This document shows positions 1-64,000 of a stretch of 64,000 bases of DNA, piece by piece (within the stretch, counting starts at the first letter, position 1; each line of letters starts with the position of its first letter). The stretch lies in contig CAMNHF010000002.1 in assembly GCA_946538975.1 (NCBI GenBank), positions 1 through 64,000 on the forward strand. Reading direction: 5' to 3'. The position numbers and the translations under genes are program-made. This stretch comes from an uncultured Clostridia bacterium (lineage in GTDB: Bacteria; Bacillota; Clostridia; Christensenellales; Aristaeellaceae). The notes beneath the pieces were generated by a model, which saw only the letters and a list, made by a program, of their open reading frames with translations, did no database searches and was not told the DNA's origin.

Positions 1-2
1 CG

Positions 3-806
3 GAGGACCACCTGAACCGCCACCACACGATGGCGGAATACACCCGGCTGAAGATGCGCGTCTTCGAGAATCAGGGCGCGGAGGACGCGGCCATCTTCAA
101 CGCCGATGATCCGGCGCTGCGGGGGCTGGACAGCCAGGTGCGCAGCCGCCGCATGTTCTTCTCCCGCCGGCGGGAGGTGGACGAGGGCGCCTGCGTGCGC
201 GGCGGTGTGCTGGTCTACCGGCAGGACGGCCATGAGACGGAGATCTGCCGGCCGGAGGAGATCCGCATTCCCGGCCCGCACAATCTCGAGAACGCGCTGG
301 CTGCGGTCTGCCTGGGCATGCGCATGGATGTGCCCGCGGAGGCGATCGCCAAGACGCTGCGCGATTTCCCCGGCGTGGAGCACCGCATTGAGTTCGTCCG
401 CGAGCTGGACGGCGTGCGCTACATCAACGACAGCAAGGGGACGAACGTGGATTCCACCGTCCGCGCGGTGCAGACGATGGATCGGCCGACGGTCATCATC
501 CTGGGCGGCTCGGACAAGGGCTGTGACTTTGTGCCGCTGATCCGCGAGATGCAGGCGAACCCGCTGATCCGCGAAGCCGTGCTGATCGGCGCCACCGCGG
601 AGAAGATCGAGGACGCCATGCGACGCTGCGGCTGGCAGGCGATCCATCACGCCGAGGACATGGGCGAGGCCGTCCGCATGGGGCGGTCGCTGAGCGCGGA
701 GGGCTGGAATGTGCTGCTCTCCCCGAGCTGCGCGTCCTTTGATATGTTTACGGATTTCGAGCACCGGGGCCGCGTTTTCAAGGAACAGGTCTGGCAGCTC
801 CATTAA
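3..806 (+). CDS. murD: UDP-N-acetylmuramoyl-L-alanine--D-glutamate ligase, C-terminal part (cut by window edge)
   Basis: This gene adds D-glutamate to UDP-MurNAc-L-Ala in cytoplasmic peptidoglycan precursor synthesis. The reading frame is open to the left edge, so the N-terminal UDP-binding domain and the ATP P-loop lie outside the window. What remains is the end of the central ATPase domain (DHLNRHHTM, then KMRVFENQ) and the complete C-terminal ligase domain. MurD signatures are PGVEHRIEFV, YINDSKGTN and LSPSCASFDMF. The track start at base 30 is an internal Met. The gene ends 22 bases before ftsQ, so the two are probably co-transcribed. The motifs fit MurD and not MurC, MurE or MurF. Confidence 0.95.
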   Translation, partial: EDHLNRHHTMAEYTRLKMRVFENQGAEDAAIFNADDPALRGLDSQVRSRRMFFSRRREVDEGACVRGGVLVYRQDGHETEICRPEEIRIPGPHNLENALAAVCLGMRMDVPAEAIAKTLRDFPGVEHRIEFVRELDGVRYINDSKGTNVDSTVRAVQTMDRPTVIILGGSDKGCDFVPLIREMQANPLIREAVLIGATAEKIEDAMRRCGWQAIHHAEDMGEAVRMGRSLSAEGWNVLLSPSCASFDMFTDFEHRGRVFKEQVWQLH

Positions 807-828
807 AAGGCAATTGGGGGAACCTCCG

Positions 829-1848
829 ATGGAAAAGGTGCGGCGGCGCTTTGAGCGGGCGCTGGAGGACACGGCCTGGCAGGCCAGGGGATATTATATG
901 GAACGCGTGGCCTGTGAGCGCTGCGCTGCGGTGAACGCCCAGACGGACACCGGTTTTGTCATCCCTGTGTTTGCGATGGCCGAGATGCCGCGGCTGGAGG
1001 AAACGCTGCCCCAGGAGGGCGGCGTGAGCGCGGAGCGCAGCCGGGAGATGCTGAACCACCGGGGCGGCTTCTGGGAGAACGAGAAGGGCCGCAACCGCTA
1101 CGACCGCCGTCCCCGCCGGATCTTTGCCGCGTGCACCGCGGCGGCGCTGCTGTTGACGGTGCTGGCACTGGGGTACTTCTTCCTCTTCCCGGTGCGGTCC
1201 GTAACGGTGGTGGGGAACTCCTACTACAGCGACCGGACGCTGACCGAGCTGGCCGGCATCGAGCGGGGCATGAGCATCTTCCGCGTCGATGACCGGGCCG
1301 TGGCGCGCCGCATCGCCTCCGGAAACCCCTTCTACATGGTCACGAGCATCGACAAGTCGCTGCTGACCGGCGGCGTCACGATCTATGTGATCGAGCGCAC
1401 CTGCGACGCCTACATCACCTACTGCGGCATCGATTACCTTATCGACAACCGCTTCAGGGTGCTGATGACGAACACGAGCGCCAATGTGGAGCTGGACTAC
1501 GTGCGCGTGGAAGGGCTGGAGATCAGCGGCTGCACCCTCGGCAAGGAGCTGACTGTCTACAATGACCGCCAGCTGCCCATCTGCCAGAATATCCTGCGCG
1601 AGATCAAGGCCATGGGGCTGGGGCAGTGGGTGCGGGTGCTCTACATGGGCGACCTGAACGACATCACGATGATCACCGAGGACGGCTATGCGGTCCGGAT
1701 CGGCGAAAGCCAGCGCGTGCATGAGAAGCTCCGCGCCATGCAGCTCACCTGCCAGTGGCTGAAGGAGAATGGCAAGACCGGCGGCACGGTGGACGTCTCC
1801 AACCCGGAAAAGCCCAGCTGGATCCCCGGAATTGAGACAGAAGTATAA
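829..1848 (+). CDS. ftsQ: Cell division protein FtsQ/DivIB
   Basis: This is a bitopic membrane protein of the divisome that scaffolds septal peptidoglycan synthesis. The start is the Met at 829, 8 bases after a GGGGG-type ribosome site; the ORF track runs 40 codons further up into murD in another frame. The 339-residue product has a cytoplasmic arm of about 100 residues, a single membrane span at about 102-122 (AALLLTVLALGYFF) and then a POTRA domain beginning VRSVTVVGNSYYS. A beta domain follows. The cytoplasmic arm is longer than in model species and contains a few cysteines (ERCAAV). MurG, FtsW, MurC and MurB, which often sit between murD and ftsQ, are absent here. Confidence 0.88.
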   Translation: MEKVRRRFERALEDTAWQARGYYMERVACERCAAVNAQTDTGFVIPVFAMAEMPRLEETLPQEGGVSAERSREMLNHRGGFWENEKGRNRYDRRPRRIFAACTAAALLLTVLALGYFFLFPVRSVTVVGNSYYSDRTLTELAGIERGMSIFRVDDRAVARRIASGNPFYMVTSIDKSLLTGGVTIYVIERTCDAYITYCGIDYLIDNRFRVLMTNTSANVELDYVRVEGLEISGCTLGKELTVYNDRQLPICQNILREIKAMGLGQWVRVLYMGDLNDITMITEDGYAVRIGESQRVHEKLRAMQLTCQWLKENGKTGGTVDVSNPEKPSWIPGIETEV

Positions 1849-1897
1849 AATTTCCGAGACAAAAGTGTTTTTCGGCTGTAATAGTTTTGAAAAATAC

Positions 1898-1926
1898 TTG
1901 CAATCTGCAGAAAAAGCGTCTATAAT
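1898..1926 (+). promoter_or_regulatory. Sigma-A promoter for ftsA-ftsZ
   Basis: The -35 element TTGCAA (1898-1903) and the -10 element TATAAT (1921-1926) are separated by 17 bases. They lie in the AT-rich 155-base gap between ftsQ and ftsA, about 78 bases before the ftsA start. This promoter would allow ftsA and ftsZ expression independent of the murD-ftsQ transcript. Confidence 0.8.
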
Positions 1927-2003
1927 AACCATGGTAAATTGGATGATGACCGCGTGAGCGAGATCAGAGCGCGGACATTGCTGGAATGGAGGTAAGGCGA
2001 GAC

Positions 2004-3200
2004 ATGAGTGCAAAGACCAAGGTTGCTGTGGTCGACTTTGGCACCAGCAAGATTGTCACCCTGGTCGCGGAAAACAGCAGCGCGGAACGCTGTAAGCTCA
2101 TTGGAATCGGCGTCGCCAACTATGCGGGTTATGTTCAGGAGGGCTGGAACGATCCGGAGCACCTGGACGAGCAGATTGAATCCTCTATCCGGGATGCAGA
2201 AAAGACCATGCGCGGCGCGGATGTGACGGAGCTGTATGTGGGCGTGCCGGCGATGTTCACGCAGGTGTACGCGTCGGAGACGACGATCACGCTCAAGGGC
2301 GCGGATCCGCGGGTGACGCAGCAGGACGTCATGAACGCCGTGAGCGAGGCGGAGGCCAAGGTCAAAAGCCGCCTGCCGCAGAATATGGGCTACATCGTCC
2401 ACTCCAGCCCGGCCTGGTACAGCCTGGACAGCGACCACAAGACGCTGGACGTCATCGGCAAGAAGGGCCGCGAGCTGACCGTGCTGATCTCCGTGGTGGT
2501 TGCGGACCGCGGCTTCGTGGACGAGGTGAACCACCGCCTGAGCGCCATGGATTACCACGTGCAGGGCTTCTATTCCTCCGCAGTGGGCGAGGCGCTGCTG
2601 TTCATCCCCGCGGAGGAGCGTGACCGCACCGCGGTGCTGATCGACGTGGGCTACCTGACCACCGACGTGATGATCGCCGAGGGCGACGCGCTGATCTATC
2701 TGCGGACGATCGACCTGGGCGGGGCCAGCCTGGCCGCCGATCTGGCGACGACGCTGGACATCGACATGACCGATGCGGAGGAAAAAATCAAGCGGAAATA
2801 CACCTTCGGCATCGATACCGGGGAGACCTATTCCGTGGGCCAGCCCGCGAAGACCTTCACCCGCGCCGAGGTGAGCGCCGTCATCGAACCCTTTGTCACC
2901 GAGCTGGCGGAGGAGGTCAACCGCGTGGTCGCGGAGAGCGGCGTGTCCCTGGGCAAGACCTCCGTCTTCTTCATGACGGGCGGCGGCCTGGGCGCGGACC
3001 GCGGCGGCCGTGACTTCTTCTCCGGCAAGATCGGCCGTCCCCTGCGCGAGACCCCGAAGCACACCTCCAGCCTGAACAACCACATCTACGCCAGCAGCCT
3101 GGGCGTGCTGGACCTGATCGTGGAGAAGCTGTCCACCGAGCGGCAGCAGGCCGCCGGCGGCAGGATGCGGCAGTTCTTTTATCAGCTGTTCCACGGCTGA
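2004..3200 (+). CDS. ftsA: Cell division protein FtsA (actin-like ATPase)
   Basis: FtsA is the actin-fold protein that tethers FtsZ to the membrane. The start at 2004 follows GGAGGT with a 10-base spacer; the six extra track residues upstream are not needed. The 398-residue product carries the actin-family phosphate-1 loop ([12 protein letters not shown]), the phosphate-2 loop ([13 protein letters not shown]) and the adenosine motif (FMTGGGLG). It ends in [12 protein letters not shown], a short amphipathic helix with the look of the FtsA membrane-targeting sequence. It is divergent from enterobacterial FtsA but sits directly in front of ftsZ, which supports the assignment over a generic Hsp70/actin-like protein. 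Confidence 0.85.
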
Positions 3201-3271
3201 TCGTCCGGATAAATGCGTGGATGAAATGCGTGCAAGAAGATTCGGCTGCGGCCGGGGACAGGAGGAACAAC

Positions 3272-4732
3272 ATGATCGAGTTCCAGCATGACGAACAGGA
3301 AGGATTCGCTTCCATTAAAGTTGTAGGTGTCGGCGGCGGCGGCGGCAACGCCGTCAACCGCATGGTGGAGGCCGGGCTGCGCGGGGTGGAGTTTATCGCG
3401 ATCAATACCGACCGGCAGGCGCTGGCCCAGTCCAACGCCCACACCAAGATCCAGATCGGCGAGAAGGCGACCCGCGGTCTGGGCGCCGGCGCTGTGCCTG
3501 CGGTGGGCAAGAATGCCGCCAATGAGAGCAAGGAAGACATCATGCGCGCGCTGGAAGGCGCCGATCTGGTGTTCATCACCTCCGGCATGGGCGGCGGCAC
3601 CGGCACCGGCGCTGCGCCTGTGGTGGCGGAGTGCGCCCGCAACATCGGCGCGCTGACCATCGCCGTGGTCACCAAACCCTTCTCCTTCGAGGGCCGCCAG
3701 CGCCAGAAGAACGCCGAGGCCGGCATCGCCGAGCTGAAGCAGCAGGTGGACACCCTGGTGGTCATCCCGAATGACCGGCTGCTGTCCGGCCCCAGCAAGG
3801 GCACCACGATGCTGGAAGCCTTCCGCATGGCCGACGACGTGCTGCGCCAGGGCATTCAGGGCATCAGCGACCTGATCGCCGTGCCCGCGCTGATCAACCT
3901 GGACTTCGCCGACGTGCGGACCGTGATGGAATCCGGCGGCATGGCGCATATGGGCATCGGCATCGGCAAGGGCGAGAACCGCATGGTCAACGCGGCCAAG
4001 GAGGCCATCTCCAGCCCGCTGCTGGAGACCAAGATCGACGGCGCGCGTTCGGTGCTGATCAACATTACCGGCGGCGCGGACATCAGCATCTCCGACATCA
4101 ACGAGGCGGCCAACATGATTACGCAGGCCGCCGATCCCGAGGCCAACATCATCTTTGGCGCGGGTATTGACGACAGCATGGAGGACGAGGTTCGCGTGAC
4201 GGTCATCGCCACCGGCTTCCAGAAGACCCAGTTCCCGCCCCGGGACAGCGGCAAGTCCGTGCGCGAGCAGACCCATGAGCGCCTCTATGGCACCTCCTAT
4301 CAGCGCACGCCCGCTCCGGAGTATGACTACAGCGCGCCCACGGAGCCCCAGCAGCCGGAGGCCGCGGCGGAGCCCGCCGCGCCCAGCATGCCGGTGGGCA
4401 TGGGCTATATGGCGGCCCGGCCCGTGATGGGCGTGCCCTCCGCGGCGATGCCCTATCAGGGCGGCTATCAGCCGCAGACCGCGTTCCCGCAGCAGACCGG
4501 CTTCCAGCAGGGCGGCTTCGGCACCCAGCCCCAGCAGCCGGTGCAGCCCCAGTACGGCCAGGGCCAGTATTTCCAGGGCCAGCAGCCCCAGACCGGCACC
4601 TACCAGCCCCAGTTCGGCGGCACCCAGCCGACCATGCCGGTGGAGCAGGAGCCCCGCCAGCCGGTCAATCAGGCGATGGTCACCGACAAGAACGGCGTGC
4701 CCGCCTTCGTGCGGCACCGCGGCAAGAAGTAA
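3272..4732 (+). CDS. ftsZ: Cell division protein FtsZ
   Basis: FtsZ is the tubulin-like GTPase that polymerises into the Z-ring. The start at 3272 has GGAGG six bases upstream; the track's upstream 17 codons are not needed. The 486-residue protein has the N-terminal [14 protein letters not shown] region, the GTP signature [10 protein letters not shown] at about 110-120 and the synergy-loop region ([12 protein letters not shown]). After about residue 325 comes a long low-complexity linker of roughly 145 residues rich in Q, P, G and Y. It ends in [13 protein letters not shown], a recognisable C-terminal peptide for FtsA/SepF binding. The linker is longer than in most Bacillota. A strong terminator follows immediately. 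Confidence 0.97.
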
Positions 4733-4746
4733 TCACAGGCAATCTG

Positions 4747-4777
4747 AGGGGGAGACACCGCGTCTCCTCCTTTTTTT
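4747..4777 (+). terminator. Rho-independent terminator after ftsZ
   Basis: A GC-rich stem (GGGGAGAC paired with GTCTCCTC, short ACCGC loop) is followed by a run of seven T. It lies 15 bases downstream of the ftsZ stop codon and closes the division cluster. Confidence 0.9.
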
Positions 4778-4880
4778 GCGGATCTGCTTTGGGGGAGGGG
4801 AACAGCGGCAGCCAGGTGCGATGTGAGCAGCCGTCCGCAGATCCTGCCGCCGCCGCTGAGCCGCAGCCCTTGTGCCCCGC

Positions 4881-4909
4881 TTGACAGTTCTGCGCGGCTC
4901 TGCTATGCT
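4881..4909 (+). promoter_or_regulatory. Sigma-A promoter for the small membrane protein gene at 4936
   Basis: TTGACA (4881-4886) and TATGCT (4904-4909) are separated by 17 bases. An AAGGAGG ribosome site at 4921 and the ATG at 4936 follow. The -35 is perfect and the -10 is one mismatch from consensus. Confidence 0.85.
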
Positions 4910-4935
4910 TTGGACGGGGAAAGGAGGCTCCCTTG

Positions 4936-5388
4936 ATGGGCATTACGATCATCCTGATTGTTTTTTGTCTGCTGCTGCTGTGTGTGGGGCTGCTGTGGCT
5001 GACCCGGGCCCGGGAGCGCCGGGAAAAGCTGATGATGGAGCGGCTCCGCGGTGGCGTGCTCTATGCCAGCCTGCAGCCCATGCTGCTTGCGTGCGCCCGG
5101 CGGAAGCTGGGCCGCGTGGAGCTGCGGCGCGAGGTGGTGATCTTCTACATGCTGCAGCCCGTCGGCAGCGAGCAGGGCTTTGACTTCGTCCGCGAGGGCT
5201 TCGACATGCCCCGGCCGGAGGTGCTGCTGGCCATCGCCCAGGCGCTGGCGGAAGACCTGCCTGAGCTGGCCGATCCCCGCAAGTACGCCTTCCGCACCCA
5301 TCAGGACATGCTGCCCGATGGCAGCCGGATCCCCTGGTACGAGTATGAGATGCGGCCCGACTGGAAGGACTACCAGATGCGCGGCTGA
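4936..5388 (+). CDS. Membrane-anchored protein of unknown function
   Basis: The 150-residue product starts with a single hydrophobic helix (ITIILIVFCLLLLCVGLLWL, about residues 3-22). A basic stretch RARERREK follows, so the bulk is probably cytoplasmic. The soluble part (about 30-150) mixes helices and strands and ends in the aromatic segment WYEYEMRPDWKDY; I recognise no family. The ATG at 4936 is preferred over the TTG at 4933 because AAGGAGG then has a normal spacer. It is a single-gene unit with its own strong promoter and a bidirectional terminator, placed between ftsZ and the convergent dnaE. A possible cell-envelope role is suggested only by position. Confidence 0.7.
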   Translation: MGITIILIVFCLLLLCVGLLWLTRARERREKLMMERLRGGVLYASLQPMLLACARRKLGRVELRREVVIFYMLQPVGSEQGFDFVREGFDMPRPEVLLAIAQALAEDLPELADPRKYAFRTHQDMLPDGSRIPWYEYEMRPDWKDYQMRG

Positions 5389-5390
5389 TG

Positions 5391-5444
5391 AAAAACGGCT
5401 GCCGCTCGACGCCCGCCATGAGGCAGGGGAGCGGCAGCCGTTTT
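5391..5444. terminator. Bidirectional terminator between the 4936 gene and dnaE
   Basis: A 16-base perfect inverted repeat (AAAACGGCTGCCGCTC and GAGCGGCAGCCGTTTT) encloses a 21-base loop. Flanking A and T runs make it functional for both the plus-strand gene and the convergent dnaE. Confidence 0.9.
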
Positions 5445-5467
5445 CCTGATGATTCGTTATGCTTTTG

Positions 5468-8400
5468 TTATTTTTCCACAAGGCGCACATTTTCCGCGCC
5501 GTATGCGGCGTTCAGCCGCCGGATGCAGGCCTCGCCGGCGTCCACCCAGTACAGGCGGGAGACCAGCAGGGTCACCTTTTCGTCGGGAATGTGCAGATAG
5601 ACCGGCACCGAGCCGGGGAAGAGCGTCAGCAGCTCCGCGCAGGCGTCCATCTGGGGACGGGCCAGGCGGATGTACAGCTTGCGGCGGCTTGCGGCAGCGT
5701 CCTCGGCGTCGCTGCGCGGCGGGGGCGGGCTGTGCTTTTTCTTTGCCTCCTTGGCCGGTGCGGGGCTGCGGCGCGCCTCCTGCCATTCCTCGATGGTCCG
5801 GATCTGGTCGACCAGCAGCTTCGGGCTCTCCTCCTCGCGGATGGACAGCTTGCCGTTGAGCACGACCACATCATCCGCCTGGAAGCGCCCCTGATAGCGC
5901 TCGTACACCTTCGGGAAGACCAGGCATTCGATCTGCCCGGTCAGATCTTCCATCGTCAGGAAGCCCATGAAGGCGCCCTTCTTGGTGGCCTTGCCCTTCA
6001 CCTCGGTCAGAATGCCGCCCATCTCCACGGCGCGGCCGTCCAGCTCCATGGCCCGCTCCGGCTGCTCGTCCAGGTCGCCCAGATCGGCGGTGGAGAACGA
6101 CATCTCGCTGAGCACGGGCCGGTATTCATCCAGCGGATGACCGGTGATGTACACGCCGGTGCTCTCGCGCTCCCAGGCCAGCTTCAGCCGCTGGGGGTAG
6201 TCCTGCAGCTCGGGCAGGCTGTGGGCATCGGGCAGGATGTCCACGCCCTCCATCGCCAGGTCGAACAGGGACAGCTGCCCCGCCACGCGGCCCTTGCGCT
6301 GCCGTGCGTTGGCGTCCATCGCGCCCTCGTAAACCGCGATCATCTGCGGGCGGTTCGCGCCGAGATTGTCGAAGGCTCCGGCGCGGATCAGGCTTTCGAC
6401 CACGCGCTTGCCGCACAGGCCGGTGTCGATGCGCTCGCAGAAGTCGAAGATGTCCCGGTAGGGGCCGCGGGCTTTCCGCTCCCGCACGATCTCCTCCACC
6501 GCGGCCTCGCCGACCGCCTTGACCGCGCCCAGGCCGAAGATGATTCCCAGCCGCCCGTCCTCCATCCTTTCCGCGGAGAACTTCCACACGGAGCGGTTGA
6601 TGTCCGGCGGCCGCACGTCGATGCCATGGGCCCGGCAGTAGGCGATATAGCCCGCCACCTTGCCGGAATTGCCGTACACACTGTTGATGATGGCCGCCAT
6701 GAAGGCCGCCGGGTAGTGATACTTCAGCCAGGCTGTCTGCATGGCGACGACGCCGTAGGCTGCCGCGTGGCTCTTGTTGAAGGCATAGGACGCGAAGGAG
6801 ATCATCTCGTCATAGATTTGGTTGGCGACGTCCTCGGGCACGCCGTTGCGGACGCAGCCGGGGATGATGACCTTGCCGTCCTTCACCAGGCCGTGGACGA
6901 AGTTCTCCCGCTCCTCCTGCATCACCTTGATCTTCTTTTTGGCCATGGCGCGGCGCACCAGATCGCTGCGGCCATAGCTGTAGCCCGCCAGATCGCGGAC
7001 GATCTGCATCACCTGCTCCTGGTAGACCATGCAGCCATAGGTGACGTCGAGGATCGGGCGCAACTTCTCCGTCTCGTAGTGGACGGTGGACGGGTCTTGC
7101 TTGCCGGCGATGTAGCGCGGGATGGATTCCATCGGGCCCGGGCGGTACAGGGAGATGGCGGCGATGATGTCCTCGAAGCAGGCCGGGCGCATGTTCATGA
7201 GGAAGCTGCGCATGCCGGCGCCTTCCAGCTGGAACACGCCGTCGGTCTCGCCCTCCGAGATCATTTCGTACAGGGCCGGTTCCTCGATGGGGATGTCCTC
7301 CGCCTTCATGTGCAGGCCTTCCGTGCGCTCCGCCATCTCCAGCGCGTCGCGGATCACGGTCAGCGTGCGCAGGCCCAGGAAGTCCATCTTGAGCAGGCCC
7401 AGATGCTCGATCGTATCCTTGCCGAACTGGGTCGTGATCACGTCGTCATTGCGCTGCAGGGGAACATAGTTGATCACGGGCTCGCCGGTGATGAGCACGC
7501 CCGCGGCATGGGTGGAAGCGTTGCGGGGCATGCCCTCCAGCGTCAGGGCGGTGTCGATCAGCCGCTTGATCTCGGGCTGCTCGTCGTACATCGTCCGCAG
7601 CTGGGGGTTCAGGTGCAGGGCCTTCTCCAGCGTCATGCCCAGCGCGAAGGGCACGGCCTTGGCCACCACGTCCGTCTCCTGATAGCTCATGCCCAGCACG
7701 CGGCCGACGTCGCGGATGACGCCCCGGGCCGCCATGGTGCCGAAGGTGATGATCTGGCTGACGTGATCCGCGCCGTACTTGCGCACCACGTAGTCGATGA
7801 CCTCCTGCCGGCGTTCGTAGCAGAAGTCGGTGTCGATGTCGGGCATGGAGACGCGCTCCGGGTTCAGCAGCCGCTCGAAGAGCAGGTTGTATTTCAGCGG
7901 ATCCACCATCGTGATGCCCAGCAGGTAGGCCACGATGGAGCCGACGCCGCTGCCGCGCCCCGGCCCGACCATGATGTTCTGGGATTTGGCGTAGTGGATG
8001 AAGTCCCACACGATGAGGAAGTAATCCACATAGCCCATGCCGTCGATGACGCCGATCTCATAGTGCATCCGGGTGAAGGGCTCGTCGCCCTCCTTCGCGC
8101 CGGGATAGAGCTTCGCCATGCCCTCCAGGCAGAGGCGGTTCAGCATTTCCAGCGCGGTCTCCCCGTTCTCTGTCGGGAAGTGCGGAATCTTCGTTACGCC
8201 GAACTCGAAGGTGACATTGCACCGCTGGGCGATGCGCTGCGTGTTGTCCAGCGCGTCGGGCACCATGTGGAACAGCTGCCGCATCTCCGCCTCGCTCTTC
8301 ACGTAGAGCTGACGGGTCTCCTGCCGCATGCGGTTCCGGTCCTCCAGCGTCTTGCCGGTCTGGATGCACATCAGCACTTCCTGGGCGTCGGCGTCCTTCT

Positions 8401-9019
8401 GCTCCAGATAGTGGCAGTCGTTGGTCGCCGCCAGGGGCACATCCATCTCCCGCGCCAGGGAGATCAGCCGGGGGATGACCGTCTTCTCGTCCGGGATGCC
8501 GTGATCCATCAGCTCGATAAAAAAACTGTCCCGTCCGAAAATCTCCTGCATCTGCCGCACATAGGCCCGCGCTCCGTCCCAGTCGCCCTGCAGCAGCAGC
8601 TTCGGCAGGTCGCCGGAGAGACAGGCGGACAGACAGATCAGTCCCTCGTGGTGGGTGCGGAGCATCTCGTAATCCATCCGCGGCCGGTAGTGGAAGCCGT
8701 TCACGAAGGCCTCGCTGTCAAGCCACATCAGGTTTTCATAGCCCTTGTTGTTCTCGCACAGCAGGATCAGATGGCTCATCTCGCGGCTGGTCTTGTCGCG
8801 GTGATCCGCGCAGACGTAGGCCTCGCAGCCGATGATGGGCTTCAGCCCCGCGTCCTTCATGGCGGTGTAAAAGTCGATCACGCCGTAGAGCACGCCGTGA
8901 TCGGTCACCGCGCAGGCGTCCATGCCCAGCTCCTTCAGCTTTCCCGGCAAGCGGCTGATGCGGCACGCGCCGTCCAGAAGGCTGTATTCCGTATGCAGAT
9001 GCAGATGGGTAAACGCCAC
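5468..9019 (-). CDS. dnaE: DNA polymerase III subunit alpha
   Basis: This is the replicative C-family DNA polymerase catalytic subunit. The 1183-residue product begins with a PHP domain (HLHLHTEYSLLDG, residues 5-17; VTDHG), usually a proofreading or structural module. The palm carries GPGRGSGVGS and the catalytic PDIDTDF motif (about residue 400). Fingers, a helix-hairpin-helix/beta-binding region and an OB fold (about 985-1060) follow. AAGGAG precedes the start. The length is typical of DnaE1/DnaE3, and there is no exonuclease insertion as in PolC. Bacillota usually also encode PolC, so this could be the second polymerase or the only replicase; the window cannot tell. Confidence 0.96.
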   Translation of the reverse strand: MAFTHLHLHTEYSLLDGACRISRLPGKLKELGMDACAVTDHGVLYGVIDFYTAMKDAGLKPIIGCEAYVCADHRDKTSREMSHLILLCENNKGYENLMWLDSEAFVNGFHYRPRMDYEMLRTHHEGLICLSACLSGDLPKLLLQGDWDGARAYVRQMQEIFGRDSFFIELMDHGIPDEKTVIPRLISLAREMDVPLAATNDCHYLEQKDADAQEVLMCIQTGKTLEDRNRMRQETRQLYVKSEAEMRQLFHMVPDALDNTQRIAQRCNVTFEFGVTKIPHFPTENGETALEMLNRLCLEGMAKLYPGAKEGDEPFTRMHYEIGVIDGMGYVDYFLIVWDFIHYAKSQNIMVGPGRGSGVGSIVAYLLGITMVDPLKYNLLFERLLNPERVSMPDIDTDFCYERRQEVIDYVVRKYGADHVSQIITFGTMAARGVIRDVGRVLGMSYQETDVVAKAVPFALGMTLEKALHLNPQLRTMYDEQPEIKRLIDTALTLEGMPRNASTHAAGVLITGEPVINYVPLQRNDDVITTQFGKDTIEHLGLLKMDFLGLRTLTVIRDALEMAERTEGLHMKAEDIPIEEPALYEMISEGETDGVFQLEGAGMRSFLMNMRPACFEDIIAAISLYRPGPMESIPRYIAGKQDPSTVHYETEKLRPILDVTYGCMVYQEQVMQIVRDLAGYSYGRSDLVRRAMAKKKIKVMQEERENFVHGLVKDGKVIIPGCVRNGVPEDVANQIYDEMISFASYAFNKSHAAAYGVVAMQTAWLKYHYPAAFMAAIINSVYGNSGKVAGYIAYCRAHGIDVRPPDINRSVWKFSAERMEDGRLGIIFGLGAVKAVGEAAVEEIVRERKARGPYRDIFDFCERIDTGLCGKRVVESLIRAGAFDNLGANRPQMIAVYEGAMDANARQRKGRVAGQLSLFDLAMEGVDILPDAHSLPELQDYPQRLKLAWERESTGVYITGHPLDEYRPVLSEMSFSTADLGDLDEQPERAMELDGRAVEMGGILTEVKGKATKKGAFMGFLTMEDLTGQIECLVFPKVYERYQGRFQADDVVVLNGKLSIREEESPKLLVDQIRTIEEWQEARRSPAPAKEAKKKHSPPPPRSDAEDAAASRRKLYIRLARPQMDACAELLTLFPGSVPVYLHIPDEKVTLLVSRLYWVDAGEACIRRLNAAYGAENVRLVEK

Positions 9020-9064
9020 GTGTCCATCTCCTTCCGGATTCGCTTGTTGTTAGCTGCGCAGAGG

Positions 9065-9115
9065 CTGGGGGAAGGAAACCCTTTTCGGGGCCGAAAAGGG
9101 CTTTCCTTCCCCCAG
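9065..9115. repeat. Long imperfect palindrome between the ABC-F gene and dnaE
   Basis: CTGGGGGAAGGAAACCCTTTTCGG is followed almost directly by its reverse complement, with one mismatch, giving a hairpin with a stem of about 24 pairs. Neither side has a proper T tract, so it is a weak terminator candidate at best. It could be an mRNA-stabilising hairpin or a dispersed palindromic repeat. Confidence 0.75.
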
Positions 9116-9210
9116 GCCCCCATCTTTCCCAAAAGGCCTTTCCTCCGGGGCAGGGGGTTATCTTTCATGCTCGTCCGCAGCTTGCCCCGTTGGTGGAGCA
9201 GCAGCTCCAT

Positions 9211-11115
9211 TTATTCCTCCGCCAGCTGCTCCCAGCGGGCATAGAGCTGTTCGATCTCCGCTTTTTTCTGCTGATAGCTGCGGGAGAGGGCAGCTGCGGC
9301 CGCGCTGTCCTGCCAGGTGGCGGGATCGGCGAGCCGCGCCTCCATCTCGGCGGCCTCCGCCTCGGCCTTCGTCACGGCGGCTTCGGCGTCCGCGAGGGCC
9401 TGCTTGCGATCCTTCTCGCGGAGCAGCTCCTCCCGACTGCGCTTCTTCGCCTTGTCCTGCGCGGTGCGGGTCTGCTGCGGCGCGTCGCCGTCCGGCGGCA
9501 GCTCGCGGGTAATCTTCTCGTAATAGTCGTCGTAATTGCCCAGGTATTCCCGGATGCCGCCCTCCTCCAGCACCATCACCTTCTCGGCGAAGCGGTTGAT
9601 GAAGTAGCGGTCGTGGCTGATCGCGAGGATCGTGCCGGGGAAGTCCATCAGCGCGCGCTCCAGCACCTCGCGGCTGTCCATGTCCAGGTGGTTTGTCGGC
9701 TCGTCCAGCAGCAGCAGATTGTCCCGCCGCAGCATCAGCTTGGTCAGCGCGACGCGGCCCTTCTCGCCGCCGGACAGGGTGGAAACCGGCATCAGCACGT
9801 CATCCCCGGTGAACAGGAACATCCCCAGCGCGCCGCGCACCTCCGTCTGATCCAGGCGGCGGAAGTCGTCCCAGACCTCGTCCAGGACAGTCTTGTCCGG
9901 GTGCAGATGGGCCTGATGCTGGTCGTAATAGCCGATGTCGACGCCGGTGCCCAGGCGGATGCTGCCGGCGTCCGGCCTTTCCTCGCCCACAATGCATTTG
10001 AGCAGGGTGGACTTGCCCACGCCGTTGTCGCCGATCAGGGCCACGCGGTCGCCGGCGCGCAGGTGCATCCGGATCTGGTCGAACAGCACGCGGCTGCCGT
10101 AGCCCTTCCGCAGGCCCTCCACCATCAGCACGTCGTCGCCGGTGCGCCGGCGCACGTCGAAGCGGAAGTGGATCGCCCGCTCGTCCGTGGGCTTCTCCAG
10201 ACGCTCCACCTTCTCCAGCCGTTTCTCCCGGCTCTCGGCGGCGCGGATGCTCTTCTCCCGGTTGAACATGCGGTAGCGGGCGATGATGGCCTCCTGCCGC
10301 GCGATCTCCCGCTGCTGCTGCTGCCAGGCCCGCATGCGGATCTCGTAGCGCTCGGCCCGCTCCTCCATGTAGGCGGTGTAGTTGCCGCTGTAGCACTCCA
10401 CGGTGCCGAAGAGCAATTCGCCCATGCGCCCGCAGACCGCGTCCATGAAGTAGCGGTCATGGCTGATGAGCAGCACTGCGCCCCGGTAGGTCTGCAGATA
10501 ATTCTCCAGCCAGGCGATGGATTTCAGGTCGAGATGGTTGGTCGGCTCGTCCAGCAGCAGCACGTCCGGCTCCGTCAGCAGCATGCGGCCCAGGCACAGC
10601 CGGGTGCGCTCGCCGCCGGAGAGCAGCCGCGCCGGCTGGCTCTGCTGCTCCTTCGTGAAGCCCAGGCCCGCCAGCACCCCCTGCACGGTGGAGCGCCAGC
10701 CGTAGCCGTTCGCCCGCTCGAAATCCCGCGTCAGCCGGTCGTACTCGCTGCCCAGCCGCCGCAGCATGTCCGGATCGTGGCCCTGCTCGGCCATCTCGCC
10801 CTCCAGGGCCCGCAGGCGCTGCTCCATCGCCACCACCGGGTCGAAGACGTGCTCCAGCTCTTCCAGCACGGTGCCGGTCTGGCTGACCTCGCCCTGCTGC
10901 GCCAGGTAGCCCAGCCGGAGGCCCTTCTGCATGGTCATGGTGCCGCCGTCGGCGCTCTCCAGCCCGGCGATGATCTTCATCAGCGTGGACTTGCCGCTGC
11001 CGTTGACGCCCACCAGGCCCATCCGTTCCCCGTCCTGCAGGGTAAACGAAACCTCCTTCAGCACTTCGTTGGTGCCGAAGCTCTTGCGGATCTCCTGCAG
11101 CGCCAGCAGAATCAT
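9211..11115 (-). CDS. ABC-F family ATP-binding protein (ribosome-associated type)
   Basis: This is a soluble protein with two fused ABC ATPase domains and no membrane segment, the layout of ABC-F translation factors (EttA, Uup, YdiF) and ribosome-protection proteins. In its 634 residues, domain 1 has GVNGSGKS and LSGGERTR, and domain 2 has GDNGVGKS and LSGGEKGRV. A basic linker lies between them. The last 100 residues are charged helices (REELLREKDRKQALAD) predicted as a coiled coil, most like the Uup/YdiF branch. AGGAGG precedes the ATG. It probably acts on the ribosome. Antibiotic protection cannot be inferred, as the interdomain linker shows no motif I can assign. Confidence 0.88.
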   Translation of the reverse strand: MILLALQEIRKSFGTNEVLKEVSFTLQDGERMGLVGVNGSGKSTLMKIIAGLESADGGTMTMQKGLRLGYLAQQGEVSQTGTVLEELEHVFDPVVAMEQRLRALEGEMAEQGHDPDMLRRLGSEYDRLTRDFERANGYGWRSTVQGVLAGLGFTKEQQSQPARLLSGGERTRLCLGRMLLTEPDVLLLDEPTNHLDLKSIAWLENYLQTYRGAVLLISHDRYFMDAVCGRMGELLFGTVECYSGNYTAYMEERAERYEIRMRAWQQQQREIARQEAIIARYRMFNREKSIRAAESREKRLEKVERLEKPTDERAIHFRFDVRRRTGDDVLMVEGLRKGYGSRVLFDQIRMHLRAGDRVALIGDNGVGKSTLLKCIVGEERPDAGSIRLGTGVDIGYYDQHQAHLHPDKTVLDEVWDDFRRLDQTEVRGALGMFLFTGDDVLMPVSTLSGGEKGRVALTKLMLRRDNLLLLDEPTNHLDMDSREVLERALMDFPGTILAISHDRYFINRFAEKVMVLEEGGIREYLGNYDDYYEKITRELPPDGDAPQQTRTAQDKAKKRSREELLREKDRKQALADAEAAVTKAEAEAAEMEARLADPATWQDSAAAAALSRSYQQKKAEIEQLYARWEQLAEE

Positions 11116-11145
11116 GGCAGCCTCCTGTGGTTGTGATGAATCGCG

Positions 11146-11952
11146 TCAGTCCCGCCGGATCGTGTAGACGCCGCCCACGCGGTCGCGCCAGGCCAGGTCG
11201 ATGCAGACGTCCTTCCCCAGCTCCATGCCCTCCAGCTCGGCCCGGCTCTCGCTGGTGTCCAGCGCCAGCTGCGGGGTATTGTTCTCGCCGGAGAGGTGGC
11301 CGAGGATGATGTTCTGCGTGCCGCGCTCCACCAGCGTGACCAGCGCCTCGGAGCAGGTCTCGTTGGACAGGTGGCCGTGATTGCCCAGGATGCGGCGCTT
11401 CAGCGCGGCGGAATAGTGATCGTTCCGCTTCAGCATGTCGGGGTCGTGATTGCTCTCCAGCAGCACCAGATCGCTGCCGGCGATGGCATCCCGCACACGC
11501 TCCGGGAAGCAGCCCAGATCCGTCGCGATGGACAGGCTGGCCCCGCCGCCCCACAGCCGGAAGCCGCAGGGCTCCGCCGCGTCGTGGGGGATGGCGAAGG
11601 GCGTCACGCCCAGATCGCCCACATAGAAGTCCGCGTCCCGGTCAAAGGTGCGCTTCATCCCGTCCGGCAGCTTGCCGATCTTGCTGCCGATGCCGCGCCA
11701 GGTGCCCGGCGTCGCGTAGACCGGCAGCTTCCAGCGGCGGGAGAGAACGCCAACGCCGGAGATGTGGTCGGAGTGCTCGTGGGTCAGGAGAATGCCGCTC
11801 AGGCTCTCCGGCTCCACCCCGATGAAGCGCAGGGCGTCCTCCACGGTGCGGCCCGGCTTTCCCGCGTCCACCAGCAGCCGGGTCCCGCCGTACTGCACAA
11901 AAAGCGCGTTGCCGCTGGAGCCGGAATAGAGCGGGCAGAATATCAGATCCAT
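11146..11952 (-). CDS. MBL-fold metallohydrolase, WalJ/YycJ-like
   Basis: This 268-residue metallo-beta-lactamase-fold enzyme has the metal-binding motif HEHSDH (about residues 58-63) and an N-terminal CPLYSGSSGNALFV strand pair. It also has the distal NHGHLSNE and GHLSGENN histidines typical of the YycJ/WalJ group. Family members are nuclease-like or of unknown substrate, and in Bacillus they belong to the WalRK regulon. Here it is not next to walRK; it lies between the ABC-F gene and the glycan genes, 12 bases after licD. AAGGAAC serves as ribosome site. Confidence 0.87.
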   Translation of the reverse strand: MDLIFCPLYSGSSGNALFVQYGGTRLLVDAGKPGRTVEDALRFIGVEPESLSGILLTHEHSDHISGVGVLSRRWKLPVYATPGTWRGIGSKIGKLPDGMKRTFDRDADFYVGDLGVTPFAIPHDAAEPCGFRLWGGGASLSIATDLGCFPERVRDAIAGSDLVLLESNHDPDMLKRNDHYSAALKRRILGNHGHLSNETCSEALVTLVERGTQNIILGHLSGENNTPQLALDTSESRAELEGMELGKDVCIDLAWRDRVGGVYTIRRD

Positions 11953-11964
11953 GCGTTTTGTTCC

Positions 11965-12705
11965 TTACACGTCCAGATGCTTGGCGACCCGCTCGCTCTC
12001 CGGCGGCGGCGTCATGTAGTCAGGCCCGAACAGCTCCGTGAGCACCTCGGCATAGCGCTTCGGGATCAGCACGGGGATGTCCTCAAAGGGCACGGTCTCC
12101 TTCTCCGCGAACTGCTCCGGATGCCAGATGTGCATCATCAGCTCAAAGGCGCCGTTGCTCATGGAGAGGTCGCTGCCGGTCTTCACCTCGGTGGACACCT
12201 TCTCATAGCGGCGAACCTTCCACTGGGTGGAGAAGGGCAGGCCCATCAGGTGGGTGGCGCGCAGCAGGATGCGGTTCTTCAGCGAGAAGCGGCTGTAGTC
12301 CACATTCCGCTTGAGCATTCCCTGCAGCAGATGCAGCCGCAGGAACCACCACTTGCGCTTCAGACCCTCCGGCGGCACCCGGTCCAGGATGAAGAAATCC
12401 GTCCAGGCCTCGGCCAGGGCAGGGTCGCTGTTCATCACACGCGGCGTCCAGGTGTTCAGGTAGGTCAGCTCAAAGCGCGGGTCGCGCTCCGAGGGATAGA
12501 CGCGGCGGAACTTCTCGAATTCCTCCCGCGTGAAGAGCAGATCCACGTCGTCATCCCACGGGATGAAGCCCTTGTGCCGCACCGCCCCCAGCAGGGAGCC
12601 GCACATCATGTTGTACTGGATGCCGTGCCGCGCGCAGACCGCGGTGATGTCCCGCAGCTGCTCCAGCAGCTCCGCGTGAATCTCTTCCAGGGTCAGCTTC
12701 GGCAT
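11965..12705 (-). CDS. LicD family phosphotransferase-like protein
   Basis: LicD-family proteins transfer phosphorylcholine or other phospho-alcohols from a CDP donor to surface glycans. The 246-residue product has the hallmark GSLLGAVRHKGFIPWDDDVDL, a nucleotidyltransferase-type fold with a metal-binding acidic motif at about residues 36-56. The start at 12705 follows AGGAGGAAACGAC; the track ORF extends upstream through the transketolase gene in another frame. It overlaps the upstream transketolase gene by 13 bases, so translation is coupled. Its place after a sugar transferase and split transketolase suggests it decorates a cell-surface polymer with a phospho-linked group. Confidence 0.85.
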   Translation of the reverse strand: MPKLTLEEIHAELLEQLRDITAVCARHGIQYNMMCGSLLGAVRHKGFIPWDDDVDLLFTREEFEKFRRVYPSERDPRFELTYLNTWTPRVMNSDPALAEAWTDFFILDRVPPEGLKRKWWFLRLHLLQGMLKRNVDYSRFSLKNRILLRATHLMGLPFSTQWKVRRYEKVSTEVKTGSDLSMSNGAFELMMHIWHPEQFAEKETVPFEDIPVLIPKRYAEVLTELFGPDYMTPPPESERVAKHLDV

Positions 12706-13640
12706 GTCGTTTCCTCCTCTTCGCGCACCAGCTGCCGGGCCAGCGCAGCCACCGCCGCGGCATCCATCCCGTAATGGGCGCGCAGGTACTGCTGATTGCC
12801 CACCACGGAGGAGTATACGTCGGGCATGCCGACGCGGTGCACCCGGCACGGCGCGCCGAGCCCCGCCACGACCTCGCAGACCGCGCTGCCGAAGCCGCCG
12901 ACCACGGTGTGCTCCTCCACAGTGATGAGATGGCGGAAGCGGCCGCTGAGCTCCGCCAGCTTCTTCTCGTCGATGGGCTTGATGCTGGGGAAGGAGACCA
13001 CCTCGGCGGAGATGCCCTCCGCGGCCAGCGCCTCCGCCGCTGCCATCGTCTGCGTCAGGATGCCGCCGGCCGACAGCAGGGCGATGTCGCTGCCGCGGCG
13101 CAGGGTGAAGGCCTCCGGCAGCTTCCACGACGTGATCGGCTCCGGATGCACCACCGGCTCGCCGCCCCGCCCCAGACGCAGATAGCAGGTGCCCTCTGTC
13201 CGCAGCATCACGGGGACGACGGCCTCCACCTCCGCCGGATCGCCGGGGGTGAACACGGTCACACCGGGGAGGGCCCGCATCACGGCCATGTCCTCGGTGG
13301 CGTGGTGGCTCATGCCCAGGCTGCCGTAGACGAAGCCGCCGCCCACGCAGACGATCTTGACATCCGCCCCGTGATAGGCGCAGTCGTTGCGAATCTGCTC
13401 CACGCAGCGCAGGGTCGGGAAATTGCCAATGGAATAGGTGAGCACCGTGCGCCCGGTCCGGGACAGGCCGGCAGCCAGGCCGGTCATGCCCTGCTCGGCG
13501 ATGCCCGCGTTGACGAACTGCTTCGGATAGGTCTCCCAGAAGGGCCGCAGCACGCCGAAGCCCAGGTCGCCGGTGATCAGCGTCAGCCGGCTGTCCTCCT
13601 TCGCGGCGCGCATCAGCGCCCGCACAAAAGCGTCTCTCAT
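12693..13640 (-). CDS. Transketolase, C-terminal subunit
   Basis: This 315-residue protein has the pyrimidine-binding and C-terminal domains of a transketolase. The glutamate motif NAGIAEQGMTGLAAGL at about 43-58 is the conserved thiamine-diphosphate activating Glu region. Its N-terminal half is encoded separately just upstream (13637-14503), and the genes overlap by 4 bases. Split transketolases are common in anaerobes for pentose metabolism. Here the pair is embedded among glycan-assembly genes, so a dedicated ketol transfer for sugar-precursor synthesis is possible; this is inference. Confidence 0.88.
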   Translation of the reverse strand: MRDAFVRALMRAAKEDSRLTLITGDLGFGVLRPFWETYPKQFVNAGIAEQGMTGLAAGLSRTGRTVLTYSIGNFPTLRCVEQIRNDCAYHGADVKIVCVGGGFVYGSLGMSHHATEDMAVMRALPGVTVFTPGDPAEVEAVVPVMLRTEGTCYLRLGRGGEPVVHPEPITSWKLPEAFTLRRGSDIALLSAGGILTQTMAAAEALAAEGISAEVVSFPSIKPIDEKKLAELSGRFRHLITVEEHTVVGGFGSAVCEVVAGLGAPCRVHRVGMPDVYSSVVGNQQYLRAHYGMDAAAVAALARQLVREEEETTCRS

Positions 13641-14503
13641 GGCCGCTGCGCCTCCAGTTCCTTCAGGGCCGCCTCGTATTCATCCCCCTGGGGCGTGCGG
13701 TAATGCCACAGGATGTCGTTCTCCATAAAGCTGACGCCCTTGCCCTTCACCGTCACCGCGATGATCACCTGGGGCTGGCCGCGGACCTCCTTCGCCTCGG
13801 CAAAGGCGCGCTCCAGGGCCGCCGGATCGTGGCCGTCCACCGTGCAGGCGTGCCAGCCGAAATCCCGCCACTTGGCCTCGAAGGGCTCCAGCCGCAGCGT
13901 GTTTTCCGTAAAGTCCAGGGACTGCATCCGGTTCCGGTCGACGACCACAGTCAGCCCGTCCAGGCCAAATTGCGCCGCCTGCAGGGCCGCCTCCCAGACG
14001 GAACCCTCGTCGCACTCACCGTCGCCCAGCACCGCATACACCCGCCACGTGGCGCCGTCCATGCGCGCGCCCAGCGCCAGGCCCGCCGCCACCGCCAGCC
14101 CGTGTCCCAGGGAGCCGGTGGAGAATTCCACGCCCGGCACGCCCTTGTGGCTGACATGGCCCGAAAGAATGGAGCCGTTGGCATAGTGCTCCTTCAGCTG
14201 CTCCACGGGGAAGAAGCCGCGCTCGGCCAGAGCGGCGTACACCGCGGCGCCCGCGTGGCCCTTGGAAAGGATCAGCCGGTCCCGGTCAGGCCAGAGCGGC
14301 TCCTCCGGCCGCACGCGCAGCACGCGGGTGTAGAGCACGGCCATGATCTCCGCCAGGGAGAAGATCGCGCCGATGTGGCTTCCGCGGCTCAGATGGGTCA
14401 TCTCCAGCCCGTGGCGGCGAATCAGCCACGCCAGCACCCGCGGATCCGACGTGTCGATTTCCGTGCCGCCAAAGGCACTGTGTGTCCATTCGGTATAATT
14501 CAT
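13637..14503 (-). CDS. Transketolase, N-terminal (thiamine diphosphate-binding) subunit
   Basis: This 288-residue protein is the pyrophosphate-binding half of a transketolase. LSKGHA (about 79-84), GSLGHGL and the ThDP signature GDGECDEGSVWEA ending in the VVDRN region are all present. It needs the downstream subunit for an active site at the interface. It starts four bases inside the sugar-transferase gene (ATGA overlap). The four glycan-block genes are therefore tightly coupled in the order sugar transferase, TktN, TktC, LicD. Confidence 0.9.
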   Translation of the reverse strand: MNYTEWTHSAFGGTEIDTSDPRVLAWLIRRHGLEMTHLSRGSHIGAIFSLAEIMAVLYTRVLRVRPEEPLWPDRDRLILSKGHAGAAVYAALAERGFFPVEQLKEHYANGSILSGHVSHKGVPGVEFSTGSLGHGLAVAAGLALGARMDGATWRVYAVLGDGECDEGSVWEAALQAAQFGLDGLTVVVDRNRMQSLDFTENTLRLEPFEAKWRDFGWHACTVDGHDPAALERAFAEAKEVRGQPQVIIAVTVKGKGVSFMENDILWHYRTPQGDEYEAALKELEAQRP

Positions 14504-15207
14504 CTGGCATTCCTTCCCGCGGCGGACTCCGCGCTGTGCTTTTTCCCCGCCTTGCCGGCCACGCCGGCCAGCGTCTCAAAGAACAGCCGCGCGTCCAGGC
14601 CGAAGCTCTGGTTCTTCGCGTACTCCACCCGCAGGCGGTTCTTCTCCGGCAGCACCAGCCGCTCGAAGTTCTCCACCGGGTTCTCCGTGCCGACGATCTC
14701 GTCCTGGGCGATGAACACGATGGAGGAGCGGTCGGTCACGCCGGGGCGCACCCACAGGATGCACTCCTGCTCCTTCGTGTACTGCATGGTGTATAGCAGC
14801 AGCTCCGGCCGGGGCCCGACAAAGGACATATCGCCCTTCAGGATGTTGAACAGCTGCGGAATCTCGTCCAGCTTCAGCCGCCGCATCACCCGTCCGGCCC
14901 GCGTCACGCGGCTGTCGCCCAGGGCCGTGCAGCCGCCGGTTTTGTCCGCGTCCACGACCATGGAGCGGAACTTCAGGATGTAGAACGGCTTGTTGTGGTA
15001 GCCGCCGCGCACCGCCCGGTAGAAGACGGGGCCGGGCGAGTCCAGCTTGACCCAGAGAGCCAGCGGCAGCATCAGCACCAGGCCGGGCACCAGCAGAATC
15101 AGCGCCAGCAGCAGATCCAGCGCGCGCTTTACGACATGCGAATAAAACGGGTGGGACAGCGGTCCATCCCACCTCGGCAGGTCCGGCAGTTTTTCACGGT
15201 CAGCCAA
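14500..15207 (-). CDS. Bacterial sugar transferase (undecaprenyl-phosphate glycosyl-1-phosphate transferase type)
   Basis: This enzyme attaches the first sugar-1-phosphate to a lipid carrier and so starts synthesis of a surface polysaccharide or glycan. It has one N-terminal hydrophobic hairpin (LLLALILLVPGLVLMLPLALW) and the catalytic PglC/WcaJ-like core. Core motifs are FYILKFRSM, LKLDEIPQL and DMSFVGPRPE. The length (235 residues) fits the small monotopic class without the extra four-helix domain. The TTG at 15207 has the best spacing from AAAGGAG; a GTG at 15216 overlaps that site and is the track start. Confidence 0.88.
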   Translation of the reverse strand: MADREKLPDLPRWDGPLSHPFYSHVVKRALDLLLALILLVPGLVLMLPLALWVKLDSPGPVFYRAVRGGYHNKPFYILKFRSMVVDADKTGGCTALGDSRVTRAGRVMRRLKLDEIPQLFNILKGDMSFVGPRPELLLYTMQYTKEQECILWVRPGVTDRSSIVFIAQDEIVGTENPVENFERLVLPEKNRLRVEYAKNQSFGLDARLFFETLAGVAGKAGKKHSAESAAGRNAR

Positions 15208-15235
15208 TTGCGACACTCCTTTGGTTGGCGCAGCC

Positions 15236-16096
15236 TCACGCCTGTTCCATTCTGTCCAGCAGCTCGCTCAGCCGCTCCAGCTCCTCGCGGGAGTAGTACT
15301 GCAGCACGATGCGCCCCTTCTTCTCCGTGCCGGTCAGCGTCGCCCGGACGCCCATGCATTCGCGGATGCGGCGCTCCAGCTCGCTCAGCTCCACGGGGAG
15401 CGCCTTCACCCGCTTCGGCGCGGGGGGCGGCGGCAGCTCGCGGCGGGCGGCGGCGACGGCCTCCAGCTGGCGGACACTCCAGCCCTCGGCGGCGCAGCTG
15501 CGGGCGAGGGAGATCTTCTCCTCGTCGCTGTCCAGACCGGCCAGCACCCGCGCATGTCCGGCGGAGAGCGTGCCGTCCTTCACCAGGGCCGCCACCTCCT
15601 CCGGCAGCGTCAGCAGGCGCAGCAGGTTGGCCACTGCCGGGCGGCTCTTGCCCAGGCGCTGCGCGGCCATTTCCTGGTTGTAGCCGTGCTGGTCCATCAG
15701 CTGACGGATGCCCAGCGCCGCCTCCATCGGGTTGAGATCCTCACGCTGCAGGTTCTCCACCAGCGCGATCTCCATCTGTGTCGGCACGCTCAGCTCCCGC
15801 ACCAGGCAGGGCACGCTCGCCAGCCCGGCCAGCCGCGCGGCCCGCCAGCGGCGCTCGCCCGCGACGATGCGGTAGCGGCCCGCGTTCTCCACCACCAGCA
15901 GGGGCTGCAGCACGCCCTGCTCCCGGATGGACTGCGCCAGCTGCGCCAGGTTCTCCTCCGGGAAGCTGCGCCGCGGCTGATCCGGGTTCGGATCAATGTC
16001 CCCGATGGCGATCTCCCGCAAATTGTCGCCGCCGGCATTCTCCTCCGGCAGCAGGACGTCCAGGCCCCGGCCCAGTCCGTGGATCTTCTTTGGCAT
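15236..16096 (-). CDS. parB: Chromosome partitioning protein ParB (Spo0J-like)
   Basis: ParB is the centromere-binding CTPase switch that spreads from parS sites and loads SMC. The 286-residue product has the typical N-terminus GLGRGLDVLL, the CTP-binding GERRWRAA motif (about 79-86), ENLQREDLNP, a helix-turn-helix domain (about 125-165) and a C-terminal dimerisation domain. It is co-transcribed with parA, 21 bases downstream of it. I saw no convincing parS palindrome in this window. Confidence 0.93.
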   Translation of the reverse strand: MPKKIHGLGRGLDVLLPEENAGGDNLREIAIGDIDPNPDQPRRSFPEENLAQLAQSIREQGVLQPLLVVENAGRYRIVAGERRWRAARLAGLASVPCLVRELSVPTQMEIALVENLQREDLNPMEAALGIRQLMDQHGYNQEMAAQRLGKSRPAVANLLRLLTLPEEVAALVKDGTLSAGHARVLAGLDSDEEKISLARSCAAEGWSVRQLEAVAAARRELPPPPAPKRVKALPVELSELERRIRECMGVRATLTGTEKKGRIVLQYYSREELERLSELLDRMEQA

Positions 16097-16117
16097 GGTG
16101 CACCTCGTCCCTCAGTC

Positions 16118-16963
16118 TCACGCTTTGGCGGACTTTTTCTTTTTCTTCTTGTCCTTGGGCTTGTCTTTCTTTTTCTTCGGAGGCTCCGGCGGCGCGACCG
16201 CGGTGCGGCCGTTGCGGCGCAGCACCTCCTCCGCCAGCGCCCGGTAGGCCAGCGCGCCGGCCGACTTGCCGTCATAGATGTGGATCGGCTCGCCGTGGGA
16301 AGGCGCCTCGCCCAGGCGCACGCTGCGCGGGATCGTCACGCTGTAGACCTGCTGATGGAAGTGCTTCTTCACCTCGTCCACCACCTGCAGGCCCAGGTTG
16401 GTCCGCCCGTCCAGCATGGTCAGCAGCACGCCCTCCACGCCCAGGGCGGGGTTGATGCTCTTGCGGGCGCGGCTGATTGTGCTGACCAGGCTGGAGACGC
16501 CCTCCAGCGCGAAGTATTCGCACTGGATCGGGATCAGCACCGTGTCGGCGGCGGCCAGCGCGTTGATGGTCAGCAGCCCCAGGGACGGCGGGCAGTCAAT
16601 GAACACAAAGTCGTAGTCCGTCTTCACCGCGGCGAGGGCGTTCTTCAGCCGGTACTCGCGCTGCGGCACATCGACCAGCTCCAGCTCCGCGCCGGCCAGC
16701 CGGATGTCGCTGCAAACGATGTCCAGCCCCTTCCAGGGCGTCTTCTCCACACACTCCTGCATGGCCGCGCGTCCCAGCAGCGCCTCGTAGACGCTGCGCT
16801 CGCCGGCTTCCATGCCCAGCGCGCTGCTCGTGTTTCCCTGCGGGTCAAAATCGACAATCAAAACCCGGCTGCCCAGCTCTCCCAGCAGCGCGGAAAGGTT
16901 GACCGCCGTGGTCGTCTTGCCAACGCCGCCCTTCTGGTTCGTAACCGCTATCGTCTTTGCCAT
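16118..16963 (-). CDS. parA: Chromosome partitioning ATPase ParA (Soj-like) with lysine-rich tail
   Basis: ParA is a deviant Walker ATPase that moves ParB-DNA over the nucleoid. Residues 5-17 are AVTNQKGGVGKTT, with the deviant P-loop lysine; the switch and Walker B regions are VDFDPQGN and FVFIDCPPSLG. The core ends near residue 252. It is followed by a basic tail of about 25 residues made almost entirely of K, D, P and A, which is not part of standard Soj and may give extra nonspecific DNA binding. AGGGAG precedes the start, and a strong promoter lies 45-73 bases upstream. Confidence 0.94.
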   Translation of the reverse strand: MAKTIAVTNQKGGVGKTTTAVNLSALLGELGSRVLIVDFDPQGNTSSALGMEAGERSVYEALLGRAAMQECVEKTPWKGLDIVCSDIRLAGAELELVDVPQREYRLKNALAAVKTDYDFVFIDCPPSLGLLTINALAAADTVLIPIQCEYFALEGVSSLVSTISRARKSINPALGVEGVLLTMLDGRTNLGLQVVDEVKKHFHQQVYSVTIPRSVRLGEAPSHGEPIHIYDGKSAGALAYRALAEEVLRRNGRTAVAPPEPPKKKKDKPKDKKKKKKSAKA

Positions 16964-17007
16964 TCGCTTCTCCCTTTCGGTTCGCGTGTACGCAGATACA
17001 ATTACAT

Positions 17008-17036
17008 ATTATAATGTTTCCCGCAGGAAATGTAAA
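17008..17036 (-). promoter_or_regulatory. Sigma-A promoter for parA-parB
   Basis: On the minus strand TTTACA (17036-17031) and TATAAT (17013-17008) are separated by 17 bases, about 45 bases upstream of the parA ATG. Confidence 0.85.
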
Positions 17037-17203
17037 GCGCTGAATTTTGCATCGCGCGGGAGGCATTGCGCGGGAGACGGGCTGCGTCCGATGAGAAAGA
17101 GATAAGGAAGCCGCTGAAAGAGAGCCGGCGGTTTGGGCCGCGGAGAAAGAGCGGCGGATCCCGGGGCCATCGCGTCCGGGCCATCGCGTCTGGCGCAAAA
17201 ACC

Positions 17204-17232
17204 TTGACAAACCTGCCCGCCGGCTTTATATT
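17204..17232 (+). promoter_or_regulatory. Sigma-A promoter for the UPF0237/UPF0210 pair
   Basis: TTGACA (17204-17209) and TATATT (17227-17232) are separated by 17 bases, 40 bases before the ACT-domain gene start, which has GGAGGAATT as ribosome site. Confidence 0.85.
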
Positions 17233-17271
17233 GGTATTTGCGCCGATTGCGCGCATCGGGAGGAATTCACC

Positions 17272-17544
17272 ATGACAAAAGCTCTGATCTCCGTCACGGG
17301 CGCGGACGCCACCGGCATCATCGCGCGGGTGTCCACGAAGCTGTGGGAAATGAACATCAACATTCTCGACATCACCCAGACCATCCTCAGCGGGTACTTC
17401 ACGATGATGATGGTGGTGGATCTCGACGGCGCGCACAAAACCTTCGCGGAGATCGACGAGGCCTTCCAGCCCATCCGGGATGAGATGAAGATGACGATCC
17501 ACATGCAGCGGATGGACATTTTCGACGCCATGCACCGCGTCTGA
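17272..17544 (+). CDS. ACT domain protein, UPF0237 (GcvR-like) family
   Basis: This 90-residue protein consists of a single ACT domain ([18 protein letters not shown], then [10 protein letters not shown]). The GADATGI loop is the usual amino-acid ligand site in ACT and GcvR-type regulators. Standalone members are nearly always encoded next to a UPF0210 protein, as here, 16 bases upstream of it. The function is unproven; it probably senses an amino acid or regulates its partner. Confidence 0.9.
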
Positions 17545-17560
17545 GCCGGGAGGGATGAGC

Positions 17561-18907
17561 ATGATCGAAACCGGTGAGATTCTGCAGACGCTGCGGATGA
17601 TCCAGGAGGAGAACTTCGACATCCGCACCATCACGCTGGGCATCAACCTGCTGGACTGCTCCGACCGCGACGCCCGGGTCTGCGCCGATCGGGTCTATGA
17701 GAAGATCTGCCGCATCGCCCGCAATCTGGTGAAGACCGGCGAGGACATTGAGCGCGAGCTGGGCATTCCGATTGTCAACAAGCGCATCTCCGTCACCCCG
17801 GTCAGCCTGATCTGCCAGGAGGATCCGCGGCCGATTGCCCACGCGCTGGACCGGGCCGCGAAGGAGATGGGCGTCAACTTCCTGGGCGGCTATTCCGCGC
17901 TGATGCACAAGGGCGCGACCCTGGCGGATGAGCGCCTGCTGGCCTCCATCCCGGAGGTGCTGGCGGAGACGGAGCGGCTGTGCTCCTCGGTCAACGTGGG
18001 CTCGACGCGCTCCGGCCTCAACATGAACGCCGTGCGCGAGATGGGCGAGGTCATCAAGAAGACCGCCGAGCTGACCTCGGACAGCGACGGGCTGGGCTGC
18101 GCGAAGCTGGTGGTGTTCGCCAACGCGGTGGAGGACAATCCCTTCATGGCGGGCGCCTTCTGTGGCATCGGCGAGCCGGAGTGCGCGATCAATGTGGGCG
18201 TGTCCGGCCCCGGTGTGGTGAAGCGGGCGCTGGAGGCCGTGCGCGGGGAGCCCTTCGACATCGTCGCGGAGACCATCAAGCGCACCGCCTTCAAGATCAC
18301 CCGCGTGGGCCAGCTGGTGGCGCGGGAGGCCTCCGAGCGGCTGAGCATCCCCTTCGGCATCGTGGATCTCTCCCTGGCGCCGACGCCCGCGCGGGGCGAC
18401 TCCGTGGCGCACATCCTGACCGAGATGGGCCTGGAGATGGCCGGCGCACCGGGCACAACGGCGGCCCTGGCCCTGCTGAACGACGCGGTCAAGAAGGGCG
18501 GCGTGATGGCCTCCAACCATGTGGGCGGGCTGTCGGGCGCCTTCATTCCCGTCAGCGAGGACATCGGCATGATTGAGGCGGCTTCGGCCGGCGCCCTGTC
18601 GCTGGAGAAGCTGGAGGCCATGACCTGTGTGTGCTCGGTTGGCCTGGACATGATCGCCATCCCCGGGGACACCTCCGCGGCGACGATCTCCGGCATCATC
18701 GCGGATGAGGCGGCCATCGGCATGGTCAACAACAAGACCACCGCCGTGCGCGTCATCCCCGCGGTGGGCAAGCAGGCCGGCGACCGGGTCGAGTTCGGCG
18801 GCCTGCTGGGCTTCGCGCCGGTGATGCCGGTGAACCGCTTCGGTTGCGATGACTTCATCGCCCGCGGTGGCCGCATTCCCGCGCCGCTGCACTCCCTGCG
18901 CAACTGA
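17561..18907 (+). CDS. PFL-like UPF0210 (DUF711) family protein
   Basis: This 448-residue protein belongs to the UPF0210/DUF711 family, whose fold relates to glycyl-radical pyruvate formate-lyase-like barrels but which lacks a demonstrated reaction. Conserved runs include [12 protein letters not shown] near the N-terminus and ISVTPVSLI. Gly-rich segments in the middle and C-terminal parts include VGVSGPGVV and [20 protein letters not shown]. The ATG at 17561 is preferred over 17555, because GGGAGGG directly abuts the latter. It is paired with the ACT protein in one operon. The role is unknown. Confidence 0.88.
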
Positions 18908-18964
18908 CAGACCGGACAGACTTTGGTCTGCTTTCGGCGCGCTGTATGAAAGACGAGGACGAGC

Positions 18965-20236
18965 ATGAGCAACTTTGTGGATCGCGCGAAAATCACCTGC
19001 AAGGCGGGCAACGGGGGCAACGGCAGCGTGTCGTTCCACCGGGAGAAATTCGTGCAGAACGGCGGGCCGGACGGCGGCGACGGCGGTACGGGCGGGGACA
19101 TTTCCTTCTATGCGGACCCGAACATGCACACGCTGCTGGACTTCCGCTTCAGGAGCAAGTACACCGCGGGCAACGGCGGCGACGGCGCGGCCGCGCGCTG
19201 CAAGGGCAAGCGCGGCGAAAGCGTGCTGATCAAGGTGCCCGTGGGGACCATCATCCGGAACGCGGAAACCGGCGCGGTGGCCGCGGACATGGACGTGCCG
19301 GGGGAGACCCGCGTGCTGCTGCGCGGCGGCCGCGGCGGCTGGGGCAACGCCCACTTTGCCACGCCCACCCGGCAGGCGCCGAACTTCGCCCGGCCCGGCA
19401 TCAAAACGGAGGTCTACACCCTGCAGCTGGAGCTGAAGACGATGGCGGACATCGGCCTGGTCGGCTATCCGAACGTGGGCAAGAGCACGATCCTCTCCGT
19501 GCTGACCGCGGCCCGGCCGAAGATCGCCAACTACCACTTCACCACCCTGTCGCCGAACCTGGGCATCCTGCGCCATCACGGGCAGGACATCGTGCTGGCG
19601 GACATCCCCGGCCTGGTGGAGGGCGCGGCGGACGGCGTGGGCCTGGGGCACGACTTCCTGCGGCACGTTGAGCGCACGCGCCTGCTGCTGCACGTGGTGG
19701 ACATCGCCGGCAGCGAGGGCCGCGACCCGGTGGCGGACTATGAGCAGATCAATCTGGAGCTGTCGCGCTACGGCGAGCTGGCCGAGCGGCCGCAGATCCT
19801 GGTGTGCAACAAGACCGACCTGGGCGGCTGGGAGGAGAACTTTGCCCGCCTGCAGGCAAAGGCCGAGGCCGCCGGCACGCCCGTGTTCTGCGTGAGCGCG
19901 GCGACGGGGAAGGGCTTCGAGCCCCTGCTGGACAAGGCGGCCGATCTGCTGGCCACCCTGCCGCCGATGCAGCACTTCGCCGAGGAGGAGCGGCTGGAGG
20001 ACGCGAACCAGCTGGACAACCGCTTCGAGATCAGCCGGGACGGCAAGGTCTTCGTCGTGACCGGCGGCGCGATGGATCACCTGATCGACAGCGTGAACTT
20101 CGATGACGAGGAGAGCGTGAACTGGTTCCACCGCACCCTGCGGCGGATCGGCGTCATCGACGAGCTGCGCCGCTGTGGCGCCCAGGAGGGCAGCACGGTG
20201 CGCATCGCGGACATGGAATTCGACTTTGTGGACTAA
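18965..20236 (+). CDS. obg: Obg family GTPase
   Basis: Obg (CgtA) is an essential ribosome-associated GTPase in large-subunit maturation and stress control. The 423-residue protein has the glycine-rich Obg fold (1-158; KAGNGGNGSVSFHREK). The GTPase domain shows GYPNVGKST (P-loop), DIPGLVEGA (G3) and NKTDLG (G4). The C-terminal OCT domain (about 345-423; VNWFHRTLRRIGV) is the version found in Bacillota and Actinomycetota. It is followed by yhbY, another ribosome-assembly gene, 41 bases away. Confidence 0.96.
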   Translation: MSNFVDRAKITCKAGNGGNGSVSFHREKFVQNGGPDGGDGGTGGDISFYADPNMHTLLDFRFRSKYTAGNGGDGAAARCKGKRGESVLIKVPVGTIIRNAETGAVAADMDVPGETRVLLRGGRGGWGNAHFATPTRQAPNFARPGIKTEVYTLQLELKTMADIGLVGYPNVGKSTILSVLTAARPKIANYHFTTLSPNLGILRHHGQDIVLADIPGLVEGAADGVGLGHDFLRHVERTRLLLHVVDIAGSEGRDPVADYEQINLELSRYGELAERPQILVCNKTDLGGWEENFARLQAKAEAAGTPVFCVSAATGKGFEPLLDKAADLLATLPPMQHFAEEERLEDANQLDNRFEISRDGKVFVVTGGAMDHLIDSVNFDDEESVNWFHRTLRRIGVIDELRRCGAQEGSTVRIADMEFDFVD

Positions 20237-20277
20237 AAACAGACCGGATTCTCTATCGGTCTGCATCGGAGGAACAA

Positions 20278-20562
20278 ATGACAGGAAAGCAGCGCGCCAT
20301 GCTGCGGAGCATGGCCAACACCCTGGAACCCATTCTTTACATCGGCAAGGACGGCATCGTCCCCGGCACGATCCAGCAGGCGGACGACGACCTGGAGGCC
20401 CATGAGCTGATCAAGTGCTGCGTGCAGCAGGGCTGTCCCCTGAGCGCGCGGGAGGCCGTGCAGGCGCTGTGCGAGGAGCTGGGCGCGGAGCCGGTGCAGT
20501 GCATCGGGCGGCGCTTCGTGATGTACCGGGCCAGCCAGAAGAAGCCGCGCATCGAGCTGTGA
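20278..20562 (+). CDS. yhbY: YhbY-type CRM-domain RNA-binding protein
   Basis: This 94-residue protein is a single CRM domain with an IF3-C-like fold. YhbY binds pre-50S particles. The GxxG-like RNA-contact loop is represented by YIGKDGIVPGTI, and LTGKQR-type N-terminal residues (MTGKQRAMLRSMAN) are typical. GGAGGAAC precedes the ATG. The obg-yhbY order is a common ribosome-assembly arrangement in Clostridia. Confidence 0.92.
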   Translation: MTGKQRAMLRSMANTLEPILYIGKDGIVPGTIQQADDDLEAHELIKCCVQQGCPLSAREAVQALCEELGAEPVQCIGRRFVMYRASQKKPRIEL

Positions 20563-20566
20563 CGGC

Positions 20567-21070
20567 ATGTATACCCATCTCGTTCATCCCTGGGGGCCGC
20601 TGGTGTCCCCGGACTGCCGGGTGCTGATTCTCGGCAGCTTTCCCTCGGTGAAGAGCCGCGCCGAGGGCTTTTTCTACGGGCATCCGCGGAACCGCTTCTG
20701 GCCGATGATCGCGGCGGTGTGCGGGGAGGAGCGCCCGTGGAGCATCGATGAGAAGCGGGAACTGGTGCTGCGCCACGGCATCGCGCTGTGGGACACCATC
20801 GGCGAATGCGACATCCACGCTTCCGAGGACGCCTCCGTGCGCAACGCGGTGCCGGTGGACATCGGGCGGGTGCTGTCCGTCGCGAGGATCGAGCAGGTGC
20901 TGTGCAACGGCGCGCTGTCCGGCCGGCTGTACCGCCGCCATCTGCTGCCCGTGACCGGCATGGACTGCCTCGTGATGCCCTCAACCAGCCCGGCGAATGC
21001 CGCCGTGCCGCTGGAGCAGCTGATCGCCGTCTGGGGCGATGCCCTGCGCGGGCATATGCGGACGCCGTGA
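20567..21070 (+). CDS. DNA-deoxyinosine glycosylase (uracil-DNA glycosylase superfamily)
   Basis: This base-excision enzyme of the MUG/HDG branch of the UDG superfamily removes deaminated bases such as hypoxanthine. The 167-residue protein has the motif-1 region LGSFPSVKSR (21-30), GHPRNRFWPM for base stacking, and the motif-2 loop MPSTSPANAA near the C-terminus. The SP-S/T-N pattern matches the deoxyinosine glycosylase group rather than classical Ung. It starts 4 bases after yhbY with a weak ribosome site, so translation is probably coupled. Confidence 0.85.
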   Translation: MYTHLVHPWGPLVSPDCRVLILGSFPSVKSRAEGFFYGHPRNRFWPMIAAVCGEERPWSIDEKRELVLRHGIALWDTIGECDIHASEDASVRNAVPVDIGRVLSVARIEQVLCNGALSGRLYRRHLLPVTGMDCLVMPSTSPANAAVPLEQLIAVWGDALRGHMRTP

Positions 21071-21138
21071 TGAGGAGAGGCCGAGCGAGCTGCTCCCGGC
21101 ATGTGACGCTGATCCGGCCCGGCTCCGAAAGAATCCTC

Positions 21139-21168
21139 TTGCGCTCCTTTGGTTTGTTATGGTAGAAT
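21139..21168 (+). promoter_or_regulatory. Probable promoter for queT
   Basis: TTGCGC (21139-21144) and TAGAAT (21163-21168) have an 18-base spacer, 55 bases before the queT start. The -35 box is a partial match. Confidence 0.55.
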
Positions 21169-21173
21169 GCCCA

Positions 21174-21202
21174 TTGGCCTTCGACTGTATTCGATGAGCC
21201 AA
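21174..21202 (+). promoter_or_regulatory. Leader hairpin upstream of queT
   Basis: TTGGC pairs with GCCAA, and an inner TCGA/TCGA match extends the stem. The hairpin ends 10 bases before the AAAGGAGG ribosome site. A short leader is where a preQ1 riboswitch is often found in front of queT, but the conserved preQ1-I core is not recognisable, so I call only a hairpin. Confidence 0.4.
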
Positions 21203-21223
21203 AAACGCAAAGGAGGCATCTCT

Positions 21224-21742
21224 ATGTTCAAGGGATTGCTCACGACCCGTTCTCTTGCCACGGCAGGCATCATTGCTGCGCTGTACGTGGTGCTGACCTA
21301 CGTTGCCGACATGATGGGCCTGGCCAGTGGCGCGATCCAGGTGCGGCTGTCCGAGGCGCTGACGATTCTGCCGTGCCTGACGAACGCGGCGATTCCGGGC
21401 GTCACGATCGGCTGCCTGCTCGCCAACATCCTGACGGGCTGCGCGGCGCTGGACATCGCGCTCGGGCCGGTCGCGACGCTGATCGGCGCCGCCGGGACCT
21501 GGCTGCTGCGGAAGAACCCCTATGCGGCGTGGATTCCGCCGGTGCTCAGCAACGCCATCATCGTGCCCTTCGTGCTGATCAGCGCGTACGGTGTGGGGGA
21601 TACCTGGTGGTATCTCTTCCTGACCGTGGGCGCCGGCGAGGTCATCGCCTGTGGCGTGCTCGGCCTGCTGCTGTACAAGGCCATGCAGCGGGTGCCCCAT
21701 CTGTTCAGCGATCCGACGAACCGGCTCAGCCGGCAGCAATAA
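21224..21742 (+). CDS. queT: QueT family transporter (ECF-type S component for a queuosine precursor)
   Basis: This 172-residue, very hydrophobic protein has about five to six membrane spans. QueT members are substrate-binding S components of energy-coupling-factor transporters that import preQ0/preQ1-type precursors of the tRNA base queuosine. Typical is the polar YADMMGLASGAIQVRLSEAL-like segment after helix 1 (here starting at about residue 26), with the conserved VRLSEAL. The real start is 21224 after AAAGGAGGCATCTCT, not the track start at 21149. A terminator follows, so it is a single-gene unit. The EcfA/T module must be elsewhere. Confidence 0.85.
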   Translation: MFKGLLTTRSLATAGIIAALYVVLTYVADMMGLASGAIQVRLSEALTILPCLTNAAIPGVTIGCLLANILTGCAALDIALGPVATLIGAAGTWLLRKNPYAAWIPPVLSNAIIVPFVLISAYGVGDTWWYLFLTVGAGEVIACGVLGLLLYKAMQRVPHLFSDPTNRLSRQQ

Positions 21743-21745
21743 GAC

Positions 21746-21793
21746 GCATCCCCGGCGCGGTGTGGCTCTCATCGGCCGGGGATGCTTTGTTCT
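21746..21793 (+). terminator. Terminator after queT
   Basis: The stem GCATCCCCGGC / GCCGGGGATGC (11 pairs) is followed by TTTGTT. It lies 4 bases after the queT stop. Confidence 0.8.
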
Positions 21794-21817
21794 GGCATGA
21801 TTGAAGGAGGCGTGGCG

Positions 21818-22555
21818 ATGAGACACGTGCTGGATATCTTTGTGGCGATCTTCCTGATTGCGGCGGCAGTCCTGATTGCGGCCAATCTGCTGGTTTTCCT
21901 CGGCAGACGCCGCGACAGGGCCAGGCTGAAGGGCGCGGCCATCGCCGTGAGCCTTGCGGATGCCGTGGTGATCAGCCGGCTGGTGTTCCTCTGCTGCACC
22001 CGGGAACCCCGCTGGTACGCGGCGGCCGGCTGGATCCTGCTGGGGCTTGCGGCGGCGGGCCTGCTGACCGGCCTGCTGATCCGGCCGCAGAGGGGCTGGC
22101 GGCTGGCCGTGCTTTGCGGCTGCACAGCGGCGGCGGTGGCCGTACTGTGGGCCGTGGGCACCGCTCCCCGCGAGCGCTTCCTGGGCTCGTACACGGAGGA
22201 GAAGACCTGGAGTTATGACCGGAAGTATTACGCAGTGCAGACGGTTGTGCAGTCGGGGAGCCAGCCGGTGCGCATGGCCAGGACAACGGTGTATCTGGCG
22301 GAAACGGACGAGCCGGCGGACTGGTTCGATATGGAGCGCGCCTATGACTTCATCGGCATCTGCTGGGAGCGGGACAGCTACAACATCTGGTGCCAGTCAA
22401 ACGACGTCGGGATCTTCTGCTTTGAATACACGGGCAGCGGCTGGCAGCGCAATGAAGACCTGACCCCGCCGGACTACATCATCTCCCCGCACGACGAGCG
22501 CTATAAAGACAAGCCGGAGCTCTGGGACACGATCTACAAGAGCCCGGTCGACTGA
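21818..22555 (+). CDS. Membrane protein of unknown function
   Basis: The 245-residue product starts at 21818 (GAAGGAGG, 7-base spacer) instead of the track Met at 21782. Hydrophobic segments cover about residues 4-29 (LDIFVAIFLIAAAVLIAANLLVF), 39-60, 65-85 and 90-108. A soluble, tryptophan- and tyrosine-rich domain of about 135 residues follows (CWERDSYNIW, YTGSGWQR), probably outside the cell. No known family is recognised. It is convergent with the GH28 gene, and no neighbour suggests a role. Confidence 0.7.
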   Translation: MRHVLDIFVAIFLIAAAVLIAANLLVFLGRRRDRARLKGAAIAVSLADAVVISRLVFLCCTREPRWYAAAGWILLGLAAAGLLTGLLIRPQRGWRLAVLCGCTAAAVAVLWAVGTAPRERFLGSYTEEKTWSYDRKYYAVQTVVQSGSQPVRMARTTVYLAETDEPADWFDMERAYDFIGICWERDSYNIWCQSNDVGIFCFEYTGSGWQRNEDLTPPDYIISPHDERYKDKPELWDTIYKSPVD

Positions 22556-22637
22556 GGCGGCGGGGGAGCGTTCTGCGGGCGATCGGGGCTGCCGGGTGCC
22601 GCACGGCTGGGCCGGTCTCCGCTGGTGTCCGGAGCCG

Positions 22638-23984
22638 TCAGTTTTCCTCGTCCCACCGGATCACGGCGGCAGTGCAGCTTTCGGTCTGCGTGCGCTCGCC
22701 CGTCCAGGCTTCCCCTGTGCCAAGGAAGCGCACGGTGCTGTCCTTGAGCGTCAGGCCGTGCACATGGCGGGCGTACAGGGCCGGGATGCTGTGGGGATAG
22801 ATGTGGCGGCCCGAGGGCTGCTCGTCGAACAGGCCGCCCGGCTGTGTCCCCTGCCGCTCCAGGGTGAGATGGATTTCGCGCAGGCGCACCCGCTCAATGG
22901 GGCTGTTCTCCTCGCCGCCCAGGAAGATGCAGCTCTCGCATTTGATGTCCAGATCGGAGATGTGGATGTCCCGGATCGTGCCGGGAAAGCTGCCCTCCTG
23001 GCCCTGCCTGGGCGTCGCGCTGATGAAGACCGGCTCGCCCTTGCCCCACCAGCCCGGTGCGCCGGGCAGGTCGCAGGCGTCGGCATAGCGACGCACGGCG
23101 CCGGTCAGATGGTGCACATGGATATGCTCCACGGTTCCGCCGTCCCGCACCCAGATGCCGACGCCGCGGGAGCAGTCCTTGACCACGCAGTCCGACAGGA
23201 TCACATTGCGGATCGTGCCGTGGGTTTCGGTGCCGATCTTCAGCGCGGAATCGCGCGAGTGCAGGATGCAGCCGCTGATGACGACGTTCTCGCAGGGCCC
23301 GTAGCGCTTCGCCATGGGCGCGGTGGATTTCAGCACAATGGCGTCGTCGCCGGTATGCACGAGGCAGCCGCTGATCACCACATCCTGGCAGCAGTCCGGG
23401 TCAATGCCGTCGTTGTTGGCGCCGCGGTCATCGCCGAGAATCTGAATGCCCTGAATGCGCACACGGCGGCAGCCGGCCATATGCAGCGTCCAGAAGGCGG
23501 CGTCCCGGAGCGTCACATCGCGCACGGTCAGATTGTGCACATTTTCAAACAGAATCAGCCGCGGCCGGAAGGCAGCCACCCGCTTGGGGCACTCGTGAAA
23601 GCCGCTGTCCACGTCGGCGTCCTCGAACACCTTCCCGCCCTGGCCGTCGATAACGCCCTGGCCGGAGAGCGTGATGTTCTCCGCGTCCCGCGCACCCAGG
23701 AAGAAGCCGCCGTTCCAGCCGTCGACCGCTCCCTCCGACGGATCCGCCGGGAAGGGCAGGATGTCCGCCTCGTCGAGGCTGGAGATCAGCACAGCGCCGG
23801 TGTCCAGACGGAGCTCCACATGGCTCTTCAGCAGCACGGAGCCGCTGAGATACCGTCCCGCGGGCAGCAGCACGACGCCGCCGCCGGCCTGATGGGCTGC
23901 GTCCACGGTCGCCTGGATCGCCGCGGCGCAGTTGGTTTTTCCGTCGGCGACCGCGCCAAAGGCTGTCACGTCATAGATCTGCAT
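22638..23984 (-). CDS. Glycoside hydrolase family 28 (polygalacturonase-like)
   Basis: GH28 enzymes cut galacturonan or rhamnogalacturonan by inversion. The 448-residue product is a right-handed beta-helix: an N-terminal YDVTAFGAVADGKTNCAAAIQATVDAA module, then repeating coils. Catalytic Asp motifs are visible as NNDGIDPD (about residue 183) and HTGDDAIVLKS (about 206). The usual GHG histidine and RIK motif are not in canonical form (here RDSALKIGTETHG). The start at 23984 follows AGGAGG; the track extends 86 codons further without support. There is no signal peptide, so it probably acts inside the cell on imported oligosaccharides. Confidence 0.85.
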   Translation of the reverse strand: MQIYDVTAFGAVADGKTNCAAAIQATVDAAHQAGGGVVLLPAGRYLSGSVLLKSHVELRLDTGAVLISSLDEADILPFPADPSEGAVDGWNGGFFLGARDAENITLSGQGVIDGQGGKVFEDADVDSGFHECPKRVAAFRPRLILFENVHNLTVRDVTLRDAAFWTLHMAGCRRVRIQGIQILGDDRGANNDGIDPDCCQDVVISGCLVHTGDDAIVLKSTAPMAKRYGPCENVVISGCILHSRDSALKIGTETHGTIRNVILSDCVVKDCSRGVGIWVRDGGTVEHIHVHHLTGAVRRYADACDLPGAPGWWGKGEPVFISATPRQGQEGSFPGTIRDIHISDLDIKCESCIFLGGEENSPIERVRLREIHLTLERQGTQPGGLFDEQPSGRHIYPHSIPALYARHVHGLTLKDSTVRFLGTGEAWTGERTQTESCTAAVIRWDEEN

Positions 23985-24158
23985 GGTGATCCTCCTTGCA
24001 CTGATTTGCCGATGCGGCGATGACCGCCGTCTCTCTCCTGCGCAGCGCCTGCGTGCGGAGGGAGCGGACGATGCCCCGGCCCGGCGCCTCCGGCAGCACA
24101 AAGCTCCTCTGTCCGCAACGCAGCCAAAGCTGTTTCTGATTTGATTCTGCAGACACAG

Positions 24159-24212
24159 AAAAACTCCTTCCCGCAGCCGCCGATTGCCGCCCACTCTGCA
24201 GGAAGGAGTTTT
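24159..24212 (-). terminator. Terminator after the PAP2 gene
   Basis: The inverted repeat AAAACTCCTTCC / GGAAGGAGTTTT, with GCAG/CTGC extension, gives a long stem ending in a T run on the minus strand. It is 27 bases after the PAP2 stop and also separates it from the GH28 gene. Confidence 0.85.
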
Positions 24213-24238
24213 CATCTGTTCCGCCGGGACGCGCGCTT

Positions 24239-24889
24239 TCAATCCATCGCAAGCACAGCGGCCCGGTACAGGCTGTACAGGCCCGCGCTCAGCAGCATGG
24301 CGCCCGCGATGTCCGTCAGCCAGTGCACGCCGGCGGTCAGCCTGCCGATCACCATGAAGGCGGAGAACAGGATGACAAAGGCCGCTGTGAGCCGCCTGAC
24401 CGTTCCGGGGGCTGAGCGGCGCTTCACCTGAAACAGCAGCGTAGGCATCACGCTGAGCACCAGCAGGGTGGTGGAGGAGGGATAGGACGCCTCCATCGCG
24501 CCGTCGATCAGGATGGGGCGGTAGTTGACGGGGACCATCTCAAATACCAGATAGCCCAGGATGACCAGGATGTAATACCCGCCCAGCAGCAGGATGTCCC
24601 GGTCCACCTTCAGGAGGCTCTTCCTGCGGATCCACTGTGCGAGCCCCAGCACGGCGAAACAGACGCATACCGCGACGGGCACCAGGCCCAGCCAGTCCGT
24701 GACCGTGTAGACGGCCATGTGCACGCCCGTCAGCCGGTGAAACCAGGTGTTGACGGCGGCGAAGCCCACATTGGTCCCGTTTACGCCCACAGGCCGCACG
24801 TCGACAAAGCGAATGAGCAGTGTCCACAGCACAAAGGCCAGGAGCAGACCGCCGCCCCACAGAAAGCCGCGGCGCTTGCTGCGTTCCAT
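24239..24889 (-). CDS. PAP2 superfamily membrane phosphatase
   Basis: This 216-residue integral membrane protein has about six spans. The three PAP2 signature regions are degenerate but ordered: NYRPI (motif 1 RP), YPSSTTLL (motif 2, where PSGH is usual and the His is replaced) and GRLTAGVHWLTD (motif 3, SRxxxxxHxxxD type). Family members dephosphorylate undecaprenyl pyrophosphate or lipid phosphates. The altered motif 2 means activity is uncertain. It is the last gene of the LytTR-DUF3021-GNAT-PAP2 unit, with GGAGGG before the ATG. Confidence 0.82.
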   Translation of the reverse strand: MERSKRRGFLWGGGLLLAFVLWTLLIRFVDVRPVGVNGTNVGFAAVNTWFHRLTGVHMAVYTVTDWLGLVPVAVCVCFAVLGLAQWIRRKSLLKVDRDILLLGGYYILVILGYLVFEMVPVNYRPILIDGAMEASYPSSTTLLVLSVMPTLLFQVKRRSAPGTVRRLTAAFVILFSAFMVIGRLTAGVHWLTDIAGAMLLSAGLYSLYRAAVLAMD

Positions 24890-24906
24890 CTTTATCCCTC
24901 CGCCCG

Positions 24907-25530
24907 TCAGTCAAACAGCTGTCCCGGCAGCTTCTTTTTTTCCTTCGGCGGGAAGCGGCGGTCGAAGGCCTCCACGTCCGCGTCGTCCACATAGTAGCCC
25001 TTCGGCGTCTGATACACGCCGGTGATCCCGTGCAGCCAGCCCGGGATCAGCTCCCGGCACAGGAAGAAGGAATCGTCCGCGCCTTCCGGCAGATCGTGGT
25101 AACGGATGCCGAACCTGCGGGCATAGTCAAAGCCGCACTTGCCATAGAAGCCGATGTTTCCCTCAAACAGCACCGCGCCAAAACCCAGAGCCGCCGCCTT
25201 CTCCAGGCAGAAATCCAGCAGCTTCTTTCCATAGCCCCGGCGCTTCTTGGCCGGCGTGATGCAGATGGGACCCATGGTCAGCACCGGGATATCCCGTCCG
25301 TCGTCGGCGTTGATCACGGTGCGCATGAACATGTTCTGCCCGATCAGGCGGCCGTCCTGCTCCATGACAAAGTCCAGCTCTCCCACAAAGGCGGGATCGT
25401 CTCGCAGCACGTGCATCACATAGTGCTCGCTGCAGCCCGGGCGGTACACGTTCCAGAAGGCCTCGCGGATCAGGTTCTCCGTCTCGCCGTAGTCTTCCGG
25501 GCGTTCCGGCCGGATGATGAAGTTCTCCAT
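24907..25530 (-). CDS. GNAT family N-acetyltransferase
   Basis: This 207-residue GNAT-fold acyltransferase has an N-terminal IIRPERPEDYGE strand-helix, and the acetyl-CoA binding motif A is ITPAKKRRGYGKKLL (about residues 92-106, Q/R-x-x-G-x-G/A type). A C-terminal extension of about 60 residues ends in the basic KEKKKLPGQLF. The substrate is unknown. It lies 5 bases after DUF3021 and 17 bases before PAP2, so all are in one transcript. Confidence 0.85.
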   Translation of the reverse strand: MENFIIRPERPEDYGETENLIREAFWNVYRPGCSEHYVMHVLRDDPAFVGELDFVMEQDGRLIGQNMFMRTVINADDGRDIPVLTMGPICITPAKKRRGYGKKLLDFCLEKAAALGFGAVLFEGNIGFYGKCGFDYARRFGIRYHDLPEGADDSFFLCRELIPGWLHGITGVYQTPKGYYVDDADVEAFDRRFPPKEKKKLPGQLFD

Positions 25531-25535
25531 GCGGA

Positions 25536-25973
25536 TCAGTCCTTTCGTGTGTTCCGGCTCAGCCGGTTATTCCGGATCTTCTCGTTGATCTGCGCCGCGG
25601 TCCGGACGTTCAGGCTGTAGTCCGCCAGATGCCACAGCACCTTGGCCAGCAGGATGAAGCCGGCGTATACCAGAATGTCGGTTCCGCCCTGCCAGAAACC
25701 CCAGTGATGCGCCAGCGGCAGCAGCGCCGCCTCCAGCACCAGCAGATGCAGCACGGTCCGCACCCACCAGGCCCGTGCCGACAGCTCCTCCTTCGCATGA
25801 TACACGGCCAGCGACAGGAGGGCGATCAGCGCGAACACCATGATCCGGCCGAAGAAGGCCACCACCGGCAGCTCGGCGGCCGGGTTGAACAGCAGGCACA
25901 TGAGGAAGGTGCACAGCATGATGATCCCATACACCATGATATAGCGGCGCACCCAGAGCGCGATGGTTTTCAT
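25536..25973 (-). CDS. DUF3021 family membrane protein
   Basis: This 145-residue protein has four predicted membrane spans (about 9-32, 38-60, 70-90 and 98-118), followed by a basic cytoplasmic tail. DUF3021 proteins are almost always encoded directly after a small LytTR regulator, as here with an ATGA overlap. They are thought to control that regulator by membrane sequestration; this comes from family knowledge, not from the sequence. Confidence 0.82.
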   Translation of the reverse strand: MKTIALWVRRYIMVYGIIMLCTFLMCLLFNPAAELPVVAFFGRIMVFALIALLSLAVYHAKEELSARAWWVRTVLHLLVLEAALLPLAHHWGFWQGGTDILVYAGFILLAKVLWHLADYSLNVRTAAQINEKIRNNRLSRNTRKD

Positions 25974-26416
25974 GCTTCATGCACCCCCAGCATCCGCTTC
26001 AGATCGGCCACGTATTTCCGCGAGACGATGACCTTTTCCCCGTTGGACAGCACCGCCTCGAACCGGCCCGACAGGGAGGGGCGGACGTAGTCGATCCGGT
26101 CCGCGTTCAGGATCATGGACTTGCTGCAGCGGAACAGGGAGCTGCCCGCGCACAGCCGCTCGAACTCGTAGAGCTTCTCCTTCGCCTCGTAGACGGCCCC
26201 CTGTGTGTAGCAGAAGGAGCGGTCGTCAACCACCTCAAAGTAGAGGATCTCCGCCAGCCGCAGCCGGTGCATTCCGTCCTCCCGCCAGCCGCAGACCGTC
26301 CGCTGGCCGGAGGCTGCCTCCGCTACCTGCCCGACCCAGACCGCGCCCGGGTCATGGCAGCGCACGACGACCTCCTCCTCCTGCTCCCGGCCGATCTGCT
26401 CAACCGTCACCCTCAT
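25970..26416 (-). CDS. LytTR-domain transcriptional regulator
   Basis: This 148-residue protein has a short N-terminal region and a C-terminal LytTR DNA-binding domain from about residue 48 (HRLRLAEILYFEVVDDRSF, then FRCSKSMILNADRIDYVRP). There is no receiver domain, so it is not a classical response regulator; such stand-alone LytTR proteins pair with DUF3021 membrane proteins (LytTR regulatory systems). The overlap with DUF3021 and the promoter at 26435-26462 make it the first gene of a four-gene unit. Confidence 0.88.
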   Translation of the reverse strand: MRVTVEQIGREQEEEVVVRCHDPGAVWVGQVAEAASGQRTVCGWREDGMHRLRLAEILYFEVVDDRSFCYTQGAVYEAKEKLYEFERLCAGSSLFRCSKSMILNADRIDYVRPSLSGRFEAVLSNGEKVIVSRKYVADLKRMLGVHEA

Positions 26417-26434
26417 TGTGCCACCCCCGCGTCC

Positions 26435-26462
26435 ATTCTACACGAAAAACCGTCCATGTCCA
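26435..26462 (-). promoter_or_regulatory. Promoter for the LytTR-DUF3021-GNAT-PAP2 operon
   Basis: On the minus strand TGGACA (26462-26457) and TAGAAT (26440-26435) have a 16-base spacer, about 19 bases before the LytTR start codon. Confidence 0.6.
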
Positions 26463-26482
26463 CCCGCCGGCCTGTGACATGC

Positions 26483-26511
26483 AAAAAGCGGCGGGCAAGA
26501 TGCATCGCCGC
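26483..26511 (-). terminator. Terminator after the DinB-DUF3795 gene
   Basis: Read on the minus strand, GCGGCG and CGCCGC enclose a 12-base loop and are followed by TTTTT. It is about 100 bases downstream of the DUF3795 stop and just upstream of the LytTR promoter. Confidence 0.65.
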
Positions 26512-26608
26512 ATTTGGACAGTCAGCCGGTTCATCTCCGCACGCGGCGGCGCAGCTCATGCTTGCGATGTCCTGCCGGCAGCCGTGATCTCCGGGCCTGT
26601 GCATGCCC

Positions 26609-27664
26609 TCAGCTCTCCTCCAGCCTGCGCAGCGCTTCGCACCAGTCCTGGCCCAGGATCTCCTGCGCCTTTTCGAAATCGTACTTCGCGTGGAGGCGGC
26701 TCTGGAGCTGCAGGAAGGCTTTTTCGCCGTGCGCGCGGATGTAGAGCGCCTGGGCTCTGGCCGCGGCGGCGCCGTCGTTGGATGGGGTGTAAAAGCCCTT
26801 CTCGCAGCTTTCCAGCCGGTCGCAGCCCCAGCAGCCGACGATGCCCTTTGCCTGGCAGCAGGCCGCGTTGGGGCACTGGCCGTCCGGGGAAACCGTCGCG
26901 AAGGAGCAGGTGTTGTACACCGTCCGGCACGAGCCGCACCAGGCGCCCAGGAAGCAGTGATTGCAGGAAAGGCCGCAGTACGCGACGGGATTCACGCCCT
27001 TGCGCGCCAGCTTGCACAGCCGGTTCTTGATCCGCTGCATCGCCTCAACATGCATGATCCAGTGGCGGCTGAACGGCATCCGGATCAGCCCCAGCACATC
27101 CTTGCCACACCAGTAACCGATCAGCCAGGCCGCGCTCTCCGCTTCGCTGACGCAGCCGGTGCGGCGCAGCTTATCGGCCATGCCGCCGTCGAACCGACGC
27201 TTCAGATCGGCGGGGGAGAGCTGCCGCAGCATCTGGTCGGTGGACTCCTTCACCGCCTGGGCATAGCGGTACAGCGCCGGAATGTTCAGCTGCCGGGAGA
27301 ACGCAGCGATGGCCTCGCCGGAGAGCTCGTTGCCGGTGGTGATGAGCGGGGCGCCGACGGCCCCCTGAAAGCCCTGCGCGAACAGCACCTGCCGGTCCTC
27401 CGCGATCATCTCATGGGCCACAATATCCTCAATCCGGAAGATGTGCCAGATGGAGTAGGCCAGCGTCTTGCTGTGGTAGCCCTCCGCGCCGGCAAAGGGC
27501 ATCTGCGCGAACGCCTCCGCGGGGAAGGTCTGCACGATCTGCGTGACCTGCTCAAACAGGCTCTCCCGCAGCGCGAGGAGCTTGCCGATCCCGTCCGCGA
27601 AGGTGGCCTTCTTCGCCAGCAGGGCCTGCATCTCCCTGTTCATCTCAGACCAGCTTCTGTCCAT
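26609..27664 (-). CDS. DinB-like / DUF3795 two-domain protein
   Basis: The 351-residue product looks like a fusion. Residues 1-215 resemble a DinB-type four-helix metal-binding domain, with the AYSIWHIFRIEDIVAHEM helix carrying histidines. Residues 220-300 match the cysteine-rich DUF3795 module (VAYCGLSCNHCFLGAWCGSC, then CPNAACC and GCWGC), a likely zinc- or iron-sulfur-binding knuckle with more than ten cysteines. DinB-fold proteins often act as bacillithiol or mycothiol transferases or metal-dependent enzymes. No function can be fixed. AAGGAG precedes the start, and it is last in an operon with a RibD-like reductase and a GNAT gene. Confidence 0.78.
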   Translation of the reverse strand: MDRSWSEMNREMQALLAKKATFADGIGKLLALRESLFEQVTQIVQTFPAEAFAQMPFAGAEGYHSKTLAYSIWHIFRIEDIVAHEMIAEDRQVLFAQGFQGAVGAPLITTGNELSGEAIAAFSRQLNIPALYRYAQAVKESTDQMLRQLSPADLKRRFDGGMADKLRRTGCVSEAESAAWLIGYWCGKDVLGLIRMPFSRHWIMHVEAMQRIKNRLCKLARKGVNPVAYCGLSCNHCFLGAWCGSCRTVYNTCSFATVSPDGQCPNAACCQAKGIVGCWGCDRLESCEKGFYTPSNDGAAAARAQALYIRAHGEKAFLQLQSRLHAKYDFEKAQEILGQDWCEALRRLEES

Positions 27665-27688
27665 GTTCCGCTCCTTTCCGTAGGGCGC

Positions 27689-28390
27689 TCAGCCAATCAC
27701 CTGATAACGCAGCCGCACATAGGAAGCCTGCAGCGCGCGGGCCTCGATGAGCCGCAGCACGCCCAGCCTGGACAGCTCGTCCCGGGTCCGCAGGGAAGGC
27801 CCGTCGATCAGCGAGGCGGTGTCCCGGCCCCCGATCAGCACCGGCGCGACCACGATGTCCACGAAATCGAGCAGCTTTTCGCGCAGGAAGAGGGCGTTCA
27901 CCGTGCCGCCGGACTGCACGGTCAGCCGCTCGCAGCCGAAACGCGCTTTCAATTGGGTCAGCGCGTCCGAAAGCGACAGCGTTTCCTGATGCATGATGTG
28001 GAGATTGTCCGCGCGGACCCCGAAGGCCGGATGCGCCCGGTTTGTCGTGATCAGCACAAACTGCTCCGACTGGGCGCAGAAATACCGGACGCCCTGCTCC
28101 GTCAGATGATGAGTGTCCAGCAGGACGAAGGACACCGGCGTTCGCTCCGGTATTTCCCCGGTGTTGACGCCCATCTTCGCCTGCACGCGCCCTGTGTTGA
28201 AGGACCACAGGTCGGTGGTCTGCTCCAGCTCATAGTACTGGTGCAGGCCCTCTCTCAGCCCCGCGATCCGGGGGAAATCCCGGTCCACGTCCAGCTCGTC
28301 CGCCGCGCCGGTGCTGATCTTGCCGTCGACAGACATCAGCATGAACAGCGTGGTGACGGGGCGGCTCATCATCTCAGACGGCCCGTGCAT
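27689..28390 (-). CDS. RibD C-terminal / dihydrofolate reductase-like NAD(P)H reductase
   Basis: This 233-residue protein has the RibD_C/DHFR-like fold: FMLMSVDGKIST at the N-terminus, LVTTNRAHP-type nucleotide region (VLITTNRAH), LTVQSGGTVNALFL and VVAPVLIGG. Family members reduce the riboflavin intermediate when fused to a deaminase; standalone copies like this have unknown substrates. The start at 28390 is set by AAGGAGG nine bases upstream, removing 31 track residues. It is the middle gene of the GNAT / RibD-like / DUF3795 unit. Confidence 0.82.
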   Translation of the reverse strand: MHGPSEMMSRPVTTLFMLMSVDGKISTGAADELDVDRDFPRIAGLREGLHQYYELEQTTDLWSFNTGRVQAKMGVNTGEIPERTPVSFVLLDTHHLTEQGVRYFCAQSEQFVLITTNRAHPAFGVRADNLHIMHQETLSLSDALTQLKARFGCERLTVQSGGTVNALFLREKLLDFVDIVVAPVLIGGRDTASLIDGPSLRTRDELSRLGVLRLIEARALQASYVRLRYQVIG

Positions 28391-28479
28391 TGTCTTTCCC
28401 TCCTTGTGCCGCGGAAGCGCCGCTGCGGCATCGGCAGCTCTTTCGGAAGAAGCGGGGCAGCCGACCGGGAACGGCAGCC

Positions 28480-28983
28480 TCACGGCGCGCCGGACGCAAG
28501 GGCTTTCTCATAGCAGAGAAAATGCTGCTGATACAGCTCGCACTCGCCGGCCACGCGGAAGCCGATGTGGGCGTAGGAGCGGATGGCCTTGGCATTCTCC
28601 CGGTTCACGAGGATGTGCACGCTCCTGAAGCCCCGCGCCCGCAGCACGCCCAGCATGTGGGCAACCATCCGCTGCGCCAGCCCCTGATTCTGGCAGGCGG
28701 GTGTGACGGCCAGCCGCGCGAACTCGCCGCCGGGCTGCAGGGCGGGCGTCCAGCAGTCCAGCCGGTTGACATCCTCGTCCTCCTCCACGGAGATGGCCGC
28801 GATGATCCTGCCCGTCTCATCCTTCATCACGAAGAGCCCCTGCCGGGCCAGGTCGGCCGCAATCGTGTCCGGGCCGGGGTAGTCTTCGTTCCAGAAGCAG
28901 TGCTCCCGCCCGAGCTGCTCGCGGTACAGGCACAGCACGTCCTCCGCGTCCTGCGGCCCGGCCATCACGATTTGATACGCCAT
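28480..28983 (-). CDS. GNAT family N-acetyltransferase
   Basis: This 167-residue protein has a complete GNAT core: EFARLAVTPACQNQGLAQRMVAHML (acetyl-CoA pyrophosphate loop QNQGLA, about 97-102) and VNRENAKAIRSYAHIGF as the C-terminal signature. The ATG at 28983 has a 7-base spacer from GGGAGGGG and is preferred over the GTG at 28986. It is the first gene after a near-perfect promoter. The substrate is unknown. Confidence 0.87.
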   Translation of the reverse strand: MAYQIVMAGPQDAEDVLCLYREQLGREHCFWNEDYPGPDTIAADLARQGLFVMKDETGRIIAAISVEEDEDVNRLDCWTPALQPGGEFARLAVTPACQNQGLAQRMVAHMLGVLRARGFRSVHILVNRENAKAIRSYAHIGFRVAGECELYQQHFLCYEKALASGAP

Positions 28984-29104
28984 CACGACGCCCCTCCCTG
29001 ATCCGTCCTGACCAGGCTTGCCGCTGCGCGCCGGCAGGATTTCTTTCTAAATCTGCCCCGGGACTGGTGAGCCTCCCGAAAAACGAAGCCAACAACTGTT
29101 TTCC

Positions 29105-29133
29105 ATTATAAGGAACAGGGAGGCAGATGTCAA
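29105..29133 (-). promoter_or_regulatory. Sigma-A promoter for the GNAT / RibD-like / DinB-DUF3795 operon
   Basis: TTGACA (29133-29128) and TATAAT (29110-29105) are both perfect, with a 17-base spacer. The untranslated leader is about 115 bases with no gene; no riboswitch was recognised in it. Confidence 0.88.
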
Positions 29134-29212
29134 TCCGCTCACGGCGGCTGCGCTTCATTGTTCGTGCTCATCGTTGGCCGAGGGCTGGCTATGGGGCGGA
29201 CAGGGGAATGAG

Positions 29213-29266
29213 AAAAACGGGCTGCGCATCGGGCGGCGCCATGGGGGCGCGCTGATTCGCAGTCCG
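29213..29266 (-). terminator. Terminator after the GH2 gene
   Basis: Read on the minus strand, a 9-pair stem (CGGACTGCG with CGCAGCCCG, one G-U) with an internal GCGCC/GGCGC hairpin is followed by TTTTTCTC. It begins 15 bases after the GH2 stop. Confidence 0.7.
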
Positions 29267-29281
29267 CTTTGCGTTTCGGGT

Positions 29282-31678
29282 TTATGCGGTTGTATCCGGC
29301 TCCGGAGCGGCGCTGATCTTCACTTCCGCCGCTCCGAACTCGGAATCGGCCTTCAGCGTGACATCGCCGTGCACCTCGATGATGGCCAGCGCCTCGCCAT
29401 AGTAGGTGTCGCAGATGCTGCCCAGATAGTCCAGCTCATAGTAGGGACAGGCGCTGCCGCAGGCGAGCAGCTTCCCGCCGTCGACGGTCAGGCTGATCCT
29501 GGCGCGCTCGGTCACCTTTGTGATGCCGCTGTCGTCGGTCAGCCGCAGCCGGACGAAGGCGAGATGGCCCTTTCCGACGGCAGGCGCCTCCGGCTCCAGA
29601 CGGAGACGGGTTTCGTTTGCGGCAGAGCACAGGCGGTCGCGGCCGATCTCCCTGCCGTCGGCGTCCAGGGCGGCGGCCTCCAGCACACCCGCCTCATAGG
29701 GGACGCGGAAGCGCCAGACGCAGTTCTTTTTGTCCTTCCGGCCCGCGATCGTGCGGCCGTTCAGCTTCAGCACCAGGGAGGCGCAGCGGGCGTAGACCTC
29801 TACGTCCGCCGTGCGGCCTTCGCAGCCTGGGTAGGACCAGCTGCGCATCGCGTTGGTCATCTTCCAGGCGGAGGGGCTGTGCTTGCCCTGATGGCAGAGG
29901 GGCCGCACGGCGATGAAGGGGCCGCTTTCCCGCTCCAGGGCCACCCGGGTATAATAGGCCTCGCCCAGCGGCTTGCCGGTGAGATCAATGCGGCCGCTGC
30001 CGGCGGTGATCCAGCCGGGGCCCTGGTCGAAGCTGGGGGCGTAGTCCGGGTACTCCCACGCGCCGATCATCACCTCGCCCAGGTAGTCGATGCCGGCCCA
30101 GACAAAGTCGCCGAGAATGCGCGGCTCCTTTTTCGCGATCTCCCAGAAGCGGAAGGCATCGGCACAGAAGGTCTCGGAGCCCAGGATCAGCCGGTCGGGA
30201 TAGCGCCGCAGATCCCGCTCGTAGCGCTTCTCGCCGTAATTGTAGCCGGCGATGTCCATGGCCGCGAAGGCGTCCCGGGTATGGACATCTGAGCCGTGCA
30301 GGGTCGCGCCGAACTTCATGAAGTCCGCGCCCAGCAGCCCAGCCAGATCGTTGAAGAACTTGGAGCCGGTCGACCGCTCCTTGGCTTTCTTGCCCGCGGC
30401 CTTCGCCTTCGCATTGCGGGCGGCTTCCTTTGCCGCCTTTTCGTCGGAATACTGGCCGAAGCCGATGGCATTCAGGAAATTGAAGAAGATGTTGATGCCG
30501 CAGGTGACGGGGCGGGTGGCGTCGAGGCTGTGCAGGTATTCGGTCATCTCGCGGGTGAGGGCGATGCCCCGCGCCTGCGCCGTCTCCGCCACCTCGTTGC
30601 CGGTGGAGTAGAGGATCACACAGGGATGGCAGTAGTCCTTGTCCACCAGATCGGCCAGATCCCGCTGCCACCACTGCGCGAAGTCATTGGCGTAGTCGTA
30701 CTGGGTCTTGTGGATGTACCACATATCCACATACTCATCCATGACCAGCATGCCGAGGCGGTCGCAGATCTCCAGGGCCGTCTTGGAGCAGGGGTTGTGG
30801 GCGGAGCGGATGGCGTTGTAGCCGTTTTCCATCAGCAGGCGAACCCGGCGCTCCACCGCGTCGGGATGGCAGGCGGCGCCCAGCAGGCCGTTGTCGTGGT
30901 GGATGCAGGCGCCGCGAAGGATCACCCGCTCGCCGTTGATCTTGAGGCCGTCCCGCCCCCAGCTGAGGGTGCGCGCGCCGAAGCGCTCCTCCGCCGTGTC
31001 ATCGGCATAGCGGACCCGGCAGGTGTACAGCTTCGGGGCCTCCGGGGACCAGGGGAGGGCACCGGGGAGCTCCAGCTCGAAGCTGCGTCCGTCCCCCGCT
31101 GCGCCGGCCAGCACCTTTCCGCCATCGCGGATCTCCACGGCGACCGGCCCGTCCCCGCTGGTTTTCACGTCCACGCGAATCTTCACGGGCCGCACGGAAA
31201 GGGTCGTGATCTTCACGCCGTTCAGCGCAATGTGCCGCTTTCCGCTGCGCCACAGCCGCACGGGGCGGTATATGCCCGCGCCGGAGTACCAGCGCGAGTT
31301 GGGCTGATCGGCGTTGCGGGCGATGACCTCCACCGTGTTTTCCCCCGCGTGGACAAAGGCACCGCAGTCCACATAAAAGTTCGTGTAGCCGTAGGGGCGG
31401 AAGCCGGCCTTCTGCCCGTTGATGCGCACCTCCGCGTTGCGGTAGACGCCCTCGAATTCCAGCACGAGGCAGCCGGCCAGATCCGCTTCGGAGAGGGTGA
31501 AGCGCTTCGCGTAGAGGTAATCGTGTCCCTCAAACCAGCTGCCGTTCAGGCCGCTCGCCGCCTCGTGCGTGCGCTTCTCCCGGAGCATGGCGTCATCGGG
31601 AATGGAGACAGGCCGGCCTTCGCCCGCTTCCTCCAGGTGACGGCAGGTCCAGCCGTCGTGAAACAGTTCGCTCAGCAT
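29282..31678 (-). CDS. Glycoside hydrolase family 2 (beta-galactosidase/beta-glucuronidase-like)
   Basis: GH2 enzymes remove terminal beta-linked sugars. The 798-residue protein has the N-terminal jelly-roll (EVRINGQKAGFRPYGYTNF), an immunoglobulin-like domain (about 170-265) and the TIM barrel. Barrel motifs are GACIHHDNGLLG, NAIRSAHNP, the acid/base STGNEVAET (Glu near 361) and the probable nucleophile LGSETFCAD (Glu near 500). A lysine/alanine-rich loop (KAAKEAARNAKAKAAGKKAK) interrupts the barrel. Two Ig-like domains follow. There is no signal peptide, so it is cytoplasmic. The 5' end and leader are duplicated at 37556-38251. The exact sugar specificity cannot be read. Confidence 0.9.
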   Translation of the reverse strand: MLSELFHDGWTCRHLEEAGEGRPVSIPDDAMLREKRTHEAASGLNGSWFEGHDYLYAKRFTLSEADLAGCLVLEFEGVYRNAEVRINGQKAGFRPYGYTNFYVDCGAFVHAGENTVEVIARNADQPNSRWYSGAGIYRPVRLWRSGKRHIALNGVKITTLSVRPVKIRVDVKTSGDGPVAVEIRDGGKVLAGAAGDGRSFELELPGALPWSPEAPKLYTCRVRYADDTAEERFGARTLSWGRDGLKINGERVILRGACIHHDNGLLGAACHPDAVERRVRLLMENGYNAIRSAHNPCSKTALEICDRLGMLVMDEYVDMWYIHKTQYDYANDFAQWWQRDLADLVDKDYCHPCVILYSTGNEVAETAQARGIALTREMTEYLHSLDATRPVTCGINIFFNFLNAIGFGQYSDEKAAKEAARNAKAKAAGKKAKERSTGSKFFNDLAGLLGADFMKFGATLHGSDVHTRDAFAAMDIAGYNYGEKRYERDLRRYPDRLILGSETFCADAFRFWEIAKKEPRILGDFVWAGIDYLGEVMIGAWEYPDYAPSFDQGPGWITAGSGRIDLTGKPLGEAYYTRVALERESGPFIAVRPLCHQGKHSPSAWKMTNAMRSWSYPGCEGRTADVEVYARCASLVLKLNGRTIAGRKDKKNCVWRFRVPYEAGVLEAAALDADGREIGRDRLCSAANETRLRLEPEAPAVGKGHLAFVRLRLTDDSGITKVTERARISLTVDGGKLLACGSACPYYELDYLGSICDTYYGEALAIIEVHGDVTLKADSEFGAAEVKISAAPEPDTTA

Positions 31679-31747
31679 GGGTATGCCTCCTTGCGGCGTT
31701 TGAATCCGGCGCTTGAATCGCCCGTTCGGGGAACAGGCACTGTCAGG

Positions 31748-31776
31748 ATCTTACGTCTGCGGCGCAGCCGGGGCAA
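31748..31776 (-). promoter_or_regulatory. Possible promoter for GH2
   Basis: TTGCCC (31776-31771) and TAAGAT (31753-31748) have a 17-base spacer. The same sequence occurs in the duplicate at 38055-38083. Confidence 0.45.
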
Positions 31777-31822
31777 GGCGGACAGCACAGATTGCCGCTT
31801 TCCCGGCGTATTCTGTGAGAAA

Positions 31823-31850
31823 GGGCGGCAGTCCGTGCAGACCGCCGCCC
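31823..31850 (-). terminator. Hairpin terminator after the small membrane protein gene
   Basis: GGGCGG...CCGCCC, with inner GTC/GAC, forms a tight stem 21 bases after the stop codon. On the minus strand it is followed by TTTCTC, a weak T tract. The copy is at 38130-38157. Confidence 0.55.
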
Positions 31851-31871
31851 CGGGAAGCGTGCCGAATGGAA

Positions 31872-32267
31872 TCAGGCCTTGGATTTCTTCATGAAGCAGG
31901 CCGCGACGGCGGTGATGATGGCCGCGATGCTGACGCCGGCCAGGGTGTAGTTCAGCCCCGCCAGCTCCGGCAGGCCGACCATCTTGATGCCGTTCATGGA
32001 TTCCGCGATGTTCCAGATGCCGTCAGAGAACACGGTGATGCACACATAGGCCAGGGCTGCCGCGCCGAGAATGCCGGTGAAATCGGTCCAGGGCTTCTCG
32101 CCCAGGAGGGAGGCCGCCTCGCACAGGATCGCCACGACGGCCGCGGCCCACACCAGGCCCTGCACCACGCCGCCCTGGGCGCTGTAGACAATCAGCAGGA
32201 TGAAGGTCACCACCGCCAGCACGCAGGTGACGGCCGCGAAATAGAAGCCAGTGCTCTTGTTTTTCAT
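31872..32267 (-). CDS. Small four-helix membrane protein, unknown function
   Basis: The 131-residue product has four hydrophobic segments (about 11-30, 36-56, 65-85 and 105-125; FYFAAVTCVLAVVTFILLIVY, then SIAAIITAVAACF) and ends in KKSKA. Helix-loop topology suggests both ends face the cytoplasm. The start at 32267 follows AGGAGATCCAACC. It lies 33 bases after the membrane-bound GH3 gene and before GH2. It may be a membrane partner of the GH3 enzyme; I know of no characterised family. The last 24 codons are present again in the duplicate at 38179. Confidence 0.75.
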   Translation of the reverse strand: MKNKSTGFYFAAVTCVLAVVTFILLIVYSAQGGVVQGLVWAAAVVAILCEAASLLGEKPWTDFTGILGAAALAYVCITVFSDGIWNIAESMNGIKMVGLPELAGLNYTLAGVSIAAIITAVAACFMKKSKA

Positions 32268-32300
32268 GGTTGGATCTCCTTTCCTCATGTCGTCTCCGGG

Positions 32301-35300
32301 TCAGGCGCTCCGGCGGGTCTTCATCTTGGAGAAGATCAGCAGGGCCAGGCTCAGCAGGGCCAGAATGGCGGAGCAGATGATGGTGGCGTTGATGGCGGTC
32401 GCCCACCAGGGGGTGATGTGCTCAATCACGGAGGTGGAGGAGTAACCGTTGGCGATGACAGAGCGGCTGATGGCGTATTCCCAGCTGATGGCCGCCTCCT
32501 TCAGGAGGTTCAGCAGGTGGCCGTCGTCGGTCTCCCGGGCCTTGTTCAGAACCCAGGTGCCGTGGCCGCCCACGCCGTCCAGGCACCATTCCTGGGTGCC
32601 GGCCGCCAGGACTTCCGCCGCGTGATTCTTGTAGCCGCCGTCGGTGTATTCGCCGAAGCAGGGCGCTGCGTCCGTATCGATGGCGCCATACCAGCCCCAC
32701 TCGTTCCGGAGCACCTGGGTGTTCAGCGCGTAGCTGGCGGAGGACCACTTCAGGCCCAGCCGCTCGAAGGACTGCATGATGCCGCCGGCATTGGCCACGC
32801 GCACGGAGCCCTCAAAGGCGCGGAGGCTGCCCTCACGGAAGGCCTGCTCGTTGAAGAAGCAGGTGAGGCCTTCACGGTAGAATTCCTGATCGTTGCCCAC
32901 AAAATGCTTGGGAGCGGCATGGGAGCCGGTCTTCTCGGTGGCGATGACTTCCGCAGCGCCGGCCAGGTAGTTCAGGGTCGGGCACTCGGACATGTACTCG
33001 AAGTTGCGGCCGCCGAAGGGGGTGCGGTGCAGGTCGTTGCCCACGTTGTAGTTAATCATGAAGTTGGCCCACATGCCGTCCTCGCCCATCATCGTGCCGC
33101 GGCCTTCGATGATGTCATAGCTGAAGGAGCCCACCATGATCGGGTTGGAGCAGTAGCGGACGGTGGGCACGGTGGTTTCCTCGCCGTTCACCGTCACGGG
33201 GATGGGATAATTGCCGCCCACGGAGTCGCAGCCGTCGCCCACGGCGAAGGAGGGGGAGAGCTCGCCCACGGCGGGGCAGGAGAAGCTCTCGGCGGTGGCG
33301 TTGGGCAGATCCTCCACCTTCAGCTGGTGGATGAACAGGTTCCAGGTCTCGGTGTCGCTCAGGGGCACATCCTTCATATGGGCCAGGTTCAGGCCGCTGT
33401 TCACGCCGAAGCCGGCGGCGGCCTCCGCGAAGGTGGGTGCGTCCGCGGGCTTCTCATACCATTCGCCGTCCAGCACGTCCATCATTTCCTGGGTCGCGCT
33501 GACGACGGTCTGGCTGACGGGATAGGTGCCGGCCCAATCGCTGCGGCTCAGATAGGTGCCGGCGCCGGGAACCCAGTAGTTGAGATCGCAGTCCGCGAAC
33601 TGGTTGGTAACCGCCACGCCGTTGGCGCCGGTGCGGTACTTCTCGCTGTCGAAGCTCTGGCTCCACTTGTAGCTCCGGGCGCTGACACCCTCGGCGGTCA
33701 TGCCGTTTTCGACGGTGTAGCCCTGGGCCGCCAGGATGTTGTTCAGCGCGTCATGCACGTCGTCGCCGATGGCCAGGTAGTAGTCGCCCTCGGAGAGGAT
33801 GTAGCCGCCCTCGCCGCCGTTGGCCGTCACGTCGTAGCTGGCCAGCAGGTACTTGTCCACGGTGATCGTGATCGTCTCGGACGCGCCGGGCTGGAGCAGG
33901 GCGGTCTTGCCGAAGCCTGCCAGGGCGATGGCGGATTTCTCCACCTTGTGCTCCTTCTCATAGGCGCCGTAGGGCGTCTGCACGTAGAGCTGCACCACGC
34001 TCTTGCCGGCCGTGCTGCCGGTGTTCTTCACGGTCACCTTGGCAGTCAGCTGATCGTCCGCGACGGTTACGCTGTCCAGGGTCTGCTCGAAGGTGGTGTA
34101 GGAGAGACCGAAGCCGAAGGGATACTGCACCTCGGCCGCGTAGTCCCATTTCTCGGCGCCCGGGAGCGCGCCGGCCTTGTCGGCGGCGTTGCCCTGGCCC
34201 ATGACGGCGTCCGCATAGCGGGTCTCATAGTAGCGGTAGCCGATGTAGATGTTCTCCGCCTGGAAGGACATGTAGTCGGAGCTCTCGTCCTCGCCGATCG
34301 CGGCGTGGATCGCGTCCACATTCGCGAAGAGCGGGGAGTCCGTGCCCGAGTTCACGACGGCGGGCGCGGAGAGGGAATTGGTGGCGTAGGTGTCGGTCAG
34401 GCGGCCGGAGGGGTTCACGACGCCGCGGAGAATCTCCGCCACGCCCACGAAGCCCTGATGGCCGGGATAGCCGATGTACAGGATCGCGTCCGCGTACTGG
34501 GCGATCTCATGCACTTCCATCTGGTAGGGGCTGTTCAGCAGCACGATGACCTTGGAGAAGTTGGCCCGGGCCAGCTCCAGCAGATCGCGCTCGTTCTTAT
34601 GTAGGGCCAGGGCGCTGATGGGGCCCTCGGCGCCGCCCACGTCGTCCTTGTCCTTCATCAGGAGATCCGTGCCTTCCGCGCCTTCACGGGTGAAGACCAC
34701 GATGGCCGCGTCGCTGTAATCGGCGTAGGACGCAGCATACTGCTCATAATAGGCCCGGTTCTCCTCGGTGCCGGCGGCAGAGCCGTTCACCTGGATGGAC
34801 GAGCCGCCCCAGGGGGTCGTGCTCAGCACGCCGCGGGCCGCGGTGCCGCCCTGCAGGCCGGTCCACAGCGTACCGTTGACTTCGAAGCCCTGGCCTTCCA
34901 GCGCCGTCTTCAGGTCCACGGAGTTCACCGCGCCGTTCTTCACCTTGGTGCCGGCGGAGGAAGCCTGATAGGCCGGATCCACCGCGCCGTGACCGAAGAC
35001 GGAGACCTTCACCGCATCCGTGAGCGGCAGCACGCCGTCTTTGTTCATCAGCAGGGCCGCACCCTCGCGCATCTCGTTCCGGTTCTGCTCCAGGGCCGCC
35101 TCGATGGCCTTGGCCTGGGCCGCCGGATCGTCAAACGCGCCGAACTGGCTCTTGAAGTAGACCGTGTCCGCGGGCGCTTCGCCCTTTTCCACCACAACGG
35201 CGGTGTTGATGCCCAGCTGGGTGTTGATGTAGCTGCCGTTGGCCGTAGCCAGGGTGTTGCCCACCAGGGCAATCACCAGAATGACAGCGAAGAGCGCCGT

Positions 35301-35330
35301 CAGGCCGGACCACAGTTTCGAGTTCTTCAA
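32301..35330 (-). CDS. Glycoside hydrolase family 3, reversed domain order, membrane-anchored at both ends
   Basis: GH3 enzymes are retaining beta-glucosidases or xylosidases. The 1009-residue protein starts with a membrane span (about 8-28). It then has the GH3 alpha/beta sandwich domain (90-320; LLMNKDGVLPL, YPGHQGFVGVAEILRGVVNPSGRL), a fibronectin-III-like domain (about 405-520; YPFGFGLSYTTFEQ) and only afterwards the catalytic barrel. Barrel motifs are GRGTMMGEDG, APKHFVGND and the nucleophile region YGAIDTDAA near 888. A C-terminal span (about 975-998) ends in KMKTRRSA. This is the permuted order known for some ruminal GH3 enzymes. The chosen start is a TTG with GGGAGG 9 bases upstream; an ATG at 35357 is the alternative. 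Confidence 0.88.
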   Translation of the reverse strand: MKNSKLWSGLTALFAVILVIALVGNTLATANGSYINTQLGINTAVVVEKGEAPADTVYFKSQFGAFDDPAAQAKAIEAALEQNRNEMREGAALLMNKDGVLPLTDAVKVSVFGHGAVDPAYQASSAGTKVKNGAVNSVDLKTALEGQGFEVNGTLWTGLQGGTAARGVLSTTPWGGSSIQVNGSAAGTEENRAYYEQYAASYADYSDAAIVVFTREGAEGTDLLMKDKDDVGGAEGPISALALHKNERDLLELARANFSKVIVLLNSPYQMEVHEIAQYADAILYIGYPGHQGFVGVAEILRGVVNPSGRLTDTYATNSLSAPAVVNSGTDSPLFANVDAIHAAIGEDESSDYMSFQAENIYIGYRYYETRYADAVMGQGNAADKAGALPGAEKWDYAAEVQYPFGFGLSYTTFEQTLDSVTVADDQLTAKVTVKNTGSTAGKSVVQLYVQTPYGAYEKEHKVEKSAIALAGFGKTALLQPGASETITITVDKYLLASYDVTANGGEGGYILSEGDYYLAIGDDVHDALNNILAAQGYTVENGMTAEGVSARSYKWSQSFDSEKYRTGANGVAVTNQFADCDLNYWVPGAGTYLSRSDWAGTYPVSQTVVSATQEMMDVLDGEWYEKPADAPTFAEAAAGFGVNSGLNLAHMKDVPLSDTETWNLFIHQLKVEDLPNATAESFSCPAVGELSPSFAVGDGCDSVGGNYPIPVTVNGEETTVPTVRYCSNPIMVGSFSYDIIEGRGTMMGEDGMWANFMINYNVGNDLHRTPFGGRNFEYMSECPTLNYLAGAAEVIATEKTGSHAAPKHFVGNDQEFYREGLTCFFNEQAFREGSLRAFEGSVRVANAGGIMQSFERLGLKWSSASYALNTQVLRNEWGWYGAIDTDAAPCFGEYTDGGYKNHAAEVLAAGTQEWCLDGVGGHGTWVLNKARETDDGHLLNLLKEAAISWEYAISRSVIANGYSSTSVIEHITPWWATAINATIICSAILALLSLALLIFSKMKTRRSA
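32605..32688. repeat. GH3 segment copied into the duplicate at 38246-38329
   Basis: Bases 32611-32688 align without gaps to 38252-38329, with around five mismatches. The junction with the other duplicated segment is the 6-base word GCCAGG shared by 32605-32610 and 31939-31944. Confidence 0.9.
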
Positions 35331-35384
35331 AACAGATCGCCTCCCTTTTCCGTCCATGGATGCATCCATCCATTTGCTGCCCCC

Positions 35385-35413
35385 AGTATAGGGCAGGCCG
35401 GGCGGAAAAGGAA
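35385..35413 (-). promoter_or_regulatory. Promoter for the GH3 operon
   Basis: TATACT (35390-35385) with a 17-base spacer to TTCCTT (35413-35408). The weak -35 fits an activator-dependent promoter, and LytTR-like repeats end 8 bases upstream. Confidence 0.55.
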
Positions 35414-35421
35414 GGCGAACT

Positions 35422-35454
35422 GCGCAAGTGGTCAATTCTGCGGCGCAGGTGGTC
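35422..35454 (-). promoter_or_regulatory. Direct repeat with 21-bp period, probable LytTR response-regulator operator
   Basis: GCGCAAGTGGTC (35422-35433) and GCGCAGGTGGTC (35443-35454) differ at one base and start 21 bases apart. LytTR regulators bind pairs of short direct repeats with about two helical turns between centres, placed just upstream of the -35 box, as here. The upstream copy lies within the 3' end of the sensor kinase gene and the downstream copy runs over its stop codon. Confidence 0.6.
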
Positions 35455-36712
35455 GGGGAAAGAGCATGTCCACGCTGAACATCTGTTCTGCCCAGCCGGT
35501 GGTGAACACGCCGCCGTATTTTTCGCACAGATAGCGCATGCTGCGGACGCCGTAGCCGTGATAATCCCGGTCCTGCTTGCTGGTGACCGGGATGCCGTCC
35601 ACGAACAGGGGCTCCTTCGCGCAGGGGTTTTCGATATGCACGCAGAAGAAGCTGCCGCGCGCCGCCGCGGAGAGCGTGATGACGCGCCGGGCCTCGTTTT
35701 CCTCCTGCCGGGTGCTCTCGATGGCGTTGTCCAGCGCGTTGCCCAGCAGGGAGTACAGATCCTCCACCGTCATGAAGGAGAAGCCGGCGCCGTCCACAAC
35801 GGAGCGGATGGAGATGTGCTCCCGCTCCGCCAGCAGGCTCTTCTTGGCCAGAATGATGTCCACGTCCGGATTGCCGGACTTGGGAAAGTGGTCGTAGATC
35901 AGCACGGCGTCCTCCAGGGCCGCGATGCTCTGCTCCCGCTGCTCCCGGTTCATGCTGCGCAGCGCGGCGATCTGATGCCGCAGGTCGTGGCATTTCCGGT
36001 TGATGACCTCCACCGTGGCCTTGCTCATGGCGTGCTGCTCCTGCTCCTGCCGGAGCATGCGCTGCATGATGAGCTGGTCGCGCTCGGCCTTCCGGATGCG
36101 GAAAACATCCATCAGAATGAAGAGCAGCAGCACGCAGGTGAAGGCATCGAAGGCCTGCACGCCCACGGTTTCGGTCTCCTGCGAGGTCGTCCAGTAGCTG
36201 AGCACATAGACAATCAGGCTGGAGACCACCGCGAAGCCCGCCAGATGGCCGCCGCGCATGTCCACCGTCTCGCTGACGCCGAAGCGATCCCGCAGGCGGC
36301 GCCAGACAAACAGGCAGGCCGCGCAGAGATAGATCAGCTGCAGCGTCTGCGCCCAGGGCTGGCTCAGATGGAAGGCCAGCTCCGAGATCCGGTAGCAGCA
36401 GTGCACCAGATGCTGGAGCGTATGCGCCACGCAGCAGTAGAAGACCACCTGCCGCGCGTTCATCCGGAAGCAAAAGCCCATCAGCAGCCCGGAGAGAACG
36501 AGGAAGAGCATGAAGCTGAAGGTGAACCAGCCGATGGTCAGGAATGGCGCAAAGTAGAAGTCCGGGATCAGCACCGGCAGCAGGACATACAGGGCGGCCG
36601 CCGGCAGAAAGCGCAGCCAGAAGGGCTCCCGGCGCTGCAGCCGCAGGCAGAAGATCAGCTCAATCGCCAGAATATGCAGATGAAATGAATTGACAAACCA
36701 CATCTGCGTCAC
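35432..36712 (-). CDS. GHKL sensor histidine kinase (AgrC/LytS-like)
   Basis: This membrane sensor kinase partners the LytTR regulator encoded just before it. The 426-residue protein has six or so N-terminal membrane helices (about 1-205), a dimerisation helix with the phospho-acceptor region NRKCHDLRHQI (about 245-255), and a GHKL ATPase. ATPase motifs are the N-box LLGNALDNAIES and a G-box GYGVRSM. There is no large extracellular domain, as in peptide- or small-molecule-sensing AgrC types. The GTG at 36712 overlaps the regulator's stop by four bases and has GGGAGG at 8 bases; the longer track start is not needed. Confidence 0.87.
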   Translation of the reverse strand: MTQMWFVNSFHLHILAIELIFCLRLQRREPFWLRFLPAAALYVLLPVLIPDFYFAPFLTIGWFTFSFMLFLVLSGLLMGFCFRMNARQVVFYCCVAHTLQHLVHCCYRISELAFHLSQPWAQTLQLIYLCAACLFVWRRLRDRFGVSETVDMRGGHLAGFAVVSSLIVYVLSYWTTSQETETVGVQAFDAFTCVLLLFILMDVFRIRKAERDQLIMQRMLRQEQEQHAMSKATVEVINRKCHDLRHQIAALRSMNREQREQSIAALEDAVLIYDHFPKSGNPDVDIILAKKSLLAEREHISIRSVVDGAGFSFMTVEDLYSLLGNALDNAIESTRQEENEARRVITLSAAARGSFFCVHIENPCAKEPLFVDGIPVTSKQDRDYHGYGVRSMRYLCEKYGGVFTTGWAEQMFSVDMLFPRPPAPQN

Positions 36713-37419
36713 CGTCCCACACCTCCCAATACCATGGCCAGCTTCTCCATGCACTCTTTCCGCCTGCGCCGGGAGAGGGGAATCACGGCGCCGTGCACGG
36801 TCAGGCTGTCCTCCGTCACCGATGAGACATAGGCGCAGTTTACCAGATGGCTGGGCGTGACGCGGAGGAAGCGCTGAAAGCGTTCGTCCTCCTCCAGGGC
36901 GGACAGCTTGCCGTAGGCCTCGAAGTCGCCCTCCGACGTGTGGAAGATCAGGCTGTGGCTGTAGACCTCCACATAGTACAGATCCCGCAGGTCGATCTTC
37001 CTCACCACGCTGCGGCTGTTGATCAGGTAGCTTCTCGCGCCTTGCCGCGCCAGCATGCGGCCGAGGCGGTCCAGCTTCATCGCAAATTCCTCATAGCTGA
37101 TCGGCTTGACCACGAAATCCAGCGCGCCGACCTCGTAGCCGTGGATGGCATACTGCGCCATGCTGGTGATGAAGCACAGCAGCACATTGCCGTCCGCCTC
37201 CCGGAGCTTCCGCGCGCAGGTCATGCCGTCCATCAGCGGCATCACGACGTCCATGAACACCACGTCATAATCGCCCCGGTACCCTTCCAGAAAGGCGATC
37301 GGGTTGTCATGCCAGACGAGGTCGATGTCCGCGTGCTTCTCCGCGCTGTATCGGCTGCAGTAGCGCTGGATCGTCCTCGCGTACGCCTCCTCGTCCTCCA
37401 CCATGGCGATGCGGATCAT
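36709..37419 (-). CDS. LytTR response regulator (AgrA/LytR-like)
   Basis: The 236-residue protein has a receiver domain (1-120; acidic VEDEE, phospho-acceptor Asp in VVFMDVVMPLMDG, Lys in VVKPIS) and a C-terminal LytTR DNA-binding domain (about 130-232; LRDLYYVEVYSHSL, VTPSHLVNCAYV). It is transcribed with its kinase and stands next to the GH3-membrane protein-GH2 unit. The 21-bp-period direct repeat in front of GH3 makes that operon its likely target. Confidence 0.92.
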   Translation of the reverse strand: MIRIAMVEDEEAYARTIQRYCSRYSAEKHADIDLVWHDNPIAFLEGYRGDYDVVFMDVVMPLMDGMTCARKLREADGNVLLCFITSMAQYAIHGYEVGALDFVVKPISYEEFAMKLDRLGRMLARQGARSYLINSRSVVRKIDLRDLYYVEVYSHSLIFHTSEGDFEAYGKLSALEEDERFQRFLRVTPSHLVNCAYVSSVTEDSLTVHGAVIPLSRRRRKECMEKLAMVLGGVGR

Positions 37420-37469
37420 GAGCGCGCGCCTCCAAATTGTTGTTTTTGCATCGACGGATGCCTGCTGTC

Positions 37470-37499
37470 ATCATAGCACGGGGGCCGACATCGCGTCAA
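37470..37499 (-). promoter_or_regulatory. Promoter for the response regulator-kinase pair
   Basis: TTGACG (37499-37494) and TATGAT (37475-37470) have an 18-base spacer, about 50 bases upstream of the ATG. No copy of the 21-bp repeat was seen here. Confidence 0.7.
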
Positions 37500-37523
37500 G
37501 CCGCGGCGAGGGCTCCTCACGGC

Positions 37524-37985
37524 TCATCGGCCCCATGGCGGCTGGACGACGACCTGCCACAGCCGCACGGGGCGGTAGATGCCTGCGCCGGAGTACCAGC
37601 GCGAGTTGGGCTGATCCGCGTTGCGGGCGATGACCTCCACCGTGTTTTCCCCCGCGCGGACAAAGGCGCCGCAGTCCACATAAAAGTTCGTGTAGCCGTA
37701 GGGGCGGAAGCCGGCCTTCTGCCCGTTGATGCGCACCTCCGCGTTGCGGTAGACGCCCTCGAATTCCAGCACGAGGCAGCCGGCCAGATCCGCTTCGGAG
37801 AGGGTGAAGCGCTTCGCGTAGAGGTAATCGTGTCCCTCAAACCAGCTGCCGTTCAGGCCGCTCGCCGCCTCGTGCGTGCGCTTCTCCCGGAGCATGGCGT
37901 CATCGGGAATGGAGACAGGCCGGCCTTCGCCCGCTTCCTCCAGGTGACGGCAGGTCCAGCCGTCGTGAAACAGTTCGCTCAGCAT
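37524..37985 (-). pseudogene. Truncated duplicate of the GH2 gene (N-terminal fragment)
   Basis: The first 143 or so residues are essentially identical to the GH2 protein at 29282-31678 (one visible change, His to Arg, in CGAFVRAGENT). The reading frame then leaves the homology at base 37556 and ends after about ten unrelated residues (QVVVQPPWGR). Only the jelly-roll N-terminus is kept and no catalytic domain, so it cannot be an active glycosidase. It retains the ribosome site, leader and possible promoter of the parent gene. Confidence 0.92.
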
Positions 37986-38329
37986 GGGTATGCCTCCTTG
38001 CGGCGTTTGAATCCGGCGCTTGAATCGCCCGTTCGGGGAACAGGCACTGTCAGGATCTTACGTCTGCGGCGCAGCCGGGGCAAGGCGGACAGCACAGATT
38101 GCCGCTTTCCCGGCGTATTCTGTGAGAAAGGGCGGCAGTCCGTGCAGACCGCCGCCCCGGGAAGCGTGCCGAATGGAATCAGGCCTTGGATTTCTTCATG
38201 AAGCAGGCCGCGACGGCGGTGATGATGGCCGCGATGTTGACGCCGGCCAGGACTTCCGCCGATTGATACTTGCAGCCGCCGTCGGTGTATTTGCCGAAGC
38301 AGGGCGCTGCGTCCGTATCGATGGCGCCA
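37556..38329. repeat. Duplicated, internally deleted copy of the glycosidase operon segment
   Basis: Bases 37556-38251 match 31249-31944, and bases 38252-38329 match 32611-32688. Compared with the parent, 666 bases are missing at a GCCAGG microhomology, so the 3' part of the small membrane gene is joined directly to an internal piece of GH3. No insertion sequence or terminal repeat is visible at either edge. Confidence 0.93.
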
Positions 38330-38388
38330 GGAGCGTTGCTCCTACTGCCGCAAGCAGTACAAGACCGACCAGACCCGGGCAGATGCAT
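38179..38388 (-). pseudogene. Fusion fragment: GH3 internal segment joined to the small membrane protein C-terminus
   Basis: This 69-codon frame reads unrelated residues, then GAIDTDAAPCFGKYTDGG (GH3 nucleophile region), then GVNIAAIITAVAACFMKKSKA (end of the 131-residue membrane protein). Because the deletion is 666 bases, a multiple of three, and both parent genes are in the same frame, the fusion stayed open. It has no recognisable start region of its own and is most likely a remnant. Confidence 0.85.
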
Positions 38389-38469
38389 GCAAAAGCGCTC
38401 CTCACGGCGAGGACTGCTGTTTTGAATTGCTGCGTGAATCTCTTGATGTGCCCCGAAGAGGCCTTTCTG

Positions 38470-41400
38470 TCACCAGTCCAGCGTGAATTCGTCGATGTCG
38501 GCAAATTCGGGGAAGTGCTTCTTCTTGTATTCCAGCAGCAGGGCGGTGCAGCGGATCGCGCTATGGGAGACGGCCAGCTCCAGCAGGCCGGAGATCTGTG
38601 CAGCGGTGAAGCCGGAGAGGCTCTCCTCCGTCAGCGCCGGATCGTTGTCGCAGCTGACCTGATGTGCCATGGTCGCCTTGTCCAGCACCAGCAGGATGGC
38701 GTTCATCTCCCGCGGGCTGCCGTCATGGATGACGCTTTTCCCGAAGGTAACTGCGCCGGTCTTCTCATCCACGGTGTAGTGCAAACACAGGCTCCTGCCA
38801 AAGTACATATCATTCTCGTTAGAGAAAGCAAATTTGCCGGTGCTGTCATCATAATACCGGCGCATCTCTCCGGAATGCACATCGATGCCGCGCAGGGCCA
38901 GCGCTTTCTTCACCGCGCTGCGTTCTTCCTTGGACAACACGGCGCCAGCGTACCGTGTCTCCCTGATTTCACTGATCCTTCTCGCGTACAAAGGCTCCCA
39001 CACCTGTTCAAAGAGCTGCTTTTTGCCAGTCCGGGCGAAATACCGCTGCCAGGCCACCGTTTGAGCAGGATCCATCTCGATCACATGGGCGACGCGGATC
39101 TTGCCTTTCGGGTTGCAGGGCTGTCCTTTGCAGTCAACAAAACGGTCGCCTTCGATCACGAAGGTCGTTTTCCCTTCATCCTCCCATACCAGCAGATTGG
39201 TCAGATGACGGATGACCGGATGCCCCACGTACACCCTGCGCCACAGCTCGGGATTCAGCCATTCGCCGGACATATGCAGCTTGTGGAGCAGGGCTGTGCG
39301 CTCCTTCGCAAAGGTGAGAACTTCCTTTTTGAACGCAGCATACGCCTCCGCGCACGCCTCCGCTTTGGCCGGATCGCTGCCCTTCTTCGGGAAACTGCGA
39401 ATCTCCTTTTGCTTCGCAGTGTCGAAGAGCCTGAAGCCCAGTTCCGGCGTGATGCTGACCTCGATCACGGTATCGCCGGTGTCATAGCGCTTGATGCCGT
39501 CCGCGTCGAAATCAAACGCGGGCAGCATGACAGAATCCCGCATCTCCATTGCCGTCATGCCGCGCATCTCCGCGTATCGGTCGAGCTCTCCGATTCTTTC
39601 ATAGAACTGCATCGCCGCGGGCGTATCGTTGATCATCAGTGCATCACGGATGCATCTTGCCTTTTTATGATCCTCGTCCGCATCTCTCTTCCTGATCATC
39701 GTTTTGTATGTTGCGGTCATCCGTTCAATGCTCTCCTCGTCCGCAAAGCTTGCCCAGGCAATCAGCCATGGCCTGAAGCTGTAGCCGCTCACCAGGCTTT
39801 CGCAGAACAGAGAAAGAGAGGCTTGATCCAGCGCCTGTGCCACCGCATCTGCCTGCGGATGCCGTTTGATTTTTATTCCTCTCATCAGCACTGGCTCAGC
39901 CGAGGAAGTGGCACAGCGATTCCATTCCCGGGCATATTCGGACAGGATAAACGCCACGGCTTCCCGAGACGAAAGCGTCGTTGATCCGGCATAGGGAAGA
40001 CCTTTCTTCACTACGCTTAATGCTTCCGGGAGCAGAGGACTGTTCTTCATCCATTCCCGCACATGCGCCTCGATGGGATTCTCAATGACTTTTCCACCGG
40101 CAAGAATCATGGTGATCTCCGGATTCGTCTGAAGAATTGTTAAATCAGAATATTTCCGCTGCTCCAGCAGTTTCATCGCCGACACAAGCTGTTCTGGCAG
40201 CAGCTTCTGCAGATAAGCTAGAATATAGGCCCCGACAACCTTCGCCGGCGCTTTGTTGTCTTGTGCGAACTGCGCAAGCATATGATCGAAAACTGCCTTC
40301 TCCCTGCCGCTGATCTGCTCGTTGACACGTTTTGCCCACGCTACGCCTTTCTGATACAGCATGACAAAGGCGATTTCCCGGTCAGAAAAGCGAATCGGTA
40401 TCTTTGCGAATTCAGCGTACAGTTTTTCTTTAGTTGCGAAATAACCGTTAGAGATTACTTCCCTCAAGCTCTCACATTCGCGAAAAGCCGATTCACTGAT
40501 ACTGGTCACGCTGTCCGGGATTGTGATGCTCTCGAGGCTGCTACAGCCAGAGAAAGCCCATTCGCCAATGCTTGTTACGCTGTCTGGGATGGTGATGCTC
40601 GTGAGGCTGCTGCACTGATAGAAAGCGCGATCGCCAATGCTTGTTACGCTGGGCGGAATTGATACGCTTGTGATTTTGCCGCATCCCCCAAATGCTCTGT
40701 ATGGGATCTCCCTTGTTCCCTCTGGGATGACGATCTCATGTGTGATCACATCGTCCAGCACCAATTCTGTTGATCCACTGAATGGATTGTCTTCCCAGTA
40801 CTGCTTTTTCATCGAAAGCCACGAGGTCAGACTGGTACAACGGATCTCATGAATGCTGCAGCCTGAGAAAGCGTGCTTGCCAATGCTGGTCACACTATTC
40901 GGAATTGATACACTTGTGATTTTGCTGCATCCCCAAAATGCTCCGTATGGGATCTCCCTTGTTCCCTCTGGAATGACGATCTCATGTGTGATCACATCGT
41001 CCAGCACCAATTCTGTTGATCCACTGAATGGATTGTCTTTCCAGTACTGCTTTTTCATCGAAAACCACGAGGTCAGACTGGCACAACGGATCTCATGAAT
41101 GCTGCAGCCATCGAAAGCCCAATTGCCAATGCGGGTGACGCTGTCCGGGATGGTGATGCTCGTGAGGCTGCTGCAGCCAAAGAAAGCGCGATCGCCAATA
41201 CTGGTGACGCTGTCTGGGATGGTGATGCTCGTGAGGCTGCTGCAGCCTTCGAAAGCGCGATCGCCAATGCTGGTCACACTACTTGGAATTGATACGCTTG
41301 TGATTCTGCCACATCCCCAAAATGCTCCGCATGGGATCTCCCTTGTTCCCTCTGGGATGACGATCTCATGTACGCTCACATCATCCAGCACCAAATCTGT

Positions 41401-41673
41401 ATATTCTCTGAACGGATTATCGCACCAGTTTTCCTTTTTCATCGAAAGCCATGAAGCCAGACTCGCACAGCGGACTTCAAAAATGTTGCAGTGACTGAAA
41501 GCCCAGACGCCAATACTTGTGACGCTGTCCGGGATTGTGATGCTTGTGAGGCGTCCGCAGCCAGCGAAAGCCTTCTCGCCAATGCTGGTCACTCCATCTG
41601 GGATCACCACGTCTCCGCCAGATCCTTCGTATCTGACCAGGCATCCCTGCTTATCAATTACGAAATCACTCAT
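38470..41673 (-). CDS. BspA-type leucine-rich repeat - DUF4132 fusion protein
   Basis: This 1067-residue cytoplasmic protein has no signal peptide. Residues 1-430 are BspA/LRR_5 leucine-rich repeats of 23 residues (consensus SLTSITIPDSVTSIGDRAFxGC). They are interrupted three times by the strand-rich insert SWLSMKKQYWEDNPF...LVLDD...IVIPEGTREIPYGAF. Residues 430-1067 carry the DUF4132 domain; its signature lies near 810-900 (LWRRVYVGHPVIRHLTNLLVW, HVIEMDPAQ, KKQLFEQVWEP). DUF4132 is the domain of E. coli YehI/MolR, where it is joined to WGR and encoded near a MoxR ATPase and a VWA protein. Here the LRRs replace WGR. The start overlaps the HEPN-like gene by 8 bases. Base composition is visibly more AT-rich than in neighbours. 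Confidence 0.85.
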   Translation of the reverse strand: MSDFVIDKQGCLVRYEGSGGDVVIPDGVTSIGEKAFAGCGRLTSITIPDSVTSIGVWAFSHCNIFEVRCASLASWLSMKKENWCDNPFREYTDLVLDDVSVHEIVIPEGTREIPCGAFWGCGRITSVSIPSSVTSIGDRAFEGCSSLTSITIPDSVTSIGDRAFFGCSSLTSITIPDSVTRIGNWAFDGCSIHEIRCASLTSWFSMKKQYWKDNPFSGSTELVLDDVITHEIVIPEGTREIPYGAFWGCSKITSVSIPNSVTSIGKHAFSGCSIHEIRCTSLTSWLSMKKQYWEDNPFSGSTELVLDDVITHEIVIPEGTREIPYRAFGGCGKITSVSIPPSVTSIGDRAFYQCSSLTSITIPDSVTSIGEWAFSGCSSLESITIPDSVTSISESAFRECESLREVISNGYFATKEKLYAEFAKIPIRFSDREIAFVMLYQKGVAWAKRVNEQISGREKAVFDHMLAQFAQDNKAPAKVVGAYILAYLQKLLPEQLVSAMKLLEQRKYSDLTILQTNPEITMILAGGKVIENPIEAHVREWMKNSPLLPEALSVVKKGLPYAGSTTLSSREAVAFILSEYAREWNRCATSSAEPVLMRGIKIKRHPQADAVAQALDQASLSLFCESLVSGYSFRPWLIAWASFADEESIERMTATYKTMIRKRDADEDHKKARCIRDALMINDTPAAMQFYERIGELDRYAEMRGMTAMEMRDSVMLPAFDFDADGIKRYDTGDTVIEVSITPELGFRLFDTAKQKEIRSFPKKGSDPAKAEACAEAYAAFKKEVLTFAKERTALLHKLHMSGEWLNPELWRRVYVGHPVIRHLTNLLVWEDEGKTTFVIEGDRFVDCKGQPCNPKGKIRVAHVIEMDPAQTVAWQRYFARTGKKQLFEQVWEPLYARRISEIRETRYAGAVLSKEERSAVKKALALRGIDVHSGEMRRYYDDSTGKFAFSNENDMYFGRSLCLHYTVDEKTGAVTFGKSVIHDGSPREMNAILLVLDKATMAHQVSCDNDPALTEESLSGFTAAQISGLLELAVSHSAIRCTALLLEYKKKHFPEFADIDEFTLDW
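40703..41109. repeat. Tandem near-identical 246-bp LRR modules
   Basis: Bases 40703-40863 and 40949-41109 are nearly identical with a period of 246 bases (82 codons). A more diverged third copy starts at 41333. Each encodes the insert WLSMKKQYW...IPEGTREIP plus flanking repeats. The high identity points to recent expansion or gene conversion. Confidence 0.9.
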
Positions 41674-42151
41674 GCTCCTGCACGCCCTTCCCTGTGCTTT
41701 TCTGTTTTTCCATCCGTTCCAGCATTCGCCGGTGCGAGGTTGCCTTGCTGCACATTTGCTTTGCGAGCGCCAGCCCGTCTTCCGCGACGGACAGCAGGTC
41801 TTCGGAGTGAAGCTCCTGCTTCAGCAGCGCGTGGATCAGCCCGTTGCGCCGGTTTTTCCACGCAAGAACGGCGTCAGTCAGGGCGGCGGGGAAATAACGG
41901 CGCGCGGGGTTTGTCTTCTCCTCCGCCAGCTTGACGACAAGCCGCACCTTTCGGTCGATGCTGACGTGTTCTCCTTCCTTCGGATGCCAGTGGTCTGCGT
42001 GCCGCAGCACGGCCTCCAGCCGGTCCTCCAGGATGGCGTATTCGATGAAGATCGCTTCCAGATAGAAATGCTCCTTCAGCGCCTTGCTCAGCCGTCCCAT
42101 CTGCTCCCGATAGTTCTCATACTTCTTCTGATTGGCAATCGGTTGATCCAA
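41666..42151 (-). CDS. Small all-helical protein with HEPN-like RN-x3-H motif
   Basis: The 161-residue product is predicted to be all alpha-helical. A long helix YENYREQMGRLSKALKEHF and EAIFIEYAILEDRLEAVLRHA are followed by a loop and AVLAWKNRRNGLIHALL (about 108-124). RNGLIH fits the R-x4-6-H motif, usually RN at the start, that defines catalytic HEPN ribonucleases and HEPN-fold partners of nucleotidyltransferases. The length and helix order also fit HEPN. The TTG at 42151 has a 9-base spacer from AAGGAGG; the track TTG at 42160 abuts it. It sits between MoxR and LRR-DUF4132 and is translationally coupled to the latter. It may be an RNase effector; this is inference from motif and context. 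Confidence 0.65.
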   Translation of the reverse strand: MDQPIANQKKYENYREQMGRLSKALKEHFYLEAIFIEYAILEDRLEAVLRHADHWHPKEGEHVSIDRKVRLVVKLAEEKTNPARRYFPAALTDAVLAWKNRRNGLIHALLKQELHSEDLLSVAEDGLALAKQMCSKATSHRRMLERMEKQKSTGKGVQEHE

Positions 42152-42270
42152 TGGTCTCAACCTCCTTGATCTGTCAGATTTGTTTGTTATCCGGGAGACT
42201 CTCTGACCGGCGCTCCAATTCCTGCCGGATGGTCATATACTGTCCTGAATATGCCGTTTCCGCAGACACC

Positions 42271-43788
42271 TCACTCCCCCAGCTCCAGCTCGTCGATGCT
42301 TTGGAAGAGCTGCATCTGGCGCTCGTGGAAGAGGAGATTCTTGTTGTGGCGGAAATAGCCCTCGCAGCCGTACTTGCCGATGAAGCGGGAGGCGGCGGGG
42401 CGCAGGGTGATCTCGGTCACGAGGATCAGCAGCTCGTGACCGTCGGGGAAGACCTTCTCGCAGAAGGCAAACATGTTTTCCAGCTTGTCGCGGGTGGCCG
42501 CGGCCTGCTTTTTCAGCTTGGCGTTCTCCGCGTCGAACATCCGCTTGATGATGGCGAAGGCGGCCAGGCCGGAGGCGGGATTCTCGCGGCGGATGGCCTC
42601 GGCAATGGCATTCATCGTCTGCGCGGCCAGGCGGCGGCTGCGGGCGTCCTTCTCGGACATGGAGTTCGCCTTGCGGCCCGTCTTCGCTTCCTTCTCCAGC
42701 TCTGCCGCGCGGCTGACCAGCAGCCCGGCCGCCGACTCCGCGTCCTTGCCGATCTTCACGCGCATCGTTTTCAGATCGTTCATCAGCAGGCGCATCATGT
42801 CCTCTGCCTCGCTGACGGCCTGCAGGTCGTTGTCCACGGCGTCCAGCAGCAGGCCCAGCAGGGCGATCCGCTCGTCAAACTTGGCCTTCATCGCGCGGTC
42901 ATGGATCGACAGCGACGCGCTGCCGGCGAGGATGGCGTCCACCTGATAGTCGCTGCGGTATTTGCGGAACAGGTCGTAATAGACCGCAAAGCTCCTGGCG
43001 ATCTTCGCGTCCTGCAGGTACTGGCGGATCAGCCGCTCGTTGACCGGGTAGCCCAGCTGCTCGTACAGCTTGATCATGTCCGAGAGGTCGACCCAGCCGC
43101 GGGCGGTGACGAAGCGCTTGCCGTCCACGGTCGTCTCCACCTTGTAGAAGTCGTCCTTGCGGATCTCCAGATAGGTGAGCACGGCCGCGTGCACGCCGTG
43201 GGCCGCGGCGTACTCCTTCCACACGGTGAAGTCCGGCTCCACATCGATGCGCTTCAGCCGGTCCCAGGTCACGATGTCGAACTCGCGGACGGAATCGTTG
43301 TACTCCGGCGGATTGCCCGCGGTGACCACGGTCCAGCCGTCCGGCACGCGGTGGCGGCCAAAGGTCTTGTACTGCAGGAACTGCAGCATGGAGGGCGCCA
43401 GCGTCTCGGAGACGCAGTTGATCTCATCGAGGAAGAGGATGCCCTCCTCCAGGCCGTCCTGCTCGATGCGGTCATACACGGAGGCGATGATCTCGCTCAT
43501 CGTGTATTCTGAGACATCGTACTCCTGATCCCGGTAGTTCTTGTGCACGATGAAGGGCAGGCCCAGCGCGCTCTGCCGGGTGTGGTGGGTCATCGAGTAG
43601 GACACCAGGCCGATGCCCAGCTCCTGCGCGATCTGCTCCATGATGGCCGTCTTGCCGATGCCGGGAGGGCCCATCAGGAACACCGGGCGCTGCCGCTCCA
43701 CGGGGATGGTCAGCTCGCCCAGGTCGTTCCGCATGCGGTACGCGGTGACCGCCTGCTGAATCTGCTGCTTGGCGTCTTTGATGTTCAT
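42271..43788 (-). CDS. MoxR-type AAA+ ATPase (YehL-like)
   Basis: This 505-residue ATPase has Walker A GPPGIGKTA (about 40-48), Walker B GILFLDEIN (about 115-123) and sensor-1 VVTAGNPPEYN (about 147-157). A long C-terminal helical region (about 300-505; LEKEAKTGRKAN, KLKKQAAATRDKLENMF) follows. MoxR ATPases act as chaperones that remodel partners bound by VWA-domain proteins through MIDAS contacts. The next gene upstream encodes such a VWA protein, so the two very probably form a complex. GGAGGA precedes the ATG. The gap to the VWA gene is 108 bases, with no promoter seen. Confidence 0.9.
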   Translation of the reverse strand: MNIKDAKQQIQQAVTAYRMRNDLGELTIPVERQRPVFLMGPPGIGKTAIMEQIAQELGIGLVSYSMTHHTRQSALGLPFIVHKNYRDQEYDVSEYTMSEIIASVYDRIEQDGLEEGILFLDEINCVSETLAPSMLQFLQYKTFGRHRVPDGWTVVTAGNPPEYNDSVREFDIVTWDRLKRIDVEPDFTVWKEYAAAHGVHAAVLTYLEIRKDDFYKVETTVDGKRFVTARGWVDLSDMIKLYEQLGYPVNERLIRQYLQDAKIARSFAVYYDLFRKYRSDYQVDAILAGSASLSIHDRAMKAKFDERIALLGLLLDAVDNDLQAVSEAEDMMRLLMNDLKTMRVKIGKDAESAAGLLVSRAAELEKEAKTGRKANSMSEKDARSRRLAAQTMNAIAEAIRRENPASGLAAFAIIKRMFDAENAKLKKQAAATRDKLENMFAFCEKVFPDGHELLILVTEITLRPAASRFIGKYGCEGYFRHNKNLLFHERQMQLFQSIDELELGE

Positions 43789-43896
43789 GCAATCTCCTCC
43801 ATGCGCTGCTGTCGGGCTGTGCCAACGCTTATCGCAGCTTCACCCGTGCCGCGCCTCATCATTTCTGCTCTGTTCCGGTATTCCATCGCATGCGCA

Positions 43897-45729
43897 CTAT
43901 CGTTTCCGCTCCTCCAGGTCGGTGTCCTCCAGGATCAGCTTGATGGCCCAGGGCGGGACATCAGGGTTGTCGTACTCGCTGCGGAGGAAGACAAAGGCCG
44001 TGCTGTAGTCCGGCTTGCGCTCCGGGAAGGTGCCGTAGCCGTCGGTGAAGTAGATCAGCCCGCGGAAATTGCGGAACTCGTGCTGCCGGATCAGCTGATC
44101 CACATAGGCGAAGACCGGCCGGAAGTCCGTGCCGCCCAGACCCTTGATCGTCATGTGCTGCAGGTAAGCCTCGAATTCGTCCTGGCTGGTGAGCTTCACG
44201 GCCTCCTGGATCTCCGCGTCGCACTGGATGACGTGCACATTGACCCGCGAGAAGAAGCTCTCGGTGCTCATCAGAATGTTGAACGTCTTCTGCAGAAAGC
44301 GCTGCACCAGCTCGCCGCTGGTGGAGCCGGAGGTGTCGATGGCGATGACGAACTCGCGGATGCGCTTCACATCCTTGTACTCCAGCGGCTCGATCAGCGG
44401 CATGTTCCGGAACAGCTTCAGGCCGTAGGTGTAAAAGATGTAGTCGAACTCGTCGTCGTTGATCTTCATGGCCTCCCCGTGCACCGCGAACTTCTTCAGG
44501 AAGGCCTCGTAATTGTACCGCTCGCGGTTCAGCTCCATCAGCTGCTGCTGCATGCCGCCGGCCTGGAGGCCCATCTGCTTGCTGAAGGTCTCCAGATCCA
44601 TCGCCACGTGCTCGCTGATGTCCCGCCACTCATCCTCCAGCGCCTGCCGCGCCGCGGCCTCGCTCTGCTCCGGCCCGTACTCCGTCCCTGTATCGGGCGC
44701 GGCCTGCTGGGGGAACTGCATCTCCTGCGAGCCGCTGCCCGCGCCGCTGCCATGGCCCTGCCTGGGCTGCTGCTGGCCCGGCGCGCCGGCATCCTGTCCG
44801 GCTTGCTGCTGATTGCTCTGCTGGCTGTCCTGTGAACCGCCGCCGGAACCTTGGCCGGATTGCTGCTGATTGCCCTGCTGGCTGTCCTGCGATCCGCTGC
44901 CGGAGCCTTGCCCCGACTGCTGCTGGTCGCCCTGCGGTCCGCCGCCGGAACCCTGCCCGGCTTGCTGCTGATCCTGCTGGTCTCCCTGCGATTCGCCGCC
45001 GGCATCCTGCCCGGCTTGCTGCTGATCCTGCTGGTCTCCCTGCGAACCGCCGCCGGAGCCTTGCCCGGATTGCTGCTGATCCTGCTGGTCGTCCTGCGAT
45101 TCACCGCCGGAACCCTGTCCGGACTGCTGCTGATCCTGCGAATTGCCGCCGGAGCTCTGCCTGTTTTGCGGGCTGCGGCTGGGCTTGGACTGAGCCTGCT
45201 GCCGCATCTGCTGCGCCTGTGCCGGCTTGTGCCAGATGTCGTGCTCGTCCGCGCAGAAGAGGGCAGCCCAGTCTTTCCTCGGCGGATGGTCCAGGAAATA
45301 GTGATAGAGCTTCTCCGCGGTCAGCGGCTGCACTTTCCCTCGCAGAGCAGCCGTAACCTGCTGCTGCTTTGCCTCCACCGGCACGGTGAAGTGGGGGAGG
45401 TTCATCTCGGTGATCAGCGATTCCACCGCGATGTCACAGGCCAGATCCCACAGCTGGGCGTCCACCAGGCTGTTGACGAAGGGATGCCGGAACAGGCAGT
45501 GCAGCAGCACGTGCATGTAGGCTCGGTTCACCTGATTGACGTCCGCCCGGTAGCACCGCAGCAGCCACATCGGCGTGTAGAACAGATGCTCGCCGTCCGT
45601 GGCCAGCGTGACCTGCGCCACCTGCGGCTTCAGCCGGAACACCGCCATGTCCAGAAACCGCTGATTGACCAGAATGTTGGTGCGCACCTGACTGAGCACC
45701 TCTCTGGCGAGTTCTTCGGGCTGTACCAT
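43897..45729 (-). CDS. VWA-domain protein with degenerate metallopeptidase-like N-terminus and Q/G/S linker
   Basis: The 610-residue product has three parts. Residues 1-150 resemble the DUF2201 N-terminal putative metallopeptidase (MHVLLHCLFRHPF, an HxxxH-type helix without the catalytic Glu). Residues 185-345 are a low-complexity linker of about seven repeats. Residues 400-610 are a VWA domain with an intact MIDAS: DTSGSTS, the Thr in GLGGTDFRP and FTDGYG. It resembles E. coli YehP in pairing with a MoxR ATPase. The start at 45729 follows AGGAGG; the track adds 18 unsupported residues. It is the first gene of the four-gene module. Confidence 0.87.
   Translation of the reverse strand: MVQPEELAREVLSQVRTNILVNQRFLDMAVFRLKPQVAQVTLATDGEHLFYTPMWLLRCYRADVNQVNRAYMHVLLHCLFRHPFVNSLVDAQLWDLACDIAVESLITEMNLPHFTVPVEAKQQQVTAALRGKVQPLTAEKLYHYFLDHPPRKDWAALFCADEHDIWHKPAQAQQMRQQAQSKPSRSPQNRQSSGGNSQDQQQSGQGSGGESQDDQQDQQQSGQGSGGGSQGDQQDQQQAGQDAGGESQGDQQDQQQAGQGSGGGPQGDQQQSGQGSGSGSQDSQQGNQQQSGQGSGGGSQDSQQSNQQQAGQDAGAPGQQQPRQGHGSGAGSGSQEMQFPQQAAPDTGTEYGPEQSEAAARQALEDEWRDISEHVAMDLETFSKQMGLQAGGMQQQLMELNRERYNYEAFLKKFAVHGEAMKINDDEFDYIFYTYGLKLFRNMPLIEPLEYKDVKRIREFVIAIDTSGSTSGELVQRFLQKTFNILMSTESFFSRVNVHVIQCDAEIQEAVKLTSQDEFEAYLQHMTIKGLGGTDFRPVFAYVDQLIRQHEFRNFRGLIYFTDGYGTFPERKPDYSTAFVFLRSEYDNPDVPPWAIKLILEDTDLEERKR
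44775..45165. repeat. Tandem repeats encoding the Q/G/S-rich VWA linker
   Basis: About seven imperfect units of 45-57 bases encode GQGSGGGSQGDQQDQQQ-like peptides. The reading frame is kept throughout. Such an array can change length by slippage or unequal recombination. Confidence 0.85.
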
Positions 45730-46131
45730 GCGCTCCTCCTGCCGCCCAGGCGGGAACGCTTCCCCCGGCCTGCGCGGATCCATTGAAAAAACTGCACCGA
45801 ATCCTGATACGGTGATGATACCACATTTTTTGCGATTTGGGAAGATTGTGATGCCCCTTTGTTGGATCGATTCTGTGGCTCTGCTGCCTGAGCGCTTTCA
45901 TGAAATGCCCGGCAGGCGCTGCGTTGGGAAAGGTTTGGCGCTGATTCAGCGGGACATGCATTGCGGCTGAATGAATATGTGGAATGGACGGAATTCAGCA
46001 TGTTCGACATGAGCCGGCTGTAACAGACACAGGGCGATTGAGCCTTCGCGATCAGCAAAGCCGCCGCACCCTCACAGGCAATGCGCTGTGGGGTGCGGCG
46101 GCCTTTGGCTTTGCGGGGCGGCGCCCGGGCT
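45730..46131. other. Intergenic region (402 bases) upstream of the VWA gene
   Basis: This region is AT-richer than its surroundings and contains no supported gene. Minus-strand TATCAT (45820-45815) with weak TTCCCA at 17 bases is a possible promoter for the VWA module. A hairpin at 46060-46102 ends the neighbouring GyrI-like operon. The remaining 200 or so bases show no recognisable element; short ORFs here lack ribosome sites. Confidence 0.5.
46055..46106 (-). terminator. Terminator after the GyrI-like gene
   Basis: GCCGCCGCACCC and GGGTGCGGCGGC pair to form a long stem with CACA/TGTG inside. On the minus strand TTTGCTGATC follows; on the plus strand CTTTGGCTTTG follows, so it may work both ways. 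Confidence 0.75.
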
Positions 46132-46764
46132 TCACTTTTTCCGGATGGGGTGGCGGATGACGGTCCTCCATTTTTCGGGCGGAACCCGGCGGGCGTCGGA
46201 CAGATAGATCTCGTGGTGGCGGCGGGTTTCGCTGAAGTCGTTCACATAACCGTTCGCCGTCAGGTATTCGTCCATCAGGGCGACCGTGGCCGGCTCGTCG
46301 TCGAAGGGCCCCATGTGCATGATCTGCACGCACAGGCCCTCGTCCACGGTCAGGAATTCGGCCGCAGAGCAGTCCACCTTCTTCTTCCGGGACGCCTCGT
46401 CCACCGCCCACCGGAAATCCTCGCGGGCAATGAAGTCCGGCAGACGGATCACGGAGATCCAGCGGAAGACCTCCTTGCGCGTGTAGTCAACGCCGTCGAC
46501 CCCGTCCTGCTGCCAGAAGCCCTCCAGCGGCGGGACCACGTAGTCAAAGAAGCCCTCGATGCGGTGATCTGCCTTGCGGCTCATCCGCAGCGTATAGGCG
46601 ACGGCGTAGAGAATGCCGACGGCCTTCTGATAGGCCCCGCCCTCCTCGTTGGGGTCGCCGCTGCCCCGGACGGCGATGAAGCTGGCGGGCGGCACCGTGA
46701 CGATTTCCGGCTTGTTTCCGGGCAGGTAAAACGCTCTGTATTCCTTCTTGAAATCAAAAGCCAT
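46132..46764 (-). CDS. GyrI-like (AraC effector-binding) domain protein
   Basis: The 210-residue product begins FDFKKEYRAFYLPGNKPEIVTVPPASFIAVRG, the usual start of standalone GyrI-like small-molecule-binding proteins. It contains two related beta-alpha-beta-beta halves (DYVVPPLEGFW; CVQIMHMGPFDDEPATV). There is no DNA-binding domain. Such proteins bind diverse hydrophobic ligands, and some detoxify them by hydrolysis. It is the last gene of a methyltransferase / TfoX-like / VOC / GyrI-like unit, whose products all look like stress or resistance accessories. Confidence 0.85.
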   Translation of the reverse strand: MAFDFKKEYRAFYLPGNKPEIVTVPPASFIAVRGSGDPNEEGGAYQKAVGILYAVAYTLRMSRKADHRIEGFFDYVVPPLEGFWQQDGVDGVDYTRKEVFRWISVIRLPDFIAREDFRWAVDEASRKKKVDCSAAEFLTVDEGLCVQIMHMGPFDDEPATVALMDEYLTANGYVNDFSETRRHHEIYLSDARRVPPEKWRTVIRHPIRKK

Positions 46765-46783
46765 GCCCTGTGCTCCTCTTTCC

Positions 46784-47197
46784 TCACTTCAGATCCTTGA
46801 CCTCATAGGGCTTGTTCCAGGAGCCGATCTCGATCAGATTGCCCTCCGGATCGGCGATATAGCAGGTGCGCTGGCCCCAGGGCTCGGTCTCCGGCGCCAG
46901 CACGGGCGTGGCGCCCTGTTCCACCGTGCGGCGGAAGGCCTCGTCCACCTCCGCGAAGGTGTCCACATAGAGCGCGATCTCCGCGTGGCCGTTGAGCCCC
47001 TTCACGTACTCGTAGCGGCGGTGCGTCATCTGCTCGAAGTCGCTCCGGCCATACAGTAGGAACAGAGTGCCGTCCTTCACGAGATATACATTGCTCGTGT
47101 CCTCCGCTTCCCGGATCTCAAAGCCCAGCACATCCCGGTAGAAGCGGATCATCTTTGCCATATCCCCGACAAGCAGCCCAAATCCGTCCAGTCTCAC
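46784..47197 (-). CDS. VOC (glyoxalase/bleomycin-resistance) superfamily protein
   Basis: This 137-residue protein has the paired beta-alpha-beta-beta-beta modules of the VOC fold: LVGDMAKMIRFYRDVLGFEI at 9-28 and the C-terminal YIADPEGNLIEIGSW. The metal ligand positions (His in GHAEIALYV, Glu in LIEIGSW) are partly kept. The reaction is unknown; it could be dioxygenase-, lyase- or binding-type. It overlaps the TfoX-like gene by four bases. Confidence 0.88.
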   Translation of the reverse strand: MRLDGFGLLVGDMAKMIRFYRDVLGFEIREAEDTSNVYLVKDGTLFLLYGRSDFEQMTHRRYEYVKGLNGHAEIALYVDTFAEVDEAFRRTVEQGATPVLAPETEPWGQRTCYIADPEGNLIEIGSWNKPYEVKDLK

Positions 47198-47529
47198 AGC
47201 TCTTTCCCGCCTTTCGATGCTTTCTTTTTCGGCGCCGGCAGCTCGTCGGCCATCGCCGTCACCAGCGCGGTCAGGAACTCCCGGCTGTCCACGTTGTCCA
47301 CCAGCAGCATTTCCTTTGCGCCCTCATAGGGCAGTTCCCGTTCCGCGTCCGGCATCATCTCCAGGGCGGCTTTCGTCGGCTTCACCAGGAAGCGGTCGTC
47401 ATAGAGGCCGCCGAGGATCCGCCCGCGGTGGTAGAGGATGTATTCCCCCATCATTGCCCGCCAGGTGATGCCCTCCACCCCGGAGAGCTGTTCCAGAATG
47501 AAATCCAGGTATTCTCTGCTCGACGCCAT
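47194..47529 (-). CDS. TfoX N-terminal domain protein
   Basis: This 111-residue single-domain protein matches the TfoX N-terminal family: DFILEQLSGVEGITWRAMMGEYILYHRGRILGGLYDDRFLVK. In Proteobacteria this domain is half of the competence regulator TfoX/Sxy. Standalone copies in Bacillota have no known role. A basic tail (PAPKKKASKGGKEL) closes the protein. GGAGGG precedes the start. Confidence 0.88.
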   Translation of the reverse strand: MASSREYLDFILEQLSGVEGITWRAMMGEYILYHRGRILGGLYDDRFLVKPTKAALEMMPDAERELPYEGAKEMLLVDNVDSREFLTALVTAMADELPAPKKKASKGGKEL

Positions 47530-47554
47530 GGCGATCCCTCCGATCCGGCGAAGC

Positions 47555-48310
47555 TCATTTGCGGAGCTCCCAGTACAGGTACAGCGGTATTTTCTGCAGC
47601 CAGGCCATGGCCGTGGAGATCTTCGCCTGCTCGTCCGTGGCCCGCGGCTCGTTCAGGTCCGCGATGATGAAGCCGGCGCGGAGGAAGCCCTTGACATAAT
47701 CCTCCATGGTCCGGTGCCGCCAGATCACCGGGATGGTGCCGCCCCAGAGCGGCGCTTCCCACTCTTTCGGCTCGAAGTAGTTCATCACCACAACCTGCCG
47801 GTCAAGCCCCTCGCCCTGCCGCCCGATGCCGACGTCATGGTTCCCGTCGAAGCAGGGATGCAGCACGCTGGCGAACAGCCGCCCGCCCGGCTTCAGCACG
47901 CGGTACGCCTCGCGCAGCGTGCCGTCGAAGTCCTCGCAGTCCATCAGCATCATGGAGCACAGCACGATGTCGAACTGCGCGGAGGCAATGTCGAACAGGT
48001 CGCTGCTGTTGCGGACAAGGTGCTCAATAGCCAGCTGCTCCTTCTCGGCCAGGGCGGCGGCGTACTCGATGGCCCGGCGAGAGCAGTCCACGGCGGTCAG
48101 CTGTGCGCCGCGCCGGGTCAGCTCCCGGGCATAGCCGCCCTCGCCGCAGCCCAGATCGAGGATGCGCTTTCCGCGCACGTCGCCCATCAACCGCAGCATG
48201 TTGGGCATGATGAAGCAGTTCCGGGATTCGCCCTTCTGCGCCAGCGCGAACCATTCGTCGCCCATGGCGTTCCACGCAATCGTGGAGCTGTCCTGCTTGA
48301 TTTCCTTCAA
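47555..48310 (-). CDS. Class I SAM-dependent methyltransferase
   Basis: This 251-residue methyltransferase has SAM motif I ILDLGCGEGGYAREL (about 50-64), an acidic motif II (VDCSRRAIEYA) and the post-I region FDIVLCSMMLMDCEDFDGTLREAYRVLKPGG. It belongs to the general Methyltransf_11/25 type; the substrate is unknown. It starts at a TTG with GGGAGG nine bases upstream. It is the first gene of a four-gene unit ending with the GyrI-like protein. Confidence 0.88.
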   Translation of the reverse strand: MKEIKQDSSTIAWNAMGDEWFALAQKGESRNCFIMPNMLRLMGDVRGKRILDLGCGEGGYARELTRRGAQLTAVDCSRRAIEYAAALAEKEQLAIEHLVRNSSDLFDIASAQFDIVLCSMMLMDCEDFDGTLREAYRVLKPGGRLFASVLHPCFDGNHDVGIGRQGEGLDRQVVVMNYFEPKEWEAPLWGGTIPVIWRHRTMEDYVKGFLRAGFIIADLNEPRATDEQAKISTAMAWLQKIPLYLYWELRK

Positions 48311-48422
48311 GGCTGCCGCCTCCCTTTCTCACGCCGCCCGGAGCTCCATGGCGCCGCCGCGCAGCCAGCCGCCGTCCTTCGTCCGTTTCGTGGCCGGCGT
48401 GATCGCCCTGACTGCGTGATGC

Positions 48423-48977
48423 TCATGCGTCGTTCTCTCTCCAGCCGGGCATGGTGCCGAAGAAGAAGGCGCTCACTTCCTCCGGCGCGTATTGGGTGTG
48501 CTTTGTCCACCAGCGGACGGTCTCGCAGAAGCTGCAGACCAGGTGGTTCAGCAGATAATCATCCGGCACGCCGGTGCCGGACGGGATGGAAGGAGCGAAC
48601 AGCTCCGCCAGCTTCTCCCGGAAAAAGCTCATGAACACCGCGCCGCTCTCGCCGGAAAGAATCCCGTTCAGGGCGTCGAGATGCTCCTGCAGATGGCAGA
48701 GTATGTGCGTAATCCTGGCCCTTGTGCCGTGGTCGTGCGAGAAATCGTGGGCGCTCTCCCGATCCAGCTCCGCCGAAAACACATGGTCGAAGATGTCCGC
48801 ACACAGCGACTTCAGCAGGGCATCCTTCGTATCGAAATGGCTGTAAAAGGTTGTCCGGCCAATGTCCGCCCGGTCAATGATCTGCTGGACGGTGATCCGG
48901 TCGCAGCGTTCCTCCCTGAGCAATGCCGTGAATGCCCGGAAAATGGCTTCCCGGGTTTTGCGCTGCCTGCGATCCAT
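48423..48977 (-). CDS. TetR/AcrR family transcriptional regulator
   Basis: The 184-residue regulator has an N-terminal TetR helix-turn-helix (TREAIFRAFTALLREE, then TVQQIIDRADIGRTTFYSHFDTKDALL). Its C-terminal ligand domain is of the TetR_C_7-like type found in Clostridia. The start at 48977 follows AGGAGGGCGTC; the track reads 59 codons further into the leader. It is alone in its transcript, about 120 bases after a perfect promoter, so its target is probably its own promoter or a distant gene. Confidence 0.9.
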   Translation of the reverse strand: MDRRQRKTREAIFRAFTALLREERCDRITVQQIIDRADIGRTTFYSHFDTKDALLKSLCADIFDHVFSAELDRESAHDFSHDHGTRARITHILCHLQEHLDALNGILSGESGAVFMSFFREKLAELFAPSIPSGTGVPDDYLLNHLVCSFCETVRWWTKHTQYAPEEVSAFFFGTMPGWRENDA

Positions 48978-49100
48978 GACGCCCTCCTGAACAGTTTCGC
49001 TTTTTTGTTCCGTAACGAATGAATCGGACAATCTGCTTCTTGAAGGCAGAAGGCCGGCGGGTGTATGATCCTGCTGAACATGGTGTTCGGTATCGTGGAT

Positions 49101-49129
49101 ATTATACCTGCGCGCCGAAGGCATGTCAA
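49101..49129 (-). promoter_or_regulatory. Consensus sigma-A promoter for the TetR gene
   Basis: TTGACA (49129-49124) and TATAAT (49106-49101) are perfect, with a 17-base spacer. The leader is about 120 bases long. Confidence 0.88.
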
Positions 49130-49150
49130 GGAGGATGAATGCCTTTCCAT

Positions 49151-49184
49151 CCAAAAGACCGTGCGCAGGGCACGGCCTTTTGGG
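49151..49184 (-). terminator. Terminator after the glutaredoxin-like gene
   Basis: CCAAAAGACCGTGC and GGCACGGCCTTTTGG pair around a GCAG loop, with T-rich flanks on the minus strand. It lies between the glutaredoxin-like stop and the TetR promoter. Confidence 0.8.
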
Positions 49185-49220
49185 TGTCGATGGATTTGGA
49201 GAAGCGGCCCGGAAATGCCG

Positions 49221-49532
49221 TCAGCAGCCCTTCCGGCCGCTCCGGTGGTCTTCCAGGGAGCAGGCGTTTGGCGTGCCGTATTCGATCAGGCCCGCGTCCG
49301 CCGGGTCAATGGAAACCCGCCCGTCCTCGAACACGAAGGCCGGGATGCCGACGTCCCCGATCACCTTCATGCGGTCGAAAGCGGGATCGGTGTCCCGCAG
49401 GCGCATGAAGGCGCTCAGGCTGCGGATGTTCTCGCCGATGTTGATGTATTCAAACTCGTCCTCCCGTCCCGCGATCTGCTCGTGGATGTAATCGCAGTAA
49501 GGGCAGGTGGGCATTCCGTAGATTCTGATCAT
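49221..49532 (-). CDS. Glutaredoxin-like protein
   Basis: This 103-residue thioredoxin-fold protein has the active-site CPYC motif at residues 10-13 (GMPTCPYCDYI), followed by a beta-alpha-beta-beta-alpha order and the cis-Pro region VGIPAFVFEDG. It is slightly longer than classical glutaredoxin and ends with a variable tail containing two further cysteines (NACSLEDHRSGRKGC). It is probably a thiol-disulfide oxidoreductase. Monocistronic. Confidence 0.88.
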   Translation of the reverse strand: MIRIYGMPTCPYCDYIHEQIAGREDEFEYINIGENIRSLSAFMRLRDTDPAFDRMKVIGDVGIPAFVFEDGRVSIDPADAGLIEYGTPNACSLEDHRSGRKGC

Positions 49533-49723
49533 GGGCGGTTCCTCCCTTTCGCCGGTGGTGATTCCGGAAGCCGGATTGCGGATGCACAGCCTGCTTCCGG
49601 CTTCTGCTTGTCACAAGCATACCACATTCACCGCGGATTTGCCACCCGCAGCAGCGGCTCTTTTTCGCAGGCCACGGACGATTTGTGCAAGGCAGCATGC
49701 TCCACGGATGATCTGTGTGCGTC

Positions 49724-49752
49724 AAAACAGCGCAGCAGCCGCTCCTCTGCTG
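49724..49752 (-). terminator. Possible weak terminator after the GH130 operon
   Basis: On the minus strand CAGCAG and CTGCTG form a short stem followed by CGCTGTTTT, about 55 bases after the GH130 stop. Confidence 0.4.
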
Positions 49753-49806
49753 ATGAAGCGAAGCCGTTTGCCCTCTCCGCAGCCGGACGCAGGGCAGGGG
49801 AGGCGT

Positions 49807-50877
49807 TCAGAAGGCGGCGGCCGGCTCCATGATGTCCCAGAGATCGTCGAGCCTTGCCGTGGCCAGGGCTATCACGCGGTCGGCGCCGCCGTAATACATG
49901 CGAATGGCATCGCCCTCCGCCAGCGCGCCGCAGCTGAACACGACATTGGGATAGAAGCCCTCTGTCTCGTAGGGGGCTTCCGGGGCGAGCACGGGCTCCC
50001 GGCTCACGGCGAGCACCCGCGACGGGTCGGCGATGTCCAGCAGGGCCGCGCCCATGCTGTAGCGGTTGTCCACAGGGCTTGCGCCGTGATATAGAATCAG
50101 CCAGCCCCGATCGGTGCACAGGGGAGGCGCGCCGCCGCCGCTCCGTCCCCGGCTCCACGGGAGATCCGGCAGCGCCAAAGGGGCGAATTCGCCCCAGTGG
50201 AGCAGGTCCTCCGACGCGGCCAGCCAGATGCGGGCCTGCCCGATCTGCCGGGGCACAGGGCGGATCAGGGCGCGGTATTTCCCGGCGATCTTCTCCGGGA
50301 AGATGCACACATCCCGGTTCTCGGTCACGAAGATCACGCCGCGCTTGCGGACGCTCCGGAAGTCCGCGGTCTCCGCCAGCGCGGTGGTGATGCCGAAGGG
50401 GGACACGGCGGTGTAGTTGATCAGGAAGGTGTCCCTGATCCGCGTGATCCGGGCGTCCTCGGTGCCAAAGGCCTCCAGCGGCTGATCCGGCAGGAGAAAG
50501 GGCTGATCCTCTACGGTGAAGCGGATTCCGTCCCGGCTGCGGGCCAGGCGCAGGTGCGACATGCTGGTCAGGAAGGCATAGCTGCCCGTTTCCCGGTCGA
50601 AAACCTTGCGCGGGTCGGAGAAGTCCCAGCGCGGATCGTCCAGCCGCAGCGCCCGAACCGCCACACGGTCCTCCTCCAGGATGGGGACGTGCAGGAAGCC
50701 GGCGGGCGCGGCCGGCGGCTTTTCCGCCACGCGCAGGAGCAGCAGCGTCTCCTCCCCGCAGCGGCAGACGCCGGCATTGAACACACAGGTGACCTGGAAG
50801 CCGGGCAGCCACGGGCGGACCTGCTCCGGCGTGATCAGCGGATTGGCCGCCGCGCGGACAAAGGGTGCTTTGTTCAT
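49807..50877 (-). CDS. Glycoside hydrolase family 130 (beta-mannoside phosphorylase-like)
   Basis: GH130 enzymes cleave beta-mannosides with phosphate, giving mannose-1-phosphate. The 356-residue product has the five-bladed propeller pattern: RLARSRDGIRFTVE, the hallmark AFGTEDARITRI with the catalytic Asp (about 140), NYTAVSPFG and LILYHGASP, and finally SCGALAEGDAIRMYYGGADRVIALA. The start at 50877 overlaps the DUF1861 stop by four bases (ATGA). It is the last gene of the transport operon, so imported oligosaccharides are probably phosphorolysed in the cytoplasm. Its linkage specificity (1,2, 1,3 or 1,4; Man, Glc or GlcNAc acceptor) cannot be read. Confidence 0.85.
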   Translation of the reverse strand: MNKAPFVRAAANPLITPEQVRPWLPGFQVTCVFNAGVCRCGEETLLLLRVAEKPPAAPAGFLHVPILEEDRVAVRALRLDDPRWDFSDPRKVFDRETGSYAFLTSMSHLRLARSRDGIRFTVEDQPFLLPDQPLEAFGTEDARITRIRDTFLINYTAVSPFGITTALAETADFRSVRKRGVIFVTENRDVCIFPEKIAGKYRALIRPVPRQIGQARIWLAASEDLLHWGEFAPLALPDLPWSRGRSGGGAPPLCTDRGWLILYHGASPVDNRYSMGAALLDIADPSRVLAVSREPVLAPEAPYETEGFYPNVVFSCGALAEGDAIRMYYGGADRVIALATARLDDLWDIMEPAAAF

Positions 50878-51815
50878 TGCATCAGCTCTCCAAAGGGCGG
50901 TTCGATGACGATGCGGCCTTCGGCAACGTCGCCCAGACCGCTGTAGAGGTCGGCCATGCCGTCCGGACGCAGGACAATGCCGGAGGTGAAGGCGCAGTCC
51001 GCGAGGTAGGGCAGCATGCACGGGGTGGGCGGATAGCTGGCCTTCTCGCCGATCATCTGCATGCCGCTGACGGAGAAGGTCTCCGGGTCAAAGATGAACG
51101 AGATGTTGACATAGACGTGCTGCACGCATCCGCCGGCTTCCTCCCGGAAGCAGCGGTGGCCGATGACGCCGATGCGCCCGTCGCGCAGCAGGCAGCACTG
51201 GTTGCAGCCGCCCCATTCGCCCTCGGCGAACAGCCCCTCGATGATCCTGGCCCCGGTGACCACATTTTCGTCCAGCTCGTCCACGCTGTCGATCACCGCA
51301 AAGCCCACAACGGCCTCGCTGCCGTAGCGGTCGACGATTTCCGGGCTGCGGGGGCGGCTGAACACGCCGACGCGGCCGTCCTGCAGCTGCACCAGGCGGA
51401 TGTCCTTCATGTTCGCGGGGCCGCAGGTAAAGTGATCCAGGAATTTCAGGTCGCGGCCCCGGTAGAAGTACCCGTACAGGGTGTCGATCTGGCCGCGGCG
51501 CTTCCGGACATGGGTGCCGCCGAGGATGAGCTCGCCGCCGATCAGGGCCACATGCGGATCCTCCAGCGGATAGATCACGGCGCCGGGCACCGGGGCGAAG
51601 TGATCCGGGCCGGTCTCTTCAAACAGGACGGTGACCGAGTTGGCGTAGTCCTCGCGGCGCTCCACGCGGCCGAACAGGTACCGCCGGCCCTGCCACAGGA
51701 AGGGGACGGAGCAGTTGTAGACGTCATAGCCCTCCATCCCGTCAAAGCGCAGCAGGGCTCCGCCGCGGTCCTTCCGGGCGGCGCGGTACAGGGCTCTCAG
51801 TTCTCTTGTGTTCAT
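50874..51815 (-). CDS. DUF1861 family protein (propeller-like, glycan-utilisation associated)
   Basis: This 313-residue protein matches DUF1861: LRFDGMEGYDVYNCSVPFLW near the N-terminus, RVERREDYANS, EDPHVALIGGELILGGTHV and a C-terminal DLYSGLGDVAEGRIVIEPPF. The repeated strand-turn pattern suggests a five-bladed propeller related to GH43/GH130-type folds. No activity can be assigned. It is encoded with GH130 and the sugar importer, so a role in mannoside recognition or cleavage is likely. The ATG at 51815 is favoured because GAAGGG abuts the upstream ATG at 51824. Confidence 0.82.
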   Translation of the reverse strand: MNTRELRALYRAARKDRGGALLRFDGMEGYDVYNCSVPFLWQGRRYLFGRVERREDYANSVTVLFEETGPDHFAPVPGAVIYPLEDPHVALIGGELILGGTHVRKRRGQIDTLYGYFYRGRDLKFLDHFTCGPANMKDIRLVQLQDGRVGVFSRPRSPEIVDRYGSEAVVGFAVIDSVDELDENVVTGARIIEGLFAEGEWGGCNQCCLLRDGRIGVIGHRCFREEAGGCVQHVYVNISFIFDPETFSVSGMQMIGEKASYPPTPCMLPYLADCAFTSGIVLRPDGMADLYSGLGDVAEGRIVIEPPFGELMQ

Positions 51816-51830
51816 GATGCGCATCCCTTC

Positions 51831-52781
51831 TTATTCGACGATGCCCGTGCGCTCAATGCTCTCGGTGAAGTTCTTCTGCGTGAAGAGGTAGATGACCAGC
51901 ATGGGGAGGACGAAGATCAGCGCCGCCGCCATCTTCACGGCCATGATCGTCATGGAGTAGTCGTTCTCCGGCAGCTTGATCGCGTTCAGGGCGGTGGCCA
52001 GGGTACCGATGCGGGTGTAGAACAGGCCGGTCAGGTAGGTCTCGTTCCAGTGCCAGACCATGGAGAACAGGAAAACGGTGATCTTCGCGGGCTTGGCCAG
52101 GGGCAGCATGACCTTCACGAACACCTTGTAGGTGGAGGCGCCGTCGATGTAGGCAGCCTCCTCCAGCTGGGCCGGCAGCTTTTTGAAAAACTGCATATAG
52201 ATGATGATGAACAGGCTGCCCTTGAGGCCGGTGCCGAAAAGGGCGGGCAGGATGAAGGACATGGGACTGTTGATGACGCCCAGGGCCCGGAATACCCAGG
52301 TCAGCGGCATGAACACCGTCTGCGGCGGCACGATATAGCTCATCAAAAGGAGCACGAACAGCAGCCGCTTGCACGGGAAGTTCAGCCGGGCGAAGGCGTA
52401 GCCCGCGATTGCGCAGGTGTAGACCTGGATGAGCGCCGGCAGGAATGTGGTCAGGAGGGAGACGAACAGGTTGGAGCGCATCAGGTTGTCCCAGAGGCTC
52501 CGGTCGTCCAGAAACACCGGCCAGACGTTCATCGCGTCGAAGGCGTACCGGACGCTGGTCAGCGTGGGCTGGCGCGGGATCCATTTGGCGGTGGTGTCGG
52601 TGATGTCGGTGGCGCTCTTGAAGGACATGGACACCATGTACAGCACCGGCTCCAGATAGAGCAGGGCGAAGGCCGTCAGGATGATGTAGAGCGGCAGCTT
52701 GCGCAGGACGGTCATCCATGCCGACTGCGGGCCGAGGGACTCGCGGGAGAGACGCAGCGAGGGGAACGGCAGCTTCTTCAT
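51831..52781 (-). CDS. Carbohydrate ABC transporter permease, MalG-like (second pair)
   Basis: This 316-residue CUT1 permease has six membrane spans and the cytoplasmic EAA loop EEAAYIDGASTYKVFVKVMLPLAKP near residue 220, which docks to the ATPase. The N-terminus carries an extra basic segment of about 25 residues (KKLPFPSLRLSRESLG). It overlaps its MalF-like partner by four bases. With that partner it forms a second heterodimeric channel in this operon. Confidence 0.93.
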   Translation of the reverse strand: MKKLPFPSLRLSRESLGPQSAWMTVLRKLPLYIILTAFALLYLEPVLYMVSMSFKSATDITDTTAKWIPRQPTLTSVRYAFDAMNVWPVFLDDRSLWDNLMRSNLFVSLLTTFLPALIQVYTCAIAGYAFARLNFPCKRLLFVLLLMSYIVPPQTVFMPLTWVFRALGVINSPMSFILPALFGTGLKGSLFIIIYMQFFKKLPAQLEEAAYIDGASTYKVFVKVMLPLAKPAKITVFLFSMVWHWNETYLTGLFYTRIGTLATALNAIKLPENDYSMTIMAVKMAAALIFVLPMLVIYLFTQKNFTESIERTGIVE

Positions 52782-53662
52782 GCGCGCTTCTCCTTTCTGT
52801 TCACGGCCAGCCCCAGGGACTTCCGGAAGATCAGGATCACCACCAGCAGCACCAGCAGAATCACCAGGAAGTACAGCCACGCGATGGCGCTGGCATAGCC
52901 ATAGCCGGTGGAGATGTTGATGGAGTGGTGGGTGATCACCTCCAGGATCGGGTTGAAGGAGGCGGTGAACTGGTCCACAATCGTGTAGATGACGCAGATG
53001 AACAGGAAGGGCATCAGCCCGGGCAGCGTGATGGTCCACAGGATCTCCCACTGGCCGGCTCCGTCGATGCGCGCCGCCTCATAGGTGCTGGGGTTGATGG
53101 ACTGCATGCCGGCGATGAGCAGCAGCATCTGCACGCCGGAATACCAGAGGATCACCAGGAAGTTGTCCAGCACCACCTGCAGCGTCTCGCCCAGGGTGCC
53201 GCCGATGCCCGCCACCAGCGCCGCGGCCGTGCCGGACTGCAGCGCGTCGATGGAGCCCTGGCCCTGGCTGGTCAATGTGGCAATCAGGTTGCCGCAGGTC
53301 AGCATCACCGGCAGGAAGAACACAGCCCGGTAGAAGGAGCGCCCCTTGAACTTGCTGTTCAGCATCAGCGCCATGATCAGCGCGAACACGACGATCAGCG
53401 GCACGATCAGCAGGGACTGCTGGAAGGTCTGCATCAGCTTGTTCGGGATTTCCGCGTCCTCATACAGCGCCCGGCGGAAGTTGGCGAAGCCCAGAAAGGA
53501 CATCTCCAGGTGGTCGGTGACGAAGTTCACCTTGTTGAGCGCCATATACAGGCAGTACAGCAGCGGAAACGCCGTGAACACCCCGAAGCCGATGATCCAG
53601 GGCAGAATGAAGGAAAAACCAACCAGCTTCTGCTTTTTCTCATAGCTCCACTTTCCCCGCAT
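52778..53662 (-). CDS. Carbohydrate ABC transporter permease, MalF-like (second pair)
   Basis: This 294-residue CUT1 permease has six spans (LVGFSFILPWIIGFGVF as the first) and an EAA motif YEAARIDGAGQWEILWTITLPGL near 200. It begins 8 bases after the DUF5696 stop. The order DUF5696 - MalF - MalG suggests that this pair works with the DUF5696 protein or shares the single binding protein and ATPase encoded upstream. Confidence 0.93.
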   Translation of the reverse strand: MRGKWSYEKKQKLVGFSFILPWIIGFGVFTAFPLLYCLYMALNKVNFVTDHLEMSFLGFANFRRALYEDAEIPNKLMQTFQQSLLIVPLIVVFALIMALMLNSKFKGRSFYRAVFFLPVMLTCGNLIATLTSQGQGSIDALQSGTAAALVAGIGGTLGETLQVVLDNFLVILWYSGVQMLLLIAGMQSINPSTYEAARIDGAGQWEILWTITLPGLMPFLFICVIYTIVDQFTASFNPILEVITHHSINISTGYGYASAIAWLYFLVILLVLLVVILIFRKSLGLAVNRKEKRA

Positions 53663-53669
53663 GCCGGTC

Positions 53670-55934
53670 TCATCTCCTTTCCAGCAGCCGGAAGCTCCGC
53701 GCGGCGACGGCCTCGCCGTTCAGGAGGTATTCCCGGTCTGTGTTATTCACGAGCACCTGCACGCCATTGCCGTAGCCCGTCAGGGTCACGCCGGGCGCCA
53801 GGGTCTCATAGGCCACGATCGCCTGCCCGCGGGTCGCCGCCAGGTAGGGCACCAGCTCCTGCCAGACGCGCAGCACATCCTCCCGCCACAGCGCAAAGGC
53901 GGTGGAATAGTAGGCCGCCGTGTCGGCGTAGGCGAGCTTTTCCGTGCCCTCCCAGCTCAGCGTGAAGGAGACGCTGCCGCCCAGCGCCACCGCCTGCAGG
54001 AGCTGGCTGCGCTGCTCATAGAAGTCCATATAGTCCCCGCACAGGTATTCGACCAGCCCGTGCAGCGCCAGCGGATAGAAGGGAACCTGCTCATCCAGCA
54101 TGGTCAGCCAGCTGGAGCCCGGCATCTCCGTCAGCGTTGCGCCGCTCACCAGGGCGTAGGCGCTGCCCGAGGCCAGACGCAGGGAGCCGAAATCCTGCGC
54201 CATGCGCTGAAGAAGCGCCCGCTGGGCCTCGCAGACATCCCGGCGGCTCATGGCGCTGTCCGCCGCGTAGTCGGTCATTGCCAGCGCGCCCACGCCCTCC
54301 TCCTGCAATCCGGCGATCCCGAGGGAGCGGTATTCGGAGAGGCTCCGCTCATAGCCGGACGCCATGAAGGCGCTGTTCGCGAAGGCGCCGTCGAAGAGGG
54401 GATAGCCCTGAATGTTGTGCACGGTGTCGCCGCCGATGGACAGCCCCTGTGTCCGCTGAATGCGCAGATGGTTGTCCCGCAGGTAGATTCGGGCGCCGAG
54501 GGACGCCGCCTTCTCCGTCAGCGCCCGGAGGCCGCCGCTGCCGCCCAGCTCGCCGGCCGGCGGAAAGCGGTCGGGATACTCCACGGATTCGCCGCGCTTC
54601 GCCCAGCCGGAATAGGTCACGTCCATGGCGCCCGCGCCGTTTTCGTGGAACCAGGCGAGGATGTCGCCGGCCTGGCGGAAAGTGGTCATGGGGATGAAGG
54701 CGTCGCCCAGCATGCCGCTTTCCCTGTCGCCGCCGATCAGGTTCAGCTGCAGCGCGGGGGTGCCGTCCTGCGGCAGCGGCGTGAGGCCGGCCGTGGCGCG
54801 CAGGTATTCCCGGTACTGGCCGGCCATCTCCACATAGGAGCCGGTGCCGAAGCGGTACAGCACCTGCCGGGGCTCGGACACCGCGAAGGAGGTGTAGCGC
54901 AGGTAGCCGTCGCCGGTGGAGGAGTTGGTGATGACCTTGTATTTCGCGCGGTAGGTGTAGCGGACGCCGACCGTGTTGAAGCCGGTCTGCACGCCGGCGC
55001 GGGAAGCGACGATGTCCGCCTGGGTTTCGCCCGCGTCCAGAATGGCCAGCAGGGTGTTCCCCTCGCGGATCACGCCGTAGGCGGGGAAGGCGACCCGCGT
55101 CTTGTTCATTTCGGCGCGCAGCGTGCTGTCATAGCCGTTGCTGAGCGAGAGATCCGGCCCGTAGACCGAGGCCACGTACTGGCTGTTCACATACTTCTTC
55201 GAGGAGAAGTCGATCAGCGCGCCGTTGCCGTCGGGCACCAGCAGCGCGCCCTGCAGGCCCATATCGCTGCGGGTGGCGCCGAAATTCGGGAACAGGTAGA
55301 ACTCCGCCATCACGCAGGAAGCGTCCTTGTCCAGGGAGACGCGGCCGGAGGAGGAGGTCTTGTAGACCTCGCCGGGATCGGTGACCAGCCCGGCCGGCAC
55401 GGAGACCCGCAGGCTGCTGCCGTCCAGACAGGCCTCGTAGGCGAAGGTCAGACGGTGCACCTGCAGGTCGAAGAAGACCCGCACGCCCTTTTCCAGCTGA
55501 TAGACCGTGACGGCGGCCTCCTCGGTCAGCGTGTTGGAGTATTTCGTATTGGCGGCGGAGGCCTCCTGAACATAGGTGAACATGATCGGCGCGCGCAGAT
55601 TGTTCATCCACAGCTTGTTGCTCTTTTCGAGGGCCATCTCCTCCTCGGTGGGAGCGGACCGCCAGACGTAGCCGGTTTCCCGGTTCACCACCTGGAGATT
55701 GCCGTCGTCAAAGTTCACCCACAGCTGCAGCGCGTCGTTCTCGTCCACCAGCTGCAGGCCCTCGCCCTGCAGGGCGGTCAGCGCCTCGTTGGGGACCGTG
55801 CCCTCGTCCGCCTGGTACAGGTTGATGTCCACGTTGCGGCCGCGGTTGAGGAAGCGGATGCCCAGCACGATTCCCGCCACCGCCGCCAGCACCGCCACGG
55901 TCAGCAGCACCTTCAACAGCTTCTTCTTAAACAT
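53670..55934 (-). CDS. DUF5696 domain protein, membrane-anchored, extracytoplasmic
   Basis: The 754-residue product starts with a signal-anchor (KKKLLKVLLTVAVLAAVAGIVLGI). Beta-rich domains follow (about 60-390; GYVWRSAPTEEE, FYLFPNFGATRSDMGLQGALLVPDGNGALIDF). A barrel-like part covers about 400-650 (GAMDVTYSGWAKRG, LGARIYLRDNH, TDYAADSAMSRRD), and a C-terminal beta domain closes it. This matches DUF5696, a family usually encoded beside YIP1 proteins and sugar transporters and suspected to be glycosidase-like. No catalytic pair can be assigned. The ATG at 55934 overlaps the YIP1 gene by 8 bases; a TTG at 55940 is the alternative. Confidence 0.82.
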   Translation of the reverse strand: MFKKKLLKVLLTVAVLAAVAGIVLGIRFLNRGRNVDINLYQADEGTVPNEALTALQGEGLQLVDENDALQLWVNFDDGNLQVVNRETGYVWRSAPTEEEMALEKSNKLWMNNLRAPIMFTYVQEASAANTKYSNTLTEEAAVTVYQLEKGVRVFFDLQVHRLTFAYEACLDGSSLRVSVPAGLVTDPGEVYKTSSSGRVSLDKDASCVMAEFYLFPNFGATRSDMGLQGALLVPDGNGALIDFSSKKYVNSQYVASVYGPDLSLSNGYDSTLRAEMNKTRVAFPAYGVIREGNTLLAILDAGETQADIVASRAGVQTGFNTVGVRYTYRAKYKVITNSSTGDGYLRYTSFAVSEPRQVLYRFGTGSYVEMAGQYREYLRATAGLTPLPQDGTPALQLNLIGGDRESGMLGDAFIPMTTFRQAGDILAWFHENGAGAMDVTYSGWAKRGESVEYPDRFPPAGELGGSGGLRALTEKAASLGARIYLRDNHLRIQRTQGLSIGGDTVHNIQGYPLFDGAFANSAFMASGYERSLSEYRSLGIAGLQEEGVGALAMTDYAADSAMSRRDVCEAQRALLQRMAQDFGSLRLASGSAYALVSGATLTEMPGSSWLTMLDEQVPFYPLALHGLVEYLCGDYMDFYEQRSQLLQAVALGGSVSFTLSWEGTEKLAYADTAAYYSTAFALWREDVLRVWQELVPYLAATRGQAIVAYETLAPGVTLTGYGNGVQVLVNNTDREYLLNGEAVAARSFRLLERR

Positions 55935-58041
55935 AGCCAAGCAGCTCCCTAAAGAATTCGTTGATGAAGTTCCAGCCCTGAATCAGGATGCCGGACACGG
56001 CCAGCACGGCCACGACGATCATGGCCGCCACAAACAGCACCCAGAGGATGTTCTTCACGGTCTCGCCGATGCCGTAGCCATGGATTTCCTTGACCTGCAC
56101 AAACAGGAGCACCGCGGTCCACAGGAAGATCAGCACCTGGGTCAGGTGGTAGATGCTGCCCTCGGCCAGCGTGAGGACGTTGCTGAGCAGCGCCAGGGGC
56201 AGGCTCAGCACGATCAGGGGCATCAGGGCATAGACGGTGCCGATGATGATGCCCTTCAGCGTGCCCTGTCCCTTGGTGATCGCGCCGACGAGGTAATTGC
56301 CCATGATCCACAGGATGACCGGCGCCACGTACAGCAGCAGGAAGGACACAACGCTCAGCCCGCGCAGACCCTCCATGTCGAACACAAAGCTCGTCGCCGC
56401 GCGGGAGGTCACCATGAGGACCAGGAAGGACAGGTAGACGATGGCGGCGGAAAGCAGGCTGCCCTTGCCGCGGCGGGTCGCCTCATAGTAGGTGTCCACC
56501 GGGTGGCGCAGCACCTTGGGCGCATAGCGCAGCTGCTCCCAAAGGCGGCCCAGGGCGGGGAAGCGCCTGAACAGGGTCTCGGCCGCAATGCGGCCCAGGG
56601 CCTGCAAGCCCCGCTTCCCAAGGACGATGAGGTCGATCCTGAAGAGCTTTTTCAGCAGCGCAAGCACCAGCCACACCGCGACGAGGATCAGGATCACGCG
56701 GGCGGCGTTCTTCTGCACGAGCTCGGCGCGGTATTTCCACATCGCGTCGGAGTAGTACTCCTGGTTTTCCGCGAGCACCATCCGCTCCATGGAGGTGCGC
56801 CAGTCGCCCTCCATGTAGGCGATGCGGCCCAGACCCAGGTTCGCCCAGTAGTAGCTGCTGTTGGCCTTGAGGATGCCGCGCCAGGTCTCCTCCTGCTCCG
56901 CGTAGCGGCCGTCGTTATACAGGGAGACCGCCTGCAGGATGTTCGAGGTCAGGGTGGTGGGGGAGAACACATGGATGCCGTTGCAGGCCCGGTCGAGCAC
57001 CAGCAGCCGCCCGTCCGGCAAGACCGCGATCGCGGCGGGATCGGTGAAGAAGCCGACCCGGCGGTCGTTGCCCGCCAGCTTCTCGCCGAACATCAGCAGC
57101 GGCTTGCCGTTCGCGTCGTAGAGGATGACCGCGCCGTTGGCGGCGTCGACGCTGTAGATCAGCCCGTCCTCGCCCACGAACAGCGAGGAGACGGCGGACA
57201 CGGTTTCCGTCCGCCGGTCCACGACCACCAGCGTCTCCACATTCGCGAACAGGTTGTCGCCGTTGGCGTTGAACTTCTTGATCTGCAGGCTCTTGAGGTT
57301 GCTGGTGGCCGTGTAGATAAAGCCGTTGCGGCTCACGCACATGCCCGTGATGGAGGGCGCCACCGCGTTGGAATTGGTCTCGATCTGCTCGTCGGTGTAC
57401 ACCAGCCGCTTGATCCGCTCGCCCAGGCTGAGCTGGGTGGCGTTGCGGCCGAAGTAGCCCTGAAAGCGGCCCTGCGGGTTCATGACCATCAGACCCTCGT
57501 TGCTGCCCTTGAGCAGGGCGTAGATGCAGCCGCGGTCATCGACCATGACCTTCATCGGGGTGAACATCATGCCGGTGAGGCGCACATCCTCCGGGGCGGA
57601 GAGCGTGGCGCGCAGGCTGCCGTCCTCATTGAAGACGACGATCGTGGAATGGCCCGTGTCGGCCACATACACCGTGCCGTCGTGGTCGACGAACACGCCC
57701 TCGGGCCCCTTGAGCACATCCGCGCCGTATTCCCGCAGCAGCGTGCCTTCCGGCGTGATCTGCACCACGCGGTTGTTCCCGCGGTCGGCAATCAGCAGCG
57801 TGCCGTCCGCCTTCAGGCTCAGATCGGAGGGCGCGTTCAGGCCGGGAATCTGCTCGCCGTCCGGCCCGTAGAGGTACTGCCCCACGATGCCCACGGGCTC
57901 ATAGGGCGTCTGCATATAGAAAGGCCGTCCGTCCGTCGTATACGCATAGGAACGGTAGAGCGGCGTGTCTGCCTGCGCTGCGCACATCCCCGTCGCGAGA
58001 AGGAGGAGCAGTGCAAGCAGCCGTACGAGTCTCTTTGTCAT
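55927..58041 (-). CDS. NHL-repeat / YIP1-domain membrane protein
   Basis: The 704-residue product has a cleavable signal (about 1-25, AQA-D). An NHL/SMP-30-type beta-propeller covers about 50-360 (LNAPSDLSLKADGTLLIADRGNNRVVQI and similar repeats). A short TPR-like helical stretch follows (about 365-440; YNDGRYAEQEETWRGIL, WANLGLGRIAYMEGD), then a span near 450-468 and a YIP1 domain with five helices (about 515-700; GTLKGIIIGTVYALMPLIVL). The propeller faces outside. Such proteins occur in sugar ABC operons of Clostridia; the function is unknown. It may organise or sense the transporter. Confidence 0.83.
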   Translation of the reverse strand: MTKRLVRLLALLLLLATGMCAAQADTPLYRSYAYTTDGRPFYMQTPYEPVGIVGQYLYGPDGEQIPGLNAPSDLSLKADGTLLIADRGNNRVVQITPEGTLLREYGADVLKGPEGVFVDHDGTVYVADTGHSTIVVFNEDGSLRATLSAPEDVRLTGMMFTPMKVMVDDRGCIYALLKGSNEGLMVMNPQGRFQGYFGRNATQLSLGERIKRLVYTDEQIETNSNAVAPSITGMCVSRNGFIYTATSNLKSLQIKKFNANGDNLFANVETLVVVDRRTETVSAVSSLFVGEDGLIYSVDAANGAVILYDANGKPLLMFGEKLAGNDRRVGFFTDPAAIAVLPDGRLLVLDRACNGIHVFSPTTLTSNILQAVSLYNDGRYAEQEETWRGILKANSSYYWANLGLGRIAYMEGDWRTSMERMVLAENQEYYSDAMWKYRAELVQKNAARVILILVAVWLVLALLKKLFRIDLIVLGKRGLQALGRIAAETLFRRFPALGRLWEQLRYAPKVLRHPVDTYYEATRRGKGSLLSAAIVYLSFLVLMVTSRAATSFVFDMEGLRGLSVVSFLLLYVAPVILWIMGNYLVGAITKGQGTLKGIIIGTVYALMPLIVLSLPLALLSNVLTLAEGSIYHLTQVLIFLWTAVLLFVQVKEIHGYGIGETVKNILWVLFVAAMIVVAVLAVSGILIQGWNFINEFFRELLGYV

Positions 58042-58062
58042 ACCGGCACACTCCTTTCCCGC

Positions 58063-58974
58063 TTACTTGATGCCGGAGGTCACCATGGTCTCGATCATGG
58101 ATTTCTGCAGCACGGCGAAGATGATGAAATTGGGCAGCAGCATCAGCAGGCCCGCGGCGGCTGTGGCGCCCTTGCGGGCCACGGAGGAGGCCGTGAGGCC
58201 GGAGGTCAGGGAGTTGATGAAGTAGGGGAGGGCCTTCATGGATTCGCTGACGGTGTAGAGATTGGAGGTGGTGATGTCGCCCCAGACGTTCTGGAAGGCG
58301 ATGATGAGCACCGCGCCAACCGCCGGCAGCACCGCCGGGGTGATGATGCTCCAGAGGATGCGGATCTCGTTGGCGCCGTCGATCTTGGCGGCCTCGCACA
58401 GGGAATCGGGCACCTGATCCATGAACTGCTTGATCAGGAACACGCCCATGGGCAGCGCCAGATGCGGCAGGATGTGCGCCCAGAAGGTGTCGATGATGTG
58501 CAGCTCGTTCACGATCAGGTAGCGGGTGATCACCACCGCCTCGGGGGAGAACATGAGGGCGATCGTGATCAGGTCGAACAGGGCGCGCTGCCCCGGGAAG
58601 CGCAGCTTGGAGAAGGCGTAGGCGCAGCACAGGGAGAACACGATCGTCAGGGCGGTGGTGGTCAGGGTGACGGTGACGCTGTTGAACAGGTAGCGCGAGA
58701 AGGGCACGGTGGAGACATCCGTGGCGTACATGAAGTCCGTGAAGTTCTGCATGGTGGGGTTGCGCACGAAGAACTGCGGCGGATAGACAAACAGCTCCTC
58801 CAGCGGCTTGAACGCATTGCAGATCACGTAGACGATGGGCAGCAGCGACACCAGCGCCACCGCGGTCAGGAGGATCAGGATGATGACGGTGCTCAGCCGG
58901 GTGTGCCGCAGGCTGTACAGCATATGGCGGAAGCCCAGATGGAGCTTGCGCCGGAGGGGAATCTTCGCCTGCAT
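58063..58974 (-). CDS. Carbohydrate ABC transporter permease, MalG-like (first pair)
   Basis: This 303-residue CUT1 permease has six spans (VIILILLTAVALVSLLPIVYVI first) and the EAA loop LCEAAKIDGANEIRILWSIITPAVLP near 200. It starts 1 base after the MalF-like gene. Together with 58976-59926 it forms the first permease pair, directly downstream of the binding protein. Confidence 0.94.
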   Translation of the reverse strand: MQAKIPLRRKLHLGFRHMLYSLRHTRLSTVIILILLTAVALVSLLPIVYVICNAFKPLEELFVYPPQFFVRNPTMQNFTDFMYATDVSTVPFSRYLFNSVTVTLTTTALTIVFSLCCAYAFSKLRFPGQRALFDLITIALMFSPEAVVITRYLIVNELHIIDTFWAHILPHLALPMGVFLIKQFMDQVPDSLCEAAKIDGANEIRILWSIITPAVLPAVGAVLIIAFQNVWGDITTSNLYTVSESMKALPYFINSLTSGLTASSVARKGATAAAGLLMLLPNFIIFAVLQKSMIETMVTSGIK

Positions 58975-58975
58975 C

Positions 58976-59926
58976 TCACTCGCCCTCCTTTGTGCCCAGG
59001 AAGCGGAAGCAGACTCTGGACAGAATGTAGGTCACGACCAGCAGCATGAAGGACAGGGAGGTCGCGTAGCCCAGGTCGAAGCGGGCGAAGCCGTAATCCT
59101 CGATGTGGCTCTGGATCAGCTGGCCGGCGTAGTTTGGCGTGGGATTCTGCCCGGAGAGCTGCACGCCGATGGAGCCGGATTTGAGCGCGTTGACAATGGC
59201 CATCACCGCGGAGAAGAGCATCTGCGGCTTCATGGAGGGGATCGTGATGTAGAACAGCTCCAGCAGCGGGCTCTGGATGCCGTCGATCTTGCCGGCCTCG
59301 TAGAGCTGCTCGTCCACGTTCTGCATGCCCGCGAACAGCGAGAGGAAGCCCACGCCCATGCTGGACCACAGCGTGACCATCATCATGATGGGCAGCAGCC
59401 AGTTCTTGTCCTGCGTCCAGGCGACCGGCGTGTTGATGAAGCCCAGGTTCAGCAGGATGTCGTTCAGGTAGCCCAGGCGGTCGGAGGAGAAGAACACCTG
59501 CCACACCACGCTGATGAGCACGCCGCCGGCGATGGAAGGCGCGTAGATCGCCATGATGTAGGGCTTCTTCAGCTTCTTGGGGGCCTTGTTGATCATCCAG
59601 GCCAGGCCGAACTGCAGCGCGTAGCCCACCGGGCCCACGACCACGGCGAACAGCAGGGTGTTCGGGATGACGTATTTCATCAGGACGACGTCCTTGGTCA
59701 GCATCTTGGTGAAATTGTCCAGCCCCGTGAACACCGGCGGCTGAATGGAGTCATAGGAGGTGAAGGACAGCACCGTGGCGGACAGGACGGGCCCGACGAT
59801 GAAGATGCAGAAGCAGATCATGAAGGGGGCGATCAGCACATAGGCAATCCAGCTCTCTTTCATCTGCTTCCAGGTTTCCCGGGCTTTGGCGCCCCGCGGG
59901 AGGCGTTCCGGTTTCTGCACGGTCAT
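58976..59926 (-). CDS. Carbohydrate ABC transporter permease, MalF-like (first pair)
   Basis: This 316-residue CUT1 permease has six spans (AYVLIAPFMICFCIFIVGPV first) and the EAA loop LYEAGKIDGIQSPLLELFYITIPSM near 205. The ATG at 59926 overlaps the binding-protein stop (ATGA); a GTG at 59920 has better spacing from AAGGAGG and is equally possible. The track ORF extends upstream inside the binding-protein gene in another frame and is not real there. Confidence 0.93.
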   Translation of the reverse strand: MTVQKPERLPRGAKARETWKQMKESWIAYVLIAPFMICFCIFIVGPVLSATVLSFTSYDSIQPPVFTGLDNFTKMLTKDVVLMKYVIPNTLLFAVVVGPVGYALQFGLAWMINKAPKKLKKPYIMAIYAPSIAGGVLISVVWQVFFSSDRLGYLNDILLNLGFINTPVAWTQDKNWLLPIMMMVTLWSSMGVGFLSLFAGMQNVDEQLYEAGKIDGIQSPLLELFYITIPSMKPQMLFSAVMAIVNALKSGSIGVQLSGQNPTPNYAGQLIQSHIEDYGFARFDLGYATSLSFMLLVVTYILSRVCFRFLGTKEGE

Positions 59927-62754
59927 TCCTCCTTCCCGGCAGGACGGCCAATCTGCATCAGCGACATGGGAATCAGGGGCTTCCCCGCCTCGTCGATGTA
60001 GCCCATTTCCTGCTGCTTGATGCCGATCTCCAGCGTGATGTCCTCCACCGCGGTCTCGATCTCCTCGCGGTAATTGCCCTTGTCCACGACGATCCGCGTC
60101 CAGGCGTTCCACAGCTCGCGGCTGGTCATGTAGGAGCCGCCGGGCACCATGGGCAGCTGCTTGTACCAGGACATCTGCTCCAGCAGCACCCGCTTCGTGT
60201 CCTCGGGCCAGTTCTGCATGCCGACCACATCGCGGTTCGCGGAGAACCAGCGGAAGGCCTCGCCGTAATTGTTCTCCATGCTCTCGGCGAAGAGATACTG
60301 CGTATCGGTGGAGAGCCACCACCGCATGAATTCCCAGGCGCGGCTCTGGCGCTCCTCATTGGTCTTGAACATCACCGCGGAGGTCTGGGAGCCGGCCTGC
60401 CAGCGCTGCAGCACGCCGTCCTCCGCATAGGTGCCGGGCACCGGCGCGATGGCCCAGTCGCCGGAGATGTCCGGCGCGGCCATGTCGAACTGGATGTACT
60501 GGTCGATGTCCGCGATGCCCATGGGCACGTCACCGATGCGGAAATGCTGATAGAAGCTGCTCATCTGCGGCTGCAGGCCGTATTTGACATACAGCTCGGT
60601 CCATTGCCGGTAGGCGGCGTAGCCCTTCGGATTCGTGAAGGCCAGGCCCAGGCCGTCCGGCGTGTACACGTCCACGTCATTCTGGAAGAAGAAGGTCAGG
60701 TAGTCGCCGTAGGGATAGTAGAAGGCGTAATTCTGCTGCAGCAGCGTGGAGAGCACATGGGTCGCGTCCTCCCAGGTGACGGGCACCGCCAGCCCGAGGG
60801 CCTCCGTCACATCCGTGCGGTAGAAGAGCACCTTCACGCGGATCTCCTCCGCGATGCCGTACTCCGCCCCGCTGAAGTAGTTCGGGATGCGGCTGCCCGG
60901 CGGCAGGGGAGCCACCAGCTCCTCAAAGCCGTCCAGGCTGCTCAGGTCGACCAGCGCGCCGCGGATGCCGAACTCAAAGGGCAGGGCGATGTCCACGCCG
61001 GTGACCACGTCGGGCTGCTCGCCGGCCGCCTTGGCCAGGATCAGCAGCTGCGTGCCGGGCGGGCAGTAGCTCACCTTCACAGGGATGCCGGTCTGCGGCG
61101 TAAAGTACTCGTCGGCCAGCAGCTGCATCATGTCCACATAGTCCCGGTTGCGCTGCACCCAGACGGTGACGGTCTCGCCGCCGCTGCCCAGCTTCGTGTC
61201 GTCACGGGAGAAGAAGGAGCTGACGAAGTTGCTGAAATCGTACTGCAGATTCTGGAAGAAGCCGGTCCTGCCGTCGGGAATCTGCGCCGCGTCCCCGGCC
61301 AGGGTGATGCGGTTGAGCGCCAGCGGCTGCGACATCATGCTGTCCTCCCAGTTGGACAGCGTCGTGTAGATGCTGGAGAGGGCGTCGCTGCGCTTGGCGA
61401 TGCGGTTGTGATCCTCCGCGATGCGGTACAGGTCGGTGATCGCCGCGTCGAAGGTGCCCAGGCTGCCCTCCGTGTGGAGCACGCCCTGCAGGCCGTCGCG
61501 GATCGCCTCCAGCTCGGCGGCCATGCGCGTCAGATCCTCCGCGATGGTGGGGATGTACCGCTCGAGCTTCCAGATGCGGTACACATCGCTGTCCGAGCCG
61601 ATGATCTCCGTCACGTAGAGATCCAGCGCCTTCATCTCATCGACCACCGCGCCCAGCCGCCGCCACCACTGGGCATAGGGCGCACTGGTGACGGTCAGGC
61701 GCAGGGTGTGGACGCCCCTGGTCAGGTATACCTTCTGCGCCTCCTCGCCGCCCGGCACCAGCAGGCTCCAGCCGGACACGAAGGGGAAGCCCATGGTCTC
61801 CCACTCGGCAAAGGGAACCTCCCCGTCGATGGTGAGCGTGCGGAAGGAGGTCAGGGGCATGTTGTAGTTCTGCGTATAGTGGAAGCCCAGGGTATACAGC
61901 CCGTCCTCCGGCACTTCCACAGTCCATTCCAGATAGTCGTGGCCCGTGTTCCAGGAGGAGCCGCCGATCGCGTTGAGCATCTTCCTGCCGGGCTCGGCGG
62001 GGGTGACGCCGGGGTTCGAGAAGGTCAGGTTCTGGATGCTCTTGGACGAGCGGAGAGACAGCTGCTCGGCTTCCAGGGAGACCACCGCGGAGGCCGCCGG
62101 CGCTTCCGCGTGGGCGGCGGAATAGGCGGCGTAGTCCGGCGGCGTGACCGGAGCGCGCAGGGTGATCCCCAGAAGGGCCAGGCTGCCCTTGACGCCGGTC
62201 AGCGTCAGCGTGTTCTCGCCCTTCTCCAGCAGGAAAAGCAGGGGCCGCGCATCCAGGGCGCTGCGCTCCATGAGCAGGATCTCCCGCCCGGTCATGACGC
62301 CCTCCTGATGCGGGCGGATCTCATTGCCGTATTCGTTCCGCCGGAAGGGATACGCCGCGTCCCGGAATTCCTTGGGGAACAGATAAGCGCCGCTCTCGCG
62401 GAAGGGCAGCGCGCCGTTGACCATGAGGCCGCGCTCAATCTGTCCGCTGCTGCTGTCCAGCTGGGCATAGCGGACCGAAACCCAATATAGCGCCCGTTCC
62501 GGCACCGTGACGAAAAAGGTGACGCTGCCCAGCCCGGTGCGCCAGCACAGCGCGTCCCCGCCGTCCACGCTCTCCCTTGTGAGGCCGACATCCTCGGCCT
62601 CATAGCGGTCCAGCGGTACGGTCACATCCCCGCCGGCGCAGGGCACATCCGCCCACGCCGTCAGGGCCTCCGCGTAGGAGGGCTCCTCGCCCGCTGCCGG
62701 CAGGCAGGCGACCAGCGCCAGCAGCAGCACGATCCATCCTGTCAATCTGCGCAT
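59923..62754 (-). CDS. Extracellular solute-binding lipoprotein with two N-terminal carbohydrate-binding-like domains
   Basis: This 943-residue protein is over twice the length of a normal sugar-binding protein. A lipobox LVAC (Cys 18) follows the signal. Residues 30-225 (VPLDRYEAEDVGLTRESVDGG) and 245-400 (VVSLEAEQLSLRSSKSIQN; DYLEWTVEVPEDGLYTLGFHY) look like two galactose-binding/CBM35-type jelly rolls. A helical spacer covers about 400-500. From about 528 (GETVTVWVQRNRDYVD) to the end is a family-1 solute-binding domain (VPMGIADIDQYIQ, AWEFMRWWLS). It probably holds long glycans at the surface and passes fragments to the channel. It starts 14 bases after the ATPase gene. Confidence 0.9.
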   Translation of the reverse strand: MRRLTGWIVLLLALVACLPAAGEEPSYAEALTAWADVPCAGGDVTVPLDRYEAEDVGLTRESVDGGDALCWRTGLGSVTFFVTVPERALYWVSVRYAQLDSSSGQIERGLMVNGALPFRESGAYLFPKEFRDAAYPFRRNEYGNEIRPHQEGVMTGREILLMERSALDARPLLFLLEKGENTLTLTGVKGSLALLGITLRAPVTPPDYAAYSAAHAEAPAASAVVSLEAEQLSLRSSKSIQNLTFSNPGVTPAEPGRKMLNAIGGSSWNTGHDYLEWTVEVPEDGLYTLGFHYTQNYNMPLTSFRTLTIDGEVPFAEWETMGFPFVSGWSLLVPGGEEAQKVYLTRGVHTLRLTVTSAPYAQWWRRLGAVVDEMKALDLYVTEIIGSDSDVYRIWKLERYIPTIAEDLTRMAAELEAIRDGLQGVLHTEGSLGTFDAAITDLYRIAEDHNRIAKRSDALSSIYTTLSNWEDSMMSQPLALNRITLAGDAAQIPDGRTGFFQNLQYDFSNFVSSFFSRDDTKLGSGGETVTVWVQRNRDYVDMMQLLADEYFTPQTGIPVKVSYCPPGTQLLILAKAAGEQPDVVTGVDIALPFEFGIRGALVDLSSLDGFEELVAPLPPGSRIPNYFSGAEYGIAEEIRVKVLFYRTDVTEALGLAVPVTWEDATHVLSTLLQQNYAFYYPYGDYLTFFFQNDVDVYTPDGLGLAFTNPKGYAAYRQWTELYVKYGLQPQMSSFYQHFRIGDVPMGIADIDQYIQFDMAAPDISGDWAIAPVPGTYAEDGVLQRWQAGSQTSAVMFKTNEERQSRAWEFMRWWLSTDTQYLFAESMENNYGEAFRWFSANRDVVGMQNWPEDTKRVLLEQMSWYKQLPMVPGGSYMTSRELWNAWTRIVVDKGNYREEIETAVEDITLEIGIKQQEMGYIDEAGKPLIPMSLMQIGRPAGKEE

Positions 62755-62768
62755 GGTAGCCTCTTTCC

Positions 62769-63902
62769 TCACTTGATTCGCTCCGAGGTGTTCACGTTGA
62801 AGAACAGGAACATGCTCATGTCGGCTGCAATCCACAGCCGCGTTCCCGCCGGATAGCGGTCCCGGACCGAGCCCCGCACGATCACGGGCGGCACGAGGGC
62901 GTCCGTGTGGTCATAGCGCAGGTGGAGGAAGCGGTCTGCGCCCACCAGCTCGGAGAGCTCCAGCGTCCCCGCGAAGTGGTTGTCCGGCCGCGGCTCGCCC
63001 TCCACGATCGGGCGGACCGACATGTATTCCGGCCGGATGCCGCCGACCAGGTCATGCCCCTCGTAGATTTCCAGCCCGGGCGTGATCTTCTCGGCGGGCA
63101 CGGCGATGGAGAACACCTTCGTCGAGAAGGCCCAGGCGCCGTCCCGCTTTTCCAGGCGGCCGGGGATGAAGTTCATGGGCGGCGTGCCGATGAAACCGGC
63201 CACATAGCGGTTGGCAGGCTCGTTGTAGATTTCCTCCGGGGTGCCCACCTGCTGCATGATGCCGCCGTTCATGACCACAATCCGGTCACCCATGGTCATG
63301 GCCTCGGTCTGGTCGTGCGTGACGTATACGGTCGTCGTGCCCAGCTCGCGGTGCAGGCGGATGATCTCCGAGCGCATCTGCACGCGCATCTTGGCGTCCA
63401 GGTTGCTCAGCGGCTCATCCATCAGGAAGACCGACGGATCCCGGACGATGGCGCGGCCCAGAGCGACGCGCTGGCGCTGGCCGCCGGAGACGTCCTTCGG
63501 CAGGCGCTCCAGCAGGTGGTCGATCTCCAGCTTCCGCGCCTTCTGGTTGACCAGCTCGTTGATCTTGTATTTCTCCATCTTCCGCAGCCGCAGCCCGAAG
63601 GCCATGTTCTCGAACAGCGAAAGATTCGGATACAGCGCGTAGTTCTGGAACACCATGGCGATGTTCCGCTGGCGGGGAGAGAGCTTGTTGACCACCTTCC
63701 CGTCGATCAGGATCTCGCCCCGGGTGATGCTCTCCAGGCCCGCGATCATGCGCAGCGTGGTGGTCTTGCCGCAGCCGGAGGCACCGACAAAGACCATGAA
63801 TTCCCCGTCGCCGATGTCCAGGTTGAAATCCTGCACGGCCGGCGCGACCGTTTTGGCCCCGGGGTAGATTTTCCATACATGCCGAAGTGATACCTTGTCC
63901 AT
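62769..63902 (-). CDS. Sugar ABC transporter ATP-binding protein (UgpC/MsmX-like)
   Basis: This 377-residue CUT1 ATPase has Walker A GASGCGKTT (about 38-46), signature VSGGQRQRVALGRA, Walker B VFLMDEPLSNLDA and the switch His in VYVTHDQTEAMT. The C-terminal TOBE/OB region (about 240-377; VGGIRPEYMSV) is the regulatory domain of MalK/MsmX proteins. It is the only ATPase in the operon and may energise both permease pairs and others in the genome. GGTGAGGATCAC precedes the ATG; no promoter was seen in the remaining 98 bases. Confidence 0.95.
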   Translation of the reverse strand: MDKVSLRHVWKIYPGAKTVAPAVQDFNLDIGDGEFMVFVGASGCGKTTTLRMIAGLESITRGEILIDGKVVNKLSPRQRNIAMVFQNYALYPNLSLFENMAFGLRLRKMEKYKINELVNQKARKLEIDHLLERLPKDVSGGQRQRVALGRAIVRDPSVFLMDEPLSNLDAKMRVQMRSEIIRLHRELGTTTVYVTHDQTEAMTMGDRIVVMNGGIMQQVGTPEEIYNEPANRYVAGFIGTPPMNFIPGRLEKRDGAWAFSTKVFSIAVPAEKITPGLEIYEGHDLVGGIRPEYMSVRPIVEGEPRPDNHFAGTLELSELVGADRFLHLRYDHTDALVPPVIVRGSVRDRYPAGTRLWIAADMSMFLFFNVNTSERIK

Positions 63903-64000
63903 GTGATCCTCACCCTGCTTCGTTGTTCGTTTGGGGCAGCCCGCCGGGAGAGGGCCCCCGGCACGGCTGACAGAAAAAAGGGCAGGAGAGCTTTGCTGAC

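Follow-up and report, generated by a model that had tools for sequence, protein, structure and literature searches.

Two-carbon branching of a keto-sugar by a TPP-dependent enzyme is known from yersiniose, where YerE adds the branch and a reductase, YerF, follows. YerE decarboxylates pyruvate, adds an acetyl group, and belongs to a TPP superfamily other than that of the transketolases. Its substrate, CDP-3,6-dideoxy-4-keto-D-glucose, is the product of RfbF/G/H (PMC12247030). For miharamycin and amipurimycin of Streptomyces, split transketolases, encoded by two genes, have been put forward as the enzymes that would attach hydroxyacetyl to keto-sugars, and the 13 such sequences counted in that review are all from Streptomycetes (PMC12247030). 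TktN- and TktC-like genes also occur with Wzx/Wzy and a bacterial sugar transferase domain in the wps-2 exopolysaccharide cluster of Actinoplanes missouriensis, for which no LicD and two DegT aminotransferases are reported (PMC13390465). Literature searches on split transketolase by name, on sugars with two-carbon branches, and on transketolase together with LicD returned nothing.

Here we describe a four-gene operon in a 64,000-nucleotide stretch of DNA from an uncultured Clostridia bacterium, which we refer to as the window. Like the miharamycin and amipurimycin pairs, the operon carries a two-gene transketolase, and hydroxyacetyl addition to a sugar ketone is the proposed reaction. However, those pairs lie in antibiotic clusters, whereas the window pair lies in a conserved, putative surface-glycan operon of Clostridia with a sugar transferase (ST) and a LicD protein; this comparison is one of descriptions.

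Gene content and family assignments

The minus strand of the window encodes, in order, parA-parB-ST-tktN-tktC-licD-MBL-ABC-F-dnaE (dnaE identified by reading its sequence). Four of these genes form one operon with overlapping ends, and all four are intact and well over the curated Pfam family cut-offs. ST (14500-15207; Bac_transf, 8.5e-50) would be a small, monotopic, PglC-like sugar-1-phosphate transferase acting on polyprenyl phosphate. TktN (13637-14503; Transketolase_N, 1.2e-40) and TktC (12693-13640; Transket_pyr, 1.1e-25, and Transketolase_C, 1.4e-27) are the N-terminal TPP-binding and C-terminal subunits of a single divergent split transketolase, and a LicD family phosphotransferase follows (11965-12705; LicD, 3.2e-29). 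Successive genes overlap by 4 nt (ST/TktN), 4 nt (TktN/TktC), and 13 nt (TktC/LicD). For ST, we preferred the TTG start at 15207 to an alternative GTG at 15216 because AAAGGAG ends 8 nt ahead of the TTG. Upstream lie ParB (15236-16096; 2e-34) and ParA (16118-16963; 1.4e-64), and downstream an MBL-fold hydrolase (11146-11952; 8.9e-21), all on the minus strand.

The best PDB match of ST was PglC (8e37, E 3.5e-28), with LDEIPQLFNILKGDMSFVGPRPE aligning to a segment of that enzyme. ST shares both fold family and DE-containing motif with the PglC-type monotopic phosphoglycosyl transferases, having the Bac_transf domain and the DE dyad. LicD scored 103.1 bits against PF04991 (cut-off 22.6) and contains the DDD motif within WDDDVD (12541-12558, minus strand), a set of catalytic-type acidic residues in which W50, D51, D52, D53, and D55 are invariant across 18 orthologues. 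Its predicted model (pLDDT 80.9) matched fukutin-related protein (FKRP) best, at an E of 1.5e-5 and a modest TM score of about 0.4. By contrast with its membership of the LicD family, it fell below the equivalog cut-off for the diacylglycerol cholinephosphotransferase Mf1 (NF045866; 85.8 vs. 225 bits). We base both assignments on family and motif, plus a model in the case of LicD.

Elsewhere in the window, a 696-base repeat occurs in two 99%-identical copies (31249-31944 and 37556-38251). A long minus-strand open reading frame (ORF) begins identically in both, so one copy would be either a truncated duplicate or a product of the assembly. Positions 40504-41491 hold diverged internal repeats with 84-89% identity.

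Conservation of the operon

To follow the linkage, we searched 150 related genomes for orthologues of ST (at least 64% identity), TktN (at least 60%), and LicD (at least 39%). All three coincided in the same 21 genomes and occurred essentially nowhere else, with one exception each way: G090, from another family, has TktN without ST and LicD orthologues, and G052 is the LicD exception, its contig stopping after TktC. Fisher values for this overlap take no account of common descent and are descriptive. In a contig search, the order ST-TktN-TktC-LicD was kept at 55 of the 57 loci with TktC at least 60% identical, and contig ends cut the remaining two. The flanks were also stable among the 55 order-keeping loci, with ParB upstream in 54 and the MBL gene downstream in 49. 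G008, a 95% complete genome of the same genus, yielded neither an ST match nor a match to TktN or LicD of the operon type. The four-gene module belongs to the core of this lineage without being universal in it. The set is conserved across a group of Clostridia from gut and rumen, and by conservation the linkage is real and functional. A sequence-only reading of the window had proposed that the four genes act together, and this is borne out by their overlapping ends, conserved order, and co-occurrence, including that of TktN/TktC with LicD and a PglC-like transferase in the same 21 genomes.

Several relatives carry additional genes in or around the operon. Between TktC and LicD, some encode one or two small proteins from a single family, which look secreted, with an N-terminal hydrophobic segment and no Pfam match (L039 7000-9239, L047 6938-7570, L054 6984-8776), and a similar gap in L052 holds an ORF. 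A GNAT acetyltransferase is inserted between ST and TktN in L035 (4558-5109), and a CAAX-protease-like (Rce1-like) gene lies between the MBL and ABC-F genes in some relatives (L035 8581-9447, L039 10960-11760). The most divergent operon copies have a polytopic membrane protein directly downstream of LicD (L146 6778-8364, L147 5920-7581, L152 189-1814); we dropped a flippase identity for this protein, as Pfam gives no meaningful match. In G067, ST-TktN-TktC and a LicD relative (39%) are on separate contigs (L148 and L149), indicating that LicD can be uncoupled from the other three genes.

A count of transketolases in the window's own genome found one further copy, on contig C3. It is also split and has the canonical His and Asp where the operon copy is changed; LicD, in turn, is present only once. 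The linkage had been open to the objection that a sole transketolase, kept elsewhere in relatives, could have come to lie here by accident. Instead, a second copy exists, and relatives keep the same operon. Judged from its residues, the operon TktN/TktC is not the housekeeping enzyme. The genome's canonical split transketolase (L115 9846-11504) adjoins an apparent two-gene ABC exporter, as read by eye.

Active site of the split transketolase

Among solved structures, the operon pair is closest to the split transketolase of Carboxydothermus hydrogenoformans, with TktN matching the N chain of 6yak (E 1.7e-72) and TktC the C chain of 6yaj (E 2.7e-55). The pair shares with it the two-chain domain split, in which one gene encodes Transketolase_N and its neighbour the Pyr/C domains, and the TPP machinery, including the TPP motif and catalytic Glu. 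However, the canonical Ser, His, and Asp contacts of the Carboxydothermus enzyme are replaced by Gly, Gly, and Leu in the window pair. We mapped TktC residues through the 6yaj alignment and read the patterns over about 100 rows, using E. coli transketolase numbering (R358, S385, E411, H461, D469, H473, R520). In transketolase, the phosphate of the substrate is bound by S385 and H461, and the aldose's alpha-hydroxyl is sensed by D469.

The S385 equivalent is Gly27, in the GDLGFG segment of TktC (13554-13571, minus strand), as supported by the 6yaj alignment, residue patterns, and invariant alignment columns. In the GGGFVYGSLGMSHH segment (13302-13343, minus strand), H461 is replaced by Gly100 and D469 by Leu108, while H473 is kept as His112 (6yaj alignment, residue patterns, and invariant alignment columns). 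These three replacements are found in all TktC of the window lineage, which retain R358, E411, and H473, and the Gly/Gly/Leu pattern reaches distant relatives too, with small variations. The R520 equivalent is also kept in the operon TktC. Compared with a canonical pentose-phosphate site (R358, S385, H461, R520, D469), three residues are thus changed and two kept, leaving the site with two of its four phosphate contacts and without the Asp that senses the alpha-hydroxyl. TktN keeps the TPP motif and its catalytic His, GDG, Glu, and Asn residues, with altered motif neighbours (HPG to HIG, GHPD to GHVS, and WHG to WHY). Because the changes lie on the acceptor side and spare the TPP and catalytic residues, we expect activity with a different acceptor. 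A phosphorylated substrate is possible, since two phosphate-contacting Arg residues remain.

Relatives of the divergent TktC

In a tree of 50 TktC rows, the window clade was sister (100/98) to TktC from glycan clusters of Lachnospiraceae and Oscillospiraceae. These clusters are laid out as ST-aldo/keto reductase-TktN-TktC-glycosyltransferase, and we found no LicD match in them. Both clades fell inside a 27-row clade (99/92) that includes RfbF/G/H-SDR loci, and canonical transketolases branched outside it. As at the YerE/YerF system, genes for making a keto-sugar accompany some of these relatives: at eight variant loci (L098, L150, L151, L199, L200, L201, L202, and L203), RfbF and/or RfbG lie next to TktN/TktC, and RfbH and an SDR are also present at several. 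Two of them, L202 of Methylovirgula and L203 of Paenibacillus, are annotated plasmids. The 99/92 clade excludes L201 and L203 and takes in L200 with weak support (88/78). In Paenibacillus, an SDR and TktN are fused in one protein (Epimerase 19-247, Transketolase_N 383-612). The genetic link to ketosugar-nucleotide genes and a reductase is present for eight relatives but absent beside the window operon.

Other relatives have different surroundings. In L155 and L156, a TktC of the divergent clade lies beside sugar importers and has Tyr at the R520 position; these members are probably catabolic, and their position indicates that this set of residues need not mark glycan synthesis. Near the divergent pairs of Atopobiaceae (L100, L101, and L105), we found none of the glycan genes sought. 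The Rhizobium locus L204 may encode an apulose transketolase; this identity is a lead, as our literature search gave no paper that links apulose to a transketolase.

Candidate acceptors

The window operon neither contains nor adjoins a ketosugar-forming gene, and no RfbF/G/H or SDR lies next to it. In the same genome, rfbF (identified from its sequence) and a CDP-glucose 4,6-dehydratase are encoded on contig C89. Among operon-bearing genomes, this dehydratase (RfbG) was present in 7 of 21, vs. 9 of 129 others. A PglF-like dehydratase was present in 12 of 21 and 55 of 129, respectively, which shows no association. CDP-4-keto-6-deoxyglucose as a universal acceptor in the lineage is unsupported, given a dehydratase in only 7 of 21 genomes, and we likewise rejected a PglF-type UDP-GlcNAc 4,6-dehydratase as a universal partner. 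Because no ketosugar gene lies beside the operon and the dehydratase is found in a third of its bearers, ketone branching is better supported for the clade than for the window operon.

Proposed function and alternatives

We give about an even chance to the reading that the operon is a surface-glycan module in which TktN/TktC performs ketol transfer to a keto-sugar, yielding a C-branched surface sugar. ST would place a sugar-1-phosphate on a polyprenyl-phosphate carrier. TktN/TktC would take a two-carbon hydroxyacetyl (ketol) unit from a ketose and join it to an activated keto-sugar at its ketone carbon, and a C-branched sugar would result, by analogy with YerE using pyruvate in yersiniose. LicD may decorate the product with a phospho-substituent resembling phosphocholine or a phospho-alditol. 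We infer the ketone acceptor, the ketol transfer, the order of steps, and the identities of the sugar, donor, and LicD substituent.

The sequence-only reading had offered two roles for the transketolase, as a source of a branched-sugar precursor or of a pentose or polyol phosphate that LicD transfers. Its view of the genes as a unit with conserved linkage stood. We favour the first role because of the active-site changes and the relatives beside ketosugar-making genes, and the second fared poorly. In that second account, TktN/TktC would make a ketose-, pentose-, or tetrose-phosphate (a polyol phosphate after reduction) that is activated and then transferred by LicD. The fold match of LicD to FKRP, a ribitol-5-phosphate transferase, fits this account, as does the retention of both phosphate-binding Arg residues (R358 and R520 equivalents) in TktC. 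Yet the S385, H461, and D469 equivalents are gone, the canonical second transketolase already provides pentose phosphates, and the operon has no CDP-alditol synthetase or reductase. In addition, the sister clusters pair TktN/TktC with ST and an aldo/keto reductase rather than with a detectable LicD, and G067 has its LicD on another contig. We therefore consider a polyol phosphate unlikely and prefer the branched sugar.

The missing phosphate ligand and alpha-hydroxyl-sensing Asp would suit, too, an enzyme acting on an aldehyde, transferring a C2 unit to, or removing it from, a non-phosphorylated open-chain sugar and so producing an unusual ketose, heptulose, or octulose unit in the glycan. Transketolase engineering has established that such residue losses fit non-phosphorylated, non-hydroxylated aldehydes, and some clade members lie near sugar importers. 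However, genes of the CDP-glucose pathway, whose product is a ketone, pair with the variant at eight loci, and we regard an aldehyde substrate as quite improbable. It is very doubtful that TktN/TktC lacks catalytic activity and instead scaffolds or regulates the glycan enzymes: it has lost several substrate contacts, but the TPP-binding motif, catalytic Glu, and active-site His are conserved throughout. An ordinary housekeeping transketolase placed by accident beside glycan genes is the hardest reading to credit, and we hold it extremely improbable. The block adjoins parAB and other core genes, a stable context in which position alone could be inherited. Still, the second, canonical transketolase and the strict co-occurrence with ST and LicD rule out accidental linkage, and the divergent active site and independent glycan clusters elsewhere also speak against it.

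Implications

Returning to the branched-sugar reading, we tentatively extend it beyond the window, at somewhat less than an even chance: a split-transketolase clade may carry out ketol branching of keto-sugars for bacterial surface glycans, having spread across several phyla by gene clusters. In one Clostridia lineage it would have settled as a core operon together with a dedicated phosphoglycosyl transferase and LicD. C-branched surface sugars would then have a second biosynthetic route, independent of YerE. If so, ketone-accepting transketolases, which are listed as proposed but uncharacterised (PMC12247030), could be tested with concrete gene pairs. An enzyme of central metabolism would have been recruited for making branched surface sugars, and a glycan component common to many rumen and gut Clostridia would be predicted.
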